Below, piece after piece: positions 1 through 43,387 of a stretch of 43,387 nucleotides of DNA. Position 1 is the first letter of the stretch; every line of letters begins with the position of its first letter. The position numbers were made by a program, and so were the translations under genes. Source of the DNA: Betaproteobacteria bacterium (GTDB lineage: Bacteria; Pseudomonadota; Gammaproteobacteria; Burkholderiales; Casimicrobiaceae). The stretch is taken from the NCBI GenBank assembly GCA_029884335.1, contig JAOUIA010000029.1, positions 1-43,387 on the forward strand. Reading direction: 5' to 3'. Under the pieces are notes generated by a model. The model ran no database searches and was not told where the DNA came from. It worked only from the letters and a program-made list of their open reading frames with translations.

Positions 1-36
1 CTGAACGAGCCCGCCCCCGACGACACCAGTCCATGA
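1..36 (+). CDS. 3' end of an unidentified upstream gene (partial)
   Basis: An open frame from base 1 ends at a TGA at 34-36 and encodes only LNEPAPDDTSP. Its stop overlaps the korA start in an ATGA junction (33-36), which is typical of translationally coupled genes, so it is probably the preceding gene of the kor operon. Eleven residues are too few to name it. In Thauera-type 2-oxoglutarate oxidoreductases a GltD-like electron-transfer subunit is found with korAB, so that is one possibility, purely from context. Confidence 0.5.
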   Translation: MNEPAPDDTSP

Positions 37-1928
37 ACGATACCGCCACGCTCTCCCGCCGCGCCGCCGCGCGCGACGCCATCCTGCTCGACGAGCACAT
101 CGTCGAGGTGATCAGCGACTCGGGCGCGGGCGCGCAGCGCTGCGGCCAGTCGCTCGGCGCCATCGCCGCGCGCACCGGCAACGGCATCTGGACCACCGAG
201 ATCATCCCCGCCGAGATCCAGCCGCCTGCGCGAAGCGTTGCGGGAGCCTCGGGCATCCGCATCCGGATGGGAAGCAGGCGCGTGACCAACGGCGGCGACG
301 AGACCGACCTCGTCGTCGCGTTCAACGAGCAGGTGCTCCTCGGCCGCGTGAAGGCGGGCGAGCTCAAGCCCGGCGCGCAAATCCTGCTCGAGAGCATGTG
401 GCGGGAGCACCGCGACCCGACCGTCGTCAAGTCGTACACCGAGACCGTCGCCAGCCTGCGCGAGTCGGGCTTCCGCGTCTACGAGGTGCCGCTGGAGAAG
501 GAGTGCCGCGCGCTGGTCGCCGACCCGCGCAAGGGCAAGAACATGTTCGTGCTGGGCGTGCTCTGCAGCATCTACAGCTTCGAGCCCAAGCTCGGCCGCG
601 AGCAGGTCGCGCTCACGTTCGGCAAGAAGGAGAGCAAGGTCGTCACGGTGAACCAGGGCCTGTTCGACGCCGGCTACGCGTGGGCGGCGGCGAACCTCGA
701 TTTCCAGTACCGCATCCCCGCCGTGAAGACGACCGTGCCGCAGATCGTCGTCAACGGCAACACCGCGCTGGCGCTGGGCGTGCTCGCCTCGGGGATGGAC
801 ATCTGCGCGATGTACCCGATCACGCCGGCGACCTCGGCTTCGCACTTCCTCTCCGACGTGTTCGAGAAGGTCGGCGGCATCGTTCACCAGGCGGAGGACG
901 AGATCGCCGCCTGCGCGTTCGCCATCGGCGCCTCCTACGCCGGGAAGTGCGCGGTGACGATCACGTCGGGCCCCGGCTACTCGCTCAAGCAGGAGGGCAT
1001 CGGGCTCGCCGTGATGGCCGAAATCCCGCTGGTCGTGGTCAACGTGCAGCGCGGCGGGCCGTCGACCGGCCAGCCCACCAAGGTGGAGCAGGGCGACCTG
1101 CTCACCACGGTGTACGGCAGCCACGGCGACGCCCCGAAGGTGGTGCTGGCCGTGTCCGACATCGAGGACTGCTTCTACGCGATGATCACCGCGCGCCGCA
1201 TCGCAGAGGCGTTCAACGCCGTCGTCGTCGTGCTCTCGGACGCGAGCCTCGCCACCGCGCAGCAGCCGTTCCCGCGCCCGGCGTTCGACCCCGAGTGGCT
1301 GGCCCCGCCGGTCGACCAGACGCCGGTGCCGCGCGGGCAGAAGCCCTACGACTGGGACAAGCTGACCGGCATCGCGCGCCGCTTCGTGCCCGGCCAGCCG
1401 GACGGCATGCACACGGTGACCGGGCTCGCGCACGACCGTGCCAGCAAGGTCGCCTACGACCCCGAGATCAACGAGGAGGGCCTGCGCCACCGCAGCCTCA
1501 AGATCGCCGCGCTGCAGAAGACGCTGAAGACGCCGCAGGTGTTCGGCGATCCCGAAGGCGACCTGCTCGTCGTGGGCTGGGGCAGCACGAAGGGCGTCAT
1601 CGAGGAGGCCGTCGGCCGGCTGCGCGACGAGGGGCTCAGGGTGTCGTCGCTGCACCTCACGTTCCTGCAGCCGATGGCGCCCGGCATCGGCGAGATCCTG
1701 CGCCGCTTCAAGCGGGTGATGTCCATCGAGGGCAACTGGTCCGACGAATTGAAGGACGAGCTGATCGACGCCGACAACCGGCGCTACTCGGCGCTGGCGA
1801 TGATGCTGCGCTCGCGCTACCTCGTCGACGTCGATTGCTGGTCGCAGTCGCGCGGCCAGCCGATCAAGCCGTCGTCGGTCGTGCAGGTGCTGCGCGACAA
1901 GCTCGCGGCGCCTGCGACCGCCGCATGA
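33..1928 (+). CDS. korA: 2-oxoacid:ferredoxin oxidoreductase, fused gamma-alpha subunit (KorA-like)
   Basis: With KorB it should oxidatively decarboxylate a 2-oxoacid, most likely 2-oxoglutarate, to the acyl-CoA while reducing ferredoxin in the cytoplasm. The 631-residue protein has the gamma (CoA-side) domain first, roughly residues 25-200, then the pyrimidine-binding alpha domain starting near 245 with the signature YPITP at 261-265, and a C-terminal domain II near 510-620. This gamma-alpha fusion and length match KorA of Mycobacterium and related aerobes. The ATG at 33 sits in an ATGA overlap with the preceding stop. korB follows after 157 nt that hold a palindromic repeat. Substrate specificity (2-oxoglutarate against pyruvate or branched-chain oxoacids) cannot be settled by reading. 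Confidence 0.88.
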   Translation: MNDTATLSRRAAARDAILLDEHIVEVISDSGAGAQRCGQSLGAIAARTGNGIWTTEIIPAEIQPPARSVAGASGIRIRMGSRRVTNGGDETDLVVAFNEQVLLGRVKAGELKPGAQILLESMWREHRDPTVVKSYTETVASLRESGFRVYEVPLEKECRALVADPRKGKNMFVLGVLCSIYSFEPKLGREQVALTFGKKESKVVTVNQGLFDAGYAWAAANLDFQYRIPAVKTTVPQIVVNGNTALALGVLASGMDICAMYPITPATSASHFLSDVFEKVGGIVHQAEDEIAACAFAIGASYAGKCAVTITSGPGYSLKQEGIGLAVMAEIPLVVVNVQRGGPSTGQPTKVEQGDLLTTVYGSHGDAPKVVLAVSDIEDCFYAMITARRIAEAFNAVVVVLSDASLATAQQPFPRPAFDPEWLAPPVDQTPVPRGQKPYDWDKLTGIARRFVPGQPDGMHTVTGLAHDRASKVAYDPEINEEGLRHRSLKIAALQKTLKTPQVFGDPEGDLLVVGWGSTKGVIEEAVGRLRDEGLRVSSLHLTFLQPMAPGIGEILRRFKRVMSIEGNWSDELKDELIDADNRRYSALAMMLRSRYLVDVDCWSQSRGQPIKPSSVVQVLRDKLAAPATAA

Positions 1929-1950
1929 CCCGCGTTCCACCCCGCTGCTT

Positions 1951-2030
1951 CGTCGTCCCCGCGAAGGCGGGGACCCAGCGTCTTCCGGTCGCAACGACGC
2001 TGGATTCCCGCCTTCGCGGGAATGACGATG
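1951..2030. repeat. Palindromic intergenic repeat with dRS3-like core, between korA and korB
   Basis: Two arms of about 30 nt face each other: a CGTCGTCCCCGCGAAGGCGG-type arm and its imperfect complement ending in GGGAATGACGATG. The right arm contains ATTCCC-N8-GGGAAT at 2004-2023, the pattern of the neisserial dRS3 repeat. The same family recurs at 20347-20452 and 27206-27305. Inside an operon the hairpin could stabilise or attenuate the transcript. Confidence 0.8.
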
Positions 2031-2085
2031 TGGAGTTGCGCGCCCTCTGCAGATCGCGCGGCGATCGGCAGTTCCGGAGACTCTC

Positions 2086-3072
2086 ATGACGATGCCCGTC
2101 ACCCAGTGCCTCATCAAGCTGCACGAGGCGCACCACCAGCTCGAGGACTACCAGGGCGGCGTGCCGCGCTGGTGCAGCGGCTGCGGCGACAACGCGATCC
2201 TGACCGCGGTGCAGCGGCTGTGCCGCGACGAGGACCTGGCGCCCGAGCGCACGGTGTTCGTCTCCGGCATCGGCTGCTCGTCGCGCTTCCCGCACTACAT
2301 GAAGACCTACGGGTTCCACGGCATCCACGGCCGCGCGTTCCCGATCGCGCAGGGCGTCAAGATGGCGCGCCCCGACCTCGCGGTGTTCGTCAACACCGGC
2401 GACGGCGACTGCTGCAGCATCGGCGCGGCGCACTGGATCCACGCCATCCGCTACAACATGAACCTGACGGTGATCCTGCACGACAACCAGGTGTACGGGC
2501 TCACCAAGAAGCAGGCCTCGCCGACGTCGCCGATCGGCATGAAGAGCAACACGACGCCGCGCGGCAGCTACCTCGAGGCGATGAACCCGCTCACCGTCAC
2601 GCTGGGCGTGACCAACGTGTCGTTCGTCGCCCAGGCGGTCGACTGGATCCCCGAGCTGCTCTACGACATCATCCGCAAGGCCTACCTGCACCGCGGATTC
2701 TCGTTCGTCCGCATCATCCAGCGCTGCCCCGAGTGGCTGCCCAAGCAGTTCGAGCCGTGGCTGCACGACCCCGGCAAGACGCTGCTGCTCACGCACCGCG
2801 ACGGCCTCGCGATCTCGCCGGAGCTCGCGCGCACCTACCGCAACCAGATCGAGCACGACCCGCTCGACATGAACCGCGCCCGCGAGATCGCCTCCGCGAC
2901 CGACCCGATCCCCGTCGGCATCCTCTACCGCAACCCGTCGGTGCCCTGCTACGAGGACCTGCACGGCGTAGGCGAGGTGCGCACGGCCGAGCAGGTGCGC
3001 GCGGGGCTGGAAGCCGAGTTCGACAAGGTCACGGTGTGGCCGCAGGACGACGGCGCGCGCGCCGCGGCGTAG
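2086..3072 (+). CDS. korB: 2-oxoacid:ferredoxin oxidoreductase beta subunit (KorB-like)
   Basis: This is the thiamine-diphosphate-binding partner of KorA. Visible signatures are the early WCSGCGDN segment (about residues 29-36), GIGCSSRFPHY, the TPP/Mg motif beginning GDGD at 105-108, and HDNQVYGLTKKQASPTS, which is characteristic of the 2-oxoglutarate/KorB branch. At 328 residues it is a normal length for a KorB. The ATG at 2086 follows GGAGA at 2076-2080; a second in-frame ATG at 2092 is an alternative. The next gene begins 28 nt downstream. KorB subunits of this type carry no 8-Fe ferredoxin domain, so a separate electron acceptor is needed, and the next gene offers one. Confidence 0.9.
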   Translation: MTMPVTQCLIKLHEAHHQLEDYQGGVPRWCSGCGDNAILTAVQRLCRDEDLAPERTVFVSGIGCSSRFPHYMKTYGFHGIHGRAFPIAQGVKMARPDLAVFVNTGDGDCCSIGAAHWIHAIRYNMNLTVILHDNQVYGLTKKQASPTSPIGMKSNTTPRGSYLEAMNPLTVTLGVTNVSFVAQAVDWIPELLYDIIRKAYLHRGFSFVRIIQRCPEWLPKQFEPWLHDPGKTLLLTHRDGLAISPELARTYRNQIEHDPLDMNRAREIASATDPIPVGILYRNPSVPCYEDLHGVGEVRTAEQVRAGLEAEFDKVTVWPQDDGARAAA

Positions 3073-3100
3073 GGCACAGCACAAACAGGACGTCAGGACC

Positions 3101-5326
3101 ATGGACACGGTCGCGCGATTCGACGAACAGCGGCTCTTCTTCTCGACGGGCCGGCGCCACGGCGAAGGCCTCGACGCGGTCGACGGGCTGGGTTTGCGCC
3201 CGGCGCTGCTCGCGGGCTACCGCGACCTCGCGCGCCTGCGCTACGACTACCCGGTCGTGCTGGTCGGCACCGGGCGCGACGCCGGCGAGGTGCGCGCGCT
3301 CTCTTCGGTGATCGACGACGTGCTGCGCGAAGTGGCGCCGCGCGGGCTCGAGGGCGAGAAGCTGCGCAAGCACGTGCTGCGGCTCGAGCGCGAGATCCGC
3401 GCGCTGACCGCGAGCGGCGCGCGCCGCACGCTCGCCGAGCTTTGGGGGGAGGCGGCGCAGCGGCTCGCTTCGCCGCGCGACCCGTCGGCGCAGGAGGTGC
3501 TGGCCGGCATCGGCGACAAGCTCGACCTCGACGGCTGGGTGGCCGACTGCGACGCGGGCATGCCCGCCGACGTGGTGACGCACCTCTGGCAGGCCGCGCA
3601 GAAGCGCAAGGCGAAGGCGTTCCGCCGCCTGGTCGACCGCCTCGTGGTGCGCCTCTCCGACATCCTGCGCGCCGCGTTCATCCAGTCCGCCGTCGGCCGC
3701 CAGCCGGAGACGCTGCGCGCGACGCTCGGCGGCTCGTACAAGGACGCGTTCGACTTCGGCGCCATGTCGAAGCTGCTGACGCGCAACGTGCCGCACGACG
3801 AGCTGCCGCCGGCACGCCGGCAACGCATCGAGTGGGCGCTGCAGGTGCTGCAAACGCAGCCGTTCTACGTCGACGAGCACCTCGCGGGGCGCCCCGGGGT
3901 TCCCGAGCAGCTCGCGTTCCGGTTCACCGACTGCGCGTCGGCGGCCGAGGCCTGCCGCGCGCGGCTGCCGAAGCTCGCCGAGGTCGTGAAGGCGATCGCG
4001 ATCGCCGAGCTCGAGGCCGACGGCCGCTACGCCGACGCGAAGCACGACCCGTTCTTCGCCCACTTCGACGAGAGCGCGCTGACCCCCGAGGACGTCGTGC
4101 TGTTCCCCGACTACCTCGTGTGCATCCCCGCCGGCGAGAACGACGCGCCGCGCAACGCGGGCCTGATGGACATCCTCTCGGCGGGGCTGCCGGTGAAGGT
4201 CCTCGTGGAGACGACGGACCTCGTCGAGGAGGCGTCCGCGGGCGCGGGCCACTTCCCGTTCGGCGTGCGCGCTGCGCGGCTCGCCAACACGGCGACGGGG
4301 CTGGGCGGCGTGTACGTCGTGCAGACGGCGGCGTCAAACCTCTACGCGATGCGCGAGCGCGTCGCCAAGGCCTTCGCGCACCACGGCGCGGGGCTGTTCA
4401 GCGTCTATGTGGGGACGGGCGCGGAGGGCGCGCTGCCGACGTACCTGGCGGCCGCGGCGGCGATGGAGTCGCGTGCGTTCCCCGCGTTCGCGTACGACCC
4501 GCACGCGGGCGCCACGCAGGCGGCGCGCTTCGCGCTCGAGGACAACCCGCAGCCCGAGGCCGACTGGCCGGTCGAGCCGCTCGAGTACGCCGACGAGGCG
4601 CTGCAGCGCGTGCGGCAGGAGATGCCGTTCACCATCGCCGACTTCATGCTCTGCGACCGCCGTTACGCGTCGCACTTCGCGCGCATCCCGCGCGAGCGCT
4701 GGAACGACGCGATGGTGCCCGCCGACGAGTGGCTCGCGCTGGACGCGAAGCGCGCCGGCGACAAGGTGCCCTACGTGCTGGCGGTCGACGGCGAGGACGT
4801 CCTGCAGCGCGTGATCGCCGACTCGCGGCTCATGCAGACGGTGGTGCGCTACCGGACGTTCTGGCACCGGCTGCAGGAGCAGGGCGGCATCCACAACTCG
4901 CACGCCGAGATCCTGCTCGCGCGCGAGAAGGCGAAGTGGGAGGAGGCGCGGGCGAAGGAGCGCGAGGAGCCCGCGCCGGGTTCAGCGCCGGCCGCCGCGG
5001 CGGCTCCGGCGACCGCCCCCGCCGCCGGCAAGGCGGCCGAGCCGCCGGCCCCGGAGCCCGCCGAGCCGCAGCGCAATCCCGACGAGGCGTGGATCGAGAC
5101 CTCGCGCTGCCCGAGCTGCAACGAGTGCCAGAACATCAACGACAGGATGTTCAAGTACAACGAGAACAAGCAGGCCTACATCGCCGACGTCAACGCCGGG
5201 ACCTACCGGCAGCTCGTCGAGGCGGCCGAGATCTGCCAGGTGGCGATCATCCATCCGGGCAAGCCGCGCAACCCCAACGAGCCGGGGCTCGCGGAACTCG
5301 TGGAGCGCGCCAAGGCCTTCCTGTAG
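3101..5326 (+). CDS. Large kor-linked protein of unknown function with C-terminal one-cluster ferredoxin domain
   Basis: I do not recognise the whole protein (741 residues). The last 75 or so residues look like a single [4Fe-4S] ferredoxin: Cys670-x2-Cys673-x2-Cys676 and a remote Cys712 in EICQVAIIHPG. An Ala/Pro-rich linker (about 625-660) precedes it. The region near 340-580 has the order of elements of the C-terminal TPP domain of pyruvate:ferredoxin oxidoreductases (a strand before LPVKVLV, then VYVVQTA, then FPAFAYDP where PFOR has a YRYNP-like segment), but no GDG...N cofactor motif is seen. The N-terminal 300 residues are helical and charged. It is 28 nt after korB on the same strand, so it probably serves KorAB as electron carrier or assembly factor. 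The PFOR resemblance is inferred by eye. Confidence 0.75.
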   Translation: MDTVARFDEQRLFFSTGRRHGEGLDAVDGLGLRPALLAGYRDLARLRYDYPVVLVGTGRDAGEVRALSSVIDDVLREVAPRGLEGEKLRKHVLRLEREIRALTASGARRTLAELWGEAAQRLASPRDPSAQEVLAGIGDKLDLDGWVADCDAGMPADVVTHLWQAAQKRKAKAFRRLVDRLVVRLSDILRAAFIQSAVGRQPETLRATLGGSYKDAFDFGAMSKLLTRNVPHDELPPARRQRIEWALQVLQTQPFYVDEHLAGRPGVPEQLAFRFTDCASAAEACRARLPKLAEVVKAIAIAELEADGRYADAKHDPFFAHFDESALTPEDVVLFPDYLVCIPAGENDAPRNAGLMDILSAGLPVKVLVETTDLVEEASAGAGHFPFGVRAARLANTATGLGGVYVVQTAASNLYAMRERVAKAFAHHGAGLFSVYVGTGAEGALPTYLAAAAAMESRAFPAFAYDPHAGATQAARFALEDNPQPEADWPVEPLEYADEALQRVRQEMPFTIADFMLCDRRYASHFARIPRERWNDAMVPADEWLALDAKRAGDKVPYVLAVDGEDVLQRVIADSRLMQTVVRYRTFWHRLQEQGGIHNSHAEILLAREKAKWEEARAKEREEPAPGSAPAAAAAPATAPAAGKAAEPPAPEPAEPQRNPDEAWIETSRCPSCNECQNINDRMFKYNENKQAYIADVNAGTYRQLVEAAEICQVAIIHPGKPRNPNEPGLAELVERAKAFL

Positions 5327-5336
5327 GAGCGGCGGC

Positions 5337-5358
5337 CACGCCGCCGAATGGCGGCGTG
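5337..5358. terminator. Hairpin between converging genes, possible bidirectional terminator
   Basis: CACGCCGCC at 5337-5345 pairs perfectly with GGCGGCGTG at 5350-5358 across a GAAT loop. It lies 11 nt after the stop of the kor-linked gene and before the stop of the HNH gene on the other strand. There is no T-run, so it may be only a repeat hairpin. Confidence 0.4.
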
Positions 5359-5396
5359 CGGCCAGACGGGGTTCGCGAGCAACGACCCCGCCGGGG

Positions 5397-5768
5397 CTAC
5401 CGGCGCTTGAGGAGCTCTTCGAGGCTGGCGAACGGGCGGTGGGTCGCGGGCGCCACCTCGTCCTCCGCCGGAGCGGCACGGCCGTCGTTGTCGTGCTCGC
5501 GGGCGTGCTCGTTCTCGTGGCAGTACACGCACAGCAGCTCCCAGTTGCTGCCGTCGGCGGGGTTGTGATGGTGGTTGCCGTCGCGATGGTGGACGGTCAG
5601 CAGCTGCAGGCTGGCCCGGTCGAACTCGCGCGCGCAGCGCGTGCAGATCCAGGGCAGCAGGCGCAGCGCCCGGTCGCGGTACGTCTTCGCCCGCTCGTCG
5701 GCTTCGCGGCGCGCCTGCGCCACGATGCGGTCGAGTCGTTCGGGGTCCGGCGTTCGGCGAGTCGGCAT
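5397..5768 (-). CDS. yajD: HNH nuclease family protein, YajD-like
   Basis: A 123-residue protein with the treble-clef HNH fold: a first CTRC pair, then TVHHRDGNHHHNP with the paired histidines and Asn, then ELLCVYCHENEH with the second CxxCH pair. This order and the short length match E. coli YajD, whose role is not established. I start at the ATG at 5768 (MPTRRTPDPERL); the open frame continues upstream to 6026 but that extension is made of repeat sequence and is unlikely to be translated. It converges on the kor operon and diverges from the ypfH-like gene. Confidence 0.8.
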   Translation of the reverse strand: MPTRRTPDPERLDRIVAQARREADERAKTYRDRALRLLPWICTRCAREFDRASLQLLTVHHRDGNHHHNPADGSNWELLCVYCHENEHAREHDNDGRAAPAEDEVAPATHRPFASLEELLKRR

Positions 5769-5926
5769 GCCGCGCAGCGGTCGGGGATCGCAGAGGGAAG
5801 GGTGGCGTACGCCGGCATCGCCGTCAATCCGCGAACCCGCCTCCCGGCGCCCGCGTCGAGGCGCTAGACTTGCCCGCACCTGATTGGCGATGAATCTCAG
5901 CTGGTGTCCTTGTGGCGAACTCCGCA

Positions 5927-6011
5927 CCCTCACCCCGACCCTCTCCCGCAAGCGGGAGAGGGAGCAGTGCCCCCTCTCCCCCGGTACCGGGGGAGAGGGT
6001 TGGGGTGAGGG
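5927..6011. repeat. Nested palindromic repeat (CCCTCACCCC ... GGGGTGAGGG)
   Basis: The outer arms CCCTCACCCC (5927-5936) and GGGGTGAGGG (6002-6011) enclose two inner hairpins, CCTCTCCCGC-AAGC-GGGAGAGG and CCCTCTCCCCC-GGTACC-GGGGGAGAGGG. This type of three-part palindrome is a common intergenic repeat in Gammaproteobacteria and Betaproteobacteria. It occupies the 292-nt divergent region between the HNH and esterase genes, where I see no other clear signal. Confidence 0.75.
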
Positions 6012-6060
6012 GGTGCCGCAATGCACGGCTGCTGAACTTCATCGCTGGTCAGGTGCCCGC

Positions 6061-6804
6061 ATGATCCTCGACGAGGTCCTGCACCTCCTGCCTCGCGTCG
6101 GGGCGCCCACGCCGCTCTTCATCCACCTGCACGGCGTGGGCGCGAGTGCGCTGGCGATGACGCCGATCGCCGACCGCTTCGCGCAGGTGTGGCCGCAGTC
6201 GGGGCACCTGATGCCGGACGGCTTCGCGCCGTCGGATCTCGCGCCGCGCGGCCGTCAGTGGTTCTCCATGCTCGACGTCACGGAGGAGAACCGTCCCGAG
6301 CGCGTGGGTGCAGTGCTGCCGCGACTCGCCGCGTTCGTGCGCGACGCCCAGGCGGCGCTGGGCGTGGCGGCGCCTGCCACGGCGCTGGTCGGCTACTCCC
6401 AGGGGGCGATCCTGGCGCTCGAATTCGCGCAGGCGTTTCCCGCGCTGGTCGGCCGGGTCGTCGCGATCGCGGGCCGCTATGCCGCGCTGCCGGAAGACGC
6501 ACCGTTGGCGGTCGTTCACCTGGTCCACGGCAAGGAGGACCGCGCGGTTCCCGCGCGCCACGCTGTCGACGCGGCGACGCGCCTGATCGCGCTGGGAGCC
6601 GACGTGACCGCCGACGTCGTGCCCGGGGTCGGCCACGAGCCCCATCCCGCGCTCGTCGAGGCCGCCATCGGCCACCTGCAGACGTTCCTGCCGCGCCGCG
6701 TCTGGGCGCAGGCGCTGGCCGACGCGCCGCTCATGGCCACGCGCGCCGACAGCCGCGCGCTCGATCGTCCGGTCGCGCCGCCTGCCGCCAACGACCCCGC
6801 GTAG
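6061..6804 (+). CDS. ypfH: YpfH-family carboxylesterase (alpha/beta hydrolase)
   Basis: A 247-residue serine hydrolase of the phospholipase/carboxylesterase group. The nucleophile lies in GYSQG, the acid in HGKEDRAVP and the histidine in GVGHEPHP. The family-specific GRQWFS and TEENRPERV segments closely follow E. coli YpfH (GRQWFS, TEDNRQARV), an esterase active on short acyl esters. No signal peptide, so cytoplasmic. The ATG at 6061 is the first start that leaves out the palindromic repeat; the longer frame from 5884 would translate the repeat. The last 40 residues extend beyond the usual fold and look disordered. Confidence 0.85.
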   Translation: MILDEVLHLLPRVGAPTPLFIHLHGVGASALAMTPIADRFAQVWPQSGHLMPDGFAPSDLAPRGRQWFSMLDVTEENRPERVGAVLPRLAAFVRDAQAALGVAAPATALVGYSQGAILALEFAQAFPALVGRVVAIAGRYAALPEDAPLAVVHLVHGKEDRAVPARHAVDAATRLIALGADVTADVVPGVGHEPHPALVEAAIGHLQTFLPRRVWAQALADAPLMATRADSRALDRPVAPPAANDPA

Positions 6805-6890
6805 CCCCGGACCGGTCCGCCCCCGACATCCGGCGCAGGAAGCCCGACGGGGGGCCGGTCAGGCGCGCCTGGCATGAAACACGCTTCGGA

Positions 6891-6931
6891 TTGACGCCCG
6901 TCAAGCACGTTCCCCGCTTGCCCGCTAGGAT
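6891..6931 (+). promoter_or_regulatory. FNR/CRP-type palindrome and -10 hexamer upstream of the cus operon
   Basis: TTGAC-GCCC-GTCAA (6891-6904) is a perfect 5-bp inverted repeat close to the FNR-family consensus TTGAT-N4-ATCAA. A TAGGAT hexamer (6926-6931) follows after 21 nt, within 1 nt of class II activator geometry; transcription would start near 6938, about 23 nt before the first gene. A second inverted repeat, CAAGC-N9-GCTTG (6902-6920), overlaps it and could be a metal-regulator site instead. The same arrangement precedes nuoA. Confidence 0.4.
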
Positions 6932-6960
6932 CGGGGTCGGATTTCCGGCAAACTTTGCAC

Positions 6961-7344
6961 ATGGTGCAGCGCCGCCTACATCGCCGCCTGGTCGCCTGGC
7001 TCGTCGCGTTCTGCGTGGTCTTCGCGCAGTCGGCGGCCATCGCCTACGCGTGCCAGCGGGATGCGTTGCCGGATGCCGGCGCCGTGCCCTGCGCCGCGCA
7101 CCTCGCGCAGCAGGTGCCCGACGACGATGCGAAGCTCGCCGGCGGCAACGTCTGCGAAGTGCACTGCCAAGTGGCGTCGCTGCCCGATGCGGGTTCGGCC
7201 GACGTCCCGGCGCCCGATGCGGTCGTGGCCTGGCAACTGCCGCTGCAACCGGTTGCGCTCGCGCCGGCCGCTCCCGTTGCGGACCTCGAGGCGAAGAGCG
7301 CCTCTCCGCCGCCGCGCACGCTGTACGCCCGCCTGCTGATCTGA
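6961..7344 (+). CDS. Small exported Cys/His protein heading the cus operon, function unknown
   Basis: A 127-residue protein with an N-terminal hydrophobic segment (about residues 12-31, ending AIAYAC) that reads as a signal peptide or membrane anchor. The mature part has a few Cys and His residues (CQRD, PCAAH, CEVHCQ) that could bind metal, then a Pro/Ala-rich tail ending PPPRTLYARLLI. I know no named family. It begins the efflux operon 70 nt before cusC and right after the proposed promoter, which suggests a periplasmic metal-handling role. ATG at 6961 is chosen; a TTG at 6955-6956 region is in the open frame but less likely. No clear Shine-Dalgarno is visible. Confidence 0.6.
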   Translation: MVQRRLHRRLVAWLVAFCVVFAQSAAIAYACQRDALPDAGAVPCAAHLAQQVPDDDAKLAGGNVCEVHCQVASLPDAGSADVPAPDAVVAWQLPLQPVALAPAAPVADLEAKSASPPPRTLYARLLI

Positions 7345-7414
7345 CCTCCGGCTGAACGAGTCTTCGCCGGCGCCTGCGCGCCGGTCGCGTTCGATCGTCC
7401 AGCAGGAGGTTGCC

Positions 7415-8707
7415 GTGCCACGTCGTCGTTCCCCTTCCGCCGCGCGCCGGCGGATCCCGGTGCAAGCCGCTGCCGCGTACCTGTTCGCGCTCGCGGCGCT
7501 CGTGCACGCGCCCGCGCCGCTGGCGCAATCGCCCGTGCCGCTCACGCTCGCCGAGGCGCAGCGCCTCGCGCTGCAGCGCTCGCCGCAGCTCGCCTCGCAG
7601 TCGGCGATGGCCGAGGCGTCGCGCGAGATGGCCGTCGCGGCCGGCGAGCTGCCCGACCCGCAGGTGTTCGCGGGGATGGAGAATCTCTCGCTGAGCGGCG
7701 CGGACGCCTGGACGCTGCGCGACGGGATGACGATGGCGCGCATCGGCGTCATGCAGGAGTTCCCGCGCGAGGCGAAGCGGCGGCTGCGCAGCGAGCGTGC
7801 GTTGCGCGAAGCCGAGCGCGTCGAGGTCGTCGCGCAGGCCGATGCGCTGTCGATCCGCCGCGAGACGGCCGCCGCGTGGCTGAATGCGCACTACGCGCAA
7901 CGCGCCGAGCGCGCGATCGCCGCGCAGATCGCCGAGGCCGAGCTGCAGGCGGCGTTGGCCGGCGCGGCGTACCGCTCCGGCCGCGGCGCGCAGGGCGACG
8001 TGCTCGCTGCCCAGTCCGCCCTGATCGACCTGCGCAACAGGAAAGTGGAGGCGCAGCTGGCCGCGCGTCGCGCGCGCATCGCGCTCGCACGCTACGTCGG
8101 CAACGAGGCGGACCGGCAGCTCGCCGAGCCGCCTGCCCTCGACGCCTTGCCGGAGCCGGTCGAACGGCTGGTCGCCGTCGATTCGCAACCCGAAGTGCGT
8201 CGCCTCGAGGCGCAGGCCGCCGTGCTGGACACCGAGTCGCGCCTCGCGCGCGCCAATCGCGACCCGGACTGGAGCGTGGAAGTGTCCTACGGCTACCGCT
8301 ACAACAACCCCGACATGGTCTCGGTGATGCTGCGCATGCCGCTGCCGTGGTCGCCCGGCACGCGGCAGGACCGCGAGCACGCTGCGAAGCTCAAGGAACG
8401 CGACGCCGCCGGCGCGATGCGCGAGGACGCGCGGCGCATGCGCGTGGCGGAGGTGCGGCAGATGCTCGCCGAGTGGGACGCGATGCGCGAGCAGGCGCGC
8501 GCGATCCGCGACGAGCTGATCCCGCTCGCCCGCGCGCGCACCGAGGCCGCGCTCGCGTCGTACCGCGGCGGCGCGGGCACGCTGGCGGCGGTGCTCGAAG
8601 CGCGCCGCGGCGAGCTCGAAGCGGACATCGCGCTCATCAACGCCGAACAGGCAGCCGCGCGCAGCTGGGCGTGGCTCGCGAACCTGACCCCGGGGGAGCC
8701 CCGATGA
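7415..8707 (+). CDS. cusC: Outer-membrane efflux factor, TolC/CusC family
   Basis: This 430-residue protein is the outer-membrane channel of the tripartite Cu/Ag efflux pump. It has a signal peptide ending near AQS at residue 37-39, then the LTLAEAQRLAL opening of the OEP domain, and two long helical hairpin repeats (about 45-230 and 240-425), as in CusC/CzcC. It lacks the N-terminal lipobox cysteine of E. coli CusC, so it is probably not lipidated. The GTG start at 7415 is supported by AGGAGG at 7404-7409. Its stop overlaps the next start in ATGA (8704-8707). Confidence 0.88.
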   Translation: MPRRRSPSAARRRIPVQAAAAYLFALAALVHAPAPLAQSPVPLTLAEAQRLALQRSPQLASQSAMAEASREMAVAAGELPDPQVFAGMENLSLSGADAWTLRDGMTMARIGVMQEFPREAKRRLRSERALREAERVEVVAQADALSIRRETAAAWLNAHYAQRAERAIAAQIAEAELQAALAGAAYRSGRGAQGDVLAAQSALIDLRNRKVEAQLAARRARIALARYVGNEADRQLAEPPALDALPEPVERLVAVDSQPEVRRLEAQAAVLDTESRLARANRDPDWSVEVSYGYRYNNPDMVSVMLRMPLPWSPGTRQDREHAAKLKERDAAGAMREDARRMRVAEVRQMLAEWDAMREQARAIRDELIPLARARTEAALASYRGGAGTLAAVLEARRGELEADIALINAEQAAARSWAWLANLTPGEPR

Positions 8708-10266
8708 AGACCTCTGACCTGCAACGCGGCCTCTCCGCAGTCGCGATCCTCGCCGCGCTCGCGCTCGCGGCGCTCGCCGCCTTCGCCGGCTACTGGTACG
8801 GGACGCATAGCCCGGCCGAGGCGCCGCAGCCTGCTGCGCCGGACGGCGGCAAGGCGCTCACCGACGCGAGCGGCCGCCGCGTGCTGTACTGGCACGACCC
8901 GATGGTGCCGGGGCACAAGTTCGACAAGCCGGGCAAGAGCCCCTTCATGGACATGCAGCTCGTGCCCGTGTACGCGGACGAGGGCGCCGACGAGGGCAGG
9001 GTGACGATCAGCCCGCGGCTGACGCAGAGCTTCGGCGTGCGCACGGTCGAGGCGAAGTCGGGCTCGCTGCCGTCCGGCTTCACCGCGGTGGGCGCGATCG
9101 CCGTCGACGAGCGCACGTTGACCGGCGTGCAGTCGCGCGTGCAGGGCTTCGTCGAGCGGCTGCACGTGCGCGCGACGTTCGAGGGCGTGCGTGCGGGACA
9201 GCCGATCGCCGACCTCTTCGTTCCCGAGTGGGTCGCCGCCCAGGAGGAGCTGATTGCGCTCAAGCGCTCCGCGCAGCCCGGGGTCGACGCGCTGGTGGAC
9301 GCCGCGCGCAACCGCCTGCGCCTCACCGGCATGCCGGAGGCGGAGATCGCGCGCATCGAGCGCGAGGGACGCACGTCGGGACGGGTCACCGTGACCGCGC
9401 CTGTCGGCGGCATCGTGTGGGAGATCGGCGCGCGCGACGGCCAGGCGGTGATGCCGGGGACGAACCTCGTGCGCATCGCGGGCCTGGGTAGCGTGTGGCT
9501 GATCGCCGAGGTGCCGGAGGCGCAGGCGGCGCAGCTCGCCGTCGGCGCGCAGGTGGAGGCGCGCAGCGCCGCGTACCCCGATCGCGCGTTCAAGGGCCGC
9601 GTGGAGACGCTGCTGCCCGAGGTCAACGCCGCCACGCGCACCGTGCGCGCGCGCATCGTGCTCGCCAACCCCGGCGGCACGCTGAAGCCCGGCATGTTCG
9701 CGACCGCGACGTTTGCCGGGCCCGAAGCCAAGGCCGCGGTGCTCGTGCCCTCCGAGGCGGTCATCCGCACCGGCACGCGCAGTGTCGTCATCGTCGCCGA
9801 AGGCGAGGGAAGGTTCGCGCCGGTCGAAGTCGAGACGGGCCGCGAGTCCGGCGACATGACCGAGATCCGCAAGGGCATTGCCGCGGGCCAGCTCGTCGTC
9901 GCCTCGGGGCAGTTCCTGATCGACTCCGAGGCGAGCCTCAAGGGCGTGCTGGCGCGGATGAACGTCGCCGGCGAGGCGCCGGCCGCGGGCGCGCAGTCGG
10001 GCCACGGCGGGCAGGCCGCCTCGGGCGCGGTGCGGCACAAGGCGTCCGGCGTCGTGCGCGACGTCGACGGCGGCGAGGTGTTCATCGAGCACGGGCCGAT
10101 CGAGTCGGCCGGCATGGGGGCGATGACGATGGGGTTCAAGGCGCCCGCATCCGGCGTGCCGCCGGCGGTGAAGGAGGGCGTGCGCGTCGACTTCGAGTTC
10201 GCCGTCACGCCGAAGGGCGAGTTCCAGCTCTCGTCGATCGCTCCGGCGCAGGGGCGCAAGCCGTGA
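8704..10266 (+). CDS. cusB: CusB-like periplasmic adaptor with N-terminal metal-binding domain and C-terminal CusF domain
   Basis: A 520-residue membrane-fusion protein linking CusA to CusC. Order: N-terminal membrane segment (about 10-35), a heavy-metal-binding domain [12 protein letters not shown]...MDMQLVPVY (about 62-92), barrel/lipoyl/hairpin regions of the adaptor (about 100-430), and a CusF-like OB domain (about 444-513). Compared with E. coli CusF, the Cu(I)/Ag(I) ligands are kept (His463, Met474, Met476) but the capping Trp44 is replaced by Met471 in GMGAMTM. In E. coli CusF is a separate chaperone; here donor and adaptor are one chain. Both junctions are 4-nt overlaps (ATGA before, GTGA after), so the three genes are co-translated. 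Confidence 0.9.
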
Positions 10267-13200
10267 TCGCCAACGTCATCCGCTGGTCGGTCGCCAACCG
10301 CTTCCTGGTCGTCCTGTGCTCGCTTGGCCTCGCCGTGTGGGGCATGTGGGCGGTGTGGCGCACGCCGGTCGACGCCATTCCCGACCTCTCCGACGTGCAG
10401 GTGATCATCCGCACGACCTACCCGGGGCAGGCCCCGCAGATCGTCGAGAACCAGGTCACCTACCCGCTGACGACGACGATGATGTCGGTGCCGGGAGCGA
10501 AGGCCGTGCGCGGCTACTCGTTCTTCGGCGACTCGTTCGTGTACGTGCTGTTCGAAGACGGCACGGACCTCTACTGGGCGCGCTCGCGCGTGCTCGAGTA
10601 CATGAACCAGGCGGCCTCGCGCCTGCCACCGCAGGCGAAGCCCGCGATCGGCCCCGACGCGACGGGGGTGGGGTGGATCTACCAGTACGCGCTGGTCGAC
10701 CGCAGCGGCCGCCACGACCTCGCCCAGTTGCGCGCGCTGCAGGACTGGTTCCTGCGCTACGAGCTGAAGAGCGTGCCGAACGTCGCCGAGGTGGCGACGG
10801 TGGGCGGCATGGTGCGCCAGTACCAGGTCGTGCTCGACCCCGACAAGCTTCGCGCCTACAACGTGACCCCTGCCAGGGTGATCGAGGAGCTCAAGCGCGC
10901 GAACGCCGAGGTCGGGGGCTCGGTGCTGGAGCTGGGCGAGGCCGAGTACATGGTGCGCTCCAGCGGGTACCTCAAGTCGCTCGAGGACTTCCGCAACACG
11001 CCGCTGTCGGTCTCGGAGCAGGGCGTGCCCGTGCTGCTGGGCCAGGTCGCGCGCGTGCAGGTCGGACCCGAGCTGCGCCGGGGCATCGCGGAGCTCGACG
11101 GCGAGGGCGAAGTGACCGGCGGCATCGTCGTGATGCGCAGCGGCAAGAACGCGCTGGCGACGATCGACGCGGTGAAGGCGAAGCTGCAGCAGTTGAAGCC
11201 CGGGTTGCCGGCGGGGGTAGAGGTCGTGCCGGTCTACGACCGCTCGGACCTGATCAAGCGCTCGATCGCCACCGTGGAGAACACGCTGCTCGAGCAGTTC
11301 GCGGTGGTCGCGGTGATCTGCGTGGTGTTCCTGTTCCACCTGCGCAGCGCGTTCGTCGCCATCGTCGCGCTGCCGCTCGGCGTGATGGCGGCGTACATCG
11401 TCATGTACTACCAGGGCATCACCGCGAACATCGTGTCGCTGGGCGGCATCGCGATCGCCATCGGCGAGATGGTGGACGCGGCGGTGGTGATGGTCGAGAA
11501 CGCGCACCGGCGCCTGGAGGCGTGGCAGGACGCGCATCCCGGCGAAGCGCTCGAAGGCGACGCGCGCTGGAAGGTGATCACCGACGCCGCGGTGGAGGTG
11601 GGGCCGGCGCTCTTCTCGTCGCTGCTCATCGTGACGATCTCGTTCGTGCCGGTGGTCGCGCTGGAAGCGCAGGAGGGCAGGCTGTTCGCGCCGCTCGCGT
11701 TCACGAAGAGCTACGCGATGGCGGCGGCGGCGGGCATCTCTGTCACGCTGGTTCCCGTGCTGATGGGCTACCTGATCCGCGGCCGCGTGCCGACGGAGCA
11801 GCGCAACCCCGTCAACCGCTTCCTCGTCTGGACGTACCGTCCGCTGCTCGACGCCGTGCTGAAGGCGCCGTGGCTGACGATCTTCCTTGCGGTGGCGCTG
11901 GCGATCGCCACGCTGTGGCCCGCGGCGAAGCTCGGCGGCGAGTTCATGCCGCCGCTCGACGAGGGCGACCTGCTGTACATGCCCACCGCCCTGCCGGGCC
12001 TGTCGGCCGGCAAGGCCGCGGAGCTGCTGCAGCAGACCGACCGCATGATCAAGTCGGTGCCCGAGGTCGCGCGCGTGTTCGGCAAGGCGGGGCGCGCGGA
12101 GACGGCCACCGACCCTGCGCCGCTCGAGATGTTCGAGACGGTGATCCAGTTCAAGCCGAAGGAGCAGTGGCGGCCGGGCATGACCTCCCGGATGCTGATC
12201 GACGAGCTCGACCGCGCCGTCAAGGTGCCAGGGCTTGCCAACGTCTGGGTGCCGCCTATCCGCAACCGCATCGACATGCTCGCCACCGGCATCAAGAGCC
12301 CGGTCGGCATCAAGGTGTCGGGCCCGAGCCTCGCCGAGATCGACAAGGTGGCCGCGGAGATCGAGCGCGTCGTGAAGGCAGTCCCTGGCGTCTCCTCGGC
12401 GCTGGCCGAGCGGCTGACCGGCGGGCGCTACGTCGACGTGACGATCGATCGCGCGGCGGCCGCGCGCTTCGGCCTCGCCGTCGACGACATCCAGGCGGTG
12501 GTGACGGCGGCGATCGGCGGCGAGAACGTCGGCGAGACGGTCGAGGGCCTGCAGCGCTTCCCGATCAACGTGCGCTACCCGCGCGACTGGCGCGACTCGA
12601 TCGGGGCCTTGCGCGACCTGCCGATCGTGACGCCGCGCGGCGCGCAGATACGCCTCGGCGACGTGGCCGGCGTGCGCGTCAGCGACGGCCCGCCGATGGT
12701 GCGCAGCGAGAACGCGCGGCCGTCGGGCTGGGTGTACGTCGACCTGCGCGGACGCGACCTCTCCGGCTCGGTGAAGGCGATGCAGCAGGCGGTCGCCCGC
12801 GAGGTGAAGCTGCCGGCCGGCTACTCGATCGCGTGGTCGGGGCAGTTCGAATACCTCGAGCGCGCGACCGAGCGGCTCAAGGTCGTCGTGCCGGCGATGC
12901 TGGCCATCATCCTCGTCATGCTCTACCTCACGTTCCGCCGCATCGACGAGGCGCTGATGATCATGGCGATCCTCCCGTTCTCGGTGATCGGCGGCGTGTG
13001 GCTGCTCTACGCGCTCGACCACAACGTGTCGATCGCCAGCGCGGTCGGGTTCATCGGGCTGGCCGGCGTCACCGCCGAGTTCGGCATCGTGATGCTCGTC
13101 TACCTGAAGCAGGCCTGGGAGGAGCGCGTCGCGAAGGGCGAGTCGGGCGAGGCGGCGCTGCTCGACGCGATCCGCGAGGGCGCGGTGTTGCGCGTGCGGC

Positions 13201-13448
13201 CGAAGGCGATGACGGTGGCCACCACGGTGATCGGGCTGCTGCCGATCCTGTGGGAGACCGGCACCGGCTCGGAGATCACGCAGCGCATCGCGGCGCCGAT
13301 GATCGGGGGCATGATCACGGCGCCGCTGCTGTCGATGTTCGTGATCCCGGCGGCGTACTTCCTCGTGCGCAGGCGCTCGGCGCGGCGGCCGGCGGCAGCC
13401 GCCAGGAGCGGCACCCCTAGCGTGGCGGCTTCGATCGCCGGGGCGTGA
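10263..13448 (+). CDS. cusA: CusA-type Cu(I)/Ag(I) RND efflux transporter
   Basis: A 1061-residue inner-membrane pump that expels Cu(I)/Ag(I) with proton-motive force. Sequence follows E. coli CusA closely and keeps its numbering: the three-methionine metal site is intact at Met573 (LLYMP), Met623 (PLEMFET) and Met672 (RNRIDML), and the proton-relay residues Asp405 (GEMVDAA) and Glu939 (TAEFG) are present, with Lys981 in the place of Lys984. This argues for monovalent copper or silver and against a Czc-type divalent pump. The GTG start at 10263 overlaps the cusB stop. The 3' end overlaps the convergent LysR gene by 32 nt. Confidence 0.94.
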
Positions 13449-14403
13449 CGGCGCCTCCGCGGCGCGGCGCGGCTGCTGGCTCGCCCTCCGCCGACTGCGC
13501 TTCCACTTCGCGCAGAATGTCCAGGAACGCGCGCGCCGCCGGCGACAGCGTGCGATCCCGGAGGTGAAAGATGCCCGCGCTCAAGCGCAGCACCGGCGCG
13601 TCGAAGTCGAGCGTCACCAGCCGTCCGGCGGCGAGGTCCGCGGCGAGGATCGGCATGGTTGCCGGAAACACGGCATCGCTCGCGCGCACGATGCCGAGCC
13701 CGAGCGCCGCGGCGTTCACCGCGATCTGCGGGACGGCCTCGGTCGGCCTGCGGCCTTTCGGCAGCGTCCCGTGGCCCGCCAGGTACGCGGCCGGCGTGCC
13801 GTGCAGCACCGTGGTCACCAGAGGGTAGTCGAGAATCCGTGCCAGGGTGAGCCGCGCCTCCCGGACGAGCGGGTGACCAGGCCGGCAGGCGAAGTGGAAG
13901 CGCCGCGCGGCCAGCCGCTGTACGACGAGCCGCGGGTCCTTCTCGAGGATCTCGAACCCGGCGACACCCACGTCGGCCCGTTCGGCGAGCACGTCGCGCA
14001 GCACCTGTGCCCCTTCGGCCTCCATCAGGCTGATCCGCAGGCGGGGATGCTTCCGCGACAGGCGGCCAATCGCCTCAGCGACGAACGTCTCGGCAGGGTA
14101 GGGGCCGGCGGCGACAGCCAGCGTGCCGGCGTCGAGCCCGGCGAGCGCGCGGATTTCCCGTCGCAGGTCTGCCTCGCGCTGCAGCACCGAGGCGCCACGC
14201 TCGAGGAGCAGGCACCCAAACGTCGTGGGGACGACGCCCCGCGGCGTGCGGTCGAAGAGCCGCACGCCCAGCTGCCGCTCGAGCGAAGCGACGCTGCGCG
14301 AGAGGCTCGGCTGCGACAAGCCGAGCGCCTCCGCAGCGCGGGCGAAGTTGCGATGCGCACCCACCGCGAGCGCGTGCTCCAGCAGCCGGAATTCGATGGC
14401 CAT
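13417..14403 (-). CDS. LysR-type transcriptional regulator
   Basis: A 328-residue regulator. The N-terminal winged helix-turn-helix (about residues 3-60; [19 protein letters not shown], then LFDRTPRGV) is canonical, followed by a two-lobed effector-binding domain (about 90-300) and a basic Pro/Arg tail. It is divergent from the outer-membrane protein gene at 14505, with a 101-nt shared region that contains a perfect 18-bp palindrome, so it most likely controls the porin/DUF3604 cassette. Its 3' end overlaps cusA tail-to-tail, which I take as chance packing. The inducer is unknown; an aromatic or ester compound fits the neighbours. Confidence 0.9.
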
Positions 14404-14443
14404 GCGTACAGCGTATCACGGTAGTTCCCGAGCGGCATTGGAC

Positions 14444-14461
14444 GCATCGCGCGCGCGATGC
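14444..14461. promoter_or_regulatory. 18-bp perfect palindrome in the LysR/porin divergent region, candidate operator
   Basis: GCATCGC-GCGC-GCGATGC is perfectly symmetric and lies 40 nt upstream of both flanking starts. It does not have the plain T-N11-A centre of many LysR boxes, so the assignment is tentative. Confidence 0.35.
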
Positions 14462-14504
14462 GAGACTCGCGCGCGAACCCGAACCCGCTCCGGAGAACGA
14501 CGCC

Positions 14505-15494
14505 ATGACGTTGCAGGCCCGCTGTTGCCAAGGTGCCCCTTCGACCTCTCGATCGGCGATTCGCCTAGTCTCCGCCGCCGCCGGGCTCGCCGCAGCGCTT
14601 GCGTCCGCGCCTCTGGCCTACGCCGGCGAAGGCGGCGTGTCCCACGTCATGCCGGGCGCCAACGGAACGATGGTCGACCTGCCGCCGGCGGGACCGGGTT
14701 GGTTCTTCAAGCCGATGTTCGTCAACTACCAGGGCGACAATACGATCCGCATCCCGACGGCGGCCGGCATCGTCGCCAATGCGGACGTCACGACCAACAC
14801 GTTCGTCGTCGGCGGCGGCTACGGCTTCGAGCAGACGGTTCTCGGCGGCGCGCACTTCGGCGTCGCGGCATTCCTGCCGTACACCTGGGTCGACATCTCT
14901 GCGCAGACGGCAAGCGGCCTTCGCCGGATCGACAATTCGGTGTCGGGGCTCGGCGACGCCACGATCGTCCCCGTGATGCTGGCGTGGAAGTCCGGCGACT
15001 GGCAGTACGACTTCCTGCTGCCGATCTACGCGCCGACGGGGAGCTACGAACTCGGCCGGCTCGGCAACACCGGGCTCAACTACTGGACGTTCGACCCGAT
15101 CGTCGGTCTCGCCTACGCGAACGCGAAGTCGGGGTTCAACGCTGCGGCGCACGTGGGCTTGGCGATGAACACCGAGAACGACGACACCCAGTACAAGAGC
15201 GGCAACGTGCTGCACCTGGACGCTTCGATCCAGCAGATCTTTCCGCTCGGATCGGGATTCGCGAACGTTGGCATCGAGGGCTGGTACTTCCAGCAGGTCT
15301 CGTGCGACAGCGGCGCCGGCGCGACGCTCGGCTGCTTCAAGGGACGCACGGCCGGCGTGGGCCCGGTGCTGGGCTACATCCAGCCGATCGGCAAGGACAA
15401 GCTGATCTTCGAGTTCAAGTGGCTGCCCGAGATCGAGACCAAGAACCGGCTCAAGGGGGACTTCCTCTGGGCCAAGATGGTCTACAAGTTCTGA
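14505..15494 (+). CDS. Outer-membrane beta-barrel protein, phenol-degradation MetA family (PF13557-like)
   Basis: A 329-residue protein with a signal peptide (cleavage near ASAPLAYA-GEG, about residue 41) and alternating beta strands ending in the aromatic terminus MVYKF typical of outer-membrane barrels. Segments GGGYGFE, GLGDATIVPVML, LPIYAPTGSYE and WTFDPIVGL match the family found with aromatic catabolic genes and thought to import substrates. It opens a + strand cassette with the DUF3604 gene 35 nt downstream. GGAG about 10 nt upstream supports the ATG at 14505. The substrate is unknown. Confidence 0.8.
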   Translation: MTLQARCCQGAPSTSRSAIRLVSAAAGLAAALASAPLAYAGEGGVSHVMPGANGTMVDLPPAGPGWFFKPMFVNYQGDNTIRIPTAAGIVANADVTTNTFVVGGGYGFEQTVLGGAHFGVAAFLPYTWVDISAQTASGLRRIDNSVSGLGDATIVPVMLAWKSGDWQYDFLLPIYAPTGSYELGRLGNTGLNYWTFDPIVGLAYANAKSGFNAAAHVGLAMNTENDDTQYKSGNVLHLDASIQQIFPLGSGFANVGIEGWYFQQVSCDSGAGATLGCFKGRTAGVGPVLGYIQPIGKDKLIFEFKWLPEIETKNRLKGDFLWAKMVYKF

Positions 15495-15529
15495 CGCCGC
15501 TGCGGGCGACGTTGGATAGGAGATTGGCG

Positions 15530-17437
15530 ATGCGATCGAACCAGCGGAATTCTCACCGGGCCCTCGTGACCGCCGTGCTGCCACTCGTGCTCGCCGCGGG
15601 TGCTGCGCTTGCCCAGCAGGACGCGCCCGGCGCGCAGCCGAAGAAGTCGGGCTACTCGCCATACCCGGAGGTGACGCACCCGAACCGGGTGTACTTCGGC
15701 GACACGCACTTGCACACGAGCTTTTCGGCCGACGCGGGCATGATCGGGAACACGCTGGGTCCGGAAGAGGCCTACCGGTTCGCCAAGGGCGAGACGGTCA
15801 AGTCGTCGACCGGCGTGACGGCGCGGCTCGCGCGGCCGCTCGACTTCATGGTCGTCGCAGACCACGCCGAGAACCTTGGGCTGGCGCCGTTGCTGATGGC
15901 CAAGGACCCCGGGCTGATGGCCACCGAATTCGGCAGGGAGCTGCGCAAGCGCATCGACGCCGGCGACCTTCCCGGCGCATGGGACTACTGGTCCAAGGCG
16001 AAGTCCGCCGGCAAGGACCCGCTCGCCGGGCAGCAGCAGATCTACCGCACCGCGTGGCAGAAGCTGACCGACGCGGCGGAGAAGCACAACGAGCCCGGCC
16101 GGTTCACCGCCTTCATCGGCTTCGAGTGGACCTCCGCCTACGAGCGGAACAACCTCCATCGGAACGTGATCTTCCGCGGCGGCAAGAAGAATGCCGACAC
16201 CATCATCCCGTTCTCGGCCTTCGACTCCGTCGATCCCGAGGACCTCTGGAAGTGGATGGCGAGCTATGAGCAGAGGACCGGGGAGCAGCTGCTGGCGATT
16301 CCGCACAACGGGAACCTGTCGAACGGGCTGATGTTCGACCAGGTCACGCTCACGGCGAAGAAGCCGCTCGACCGCGACTACGCCCAGCGCCGCGCGCGGT
16401 GGGAGCCGCTCTACGAGGTCACGCAGATGAAGGGCACCGGGGAGGCGCACCCGCTGCTCTCGCCAAACGACGAATTCGCGAACTTCGAGATCTGGGACAA
16501 GGGCCAGCTCGGGCCGGCGCCGAAGACGAAGGACATGATCCCGCGCGAGTACGCGCGCGAGGCGTTGAAGCGAGGCATGGCCTACGAGGCGAAGTTCGGC
16601 GTCAACCCCTTCAAGTTCGGCATGATCGGCTCGAGCGATTCGCACACGTCGCTCGCGACGACCACCGAGGACAACTTCTTCGGCAAGGTCGCCGCGGTTG
16701 AGCCCTCGCCGGATCCGATCCGCTTCAACGAGGTCATCGGCGGCATCGGCGGGAAGCCCGAAATCGCAATCTACGCGCGACAGACGTCCGCCTCGGGCCT
16801 GGCAGCCGTCTGGGCCCGCGACAACACTCGCGAGGCGTTGTGGGACGCGATGGCGCGCAGGGAGGTGTACGCGACGTCCGGTACCCGGCTGGTCGTGCGC
16901 GTGTTCGCCGGCTACGACTTCTCCGCCAGGGACCTGGAGCGCTCGGATTTCGCCGCGAACGGCTACGCGAAGGGCGTGCCGATGGGCGGCGAGCTCAAGG
17001 CCGCGCCCGCCGGCAAGGCGCCGAACTTCCTCGTCGTCGCGCGGCGGGACGCCGACGGCGCCAACATCGACCGCCTCCAGGTCGTCAAGGGTTGGCTCGA
17101 CAAGGACGGCAAGCCGCAGGAGAAGGTCTACGACGTGGCGTGGTCAGGCAACCGCAAGCCGGGCAAGGACGGCAAGCTGCCACCGGTCGGCAACACGGTG
17201 AACGTGGCGGATGCGAGCTATACCAACGCGATCGGCGCGCCGTACCTCGCGACGCACTGGAAGGACCCGGCGTTCGACCCGAAGCAGCGCGCGTTCTACT
17301 ACGTGCGCGTGCTGGAGATCCCGACGCCGCGCTGGACGACGTACGACGCCAAGTTCTTCAAGGTCGCGCTGCCGAAGGACGTGCCGGCTTCGATACAGGA
17401 TCGCGCCTACACCTCGCCGATCTGGTACACGCCGTAG
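15530..17437 (+). CDS. Exported DUF3604 protein A, PHP-like metal-dependent hydrolase fold
   Basis: A 635-residue DUF3604 protein. The signal peptide ends near AAGAALA-QQ (about residue 28), so it should act in the periplasm. It keeps a set of metal-ligand motifs in PHP order: FGDTHLHTS (His60, His62), VADHAENLG, GFEWTSAYERNNLHRN, AIPHNGNLSN (His259), and GSSDSHTS (Asp370, His372). Known DUF3604 members have no established reaction; the motifs imply a phosphoester or ester hydrolase. The ATG at 15530 follows TAGGAGA. Protein B at 18280 is a paralogue with nearly the same motif series. Genes lie between two outer-membrane barrel genes, suggesting import and periplasmic cleavage of one compound class. 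Confidence 0.85.
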   Translation: MRSNQRNSHRALVTAVLPLVLAAGAALAQQDAPGAQPKKSGYSPYPEVTHPNRVYFGDTHLHTSFSADAGMIGNTLGPEEAYRFAKGETVKSSTGVTARLARPLDFMVVADHAENLGLAPLLMAKDPGLMATEFGRELRKRIDAGDLPGAWDYWSKAKSAGKDPLAGQQQIYRTAWQKLTDAAEKHNEPGRFTAFIGFEWTSAYERNNLHRNVIFRGGKKNADTIIPFSAFDSVDPEDLWKWMASYEQRTGEQLLAIPHNGNLSNGLMFDQVTLTAKKPLDRDYAQRRARWEPLYEVTQMKGTGEAHPLLSPNDEFANFEIWDKGQLGPAPKTKDMIPREYAREALKRGMAYEAKFGVNPFKFGMIGSSDSHTSLATTTEDNFFGKVAAVEPSPDPIRFNEVIGGIGGKPEIAIYARQTSASGLAAVWARDNTREALWDAMARREVYATSGTRLVVRVFAGYDFSARDLERSDFAANGYAKGVPMGGELKAAPAGKAPNFLVVARRDADGANIDRLQVVKGWLDKDGKPQEKVYDVAWSGNRKPGKDGKLPPVGNTVNVADASYTNAIGAPYLATHWKDPAFDPKQRAFYYVRVLEIPTPRWTTYDAKFFKVALPKDVPASIQDRAYTSPIWYTP

Positions 17438-17473
17438 ATCCGTGCATGGTGACCTTCGCCCACGTGGAGTGAG

Positions 17474-18259
17474 ATGTTGATGACTCCGTGTAAGGTCGCG
17501 GCGGCGCTCGTCGCGCTGCTGCTCGCATCCTCCGCCGTGGCGCAGGACGCCGGCGACGACGACCTCGCGGCCAAGGCCGCGGACCCCACCGCGTCGCTGA
17601 TGTCGTTCCAGCTGACCGACAACTACACGGCGAACTTCCACGGGATCGACGACACCGCGAACCAGCTGCAGTTTCGCGCCGTCCTTCCGTGGCAGGGCAT
17701 GGGGTACAAGCACATCCTGCGCATCACGCAACCTTTCGTGACCTCCGGTCCCGGCCGCACCGGCATCACGGACACGACGATCTTCGACCTGACGACGTTC
17801 GACGAGTCCTGGGGCCGCTGGGGCGCGGGCCTCGTCGTCCTGCTGCCGACCGGTCGCGACGGCCTGAGCGCCGAGAAGTGGGCCGTGGGGCCGTCGCTGG
17901 GTTTCGTCAACAGCAAGTCGTTCCCGGGCTGGAACGCCGGGCTGTTCCTGCAGAGCTACTTCTCGTTCGCGGGCGACGACGACGCGCCGCGCGTGGGCGT
18001 GCTCAACCTGCAGCCGATCCTGAGCCACCAACTTGGCGGCGGGCGATCGGTCTCGCTCGGCAGCTCGCAGCTCGTGTACGACACGGCGAACTCGCGCTGG
18101 GCGTCGGTGCAGTTCGGGCTCAATTACGGGCAGATCGTCACGGCGTTCGGCCACAAGTGGCGCCCGAACGTCGAGGCGGGCTACGAATTCCGCGACCTCG
18201 CCGGCAACCCGAAGTGGACGATCCGCGCCGGCCTCACGTTGCTCCTCCCCACGAACTGA
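17474..18259 (+). CDS. Outer-membrane beta-barrel protein of unknown family
   Basis: A 261-residue exported protein: signal peptide to about residue 24 (LLLASSAVA-QDA), then alternating hydrophobic strands (YKHILRITQPFV, WGAGLVVLLPTG, WAVGPSLGFV, AGLFLQSYFSF) ending WTIRAGLTLLLPTN. It reads as a small porin-like barrel related in style to transporters annotated beside catabolic genes, and is only distantly similar to the barrel at 14505. It is 36 nt after DUF3604-A and 20 nt before DUF3604-B, so it is part of the same transcript. The start is the ATG at 17474 after GGAG; ATG at 17480 is also possible. Confidence 0.7.
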   Translation: MLMTPCKVAAALVALLLASSAVAQDAGDDDLAAKAADPTASLMSFQLTDNYTANFHGIDDTANQLQFRAVLPWQGMGYKHILRITQPFVTSGPGRTGITDTTIFDLTTFDESWGRWGAGLVVLLPTGRDGLSAEKWAVGPSLGFVNSKSFPGWNAGLFLQSYFSFAGDDDAPRVGVLNLQPILSHQLGGGRSVSLGSSQLVYDTANSRWASVQFGLNYGQIVTAFGHKWRPNVEAGYEFRDLAGNPKWTIRAGLTLLLPTN

Positions 18260-18279
18260 CCTCCTCGGGACCTCCTGCG

Positions 18280-20298
18280 ATGACCACTGCATCCAACCTC
18301 ACGCGCGCCAGCGTCGCCACGCTGGCGATTGCCGTTGCATCCCTCGCGCACGCGCAGGCGCCGAAGCCGGAGCCGGCAGCCGAGCCGGATGTCGCCGCGA
18401 AGGGCGCGGTCGACGACCCGTACGGGGACGCGAACCGCGCAAAGGGTGGCGCGGCCGCGCCGAAGTCGAGGAGCTACTCGCCCTACGCGGGCCGGAAGTA
18501 CCCGACACGGGTGTTCTTCGGCGACACGCACCACCACACGATGAACTCGGGCGATGGCTTCGCCGGCGGCAACCGGCTCGGTCCGGAGGAGGCCTATCGC
18601 CTCGCGCGCGGCGAGGAGGTCGTCACCTCCACGGGGATCGCGGCGAAGATGGGCCGGCCGCTCGACTTCCTGGTGATCAGCGACCACGCCGAAGGGCTGG
18701 GCCTGATGGCGCAGGTCTATGACGGCAATCCGACGTTTACCGCCGATCCGCAGGCCAAGCGCTGGGGCGAGATGATGAAGGCCGGCGGCGCGGAGGCCGC
18801 GAAGGCGGCCAGCGAGATCGTCTCCGCGCAGGCCAACAACAAGCTGCCGCCGATGTTCAAGGACCCGAAAGTGGTCGGGCCGATCATGAAGTCGGTGTGG
18901 GAGAAGTACACGGCCACCGCCGAGAAGTACAACGAGCCGGGCAAGTTCACGGCGATGATCGGCTACGAGTGGACGTCGGTGCCGAAGGGCAACAACTTGC
19001 ACCGGAACATCCTGTTTCGCGACGGCAAGGCCAGGGCCGACCAGGTGTTTCCGTTCTCGTCCTGGAACAGCGAGGACCCGGAGAAGCTGTGGGCCTGGAT
19101 GGAGAGCTTCGAGAAGAAGACCGGCGGCAAGCTGCTGGCGATTCCGCACAACGCGAACCTCTCCAACGGCCGGATGTTCGAGCTGACGACGTTCACCGGC
19201 GGCCCGCTGACGCGCGAGTACGCGCAGCAGCGCCAGCGCTGGGAGCCGCTGCAGGAGATCATCCAGACCAAGGGCACGAGCGAGAGCCACCCGCTGATCG
19301 CGCCGTCTGACGAGTTCCTCGACATGGGCATCGCCGGCTGGGAGTACGGCAACCTGACGCTCGAGGACGGTCCACTGACCAAGGCGATGATGCCGACCAG
19401 CTACCTGCGCGAGGGCCTCAAGCGCGGCCTCGAGCAGCAGGGCAGGCTCGGCGTCAACCCGTTCAAGTTCGGCGTCGTCGGCAGTTCCGACATCCACAAC
19501 TCGCTGTCCTTCATGGAGGAGGACAACTACTTCGGCAAGATGGTGATCCAGGAGCCGAGCCCCGAGCGCTGGGAGCACAAGTCGAAGGTCAGTTCCTGGG
19601 ACGCGAAGCTGGGCCCCGTGCGCACGCGTTACACCTGGCACTACAACGCCGCGGGCTACGCCGCGGTGTGGGCGACCGAGAACACGCGCGAGGCGCTGTG
19701 GGACGCGATGATGCGCAAGGAGGTCTACGGCACCTCCGGCACGCGGATGATCGTGCGCTTCTTCGGCGGCTACGAGTTCACGGCTGCCGACGCGAGGTCG
19801 CGCATGCCCGCGGAGGCCGGCTACGCGAAGGGCGTGCCGATGGGCGGTGACCTCGCGAAGGCGCCGGCCGGCAAGGCGCCAACCTTCCTCGTCGCGGCGC
19901 TCAAGGACCCGATCGGCGCGAACCTCGACCGCATCCAGATCGTGAAGGCGTGGGTCGACGGCAGCGGCAAGGCGCAGGAGAAGATCTACAACGTGGCGTG
20001 GTCCGGCAATCGCAAGCCGGGGAAGGACGGCAAGCTGCCACCGGTGGGCGACACGGTGGACGTGCCCGCGGCGACGTGGACGAACACGATCGGCGCCTCC
20101 GAACTCGCCGCGGTGTGGAAGGACCCGGACTTCAAGGCTGACCAGCGGGCGCTGTACTACGCGCGGGTGATCGAGATCCCGACGCCGCGCTGGACGGCCT
20201 ACGACCAGGTGCGCTTCGGCGTGAAGATGGGCAAGGAAGTGCCGATGAAGCACCAGGAGCGCGCCTGGACCTCGCCGATCTGGTACGCGCCGCAGTGA
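18280..20298 (+). CDS. Exported DUF3604 protein B, PHP-like metal-dependent hydrolase fold
   Basis: A 672-residue paralogue of the protein at 15530. A signal peptide ends near AHA-QAP (about residue 26), followed by a charged Ala/Pro spacer to about 65. The metal motifs are FGDTHHHTM (His84-86), ISDHAEGLG, GYEWTSVPKGNNLHRN, AIPHNANLSN and GSSDIHNS (Asp404, His406), where protein A has SSDSH. It has an additional insert (about 165-200) rich in Ala and Lys after PTFTADPQAKRWGE. Both copies keep nearly identical C-terminal stretches (NRKPGKDGKLPPVG), consistent with a duplication. The cassette ends here; a palindromic repeat follows. Confidence 0.85.
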   Translation: MTTASNLTRASVATLAIAVASLAHAQAPKPEPAAEPDVAAKGAVDDPYGDANRAKGGAAAPKSRSYSPYAGRKYPTRVFFGDTHHHTMNSGDGFAGGNRLGPEEAYRLARGEEVVTSTGIAAKMGRPLDFLVISDHAEGLGLMAQVYDGNPTFTADPQAKRWGEMMKAGGAEAAKAASEIVSAQANNKLPPMFKDPKVVGPIMKSVWEKYTATAEKYNEPGKFTAMIGYEWTSVPKGNNLHRNILFRDGKARADQVFPFSSWNSEDPEKLWAWMESFEKKTGGKLLAIPHNANLSNGRMFELTTFTGGPLTREYAQQRQRWEPLQEIIQTKGTSESHPLIAPSDEFLDMGIAGWEYGNLTLEDGPLTKAMMPTSYLREGLKRGLEQQGRLGVNPFKFGVVGSSDIHNSLSFMEEDNYFGKMVIQEPSPERWEHKSKVSSWDAKLGPVRTRYTWHYNAAGYAAVWATENTREALWDAMMRKEVYGTSGTRMIVRFFGGYEFTAADARSRMPAEAGYAKGVPMGGDLAKAPAGKAPTFLVAALKDPIGANLDRIQIVKAWVDGSGKAQEKIYNVAWSGNRKPGKDGKLPPVGDTVDVPAATWTNTIGASELAAVWKDPDFKADQRALYYARVIEIPTPRWTAYDQVRFGVKMGKEVPMKHQERAWTSPIWYAPQ

Positions 20299-20346
20299 GT
20301 ATCCTCGTCTCAGGCCGGAAGACGAGGGTCTGACCGTCACGTCCCG

Positions 20347-20452
20347 GCGTCATTCCCGCGAAAGCGGGAATCCGGCATCTTCGCGACACACGACACTGTG
20401 TTCCCGCCCCCGGGCTGCAGCCTTCGGGGGCAGGCTTCGCGGGGACGACGAG
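20347..20452. repeat. Palindromic intergenic repeat with dRS3-like core, between convergent genes
   Basis: It begins CGTCATTCCCGCGAAAGCGG; ATTCCC-N8-GGGAAT occupies 20352-20371. It ends with TTCGCGGGGACGACGAG, the partner arm, with another hairpin (CCCCCGGGCTGCAG...TTCGGGGG) inside. Between the stops of DUF3604-B and pobA it may act as a two-way transcript end. Confidence 0.75.
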
Positions 20453-20480
20453 GCGTTGTCACACGCTTGGACGCGTCTCG

Positions 20481-21762
<1,282 letters not shown>

Positions 21763-21770
<8 letters not shown>

Positions 21771-22446
21771 GCGCCTTCGCTTTCGACGTGCCGCGCGGCG
21801 CGCTGAAGGCCATCGCCATGTCGAACGCCGCCTTCACGAACGCCAGGACGGCGGCGAACTCCTCGTCGTCGAGGCGGCGCGCGAGGTCGCTGGCGCGGTA
21901 GATGTTCGCGAACTCGCGCTCGCGGCCGACCTGCAGCGCGAAGCGCCCGATGCCCATGTTCTCCAGTGCCCGCCAGGTCTCGGGGCTGTACGAGCGCGTG
22001 AAGCGCATCACGAACGAGATCGGGTCGTTGCGGCCGAGCACCGAGGCGAGCCGCAGGATGATCTCGAAGGGCAGGGCCACCTTGCCGGTCTCGACCAGCT
22101 CGAGCAGCGCCGGGTCCCGGAGGTTGATCGCCTGGCCCACCTCGGCGACCGACATGCCGGCGGCCTCGCGCATCCCCTTCAGCACCTGCCCGGTCTTCGC
22201 GAGCGTCGCGCGCTGCTCGGGCTTCACCAGGAGCGCCTTGGCCGCGCCCATCGACACGTCGGCGGCGGCGCCGGCGATGCCGAGCACGGAGTCCGACCAG
22301 CTGCGCAACTGTCGCGCGACGCCGGCCAGCGCCCCGACGTCGGCGATCGCCGCGACCGGCACGGACGGCGGGACAGTGTTGCGCGCAGTGCGCCGCGTCG
22401 TCTTGCGCACCCTGCGCCGGCGCGGCGCGCCCGTTGCTTCGGTCAT
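21763..22446 (-). CDS. XRE-family helix-turn-helix regulator
   Basis: A 227-residue protein with a basic, Arg/Thr-rich N-terminus (to about 25), a hydrophobic Ala-rich part (about 30-70), then a Cro/cI-type HTH at about residues 83-135 (LKGMREAAGMSVAEVGQAI, LLELVETGKVALPFEIILRLASVL). The C-terminal 90 residues form no domain I can name. It starts 17 nt after the uraD stop, so it is probably co-transcribed with puuE and uraD and may regulate urate use. The stop codon and final residues KAKARK lie at a repeat cluster, suggesting the original C-terminus may have been altered. Confidence 0.75.
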
Positions 22447-22463
22447 GCCCGTCTCCTCGTCGA

Positions 22464-22970
22464 TCAATCCTGCAGCAGCGCGTCCAGGCGGAAGCGCGTG
22501 ATGCGCGCGATCTGCTCCAGCGCCTCGGCGAACTCCTCGTCGACGCCGCGCTCGACGCGCCGCGCGAACTCCGCGATCACGCCGCGCCTGTCGTAGCCCT
22601 TGACGGCGAGGATGAACGGGAAGCCGAACTTCGCGTTGTAGCGCGCGTTGAGGTCCACCAGGCGCGCGTACTCGTCGGGCGTGCACTGGGTGAGGCCCGC
22701 CCCGGCCTGCTCCTTGGTCGAGTCGGCGGTCAGCTCGTTGCGGACCATGGCGCGCCCGGCGAGCTCGGGGTGCGCGCGAACTAGGGCGAGCTGCCCGTCG
22801 CGCGGCGCGGTGCGCATCGTGGCAACCATCGCACCGTGCAGGGCGTCGACGGACGCGAACGGGCGGGCGTCGAATGCGCGCTTGGCTACCCACGGCGAGT
22901 GCTCGAAGACGCCGCCCAGCGACGCGACGAACGCGGCACGATCCATGGCATTGATCTCGCTGAGCTTCAC
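22464..22970 (-). CDS. uraD: 2-oxo-4-hydroxy-4-carboxy-5-ureidoimidazoline (OHCU) decarboxylase
   Basis: Catalyses the third step of urate breakdown, decarboxylating OHCU to S-allantoin. The 168-residue all-helical protein shows the family signatures VRAHPELAG (the catalytic His-Pro-Glu), STKEQAGAGL, and NAKFGFPFILAVKG. The GTG start at 22970 overlaps the puuE stop in GTGA (22967-22970), so the two are translationally coupled. Length is standard for UraD. It acts after HiuH, which is encoded divergently at 24031. Confidence 0.93.
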   Translation of the reverse strand: MKLSEINAMDRAAFVASLGGVFEHSPWVAKRAFDARPFASVDALHGAMVATMRTAPRDGQLALVRAHPELAGRAMVRNELTADSTKEQAGAGLTQCTPDEYARLVDLNARYNAKFGFPFILAVKGYDRRGVIAEFARRVERGVDEEFAEALEQIARITRFRLDALLQD

Positions 22971-23917
22971 ACCGGTGCCTGTCCACAGGGGTGCGTGGCC
23001 ATCCAGTGCCGCGCGATGTCGATGCGCCGCGCGAACCACACCCGTTCGTGGGCGAGCGCGTAGTCGAGGAACCGCGAGAGCGCGGCGATGCGCCCGGGCC
23101 GCCCGATGAGCCGGCAGTGCAGTCCGATCGAGAGCATCTTCGGCCGGTCGGGGCCGTTCGGGTCGCCCTCGGCGTAGAGCGCGTCGAACGCGTCCCGGAG
23201 GTAGGCGAGAAACTGCTCGCCGCTGTTGAAGCCCTGCGCGGTGGCGAAGCGCATGTCGTTGCTGTCCAGCGCGTAGGGGACGACGAGATGCGGCACGCGC
23301 CCGCGCGCGCACTCGACAGCAGCCCAGTACGGCAGGTCGTCGGCGTACGAGTCGGCATCGTAGACGAAGCCGCCGTGCTCGACGACGAGCCGCCGCGTGC
23401 TGGGGCTGTCGCGACCCGTGTACCAGCCGAGCGGCGGCGCCCCCGTCAGCCGGCGAATCGTCTCGACCGCACGCTCGAGGTGTTCGCGCTCGGTCGCCTC
23501 GTCGGCCGACTGGTAGCTGATCCAGCGCCAGCCGTGGCTCGCTATCTCGTGTCCGTCGCGAAGGAACGCGTCGACGACGGACGGATTGCGCTCCAGCGCC
23601 ATCGCCACGCCGAACACGGTAAGGGGCACGCCGCGGTCGCGGAAGAGTCGCAGCACCCGCCACACGCCGGCGCGCGAGCCGTACTCGTAGAGCGACTCCA
23701 TCGACATGTGCCGCGCGCGGAACGCCTGCGCGCCGACGATCTCGGAGAGGAACGTCTCCGAGGCCTCGTCGCCGTGCAGGACGCAGTTCTCCGCGCCTTC
23801 CTCGTAGTTGAGCACGAACTGCAGCGCGATCCGCGCGCCGCCCGGCCAGCGCGCGTGCGGCGGAACCTCGCCGTAGCCGGCGAGATCGCGGGGATAGGAA
23901 GGGGCTGGGGTGGGCAT
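22967..23917 (-). CDS. puuE: Allantoinase PuuE (polysaccharide-deacetylase-fold)
   Basis: Metal-independent allantoinase of the NodB/polysaccharide deacetylase superfamily, hydrolysing allantoin to allantoate. The 316-residue sequence begins [19 protein letters not shown], then [59 protein letters not shown] and [14 protein letters not shown], all PuuE hallmarks. I start at ATG 23917 because similarity begins just after it; a start at 23983 would add 22 unlikely residues. It leads a three-gene minus-strand group and is divergent from hiuH. Confidence 0.92.
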
Positions 23918-24030
23918 CGGAGCGCCGGCCGCGACCCCGCTGCCGCCGTCGGGCGGAGATGCGCGTCGGGCCCGGGCGAGCATACAATGGCGCCCGCCGC
24001 GCCAGCAATCGGGCGCGCATTCGCGACGCC

Positions 24031-24384
24031 ATGGGCCGACTGACCACGCACGTCCTCGACACCGCGCACGGAGCGCCGGCCGCCGGCATGGCGATCACTC
24101 TGCTGCGCCGCGAGGGCGAGCGCCACGTGCAAGTGCTGTCGACGGCCACGAACGCCGACGGGCGCTGCGACGCTCCGCTCCTGGAAGGCGGTGCGCTGGT
24201 TCCCGGCCGCTACCGCCTCGTGTTCGCCGCCGGCGACTACTTCCGCCGCCTCGGCGCCGCATTGCCCGACCCGCCTTTCGTCGACGAGGTGACGATCGAC
24301 TTCGGCATCGCCGACGCCAATGCGCACTATCACGTCCCGCTGCTGGTGTCGCCGTGGGCCTACTCGACGTATCGTGGCTCGTAG
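24031..24384 (+). CDS. hiuH: 5-hydroxyisourate hydrolase
   Basis: A transthyretin-related enzyme that hydrolyses 5-hydroxyisourate, the product of urate oxidation, to OHCU. The 117-residue protein has [17 protein letters not shown] at the N-terminus, the RYRL strand, and the family-defining C-terminal YRGS preceded by [16 protein letters not shown]. No signal peptide, so cytoplasmic. The start at ATG 24031 gives the usual length. A TACAAT hexamer at 23985-23990 might be its -10 but has no clear -35. puuD follows on the same strand after 108 nt. Confidence 0.93.
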
Positions 24385-24415
24385 ACCGCGCGGCTGGGGA
24401 TCGGTTGCAGGAGGT

Positions 24416-24439
24416 CAGGGCGCCGGAACCGACGCCCTG
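24416..24439. repeat. Small hairpin between hiuH and puuD
   Basis: CAGGGCG (24416-24422) pairs with CGCCCTG (24433-24439) over a 10-nt loop. It is not followed by a T-run, so it may only be an mRNA structure. Confidence 0.3.
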
Positions 24440-24492
24440 CGTGACGCCCCGCGGCGTGCACGCTAGCCCCCAACGCCCCGCCCCGTAGTCCG

Positions 24493-25677
24493 ATGGAACC
24501 GTACGCTCTCGACTGGCTGAACCTCCTTCTGCGCTGGTCCCACCTCATCGTGGGCATCGCGTGGATCGGCTCGTCGTTCTACTTCGTGTGGCTCGACAAC
24601 ACGCTGCTGCCGCCGCAGCGCAAGGCGGACGCGGACGAGGGCGTCGGCGGCGAGCTGTGGGCGGTGCACGGCGGCGGCTTCTACCACGTGCAGAAGTTCC
24701 GCATCGCGCCCGCCGAACTGCCCGAGCCGCTGCACTGGTTCAAGTGGGAGGCGTACACGACGTGGATGACGGGGTTCGCGCTGCTCGCCGTCCAGTACTA
24801 CGCCAACGCGCGGACCTACATGATCGACCCCGCGGTCGCGGACCTCGCGCCGTGGCAGGCGGTCGCGATCAGCGTGGCGCTGATCGTCGCCGGCTGGGTG
24901 TTCTACGACCAGCTGTGCAAGCGGGCCGGGCTCGAGCGCGAGCGCCTCGTCGCCGCGGTCACTATTGCATTCATCGCGCTGTGCGCATGGGGCCTGTCGC
25001 ACCTCTTCGCGGGCCGCGCGGTGTTCCTGCAGATCGGCGCGATGCTCGGCACGATGATGGCCGCCAATGTCCTCTTCGTCATCATCCCGTCGCAGCGCCA
25101 GCTGGTCGTCGCCAAGCAGCGCGGCGTCGCGCCGGAGGCGATCCACGGCCTGCGCGGGAAGCAGCGCAGCGTGCACAACAACTACTTCACGCTGCCGGTG
25201 CTGTTCGTGATGATCAGCCCGCACTACCCGATGACCTGGGGGCACCCCCGCGCGTGGCTGGTGCTGCTCGCCATCCTTCTGCTCGCAGCCTACGTCCGCC
25301 ACTTCTTCAACCTGCGCCACAAGGGGCGCACGGTCTGGGCGATCCCCGTCAGCGCCGCGCTCGCGACGCTGGCGCTGGCCTTTGTCATTGCGCCCCAGCG
25401 TCCCGACGCCTCCGCCGCGCCGTCGTTCGAGCGCGCGCAGGCGATCGTCGCGCAGCGCTGCGCGTCGTGCCACGCGCAAAGCCCCGCGCAGCCCGGCTTC
25501 GACGTCGCGCCCAAGGGCGTGATGCTGGACACGCCGGATCGCATCGTCGCTGCCGCAGCGCAGATCCGCGAGCAGACCGTGACGACGCGGGCCATGCCGA
25601 TCGGCAACCTCACGAACATGACCGACGCCGAGCGCCGCGAGCTCGGCGCCTGGATCGCCGCCGGCGCGAAGCGCTGA
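24493..25677 (+). CDS. puuD: Urate hydroxylase PuuD, membrane-bound, with C-terminal cytochrome c domain
   Basis: Oxidises urate to 5-hydroxyisourate and passes electrons through a haem c domain rather than to O2 as soluble uricase does. The 394 residues contain a start segment DWLNLLLRWSHLIVGIAWIG, GSSFYFVWLDN, at least seven hydrophobic helices to about residue 300, then a c-type domain with CASCH (Cys323, Cys326, His327) and a likely axial Met in TRAMPIGNLTNMT. The architecture is that of PuuD from Agrobacterium and related bacteria. Together with HiuH, UraD and PuuE it completes urate to allantoate within 3.5 kb. Confidence 0.93.
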   Translation: MEPYALDWLNLLLRWSHLIVGIAWIGSSFYFVWLDNTLLPPQRKADADEGVGGELWAVHGGGFYHVQKFRIAPAELPEPLHWFKWEAYTTWMTGFALLAVQYYANARTYMIDPAVADLAPWQAVAISVALIVAGWVFYDQLCKRAGLERERLVAAVTIAFIALCAWGLSHLFAGRAVFLQIGAMLGTMMAANVLFVIIPSQRQLVVAKQRGVAPEAIHGLRGKQRSVHNNYFTLPVLFVMISPHYPMTWGHPRAWLVLLAILLLAAYVRHFFNLRHKGRTVWAIPVSAALATLALAFVIAPQRPDASAAPSFERAQAIVAQRCASCHAQSPAQPGFDVAPKGVMLDTPDRIVAAAAQIREQTVTTRAMPIGNLTNMTDAERRELGAWIAAGAKR

Positions 25678-25693
25678 CATCCTCCGACCGCCC

Positions 25694-27187
25694 ATGAGCA
25701 TTCGACTTCGCGCACTCGTCCTCGCCCTCATGGCAGTCGTGGCCCTGCCGGCGCGCGCCGACCGGGAGCCGGACGACTTCTTCCGGATGCCGTGGCCGGC
25801 CGAGGGGCCGGCGAGCGCGCAGTTGTTGCCGAAGTTCCGTTTTCTCTCCGCCACGCCGGCCCGCTGGCCGGGCCCGTACCGCTGGCGCTACAACCCGGCC
25901 AATGCGCCGGCGACGTTCGCCAGCACCGATGTCGCGGTCGCTGCGCTCATCCGCAACCTCGACGCCTGGTCGGCGGTCTGCGCGTTCACGCACGTCTACG
26001 AGGGCGTCACGGCGACGCCGCCCAACCGGCGGTTGAACGAGCAGCCCGACTTCGAGAACGTGGTCGGCTGGGAAACGCTCGAAGGTCGCACGGCGGGTGT
26101 CACGTACTCGTGGTACACGCCCGGCGGCGGCGTGCGCGACCTCGTGGACTCCGACGTGATCCTGTCGCCCACGCTCGTCGACAACGTCTTCCAGATGGAC
26201 CGCACGGCGAAGCACGAGTGGGGGCACGCGCTGGGCCTCTCGCACTCCGATCGCGGCGCGATGCTGATGAGCGGGCCGCCGGACACGCTCTACAGCAACC
26301 AGGTCGACCTGCAGTACGACGACGTCCGCGGCTGCCGCTGCCTCTACGGCGCGCCGGCGGCGAATCCCGCGGGCTATGCCTGCACGGTGCCGGCGAAGGT
26401 CGACCTCGGCAATGTTGCGGTGGGCACGGCGTCGGCGCCGCGCGCGATCGAATTCGCGAACCAGGGCAACGGGCCTCTCTTCATCAGCGCCGCGCCGCCG
26501 TCCAACGCCGGGACGCTGGTCGTCGGCGGCAACTGCGCCGCGGGCTCGGCCGTGCCGCCCGGCGCCAGCTGCACGATGACCATAGCGGCAAGCGCGGCAT
26601 CCGCGGGCCAGTTCAGTTCCGCCGTCACGCTGGAGACCGGCGACGGCCCGTACCGCATCGACGTCAGCTTCCAGGCCGTCGCGGCCCCGCCGACCGGAAC
26701 GCAGGTCGTCGACGCCGTCGAGTACCTGCACGCCGGGTTCGGCCACTACTTCGTCACCTCGATTGCCGGCGAGATCCAGGCGCTCGACAGCGGCGCGCTG
26801 GCGGGATGGCAGCGCACCGGCCGGGCGTTCCGCGTGTGGAGCCAGCCGCAGACCGCTCCGCAGACCGTGCCGGTGTGCCGCTTCTTCAGCGCGCGCTTCG
26901 CGCCGAAGAGCTCGCACTTCTACACTGCGTCGGCGCAGGAGTGCGCGCTCGTCAAGACCGGCAGCGACTGGCAGTACGAGGGCGACGTGTTCCACGTCGC
27001 GCTGCCGGACGGGCAGGGAAGCTGCGCCGCGGGCACGGTGCCCGTCTACCGTCTCTACAACGAGGGCCTCTCGGGAGCGCCGAACCACCGCTTCACCGTC
27101 GACCCGGCAGTGCGCTCGGCGATGATCGCGCAAGGGTGGAAGCCCGAAGGCAGCGGGCTCGGCGTCACGATGTGCGCGGCGCCCTGA
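25694..27187 (+). CDS. Secreted matrixin-like zinc metalloprotease with C-terminal DUF5648-like repeats
   Basis: A 497-residue exported protein. Signal peptide to about residue 22 (ALPARA-DRE). The metzincin zinc motif is complete, HEWGHALGLSH at His174, Glu175, His178, His184, followed by a candidate Met-turn in RGAMLMSGPP. Residues about 230-335 form a choice-of-anchor/ASH-type beta domain (VDLGNVAVGTASAPRAIEFAN, CAAGSAVPPGASCTMTI). The last 160 residues carry two DUF5648-like units (VEYLHAGFGHYFVTS, PVYRLYNEG...NHRFT), probably surface-binding. It starts 16 nt after puuD but has no visible link to urate use. Substrate unknown. Confidence 0.8.
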   Translation: MSIRLRALVLALMAVVALPARADREPDDFFRMPWPAEGPASAQLLPKFRFLSATPARWPGPYRWRYNPANAPATFASTDVAVAALIRNLDAWSAVCAFTHVYEGVTATPPNRRLNEQPDFENVVGWETLEGRTAGVTYSWYTPGGGVRDLVDSDVILSPTLVDNVFQMDRTAKHEWGHALGLSHSDRGAMLMSGPPDTLYSNQVDLQYDDVRGCRCLYGAPAANPAGYACTVPAKVDLGNVAVGTASAPRAIEFANQGNGPLFISAAPPSNAGTLVVGGNCAAGSAVPPGASCTMTIAASAASAGQFSSAVTLETGDGPYRIDVSFQAVAAPPTGTQVVDAVEYLHAGFGHYFVTSIAGEIQALDSGALAGWQRTGRAFRVWSQPQTAPQTVPVCRFFSARFAPKSSHFYTASAQECALVKTGSDWQYEGDVFHVALPDGQGSCAAGTVPVYRLYNEGLSGAPNHRFTVDPAVRSAMIAQGWKPEGSGLGVTMCAAP

Positions 27188-27205
27188 TACGCTCGATTCT
27201 AGCCA

Positions 27206-27305
27206 CGTCGTCGTCCCCGCGAAGGCGGGGACCCAGCGACTTGTGACTTCCGCGCTGCCGGGCAAGGAAGAAGACACTGGGTCCCCGCCTTCGCGGGGAC
27301 GACGA
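27206..27305. repeat. Palindromic intergenic repeat between convergent genes
   Basis: Arms CGTCGTCCCCGCGAAGGCGG (after 27206) and CCGCCTTCGCGGGGACGACG (ending 27305) are almost perfect complements of over 25 bp including the CCCAG flank. It belongs to the same family as the repeat at 1951-2030 and separates the protease and yedK stops, so it could end transcripts from both sides. Confidence 0.8.
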
Positions 27306-27334
27306 GTGGAGATTGGGCGCCTGCGCGGCCCTCG

Positions 27335-28093
27335 CTAGAACAACTTCGCCTGCGGCTCCTCCTCGGCAGCCGGCGTAGCGCTCTGGGCGTCCTGAGACGC
27401 CGGTTGGTCGAACGGCAGCAGCGCTTCGTCGCCCGGCACGCGCTCGATGCACGAGGGGTCATCGTGCCGCACGCTGTTCACTCGCGTCGACACCGCGTGG
27501 AACGTCATGCGCTCGCCGGGATAGGGCCTCACGAGGTCCTGCGGGCCGTGATCCTCGGGATCGAGCCAGCGCGCGTAGTCCTCGGGCGCGACGATCACCG
27601 GCATGCGGTCGTGCAGCTTCGCGATCAGGTCGTTCGCGTCGGTGGTGAGGATCGTGCACGTGTCGAGCGGATGGCCGTCGGGCGCGAGCCAGCGCTCGAA
27701 CAGGCCGGCGAAACCGAGCAGCGCGCCGTCCTTCATGCCGATCCACAGCGGCCGCTTGTGGCCGTCGGGCGTTGCCTGCCACTCGTAGAAGCCGTTGGCC
27801 GGCACGAGGCAGCGATGGCGGCGGAAGGCGTTGCGGAACGCCGGCTTCGTCGCCACGGTCTCGCCGCGAGCGTTGATCATGCGGTTGCCGATCGAGGGAT
27901 CCTTCGCCCAGCGCGGCACGAGGCCCCAGCGCACCGGCACGAGCTCGCGCTCGCCGGCGGCGTTGAGGCGCACGATGGGCACGTCCTGCATCGGGGCCAC
28001 GTTGTAGCGCGGCCGCAGCTGCGGCGGGTGCGCGAGCCCGAACGCGAGCGCGATCGCTGCCGGCTGCGCGTGGAGCTCGTAGCGGCCGCACAT
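27335..28093 (-). CDS. yedK: SOS response-associated peptidase / abasic-site shield protein YedK (HMCES family)
   Basis: Forms a covalent DNA-protein crosslink with abasic sites in single-stranded DNA through its N-terminal cysteine. The sequence starts MCGRYELHA, placing the catalytic Cys at position 2 after Met removal. Other family residues are RYNVAPMQ, RWGLVPRWA, INARGET (Asn), NGFYEW (Glu), and LHDRMPVI (His). The 252 residues include a 30-residue acidic tail not needed for the fold. It starts 6 nt after the stop of the EcsC-like gene and shares its transcript. Confidence 0.93.
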   Translation of the reverse strand: MCGRYELHAQPAAIALAFGLAHPPQLRPRYNVAPMQDVPIVRLNAAGERELVPVRWGLVPRWAKDPSIGNRMINARGETVATKPAFRNAFRRHRCLVPANGFYEWQATPDGHKRPLWIGMKDGALLGFAGLFERWLAPDGHPLDTCTILTTDANDLIAKLHDRMPVIVAPEDYARWLDPEDHGPQDLVRPYPGERMTFHAVSTRVNSVRHDDPSCIERVPGDEALLPFDQPASQDAQSATPAAEEEPQAKLF

Positions 28094-28099
28094 CGCTGT

Positions 28100-28726
28100 T
28101 CAGCGCAGGCGTTCGGCGAACGCCACGGCGTCGCGCGGCGGGTCCGGCGCCTGCGCGAGCAGGCGCTGCGCCGTCTTCGCCACCTGCAGCGTGTCCCAGT
28201 ACGCGTACGCCGAAACCGCCGCCGCGCCCGCGACCGGGATCCAGCGCGACGCGGCCGAGCCGGCGACGCGGCGGCTCAGCGCCGAGCCGACGCGGCCGGC
28301 GAGCGAGGACAGCGTGCGCGAGCCGAGCTGCTGCACGACGAACCTCTGCCCGGAGCGCACGACGATGTCGCGCAGCGCCTGGCTCGCCGCGTGGCGGAAC
28401 AGGCAGTACAGCATGTGCGTGCGCGACAGCTCCGCCGTGCGGCCGTAGACGGCGAAGATGTCGGCGACCATCTGGCGCTGCGTGTTCCAGATGAGGTAGA
28501 GGTCGGGCAGCAGCGTGAGCAGCCCCAAAGGCCCGCCGGGCAGGGCTAGCGATCCCGACACCAGCGCCGCGCGCCTTGCGGCATCGCGGGCGATGCGCAG
28601 GGCCGCGGCATCCGGATTCGCCACCTCGTGCGAACGCGGCGCGGGAACCTCGGCGATCACGCGCTCGATGACCCCGGCCACCGCGCGTTCGGGTTCTTCG
28701 TCGCTCCGGCGTCTGACTGCGCCCAC
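28100..28726 (-). CDS. EcsC-family protein of unknown function
   Basis: A 208-residue protein. A charged N-terminus (VGAVRRRSDEEPER) is followed by an Ala-rich helix, a hydrophobic hairpin (GSLALPGGPLGLLTLLPDLYLIW), helices with GRTAELSRTHMLYCLFRHA, and a second hydrophobic segment ending IPVAGAAAVSAYAYWDT, features of the EcsC domain (PF12787), whose molecular role is not settled. I pick the GTG at 28726 because AAGGAG precedes it at proper spacing; the open frame runs on to 28807 only by reading into the MITE-like element. yedK follows after 6 nt. Confidence 0.75.
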   Translation of the reverse strand: MGAVRRRSDEEPERAVAGVIERVIAEVPAPRSHEVANPDAAALRIARDAARRAALVSGSLALPGGPLGLLTLLPDLYLIWNTQRQMVADIFAVYGRTAELSRTHMLYCLFRHAASQALRDIVVRSGQRFVVQQLGSRTLSSLAGRVGSALSRRVAGSAASRWIPVAGAAAVSAYAYWDTLQVAKTAQRLLAQAPDPPRDAVAFAERLR

Positions 28727-28743
28727 GTCGCTCCTTCGTCCGG

Positions 28744-28938
28744 CTAGTGTCCCGTGCCGGAAGTTCCTTGCCAAAACGCAGCGCAGCGACCACCTCCGCT
28801 CGCGCAAGGACGACGAAAATGGCGCGCTGCGCGACGCCGGTCGCAGCGGGTATCGCGAATACCCGCAAGACCGGCAACAATGCAGCGCGTCATTTCTCGC
28901 TCGTCCTTGTGCAAGGAACTTCCGGTACGGGGCACTAG
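28744..28938. mobile_element. 195-bp MITE-like near-palindromic element with 27-bp terminal inverted repeats
   Basis: The ends CTAGTGTCCCGTGCCGGAAG... (28744-28770) and its complement (28912-28938) match at 25 of 27 positions. A second inverted pair lies inside (GCGCAAGGACGACGAAAATG... at 28802-28829 against 28883-28912), and the centre folds as CGGGTAT-CGCGA-ATACCCG (28847-28865). CTAG at both tips could be a 4-bp target duplication or part of the ends. No transposase is encoded. The right tip contributes the nuoN stop codon. A non-autonomous transposable element is the best reading. Confidence 0.75.
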
Positions 28939-30326
28939 CCGCGCAGCAGGCCCAGCGCCCAGCCCGGGAACACCGTGAGCAGCGCCACGGGGACGAGGCA
29001 CACGAGGCTCGCCGCGAACGCGTGCCGCCGCAGCGCCGCCTGCGTCGCGCCGTACGGGTGGGCGGCCATGAACATATACTGGATCACGCGCAGGTAGAAG
29101 TACAGGCCGAGGTAGCTGCCGACGAGGCCGAGGACGGCGAGCTCCGTGTGGCCGGCGGCCATCACGTTGCGGAAGACGAGGAACTTCGCGACGAAGCCCG
29201 GCAGCGGCGGGATGCCGGCCAGCGACAGCATCGCGATCGCCAGCGTCACCGCGGCGTACGGCCGGCGGTGGAACAGCCCCTTGAGCGAGTCGATCCGGTC
29301 GTCGACCGCGTCGTCGCCGTCGTGCGGCAGCGCGGTGAATGCGACGAGGCTCATCAGCCCGTAGGCGGCGAGGTAGAAGGCGATCGCCTGGAAGCGGCCC
29401 TCGACGGCGCCCAGCAGCGCGAAGAACAGGAAGCCCGCGTGGGCGATCGACGAGTACGCGATCATGCGGCGGAAGCTCGGCTGCCGCATCGCGGTGATGT
29501 TGCCCCAGACGATCGACACCAGCGGCGGGACGGCGACCAGCGCGATCATCGCCGGCGACAGCTCGGCCGCGCCGAACAGCCGCACGACCGCGAGCAGGAC
29601 CGCGGCCTTGACGATCGTCGCCATGTACGCCGTCGCTGGGACCGAGCCGCCCTGGTAGGCGTCCGGCGCCCAGGCGTGGAACGGGAAGATCGCGGCCTTG
29701 AGGAAGAACGCGCACAGGACCAGCGCCGCGCCCGCGCGCGCCAGCGCGGACGGCGCGTCGAGCGCGCGCGCGAACGCGTCGATCGCCAGCGTCCCGCTCC
29801 AGCCGAACAGCAGCGACGCGCCCATCAGCAGCATGCCCGTCGCCGTGCCGCCGAGGACGAGGTACTTGAGCGCCGCCTCCGCGCAGTCCTTCCGCTGCAT
29901 GGCGAGGAGGACCAGCGCGTACACGGGCAGCGACAGCGTCTCGAGGCCGAGCAGCAGCGTGAGGAAGCTGTCCGCCGAGATCATCAGGCAGGCGCCGTAC
30001 AGCGAGGCGAGCGCCAGCATGGGGAACTGCGCGTCGCGGAACTCGTCGCGCGAGAGCATGAGCACCGGGACCGCGAGCACCAGCACGATCGCCTTCCCGG
30101 CCGACGTGGCCGGGCTCACCGACAGCTGGCCGACGAAGGTCGCGGCCGCGTAGCCGCCCGCCGAGAGCACCGCGGCGGCCGCGGCGGCGGCGACCACCGT
30201 CCCGAGCGCCAGCGCGAAGCTCGTCCGCGGCGCGCGGCCGAGGATGTCGAGCACCAGCACGAGGCACAGGCCGGCGAGCAGCAGGTGCTCGGGCAGCATG
30301 GAGACAAGGACCGTCTGGACGTTCAT
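28935..30326 (-). CDS. nuoN: NADH-quinone oxidoreductase subunit N
   Basis: Antiporter-like membrane subunit of complex I. The 463-residue protein has about 14 transmembrane helices with the conserved proton-channel features of this family, seen as LLLGLETLSLPVYAL (TM5 Glu), ALKYLVLGG, and FFLKAAIFPFHAWAPDAYQG (Lys and the broken helix), and SLAGIPPLPGFVAKF. Start ATG overlaps the nuoM stop in ATGA. The final TAG (28935-28937) lies in the CTAG tip of the MITE-like element, so the original C-terminus may have been changed, though GWALGLLRG is a plausible end. Confidence 0.95.
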   Translation of the reverse strand: MNVQTVLVSMLPEHLLLAGLCLVLVLDILGRAPRTSFALALGTVVAAAAAAAVLSAGGYAAATFVGQLSVSPATSAGKAIVLVLAVPVLMLSRDEFRDAQFPMLALASLYGACLMISADSFLTLLLGLETLSLPVYALVLLAMQRKDCAEAALKYLVLGGTATGMLLMGASLLFGWSGTLAIDAFARALDAPSALARAGAALVLCAFFLKAAIFPFHAWAPDAYQGGSVPATAYMATIVKAAVLLAVVRLFGAAELSPAMIALVAVPPLVSIVWGNITAMRQPSFRRMIAYSSIAHAGFLFFALLGAVEGRFQAIAFYLAAYGLMSLVAFTALPHDGDDAVDDRIDSLKGLFHRRPYAAVTLAIAMLSLAGIPPLPGFVAKFLVFRNVMAAGHTELAVLGLVGSYLGLYFYLRVIQYMFMAAHPYGATQAALRRHAFAASLVCLVPVALLTVFPGWALGLLRG

Positions 30327-31882
30327 CGCCGGGCCTCCGTCGCGGGCAGCGCCGCGACCGCGCGCGCGCCGCCGACCAGCTGCTGGTACTGCCGGGCGGC
30401 GAGCTCGGTCTTGCGCATCGGCTCGTCGGGGAACAGGCCGAGCCAGAACACCGCGGCGACGAGCGCGGCGAGGATGCCGACCTCGCGCGCCGACAGGTCG
30501 CGCACGTGCTCGGCGTGCGGCGCGCGCGTGGCGCCGAACAGGAAGCGCTGCGCGAACCACAGCATGTACAGCGCACCGAGCACCACGCCGGTCACCGCGA
30601 CGCCCGCCAGCCACAGCATCGTGCTGTTGCCCGCGGCGTGCGCCTGCCAGGCCGTGCGGAACGTGCCGAGCAGCGCGAGGAACTCGCCGGTGAAGCCCGA
30701 GGTCGTCGGCAGGCCGATCGCGGCCAGCGTCAGCACCATGAAGAACACGGAGTACACCGGCAGCAGCTTCGCGATGCCGCCGTAGTCGGCGAGGTTACGG
30801 CTGTGGCAGCGCTCGTAGATCATGCCCACCATGAAGAACAGCCCGGCGGCCGTGAGCCCGTGGCTCACCATCTGCATGACCGCGCCCTGGATGCCGATGA
30901 GGTCGACGCTCGCCAGCCCCAGCATCGCGTAGCCGAGGTGGCTGATCGACGAGTAGGCGATGATCTTCTTGATGTCGGTCTGCACCAGCGCGAGGCACGC
31001 GCCGTAGACGATGCTGATCACGCCGAGCAGCATCACGATCACCGTCGCCTCGCGCGCGGCGTCGGGGAAGAGCGGGAAGCCGAGCTTCATGAAGCCGTAC
31101 GTGCCCATCTTCAACAGCACGCCGGCCAGGATCACGGAACCTGCGGTGGGCGCCTCGACGTGCGCGTCGGGCAGCCACGTGTGCAGCGGGACGATCGGCA
31201 CCTTGATCGCGAACGACAGCGCGAACGCGGCGAACAGCCACGACTGCGCAGCCGGCTTGAGGCCCGCGCCGTAGAGGTCGGCGAACGCGAACGAGGCGAC
31301 CCCGGTGGTCGTCTTCAGCGACCAGACGAGGTAGATCATCGCCGCCAGCATCAGGATGCTGCCGAACGCCGTGTACAGCACGAACTTGATCGTCGCGTAG
31401 ATGCGCCGCTCGCCGCCCCAGATGCCGATCATCAGGAACATCGGCACCAGCATCAGCTCCCAGAACAGGTAGAACAGGAAGAGGTCCTGCGCGACGAACG
31501 TCCCCAGCATCGCGAACTGGATCAGGAACACCATCGCGTGGAACAGGCGGACGTCCTTCGTGATCGCCGTCCACGAGCCGGCGACGACGAGCGGCCCGAG
31601 GAACGCGGTCAGCAGGACCAGCAGCACGTTGTAGCCGTCCAGCCCGATCAGGTAGGCCACGCCCCAGTCGGGGATCCACGGCAGGCGGGTCGCGAACTGC
31701 AGCCCGGGGTCGGCGGCGTCGTAGCGCAGGTAGAGCCACGCGGTCAGCGCGAACTGGACGAGCATCAGCGCGAAGCTCCAGCCGCGGACCGCGTCCGGGC
31801 GGCGCTCGTCGGCAGCCGCGGTGTAGACGATGCCCGCGACGGGCAGCCACAGGACGACGTTGAGGATCAGCGCGTCAGACAT
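30323..31882 (-). CDS. nuoM: NADH-quinone oxidoreductase subunit M
   Basis: A 519-residue proton-pumping membrane subunit. Family marks include FYLFWELMLVPMFLMIGIWG (TM5 Glu and the following loop), the KVPIVPLHTWLPDAHVEAP segment with the broken TM7 Lys, DIKKIIAYSSISHLGY, and GLPTTSGFTGEFLAL. Start ATGTCTGA overlaps the nuoL stop by 8 nt; the end overlaps nuoN. An upstream in-frame ATG at 31921 lies inside nuoL and is rejected. Confidence 0.96.
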   Translation of the reverse strand: MSDALILNVVLWLPVAGIVYTAAADERRPDAVRGWSFALMLVQFALTAWLYLRYDAADPGLQFATRLPWIPDWGVAYLIGLDGYNVLLVLLTAFLGPLVVAGSWTAITKDVRLFHAMVFLIQFAMLGTFVAQDLFLFYLFWELMLVPMFLMIGIWGGERRIYATIKFVLYTAFGSILMLAAMIYLVWSLKTTTGVASFAFADLYGAGLKPAAQSWLFAAFALSFAIKVPIVPLHTWLPDAHVEAPTAGSVILAGVLLKMGTYGFMKLGFPLFPDAAREATVIVMLLGVISIVYGACLALVQTDIKKIIAYSSISHLGYAMLGLASVDLIGIQGAVMQMVSHGLTAAGLFFMVGMIYERCHSRNLADYGGIAKLLPVYSVFFMVLTLAAIGLPTTSGFTGEFLALLGTFRTAWQAHAAGNSTMLWLAGVAVTGVVLGALYMLWFAQRFLFGATRAPHAEHVRDLSAREVGILAALVAAVFWLGLFPDEPMRKTELAARQYQQLVGGARAVAALPATEARR

Positions 31883-33761
31883 GGCGCCATCCCCAGGCGA
31901 GCGCGCCCAGCAGGCCGGCAAGGGCCAGCAGCGCGTAGAAGTGCAGGTGGCCGGTCTGCAGGCGGCCCATCGCGGCGGCCGTGCGCTGCGCCAGCGCGGC
32001 GAGCCCGTTCAGCGTTCCGTCGATGAGCGCGCGGTCGCCGATCTTCAGGAACACGTTCTCCGAGATCCACAGCAGCGGCCGGCCGATGACGAGGTCGTAG
32101 AGCTCGTCGACGAAGTACTTGCCTTCCAGCACGCGGCGCACGCCTGCCACCTTCTCGCCGAACGCCTTCGCGCGCTCGGCCTTGCCGCCGAACATCCACC
32201 ACGCGCCCAGCAGGCCCGCGAGCCCGAGCGCGACCGAGAGGACCACGATCGGCAGGTGCGCCCCGGAGCGCGACGCGAGGATGCCGGGCAGCGGCAGCAT
32301 CGGCTCGAGCACGTGAGGGATCGACAGGAACCCGCCGATCGCCGAGAGGATCGCCAGCGCGACGAGCACGCCGGTCATCGAGAACGGCGACTCGTGCACG
32401 TGCGCGGCCGCGTGCGCGTCGAGCCGGCTCTCGCCGAGGAACGTGAGCCACAGCAGGCGGAACATGTAGAACGCCGTCATCAGCGCGGTCAGCGCGGCGA
32501 TCGCCACCAGCCAGAACGACCCGCCGCGCTCGGAGGCGTACGCGTACCAGAGGATCTCGTCCTTGGAGAAGAACCCGGCGAGCGGCGGCAGCCCCGCGAT
32601 CGCCGCGGTGGCGATGGCGAAGGTCCAGAACGTCACCGGGATCCTCTTCGCCAGCGCGCCCATCTTCCGGATGTCCTGCTCGCCCGACATCGCGTGGATC
32701 ACGCTGCCCGCGCCGAGGAACAGGCAGGCCTTGAAGAACGCGTGCGTGTAGAGGTGGAACACGGCGACACCGTAGGCGCCCACGCCGGCGGCGAGGAACA
32801 TGAAGCCGAGCTGCGACACCGTCGAGTAGGCGAGCACCTTCTTGATGTCGTTCTGGGCGATGGCGATCGTCGCGGCGAAGAACGCGGTCAGCACGCCGAC
32901 CCAGGCGACGAGCTGGGAGGCGCCTTCGGCGTGGACGTAGATGCCCGACATGCGGGCGACCATGTAGACGCCGGCGGTCACCATCGTCGCGGCGTGGATC
33001 AGCGCCGAGACCGGCGTGGGGCCGGCCATCGCGTCGGGCAGCCACACGTACAGCGGGATCTGCGCCGACTTGCCCGTAGCGCCGATGAACAGCAGGATGC
33101 CCACCAGCGTCGCGGAGATCGCGGGCCCGGGGCTGGCCATGAACGCCGCGTTGATGCGGTCCATGTCCAGCGTGCCGAGCGCGGTGTAGAGCACGAACAT
33201 GCCGAGCAGGAAGCCGGCGTCGCCGATGCGGTTGACGATGAACGCCTTCTTGCCGGCCGCCGCCTTCTCGGGATCGGCGAACCAGAAGCCGATCAGCAGG
33301 TAGGAGGCGAGCCCGACGCCTTCCCAGCCGACGAACAGCACCAGCAGGCTGCGCCCCAGCACCAGCAGCAGCATGAAGAACAGGAACAGGTTGAGGTACG
33401 CGAAGTAGCGCGCGTAGCTCTCGTCGCCCTTCATGTAGCCGACGCTGTAGACGTGGATGAGCGACCCCACGCCGGTGACGATGAGCACCATCACGGCGGT
33501 GAGGCGGTCGAACCAGAACTCGATCGCGAACGGCGCCCCGCCGATCGAGATCCACGTGTAGAGCGTCTCCGACAGCGGGACGTAGCCGCCCGCGCGCAGC
33601 TCGGCAAACGCGTCGAGCGTCAGCAGGAACGCGAGGATCGGCAAGCCGCAGCCCACCAGCGTCACGAAGCGGGTGCCGCGCGGGTTCGGGAACAGCCGCG
33701 TGGCGAACAGGCCGTTCAGCAGGAAGCCGGCGAGCGGGAGCAGGGCGATCGCGGTCAACAC
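31875..33761 (-). CDS. nuoL: NADH-quinone oxidoreductase subunit L
   Basis: The distal antiporter-like subunit of complex I, 628 residues, with the lateral helix after about residue 560 (KYFVDELYDLVIGRPLLW). Recognisable segments are FVGWEGVGLASYLLIGFW, KAFIVNRIGDAGF, SAQIPLYVWLPDAMAGPTPV, DIKKVLAYSTVSQLGFM and THAFFKACLFLGAGS. The start is GTG at 33761 (or TTG 33758), 2 nt after the nuoK stop and preceded by GAGGGG; no ATG gives a sensible N-terminus. It ends in an 8-nt overlap with nuoM. Confidence 0.94.
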   Translation of the reverse strand: MLTAIALLPLAGFLLNGLFATRLFPNPRGTRFVTLVGCGLPILAFLLTLDAFAELRAGGYVPLSETLYTWISIGGAPFAIEFWFDRLTAVMVLIVTGVGSLIHVYSVGYMKGDESYARYFAYLNLFLFFMLLLVLGRSLLVLFVGWEGVGLASYLLIGFWFADPEKAAAGKKAFIVNRIGDAGFLLGMFVLYTALGTLDMDRINAAFMASPGPAISATLVGILLFIGATGKSAQIPLYVWLPDAMAGPTPVSALIHAATMVTAGVYMVARMSGIYVHAEGASQLVAWVGVLTAFFAATIAIAQNDIKKVLAYSTVSQLGFMFLAAGVGAYGVAVFHLYTHAFFKACLFLGAGSVIHAMSGEQDIRKMGALAKRIPVTFWTFAIATAAIAGLPPLAGFFSKDEILWYAYASERGGSFWLVAIAALTALMTAFYMFRLLWLTFLGESRLDAHAAAHVHESPFSMTGVLVALAILSAIGGFLSIPHVLEPMLPLPGILASRSGAHLPIVVLSVALGLAGLLGAWWMFGGKAERAKAFGEKVAGVRRVLEGKYFVDELYDLVIGRPLLWISENVFLKIGDRALIDGTLNGLAALAQRTAAAMGRLQTGHLHFYALLALAGLLGALAWGWRHV

Positions 33762-33763
33762 CG

Positions 33764-34066
33764 TCAGCCCCTCAGATCCGCGAAAGCATCGGCGTCGAGC
33801 GTCCGGCGGCTCTTTGCCAGCAGCAGGACGATCGGGATCGCGATGGCGATCTCGGCCGCCGCCACGACGAAGATCAGGAACACGAGCACCGCGCCCTCGG
33901 CCGAGCCCATGCGGTCGGCGAACGCGACCAGCGAGAGGTTCACGCCGTTCAGCATCAGCTCCATGCTCATCAGCATGACGAGCAGGTTGCGGCGGATGAT
34001 CACGCCGCACAGCCCCAGCGCGAACAGCGCCAGCGCCAGGTACAGCAGCGCGTGCGTCTTATCCAT
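33764..34066 (-). CDS. nuoK: NADH-quinone oxidoreductase subunit K
   Basis: A 100-residue, three-helix membrane subunit at the junction of the antiporter modules. The two buried glutamates lie in LMSMELMLNGVN and VVAAAEIAIAI. Length is standard for the family. Overlaps the nuoJ end by 8 nt. Confidence 0.95.
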   Translation of the reverse strand: MDKTHALLYLALALFALGLCGVIIRRNLLVMLMSMELMLNGVNLSLVAFADRMGSAEGAVLVFLIFVVAAAEIAIAIPIVLLLAKSRRTLDADAFADLRG

Positions 34067-34586
34067 GGTCCTCCCGGTTCGCGCGGATGACGGCGATCGC
34101 GGCGACGACCGCGGCCAGCAGCAGCACCGAGGTGAGCTCGAAGTGCAGCCAGTACTTGTTGAGGAACGCGCTGGCGAATTCGGCGAGGCTGAAGCCGCGC
34201 GCGGCGCCGGCGGCTGCGGCGCCCGTGCCCGCGTCGGCGGCCACGCCGCGGATCAGCAGCCCGGCGACGACCGCCGCCACCGCCACGCCGGGGATCACCA
34301 GCCCCGAGAAGCGGCGCCGCGTGGCCGGGTCGCGCGGGTCGAGCAGCATGATCACGTAGACCATGAACACCATCACCGCGCCGACGTAGATCAGCACCTG
34401 GAACGCGGCGATGAAGTGCACGCCGAGCAGGCCGTAGATGCCGCCCAGGAAGATCATCGTCGAGATCAGCGCCATCGCCACGCGCATCGGCTGGCGCAGC
34501 ATGACGACGAGGACGCCGCCGACCAGCGCCGAGACGCCGAAGATCGCCAGCAGGATCGTCTCCAGGTTCGCGAGGAGCCAGGTCAT
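34059..34586 (-). CDS. nuoJ: NADH-quinone oxidoreductase subunit J
   Basis: A 175-residue membrane subunit with five helices. The pi-bulge helix region appears as AAFQVLIYVGAVMVFMVYVIML, the segment central to coupling. A less conserved loop (RRRFSGLVIPGVAVAAVV ... GTGAAAAGAARGF) leads to the last helix. ATG at 34586 overlaps the nuoI stop as ATGA. Confidence 0.94.
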   Translation of the reverse strand: MTWLLANLETILLAIFGVSALVGGVLVVMLRQPMRVAMALISTMIFLGGIYGLLGVHFIAAFQVLIYVGAVMVFMVYVIMLLDPRDPATRRRFSGLVIPGVAVAAVVAGLLIRGVAADAGTGAAAAGAARGFSLAEFASAFLNKYWLHFELTSVLLLAAVVAAIAVIRANREDHG

Positions 34587-35179
34587 GGCGTCGTCCCCTC
34601 GTGTCCACCCGGCGCCGGCGGGTAGGGCTTCGCGACGTCGCGCTCCGGCTTCCACGCCAGCAGCTCCTCCTTGCCCAGCCACATCTGCAGGCGGTCGGGC
34701 GAAGGCAGGTCGGGCACCGTCTTGTCCATGCGGATCGCGTCCTCGGGGCAGGCCTCGACGCACAGCCCGCAGAACACGCAGCGCGAGTAGTCGATCTCGA
34801 AGCGCACGGGGTACTTCGGGTGCTCGGCGTCGGCCGGGTCGAAGCCCGCCTCGATCTCGATCACCTTCGCCGGGCACACGGTCGCGCACATGTTGCAGGC
34901 CACGCACTGCGGCCTCCCGTCGGGCCGCTGCGTGAGCACGTGCTTGCCGCGGTTGTTGCGCGCGTAGTCGCGGCGCGTCTCCTCGGGGTAGTAGGTGGTC
35001 AGCGCGCCCTTGCGGCCGGTGACCCACTTGCCCATGTTGCGCAGGAACACCCCTCCGGTGATGGCGAGCCCGCGCAGGATCTCGAAGAGGTACGCGCGCT
35101 CCCAGAAGCCCATCGCGGGCTCGTTCCAGTACGCCTTGCGGACGTACGGCGCGCGAGCGGGCCTGCGCGCGGCGCTCAT
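34583..35179 (-). CDS. nuoI: NADH-quinone oxidoreductase subunit I
   Basis: Ferredoxin-like subunit with the two [4Fe-4S] clusters N6a and N6b: CVACNMCATVCP and CVFCGLCVEACP, each with the final Cys-Pro. At 198 residues it is longer than the roughly 160 residues usual in Betaproteobacteria, with about 20 extra residues at the N-terminus (MSAARRPARAPYVRKAYW) and a Pro-rich C-terminal tail. Sits in the connecting arm beside NuoB. ATGA overlaps at both ends. Confidence 0.94.
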   Translation of the reverse strand: MSAARRPARAPYVRKAYWNEPAMGFWERAYLFEILRGLAITGGVFLRNMGKWVTGRKGALTTYYPEETRRDYARNNRGKHVLTQRPDGRPQCVACNMCATVCPAKVIEIEAGFDPADAEHPKYPVRFEIDYSRCVFCGLCVEACPEDAIRMDKTVPDLPSPDRLQMWLGKEELLAWKPERDVAKPYPPAPGGHEGTTP

Positions 35180-36312
35180 GGCGTCATTGCCCAGACGACG
35201 AGCACGGTGACGATCAGGTTCGCGAGCGCCAGCGGGAACATGAACTTCCACGCGAACTTCAGCACCTGGTCGTAGCGGAAGCGCGGCAGCGACCAGCGGA
35301 TCAGGATCTGGAAGCTGCACAGCAGGAAGACCTTGCCCAGGAACACGAGGACCTGGGTGATCACGACGGCCGTGTGGCTCATCGCGATCTCCACGCCGAA
35401 CGGCAGCGAGAAGCCGCCGTCGTGCATGTACGGCAGGTTGTAGCCGCCGAGGAACAGCGTCGTGAACAGCGCCGCGATGATCGCGATCTCGATGAACTCG
35501 GCGAACATGAACAGGCCCATCTTCATCGCGCTGTACTCGGTGAAGTAGCCCGAGATCAGCTCCGACTCCGCCTCCGGCAGGTCGAACGGGATGCGCTTGT
35601 TCTCGGCGATCGCCGCGGCGAGGAACAGCGTCGCGGCGAACGGCTGCAGGAAGATGCCCCACGCGGGCAGGCCGGCGATGCGGCCGGACTGCTGCCGCAC
35701 GATGTCGTCGAGGTCGACCGTGCCGTAGATCAGGACGAGCCCGAGCAGCGTCAGCGCCAGCACCAGCTCGTAGGAGATCATCTGCGAGCCCGCGCGCAGC
35801 GCGCCCAGCAGCGAGAACTTGTTCGACGACGACCAGCCGGCGAGCATGGCGCCGATCACCGACACGCCGCCGAACGCGAAGACGATCAGCAGGCCCGCGT
35901 CGAGCTGCGCGATCTGCATCGGGTAGGCACGGTCGCCGAACCAGCCGGCGAGCGCGGGCACGAGCTGGCCCGGATGCAGCATGCCGCCGAAGGGGATCAC
36001 CGCGAACACGAGCAGCACCGGCGTGAACACGACCCACGGCGCGACCATGTACGCGTACCAGTCGTAGGGCTTCGGCTTGTAGTCCTCCTTGAGCAGCATC
36101 TTGATGCCGTCGGCCATGCCGTGGAACAGCCCCCACCAGACCAGCTTCACCTGCGTGAATGGGATGCGCAGGTAGGCGCGGTTCGCGCCGATGCGGTCCG
36201 ACATGACCGCGGCCTGCTTGCGCTCGACCCAGGTCAGTATCAGGCCGAAGGTCATCAGCACGCCGATCGCGTAGCCGATGTAGACCGCGTAGACGACGAG
36301 GTCCTGCGTCAT
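35176..36312 (-). CDS. nuoH: NADH-quinone oxidoreductase subunit H
   Basis: A 378-residue membrane subunit forming much of the quinone chamber. Typical segments: WVERKQAAVMSDRIGANRAY, LLKEDYKPK, ENKRIPFDLPEAESELISGY (conserved Glu/Asp-rich loop) and the last helices FLLCSFQILIRWSLPRFRYDQ. Eight to nine helices can be drawn. ATGA overlaps with nuoG before and nuoI after. Confidence 0.95.
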   Translation of the reverse strand: MTQDLVVYAVYIGYAIGVLMTFGLILTWVERKQAAVMSDRIGANRAYLRIPFTQVKLVWWGLFHGMADGIKMLLKEDYKPKPYDWYAYMVAPWVVFTPVLLVFAVIPFGGMLHPGQLVPALAGWFGDRAYPMQIAQLDAGLLIVFAFGGVSVIGAMLAGWSSSNKFSLLGALRAGSQMISYELVLALTLLGLVLIYGTVDLDDIVRQQSGRIAGLPAWGIFLQPFAATLFLAAAIAENKRIPFDLPEAESELISGYFTEYSAMKMGLFMFAEFIEIAIIAALFTTLFLGGYNLPYMHDGGFSLPFGVEIAMSHTAVVITQVLVFLGKVFLLCSFQILIRWSLPRFRYDQVLKFAWKFMFPLALANLIVTVLVVWAMTP

Positions 36313-37737
36313 GCGGGCACCCTGGCGACGGCGGCGAGCATGCCGAACAGCGCCTCGGCGTCGACGCTGCCCGCCGGCGCGCGCCTGATCGGCGCGAAAG
36401 CGCTCACCACGCCCGCGAAGTTCGTGTAGTGGCCTGCGCGCTCGGTCTGCAGCGTGGTCGGGAAGTACGCGTCGGCGTGGCCGTTCTCGGGGGCGAGGAA
36501 AGCGTTGAGCAGGATCGACTTCGCCCCGCGCGGCACGTCGGCGAAGTCGAAGCCCTCGCCCCAGACGAGCACGAGGTCGGCGCCGTCCAGCGACACGGGG
36601 GCCGTGCCGAACAGCTCGCGCGCGCGCTTCCCGTTCGGGTTCTTGTCCGGCCGGATCAGGAAGTCGTCGCCGACGCGCTCGCCCGGCTGCGGCACGTGGT
36701 CGGCCTTGACGAAGCAGCGGAAGCGCGGGCCGAGCGCGTCGCGCGCGGCCGCCAGCTCCTCGTTGCTGCCCCACGACGAGATCAGCGCCACGGGGGAGCT
36801 CGCCGCGTCGATCATGCGCCGGGCGGCGCCGGCCGCCTCGGCGAGCGGCACGCGAGCGCCCTTGAGCATCGGCGCCCCGCCGCGCGGGCGCTCGAGGAGG
36901 TCGGGGAGGTCGCGCGCCTTGTTGCAGATCCACGGCCCGTTGACCGCCGGGTTCTCGCGGGGCGTCACGCGCTCGATGGCGACGTTCTGGCGCGGATCCA
37001 GCGCGTTGAACTTCCACTCGGCCTTGCGGTGCCACAGGTCGACGGTGCAGCCGCGCTCGCAGCCAGGGCAGACCGACGGTGTGGGCTGCAGGTACCAGAC
37101 GCGCGACTTGTAGAGGAAACGCCGCGACAGCAGCGCGCCGACCGGGCAGAGGTCGACGACGTTGTCAGAGTACGGGTCGTCGTCGAGCGAGCGCTTCTCG
37201 TCGCAGCGCACCAGCGAGTGGTCGCCGCGGTCGAGGATGCCGAGCGCGTGCGACTTCGACACCTCCTTCGTGAAGCGCACGCAGCGCGAGCACAGCACAC
37301 AGCGCTCGTTGTCGAGCACGATGCGCTTCGACAGCTCGTGGAACTTGGTCGTGCGGTGCTTGGCGACGGTGGCGACCGACGCCGCGCCGTTGTGCTCGTA
37401 GTGGTAGTCCTGCAGCATGCACTCGCCGGCCTTGTCGCACACGCCGCAGTCGACCGGGTGGTTGAGCAGGACCATCTCCAGCATCGTCTTGCGGCGTTCC
37501 TTCACCTTCGGCGACTGCGTGAGGACCTTCATGCCGCGCGTGGCCGGCATGTTGCAGGCGATGTCCATCCAGCCGCCCGTGTCGCCCTCGACCTCGACCA
37601 TGCACAGCCGGCAGTTGCCCGCGACCGAGAGCTGCGGGTGCCAGCAGAAGCCCGGGATGTAGATGCCGGCGTCGCGCGCGGCCTCCATCACGGTCTGGCC
37701 GTCCTTCGCCTCGATCGCGACGCCGTCGACGAAGATC

Positions 37738-37745
<8 letters not shown>
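36309..37745 (-). CDS. nuoG: NADH-quinone oxidoreductase subunit G, short form
   Basis: Iron-sulfur subunit of the peripheral arm, only 478 residues against roughly 770-900 in most Proteobacteria. The ligand sets are complete: [2Fe-2S] N1b at Cys34, 45, 48, 64; N5 at His96, Cys100, 103, 109; N4 at Cys149, 152, 155, 200; and an N7-like set Cys226, Cys229, Cys233, Cys274 (CPGCERGC ... WICNKARD). The molybdopterin-oxidoreductase-like domain that follows is cut to about 200 residues (GSNEELAAARDAL, DLVLVWGEGFDF, FLAPENGHADAYFPTT). The frame is clean with intact overlaps at both ends (8 nt with nuoF, ATGA with nuoH), so it is a real short form rather than a damaged gene. Confidence 0.93.
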
Positions 37746-39047
<1,302 letters not shown>

Positions 39048-39048
<1 letters not shown>

Positions 39049-39515
39049 TACTTGAGGCCCTCCAGCAGCGCGTCCGTCTTCGCCGCGTCCATGTTCTCGT
39101 GGTAGGTCTCGTTGACGACGAGCACCGGCGCCGTGCCGCACGAGCCCAGGCACTCGACGGTGGAGACCGTGAAGCGGCCGTCGGCCGACGTCTGCCCGGG
39201 CTGCGACACGCCGGCGCGCTTGCACACGTGGCCGATCAGCCGCTCGGCGCCGCGCATCGAGCAGGAGACGTTGCGGCACACCTGCAGGTGCCAGCGGCCC
39301 ACCGGCTTGCGGCGGAACATCGTGTAGTAGGAGAGCACCTCCTCGACCTGGATGCGCGGGACCCTGAGGAACTCGCACAGCCCGTCGATGTCCTCGTCCG
39401 CCACGTAGCCGCGGTCGGCCTGGATGCGGTGCAGGCAGGGCAGCACCAGCGCCGAGTCCAGCCCCGCCGGGTAGCGCTTCTTCAGCTTCTCGAACTCGGG
39501 GATCAAATGCTTCAT
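39048..39515 (-). CDS. nuoE: NADH-quinone oxidoreductase subunit E
   Basis: A 155-residue thioredoxin-like subunit with the [2Fe-2S] cluster N1a. Ligands are in VCRNVSCSMRGAE (C-x4-C) and VECLGSCGTAP (C-x3-C). The N-terminal helices (LHRIQADRGYVADEDI, EEVLSYYTMF) are typical. It is the first gene after a 186-nt spacer that breaks the otherwise tight operon; its ATG is part of an ATGA with a short open frame in that spacer. Confidence 0.95.
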
Positions 39516-39519
39516 GAGA

Positions 39520-39585
39520 TCGATGCAAAAGGCTTTCGTGAACCCGGTGGATGCAGCGGCGCAGGTGCGACGCCTTTTGCATCGA
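39520..39585. repeat. 14-bp inverted repeat in the nuoCD-nuoE spacer
   Basis: TCGATGCAAAAGGC (39520-39533) and GCCTTTTGCATCGA (39572-39585) are perfect complements around a 38-nt loop, and end 5 nt from the nuoE start. The rest of the 186-nt spacer (to 39701) is GC-rich with a shorter hairpin (GCACGA-N11-TCGTGC). It may be a remnant of a small insertion or an mRNA control element. Confidence 0.65.
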
Positions 39586-39701
39586 GTCGTCGATCACGCG
39601 GGCGCCCTAGGGGCGGCCCGTCGGGCGCCCGCCGGCAGCAGCACGAAACAACGAGTGTCGTGCGTGCGGCCGCGCCCAGGTGTGCGTCGTAGGTCATGGG
39701 G

Positions 39702-41465
39702 CTAGCGGTCGCACTCGCCGCCGATCATGTTCACGGACCCGAACGTCGGCACGATGTCGGCGAGCTGGTCGCCGACGATCATCCTGTGCAGGCCGCCCAG
39801 GTGCACGAACGAGGGCGCGCGCACGTGCACCTTGTGCGGCGTGCCGCTGCCGTTGGAGACGAGGAAGAAGCCCAGCTCGCCGTTGGGCGACTCGTGCGCC
39901 GTGTACACCTCGCCCGCGGGGACGACGGGGCCGTCGATCACCAGCTTGAAGTGGTTGATCAGCGACTCGATCTCCTTGTAGACGAGCGGCTTGGGCGGGA
40001 ACGTGCAGCGGCGGTCGTCGACGTCGACGGGGCCGTCGGGCAGCAGGTCGACGCACTGGCGGATCATGTGCACCGACTCGTCCATCTCGCGCATGCGCAC
40101 GTAGTAGCGGTCGTAGTTGTCGCCCTTGATGCCGACCGGCACCTCGAAGTCGAGCTCGGCGTAGGCGAGGTAGGGCGTGTCCTTGCGCAGGTCGCGGGGC
40201 AGCCCCGTCGAGCGCAGCAGCGGCCCCGTGTAGCCGTAGTCGAGCGCCTCCGCCTGCGTGAGCACGCCGACGTCGCGCATGCGGTCGATGAAGATCCGGT
40301 TGCGGTCGACCAGCCCGTGCACGCGGCCGACGAACTCGTCGTACTGGCCGAGGATCCACTCGAGCCGGTCGAGCCAGCCGTCGGGCAGGTCGCGCGCCAG
40401 CCCGCCGATGCGGCCGTACGAGTAGGTGACGCGCGCGCCGGTCAGGTCGGCGAGGTGCTCGTAGATCCAGTCGCGCAGCATCACGAGGTAGAGGAACGCC
40501 GTCATCGCGCCCAGCTCCATCAGCGAGGCGGCGATGCACGTGAGGTGGTCGGCGAGCCGCGAGTACTCGGAGAGCAGCGTGCGCAGGACCACGCAGCGGC
40601 GCGTGATCGCGATCCCCATGAGCTTCTCGACGCCCTCGACGTAGGCGAAGTTGTTGATCAGCGCCGAGCAGTAGTTGAGGCGGTCGACGTAGGGGATCAG
40701 GTTGTGCCAGGTGTGCGACTCGCACTCCTTCTCGAAGCCGCGGTGCAGGTAGCCGCAGTGCACGTCGACGCGCAGGATCTTCTCGCCCTCCAGCTCGGCG
40801 ATGATCTGCACGGTGCCGTGGGTGGCCGGGTGCGACGGGCCGATGTTGACCACGACGCGGTCCTCGCGGCTCGCGCGGTCGAACGCCGGGCGCACCGGGT
40901 TCGGCATCGGGCCCTCGGGCAGCGGGGACGGCTCGCGCGACGGGAGCACGGCCGCGGACTCGCCCGCCGCGGCGGCTGCGGCGCGCTCGGCGAGCGGGTC
41001 GCGCATCGGGATCAGGGGCTGCTCGGCCAGCTTGTCGTAGTCCTTGCGCAGCGGGTGGCCGACGAAGCCCTCGTAGAGCAGGATCGGGCGCAGGTCGCGG
41101 TTGCCGCGGAACGCGATGCCGTACATTTCGTGGCACTCGCGCTCGATGTACTCGGCGGCGCCGTAGACGCCGGCCAGCGAGTCGACCGCGGGCGCGCTGC
41201 CGGGCACCTGCGCCTTGAGCCGCACGCGGACGAACGCGCCGGTCGAGTAGAAGTGCCAGACGACGTCGAACCGGGGCTCGCGCGGCAGCCAGTCGGTGGC
41301 GGTCACGTCGAGGAGGATGTCGCAGCCGGCGCGCTTCAGCGCTTCCGCCGCCGCGCGCACGCCGTCGGGCGCGACCGCCGCGACGAGGATGTCGTGCTCG
41401 ACGACCGCGCGCTCGCCGGCGGCGCCGAGGGACGCACGGATCGCTGCGAAGCCGTTTCCGCCCAT
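39702..41465 (-). CDS. nuoCD: NADH-quinone oxidoreductase fused subunits C and D
   Basis: One 587-residue chain: NuoC (about 1-150; FYSTGAFVRVRLK, YIERECHEMYGI, GHPLRKDYD), an Ala/Pro-rich linker (about 155-200), then NuoD (about 205-587; NIGPSHPATHGT, LHRGFEKECE, PYVDRLNYCS, YGRIGGLARDLPDG, VGIKGDNYDRYYVRMREM). NuoD holds the quinone-site His and Tyr region. Fusion is known from E. coli, while most Betaproteobacteria have separate genes. The C-terminus ends GGECDR, matching the conserved D-R end, so it is complete. Starts 4 nt after the nuoB stop. Confidence 0.95.
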   Translation of the reverse strand: MGGNGFAAIRASLGAAGERAVVEHDILVAAVAPDGVRAAAEALKRAGCDILLDVTATDWLPREPRFDVVWHFYSTGAFVRVRLKAQVPGSAPAVDSLAGVYGAAEYIERECHEMYGIAFRGNRDLRPILLYEGFVGHPLRKDYDKLAEQPLIPMRDPLAERAAAAAAGESAAVLPSREPSPLPEGPMPNPVRPAFDRASREDRVVVNIGPSHPATHGTVQIIAELEGEKILRVDVHCGYLHRGFEKECESHTWHNLIPYVDRLNYCSALINNFAYVEGVEKLMGIAITRRCVVLRTLLSEYSRLADHLTCIAASLMELGAMTAFLYLVMLRDWIYEHLADLTGARVTYSYGRIGGLARDLPDGWLDRLEWILGQYDEFVGRVHGLVDRNRIFIDRMRDVGVLTQAEALDYGYTGPLLRSTGLPRDLRKDTPYLAYAELDFEVPVGIKGDNYDRYYVRMREMDESVHMIRQCVDLLPDGPVDVDDRRCTFPPKPLVYKEIESLINHFKLVIDGPVVPAGEVYTAHESPNGELGFFLVSNGSGTPHKVHVRAPSFVHLGGLHRMIVGDQLADIVPTFGSVNMIGGECDR

Positions 41466-41469
41466 CGCC

Positions 41470-41988
41470 TCAGACCTTGTCCGTGACGATCGGGTGCTTC
41501 GCCGTCGCGATCCGCTGCTGGAGCTGCATGATCGCGTCGATCACCGTCTCGGGGCGCGGCGGGCAGCCGGGCACGTAGACGTCCACGGGCACGATGCGGT
41601 CGATGCCGGCGACCGCCGCGTAGTTCTGGTAGAAGCCGCCCGACGTCGCGCAGGCGCCGAAGGCCATCACCCACTTCGGCTCGCACATCTGCTCGTAGAC
41701 CTTGCGCAGCACCGGCGCCTGCTTGTGCGTGACCGTGCCGACCACCATCAGCAGGTCCGACTGGCGCGGCGAGAAGCGCGGCAGCGCGGCGCCGAAGCGG
41801 TCGGTGTCGTAGGGCGTGGAGCTCACCGCCATGAACTCCATCGCGCAGCAGGCGGTGACGAACGGGTACGGGAACAGCGAGAACTTGCGCGCCCAGCCGA
41901 TCAGCTCGTCCTTGCGGGTGGTCATCCACTCGAGCGCCCCGCTCTTCGCGGGGACGGGCGCGATCGGGATCGTGCGGTCGTAGGTCAC
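41470..41988 (-). CDS. nuoB: NADH-quinone oxidoreductase subunit B
   Basis: A 172-residue subunit holding terminal cluster N2, with the tandem Cys pair in TACCAMEF, a Cys in FGACATSGG and one in VPGCPPRPE. The start is a GTG at 41988 with a strong GGAGG six nt or so upstream (41996-42000), which decides the start. The N-terminus MTYDRTIPIAPVPAKSG is longer than the E. coli core. Confidence 0.95.
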   Translation of the reverse strand: MTYDRTIPIAPVPAKSGALEWMTTRKDELIGWARKFSLFPYPFVTACCAMEFMAVSSTPYDTDRFGAALPRFSPRQSDLLMVVGTVTHKQAPVLRKVYEQMCEPKWVMAFGACATSGGFYQNYAAVAGIDRIVPVDVYVPGCPPRPETVIDAIMQLQQRIATAKHPIVTDKV

Positions 41989-42088
41989 CCGCGGCCTCCT
42001 TGGGCCCGAACGGCCGGCCGAAGGGGCGTGTCGGCCGCCTCGGTCGCGCGGCGGCGCGCCCTTCGGGCCTTCGCTTCGCGCGCCGCGC

Positions 42089-42454
42089 TCACTCGGTCAC
42101 CATCTCCACCAGGCGCGCCCGGTAGACGTACAACAGGATCAGCACGAGCAGCGCCATGAAGATGGCGAAAGTCGCCAGCATGAACGTGGTCAGCGGCTGC
42201 GCGCCCAGCGCCCACAGGAACAGGAACACCGTCTCGAGGTCGAACAGGATGAAGACGATGGCCACCGCGTAGTACTTGATCGGCACCGCCTTCACGTTGG
42301 ACTGCTCGACGGGGGTGGCGCCGCACTCGAATGCCTCGAGCTTCGTCGCGCTGTCGCGCGGCTTCGGGCCGAGCAGGCGGTTCATCAGCAGCGTCGTGGC
42401 GACGAAGCCGAGGATCGCCAGCATGTAGAGGAGGAAGACGACGTACGGGCTCAT
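42089..42454 (-). CDS. nuoA: NADH-quinone oxidoreductase subunit A
   Basis: First gene of the complex I operon: 121 residues, three transmembrane helices. The loop carrying the conserved FECGATP (Cys in the TM1-TM2 loop) and the FDLETVFLFLWA helix are diagnostic. A 100-nt GC-rich spacer with short CGAAGGGGCG-type inverted repeats separates it from nuoB. Regulated from the region 42455-42794, which holds an FNR-type site. Confidence 0.95.
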   Translation of the reverse strand: MSPYVVFLLYMLAILGFVATTLLMNRLLGPKPRDSATKLEAFECGATPVEQSNVKAVPIKYYAVAIVFILFDLETVFLFLWALGAQPLTTFMLATFAIFMALLVLILLYVYRARLVEMVTE

Positions 42455-42794
42455 TGGTTTACCCTCCGCGCTGCGCGCCGCCGGGTCGTTCGCCCCTGGG
42501 GCGGCCCTGCTGGCTCACGGGGGGGCCCGGCAGCGGAGCCGGGTTGCATTCTCGCTATCGCTCGGGGGCCGGCCCGGCTCGGTGTCCGGGGGCTTGCCCT
42601 GCTCGCTCGTCTCCTGGTGCCTCGGCACGCGCCGCACGGATGCGCGGGCCGCGGAATTCACTTTGCGGCTACCCTAGCGTCTGCCGCGAAGCGCCGCTTG
42701 ACGTGGATCAACGGGGCTAATCGGCAGCGCGGCGGGCGTCGTGTTGCCTTGCCTTCGCTTAAGGACGCTGCGCGGCGTGTTGCGCCTGCGCACA
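42455..42794 (-). other. nuo leader and control region, no gene seen
   Basis: About 340 nt between nuoA and the csp terminator. It contains the FNR-type promoter at 42671-42711 and, downstream of it, an untranslated leader of about 210 nt rich in GC hairpins (e.g. GGCCCGGCAGCGGAGCCGGG). I find no tRNA and no credible reading frame. Confidence 0.6.
42671..42711 (-). promoter_or_regulatory. FNR/CRP-type palindrome and -10 hexamer upstream of nuoA
   Basis: On the minus strand TTGAT-CCAC-GTCAA (42711-42698) is one base from the FNR consensus TTGAT-N4-ATCAA. After 21 nt comes TAGGGT (42676-42671). The palindrome centre falls at about -40.5 of the implied start near 42664, class II geometry. The cus operon shows the same spacing and a TAGGAT hexamer. 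Confidence 0.5.
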
Positions 42795-42828
42795 CAAAAG
42801 AAAAAGGCCGGGCGGTGCCCGGCCTTTC
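42795..42828 (-). terminator. Rho-independent terminator of the cold-shock gene
   Basis: Read on the minus strand: AAAGGCCGGGC-ACC-GCCCGGCCTTT, an 11-bp perfect stem with 3-nt loop (42803-42827), followed by TTCTTTTGTG. It ends the csp transcript 21 nt after its stop and insulates nuoA. Confidence 0.92.
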
Positions 42829-42848
42829 TCGCGCGAAGCCTGGGTGCT

Positions 42849-43052
42849 TCAGGCGGCCTGGATGTTCGTCGCCTGCTTGCCCTTGGGGCCGGTGGCGACC
42901 TCGAAGGAGACCTTCTGGCCTTCCTTGAGCGTCCGGAAGCCCGTGCCCTTGATTGCCGTGAAGTGCGCGAAGAGATCCTCGCCGCCGTCGTCGGGCTTGA
43001 TGAAGCCGAAGCCCTTCGCGTCGTTGAACCACTTGACCGTACCGGTTGCCAT
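42849..43052 (-). CDS. cspA: CspA-family cold-shock protein
   Basis: A 67-residue single-stranded nucleic-acid-binding protein acting as RNA chaperone. It has RNP1 KGFGFI and RNP2 as LFAHF (often VFVHF). The start [11 protein letters not shown] is standard and the length normal. A leader of about 160 nt precedes it, as in E. coli cspA, which suggests post-transcriptional temperature control. GAGGA lies 11 nt before the ATG, slightly far. Confidence 0.95.
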
Positions 43053-43227
43053 GACTGTACTTATCCTCGAGACAGATTAGGGAAATGAAAGATGCCGGGA
43101 TGCGCCCGGCGCGGTGTCTTCGAATCTCAAGGCGGGGGTACTCAACGGGGCGGCGGAGGCACAAAGGGCCGGCCCGGTACGGAGTGCTCGGTACGCCTGA
43201 AACCGCAAACGACGGCGGAGTATAGCA
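43053..43227 (-). promoter_or_regulatory. Extended -10 promoter and long 5' leader of the cold-shock gene
   Basis: On the minus strand TGCTATACT (43227-43219) is an extended -10 element (TGn plus TATACT). A TTGTCA lies 13 nt upstream, too near for a normal -35. Transcription from about 43212 gives a leader near 160 nt, with several GC-rich hairpins (e.g. CCGGGATGCGCCCGG at 43095-43110 on the plus strand). Confidence 0.5.
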
Positions 43228-43287
43228 CCGCGGCCCTTGACAAGGGGGCGGCGCCGTGCAGGGGGGGCGGGGAGGAAGTATCCGCGC

Positions 43288-43386
43288 TTACCCGCCGCGG
43301 GCGAGCGCCGCGCCGGCAGCGAGCGCGCGAAGCTTGCCCCGTGCCACTTCGCGGGAGAGCGGGACCATCCCGCAGTTCGTGCAGGC
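43288..43386 (-). CDS. 3' end of a gene, possibly MetE-like (cobalamin-independent methionine synthase family)
   Basis: An open minus-strand frame enters from the window edge and ends at TAA (43288-43290). It encodes 32 residues including CTNCGMVPLSREVARGKLR and an Ala-rich helix. The Cys-Gly pair followed by a helix resembles the C-terminal zinc-ligand segment of MetE (PDCGLKTR then helix), so a MetE-like methyltransferase is my tentative guess. The family call is weak; that a gene ends here is fairly likely because codon use is strongly GC-biased at third positions. Confidence 0.4.
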   Translation of the reverse strand, partial: ACTNCGMVPLSREVARGKLRALAAGAALARGG

Positions 43387-43387
43387 C

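Follow-up and report, generated by a model that had tools for sequence, protein, structure and literature searches.

A ferredoxin-tailed remnant of a giant PFOR encoded behind korAB, and its proposed role as an electron carrier

Genes of the korAB-X locus

The window, which is the whole stretch of 43,387 nt that was analysed (contig JAOUIA010000029.1 of assembly GCA_029884335.1), begins at a contig end 32 bases ahead of korA, and korA is followed by korB and by an open reading frame with an ATG start that we named X (Table 1). The cysteines of KorB aligned with the cluster region of the Sulfolobus enzyme and the TPP motif was kept, and korA and korB are the genes of a normal two-subunit 2-oxoacid:acceptor oxidoreductase. 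A sequence-only reading of this DNA had described X as a 741-residue frame 28 nt behind korB that ends, after an Ala/Pro linker, in a single-cluster ferredoxin with Cys670, 673, 676 and 712. All of this was borne out, and the linker proved to be rich in Ala, Pro and Glu; what that reading had overlooked were the nfn genes ahead of korA and the Rnf-linked relatives.

Table 1 Features of the window and of the X protein
Feature	Position	Strand	Description	Evidence
Contig end	1..157	+	matches the end of contig C16 (reverse strand), 157 bases, 1 mismatch; C16 carries nfnS and nfnL	
korA	33..1928	+	fused gamma-alpha subunit, two-subunit 2-oxoacid:acceptor oxidoreductase	TIGR03710 OAFO_sf 491 bits (cut-off 482.75); POR_N, POR; best PDB 6n2n_A
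korB	2086..3072	+	beta subunit, GDGD...N TPP motif	TPP_enzyme_C 3.1e-25; best PDB 5b46_B 6.2e-52
X	3101..5326	+	pseudo-PFOR C-terminal half and ferredoxin tail, 741 aa	
X residues 10-140	3128..3520	+	PFOR domain V (intramolecular ferredoxin domain), remnant without clusters	hhalign 1.5e-9 to giant 754-877
X residues 141-275	3521..3925	+	first part of PFOR beta/TPP domain, remnant	hhalign 1.2e-5 to giant 1012-1128
X residues 276-605	3926..4915	+	TPP domain and following part, without GDG...N	hhalign 2.3e-44 to giant 1173-1513
X residues 606-660	4916..5080	+	Ala/Pro/Glu-rich linker, nearly unconstrained	sequence; dN/dS ~0.93
X residues 661-741	5081..5323	+	single [4Fe-4S] ferredoxin, CxxCxxC...C 670/673/676/712	Fer4_13; hhalign 6.8e-32 to the giants' C-terminal ferredoxin

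The only Pfam family recognised in X was Fer4_13 at residues 666-718 (E 1.1e-5, 26.5 bits, cut-off 24.5), and the scan of X with Pfam and NCBIfam gave nothing else credible and no cofactor motif. The cysteines of the window's X are at residues 150, 278, 285, 341, 518, 670, 673, 676 and 712. When PDB sequences were searched with a profile of nine X orthologues, the ferredoxin (4.4e-4) and two weak matches were returned. A THA8 match in the profile search of PDB sequences (E 0.0056) was discounted because of its weakness, and a cytochrome bc1 subunit match of the middle region (E 0.038 and weaker) was dropped, being missing from the profile search and far weaker than the match to PFOR.

Scanning of genome contigs gave 164 relatives of X, and the best 80 of these 164 make up the named loci; by title, they were nearly all metagenome assemblies, from Betaproteobacteria and some Alpha- and Gammaproteobacteria, with four from Acidobacteria or Thermoleophilia. 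Whether the gene always follows korAB, a question raised by the sequence-only reading, was surveyed on these loci, and among the best 80 of 164 korB lay directly before X at all 76 loci with room (the other 4 were too near a contig end), while korA preceded korB-X at 67 of 67 (13 without room). These 76 loci were counted at the DNA level; another count gave 74 loci, 5 without room and one miss (L121, which has a broken frame). Further, unnamed loci showed the same adjacency, with korB before X in 9/9 of those holding the front of X. An X away from a 2-oxoacid oxidoreductase, which the earlier reading had named as a case that would speak against it, was sought among the best 80 of 164 and not found. 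The loci were picked by likeness to X, so they show where X lies and not what other kor operons contain. Within the family, X and this type of korB were held by the same 7 of 64 genomes, and among 300 genomes of the order, a sample that overlaps the family sample, the same 4 held both. In contrast, a survey of 398 genomes of the phylum gave five whose KorB is about 50% identical and in which no X was found; the 3 of these 5 that were searched for X gave no match.

The gene order was nfnS-nfnL-korA-korB-X. In the best 80 of 164, nfnL stood before korA at 55 of the 56 loci with room and nfnS was present at all 50 with room, those 50 carrying both nfn genes; L100 had korA-korB-X without nfnL in the stretch examined. 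The best PDB matches were 4ylf_B for nfnL (E 9.4e-166) and 5jca_S for nfnS (8.7e-90). The two genes matched both solved NfnAB subunits, and the Cys ligand motifs were kept, the ligands being the cysteines that we take to serve as such in NfnAB. The nfnL gene of the window's genome was found at G000:C16:157-1656(-) and was 90% identical to nfnL of L085, and the matching contig ends suggest that the window operon most likely continues onto contig C16. Upstream of nfnS on this contig (L184) there are also a gene for a GltD-like flavoprotein and another korB, which is divergent (30% identical).

Homology of X to giant PFORs and loss of their sites

Related genomes and plasmids yielded giant PFORs (pyruvate:ferredoxin oxidoreductases; about 1,630-1,680 aa) that match X in their C-terminal part, and eight of them with an X-like tail (L031, L032, L033, L080-L084) were aligned. 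The three giants scanned with Pfam all had POR_N, PFOR_II, POR, ferredoxin stretches and TPP_enzyme_C (just under the cut-off in L035). For the C-terminal Fer4_13, the score passed the cut-off in L080 and fell short of it in L031; L035 gave no Fer4_13 match there and has a ferredoxin-like end of another kind. rnfC followed the giant in 8/8 and rnfB lay directly before it in 7/8 (in L031, rnfB came after rnfA), and such complete giants with a C-terminal ferredoxin beside rnf make a link between PFOR and Rnf at the level of genes. No rnf gene was found in the stretches examined around giants of the other group (L034, L035, L040 and L057). A PFOR between rnfB2 and rnfC2 of the Solemya velum symbiont has been read as pyruvate feeding Rnf (PMC4287430). 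On a Gemmatirosa plasmid (L032), korA-korB lies before rnfB-giant PFOR-rnfC-D-G-E-A, without X. This arrangement is possibly the parent state and is given here as a lead; the Gemmatirosa KorB was placed close to the X-type KorBs, in a tree that warns of long branches. In the window itself, positions 38674-38952 on the reverse strand gave a weak match to the RnfC family (E 2e-8, below the cut-off), which perhaps belongs to a NuoF-like gene.

With nine X orthologues against the eight giants, residues 10-741 of X aligned with giant residues 753-1647 over 720 columns (hhalign 2.2e-77). The parts of X were then compared in local mode by using 72 X rows against the eight giants with an X-like tail, which gave 1.2e-52 for residues 1-605 (without the ferredoxin) and 2.8e-10 for residues 1-275. 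Residues 1-605 also matched PFOR-like delta-beta proteins of 550 aa (1.3e-21 over 202 columns), and the controls run with the same residues gave no match (reversed rows 0.3, korA family 0.52, korB 0.11, nfnL 0.27). All parts of X matched the PFOR giants and the controls were negative, so the whole of X, the first third included, is a PFOR C-terminal half; these profile alignments show X to be homologous to domain V, the TPP domain and the C-terminal ferredoxin of PFOR. The sequence-only reading had held that the middle of X follows the order of elements of a PFOR TPP domain, and LPVKVLV, VYVVQTA and FPAFAYDP did correspond, in order, to MPVKVMV, SYVLQGS and YPLFRYDP of the giant. Its link to PFOR, which it offered as an inference to be checked by profile-profile search, was decided by the above matches of residues 1-605 and 1-275; it was right, and wider than proposed, the first third being a decayed domain V that it had overlooked.

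The sites were then read from an alignment of 76 X (the window's and 75 from the best 80 of 164 relatives) and 8 giants; the X of L106, L107, L121, L150 and L158, being incomplete, were left out. Among the matches listed, seven of the eight domain-V Cys columns were gaps in 76/76 X and the eighth had Cys in 1/76; in the Cys columns of the proximal cluster, Cys was found in 1/76 at 1019, 0/76 at 1140, 0/76 at 1344 and 76/76 at 1022 (C150 of the window), and the four ferredoxin cysteines were present in 76/76. The window's X has lost three of the four proximal-cluster cysteines and kept C150. Column 1140 had Cys in 1/9 X in a smaller alignment, so that column depends on the alignment. The sequence-only reading was also right that the GDG...N cofactor site is missing: the window has CIPAGENDA where the giant has MGGDGAMYD. 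Among the matches listed, GDG stood exactly at the giants' place in 2/76 X (L140 and L144), where it is a relic, and the place of the N held mostly Glu or other letters. The alpha/pyrimidine domain (POR_N) and the gamma domain are absent from X and are present in the separate korA.

Selective constraint was estimated on one pair only, the window and its 80%-identical relative L085, and dN/dS was about 0.31 for X, 0.18 for korA and 0.12 for korB, which means weaker constraint on X than on korA and korB in this pair. Within X, the same single pair gave 0.26-0.29 for the decayed parts, 0.18 for the ferredoxin and 0.93 for the linker. By dN/dS, X looks like a selected gene. Four further places drew attention by their cysteines, residues 150, 278, 341 and 584 (window 3548-3550, 3932-3934, 4121-4123 and 4850-4852): among the matches listed, all four were Cys in 55/76 X and three in the other 21. 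C150 was the only invariant one in X; in the window's X, residues 150, 278 and 341 are Cys and residue 584 is Tyr. There was one ferredoxin per chain in the 75 named X from the best 80 of 164 relatives, and L192:7152-10070 encodes an X with three ferredoxin units in tandem at the C-terminus.

X' clusters beside rnf genes

Among 274 genomes of the class, a profile search turned up the window's X, one more X (G926) and five divergent full-length relatives, which we named X'. In trees with midpoint roots, X was one group (100/100) on a long branch, and X together with X' was also one group (100/100). The order korA-korB-X'-rnfB-giant was found in 5/5 X' loci (L193-L197). X' lacked the same sites as X and kept the ferredoxin in 4/5, and at the places of residues 150, 278, 341 and 584 it had Tyr (5/5), Cys (4/5), Leu (5/5) and Arg (5/5). 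In L194 the ferredoxin of X' lies in another frame after a break; korA of this one-contig genome is split too, over three open reading frames, so a sequencing error is likely behind the frame break of X'.

The giant beside X' had no C-terminal ferredoxin (5/5). Its four proximal cysteines, GDG, DTQVYSN and the alpha-domain YPITP and EPESEHAA were lost (5/5), all eight domain-V cysteines were kept (5/5), and POR_N was still recognisable in the giant of L196, the one that was scanned. Judged by these residues, the giant beside X' is a second pseudoenzyme.

A NuoF-like protein, a FrdA/NadB-like flavoprotein and a small Fe-S protein were encoded upstream of korA in 4/5 X' loci (named in L195, in the others by likeness), and sucC and sucD came after the X' cluster in 4/5. 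The X' clusters with sucCD place neighbouring TCA steps beside Rnf. 2-Oxoglutarate dehydrogenase E1 gave no match in G820 and G932, which are 2 of the 5 X' genomes and are small (1.9 and 1.6 Mb, estimated 98-99% complete); E1 was present in the genome of the window and in 8/10 other genomes tested. For the distant X' clusters only, sucCD and the genomes without E1 point to 2-oxoglutarate as the probable substrate of Kor.

Proposed electron route and comparison with known systems

We propose, with a probability of about 0.68, that X is a pseudoenzyme derived from a ferredoxin-tailed giant PFOR and that it carries the electrons of KorAB to Nfn here and, in the X' clusters, to Rnf. KorAB would most likely convert 2-oxoglutarate and CoA to succinyl-CoA and CO2, possibly in either direction. 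X, which we infer to be a physical third subunit of KorAB, would bind KorAB through its PFOR-derived part, in the manner of the genuine domains inside PFOR; no similarity between X and its own KorB could be recognised (0.11), so this PFOR-style docking is a guess. The tethered ferredoxin would take electrons from the KorB cluster and, with the Ala/Pro linker as its swinging arm, bring them to the next carrier. This carrier would be the NfnAB-type flavoprotein pair in the window operon and Rnf in the X' clusters, and the ferredoxin tail of the active giants would presumably hand over to Rnf likewise. Nfn as the partner is guessed from gene order, and the triple ferredoxin of L192 would fit a carrier role. 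NfnAB is given the reversible reaction of reduced ferredoxin, NADH and 2 NADP+ to 2 NADPH (PMC4518329), and OFORs of the KorAB type are described as having no domain V, with a large pocket close to their single cluster into which an external ferredoxin was modelled (PMC5020499).

Another reading keeps X at work with KorAB but lets its tethered ferredoxin feed free ferredoxins or another reductase, nfn being adjacent because it also uses reduced ferredoxin. X' adjoins Rnf and not Nfn, so the acceptor would be exchangeable, and L100 keeps korAB-X with no nfnL in the stretch examined; however, with nfnL ahead of korA in 55/56 and nfnS in 50/50 loci with room (best 80 of 164), we consider this reading unlikely. 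Still less probable is that X mainly serves KorAB as a structural, assembly or oxygen-protection factor, with the ferredoxin tail as a sensor or spare cluster off the main path. Such a role would suit the dead scaffold, which is the largest part of X and still constrained, but within X constraint is strongest on the ferredoxin (dN/dS 0.18, one pair), which has its four Cys in 76/76 among the matches listed and is tripled in L192. It is very improbable that a new site, e.g., at the conserved cysteines 150, 278, 341 and 584, makes X an enzyme or redox protein: the 55/76 X with all four and the other 21 with three (among the matches listed) would agree with this, but C150 alone is invariant, the window has Tyr at 584, X' has mostly other residues, and neither Pfam nor NCBIfam gave a cofactor motif.

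The proposed role of X as a carrier from KorAB to Nfn could be part of something wider. We regard as evenly balanced the idea that dead PFOR parts are a general plug-in module for the electron wiring of KorAB, in which X' and the rnfB-linked giant lead to Rnf and, in the lineage of the window, one of them was re-plugged to the bifurcating NfnAB. If this is true, two decayed PFOR paralogues of one lineage, X' (with the C-terminal ferredoxin only) and the giant (with the two domain-V clusters only), would together link the oxidation of 2-oxoglutarate, or the reverse reaction, to the ion-pumping Rnf, and the gene annotated as "PFOR" that lies between rnfB and rnfC of such genomes would encode no pyruvate enzyme. 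Some PFOR-like genes inside rnf clusters appear to be dead enzymes, so pyruvate metabolism may be misread from genes that are incapable of catalysis.

In the accessible literature, searched by titles and the beginnings of abstracts, no description of X, X' or a dead PFOR was found. X is an unrecognised PFOR-derived third protein for a classic central-carbon enzyme, found in the best 80 of 164 loci mostly in uncultured Betaproteobacteria by title. It would offer a route, open to testing, by which the oxidation of 2-oxoacids yields NADPH (by Nfn) or an ion gradient (by Rnf), and a case of enzyme decay yielding an electron adaptor.

Among known systems, X resembles the giant, rnf-linked PFOR of the one-chain NifJ type, whose C-terminal half including the ferredoxin aligns with X 10-741; X differs in lacking the alpha and gamma domains, the clusters of domain V, the proximal cluster and the TPP motif, and in lying outside an rnf operon. 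The korA and korB of the window are of the same type as the Sulfolobus OFOR and the KorAB of Thauera and Mycobacterium, but for these no PFOR-derived third protein is described in the accessible parts of the sources. The nfn genes upstream of korA and on contig C16 are close relatives of NfnAB and retain its Cys motifs. NfnAB as known so far takes free ferredoxin, whereas here the nfn genes stand in one operon with korAB and X. The KorABC of Azoarcus evansii is a 2-oxoglutarate:NADP+ oxidoreductase, made up of a Kor enzyme and a flavoprotein that uses NADP, and we know of no pseudo-PFOR ferredoxin subunit in it. The operon of the window would encode an OFOR system in which a pseudo-PFOR protein acts as adaptor for the electrons. 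A parallel is NuoG of complex I, in which a dead oxidoreductase domain of an unrelated fold (a molybdoenzyme) is kept as a scaffold beside working iron-sulfur clusters.
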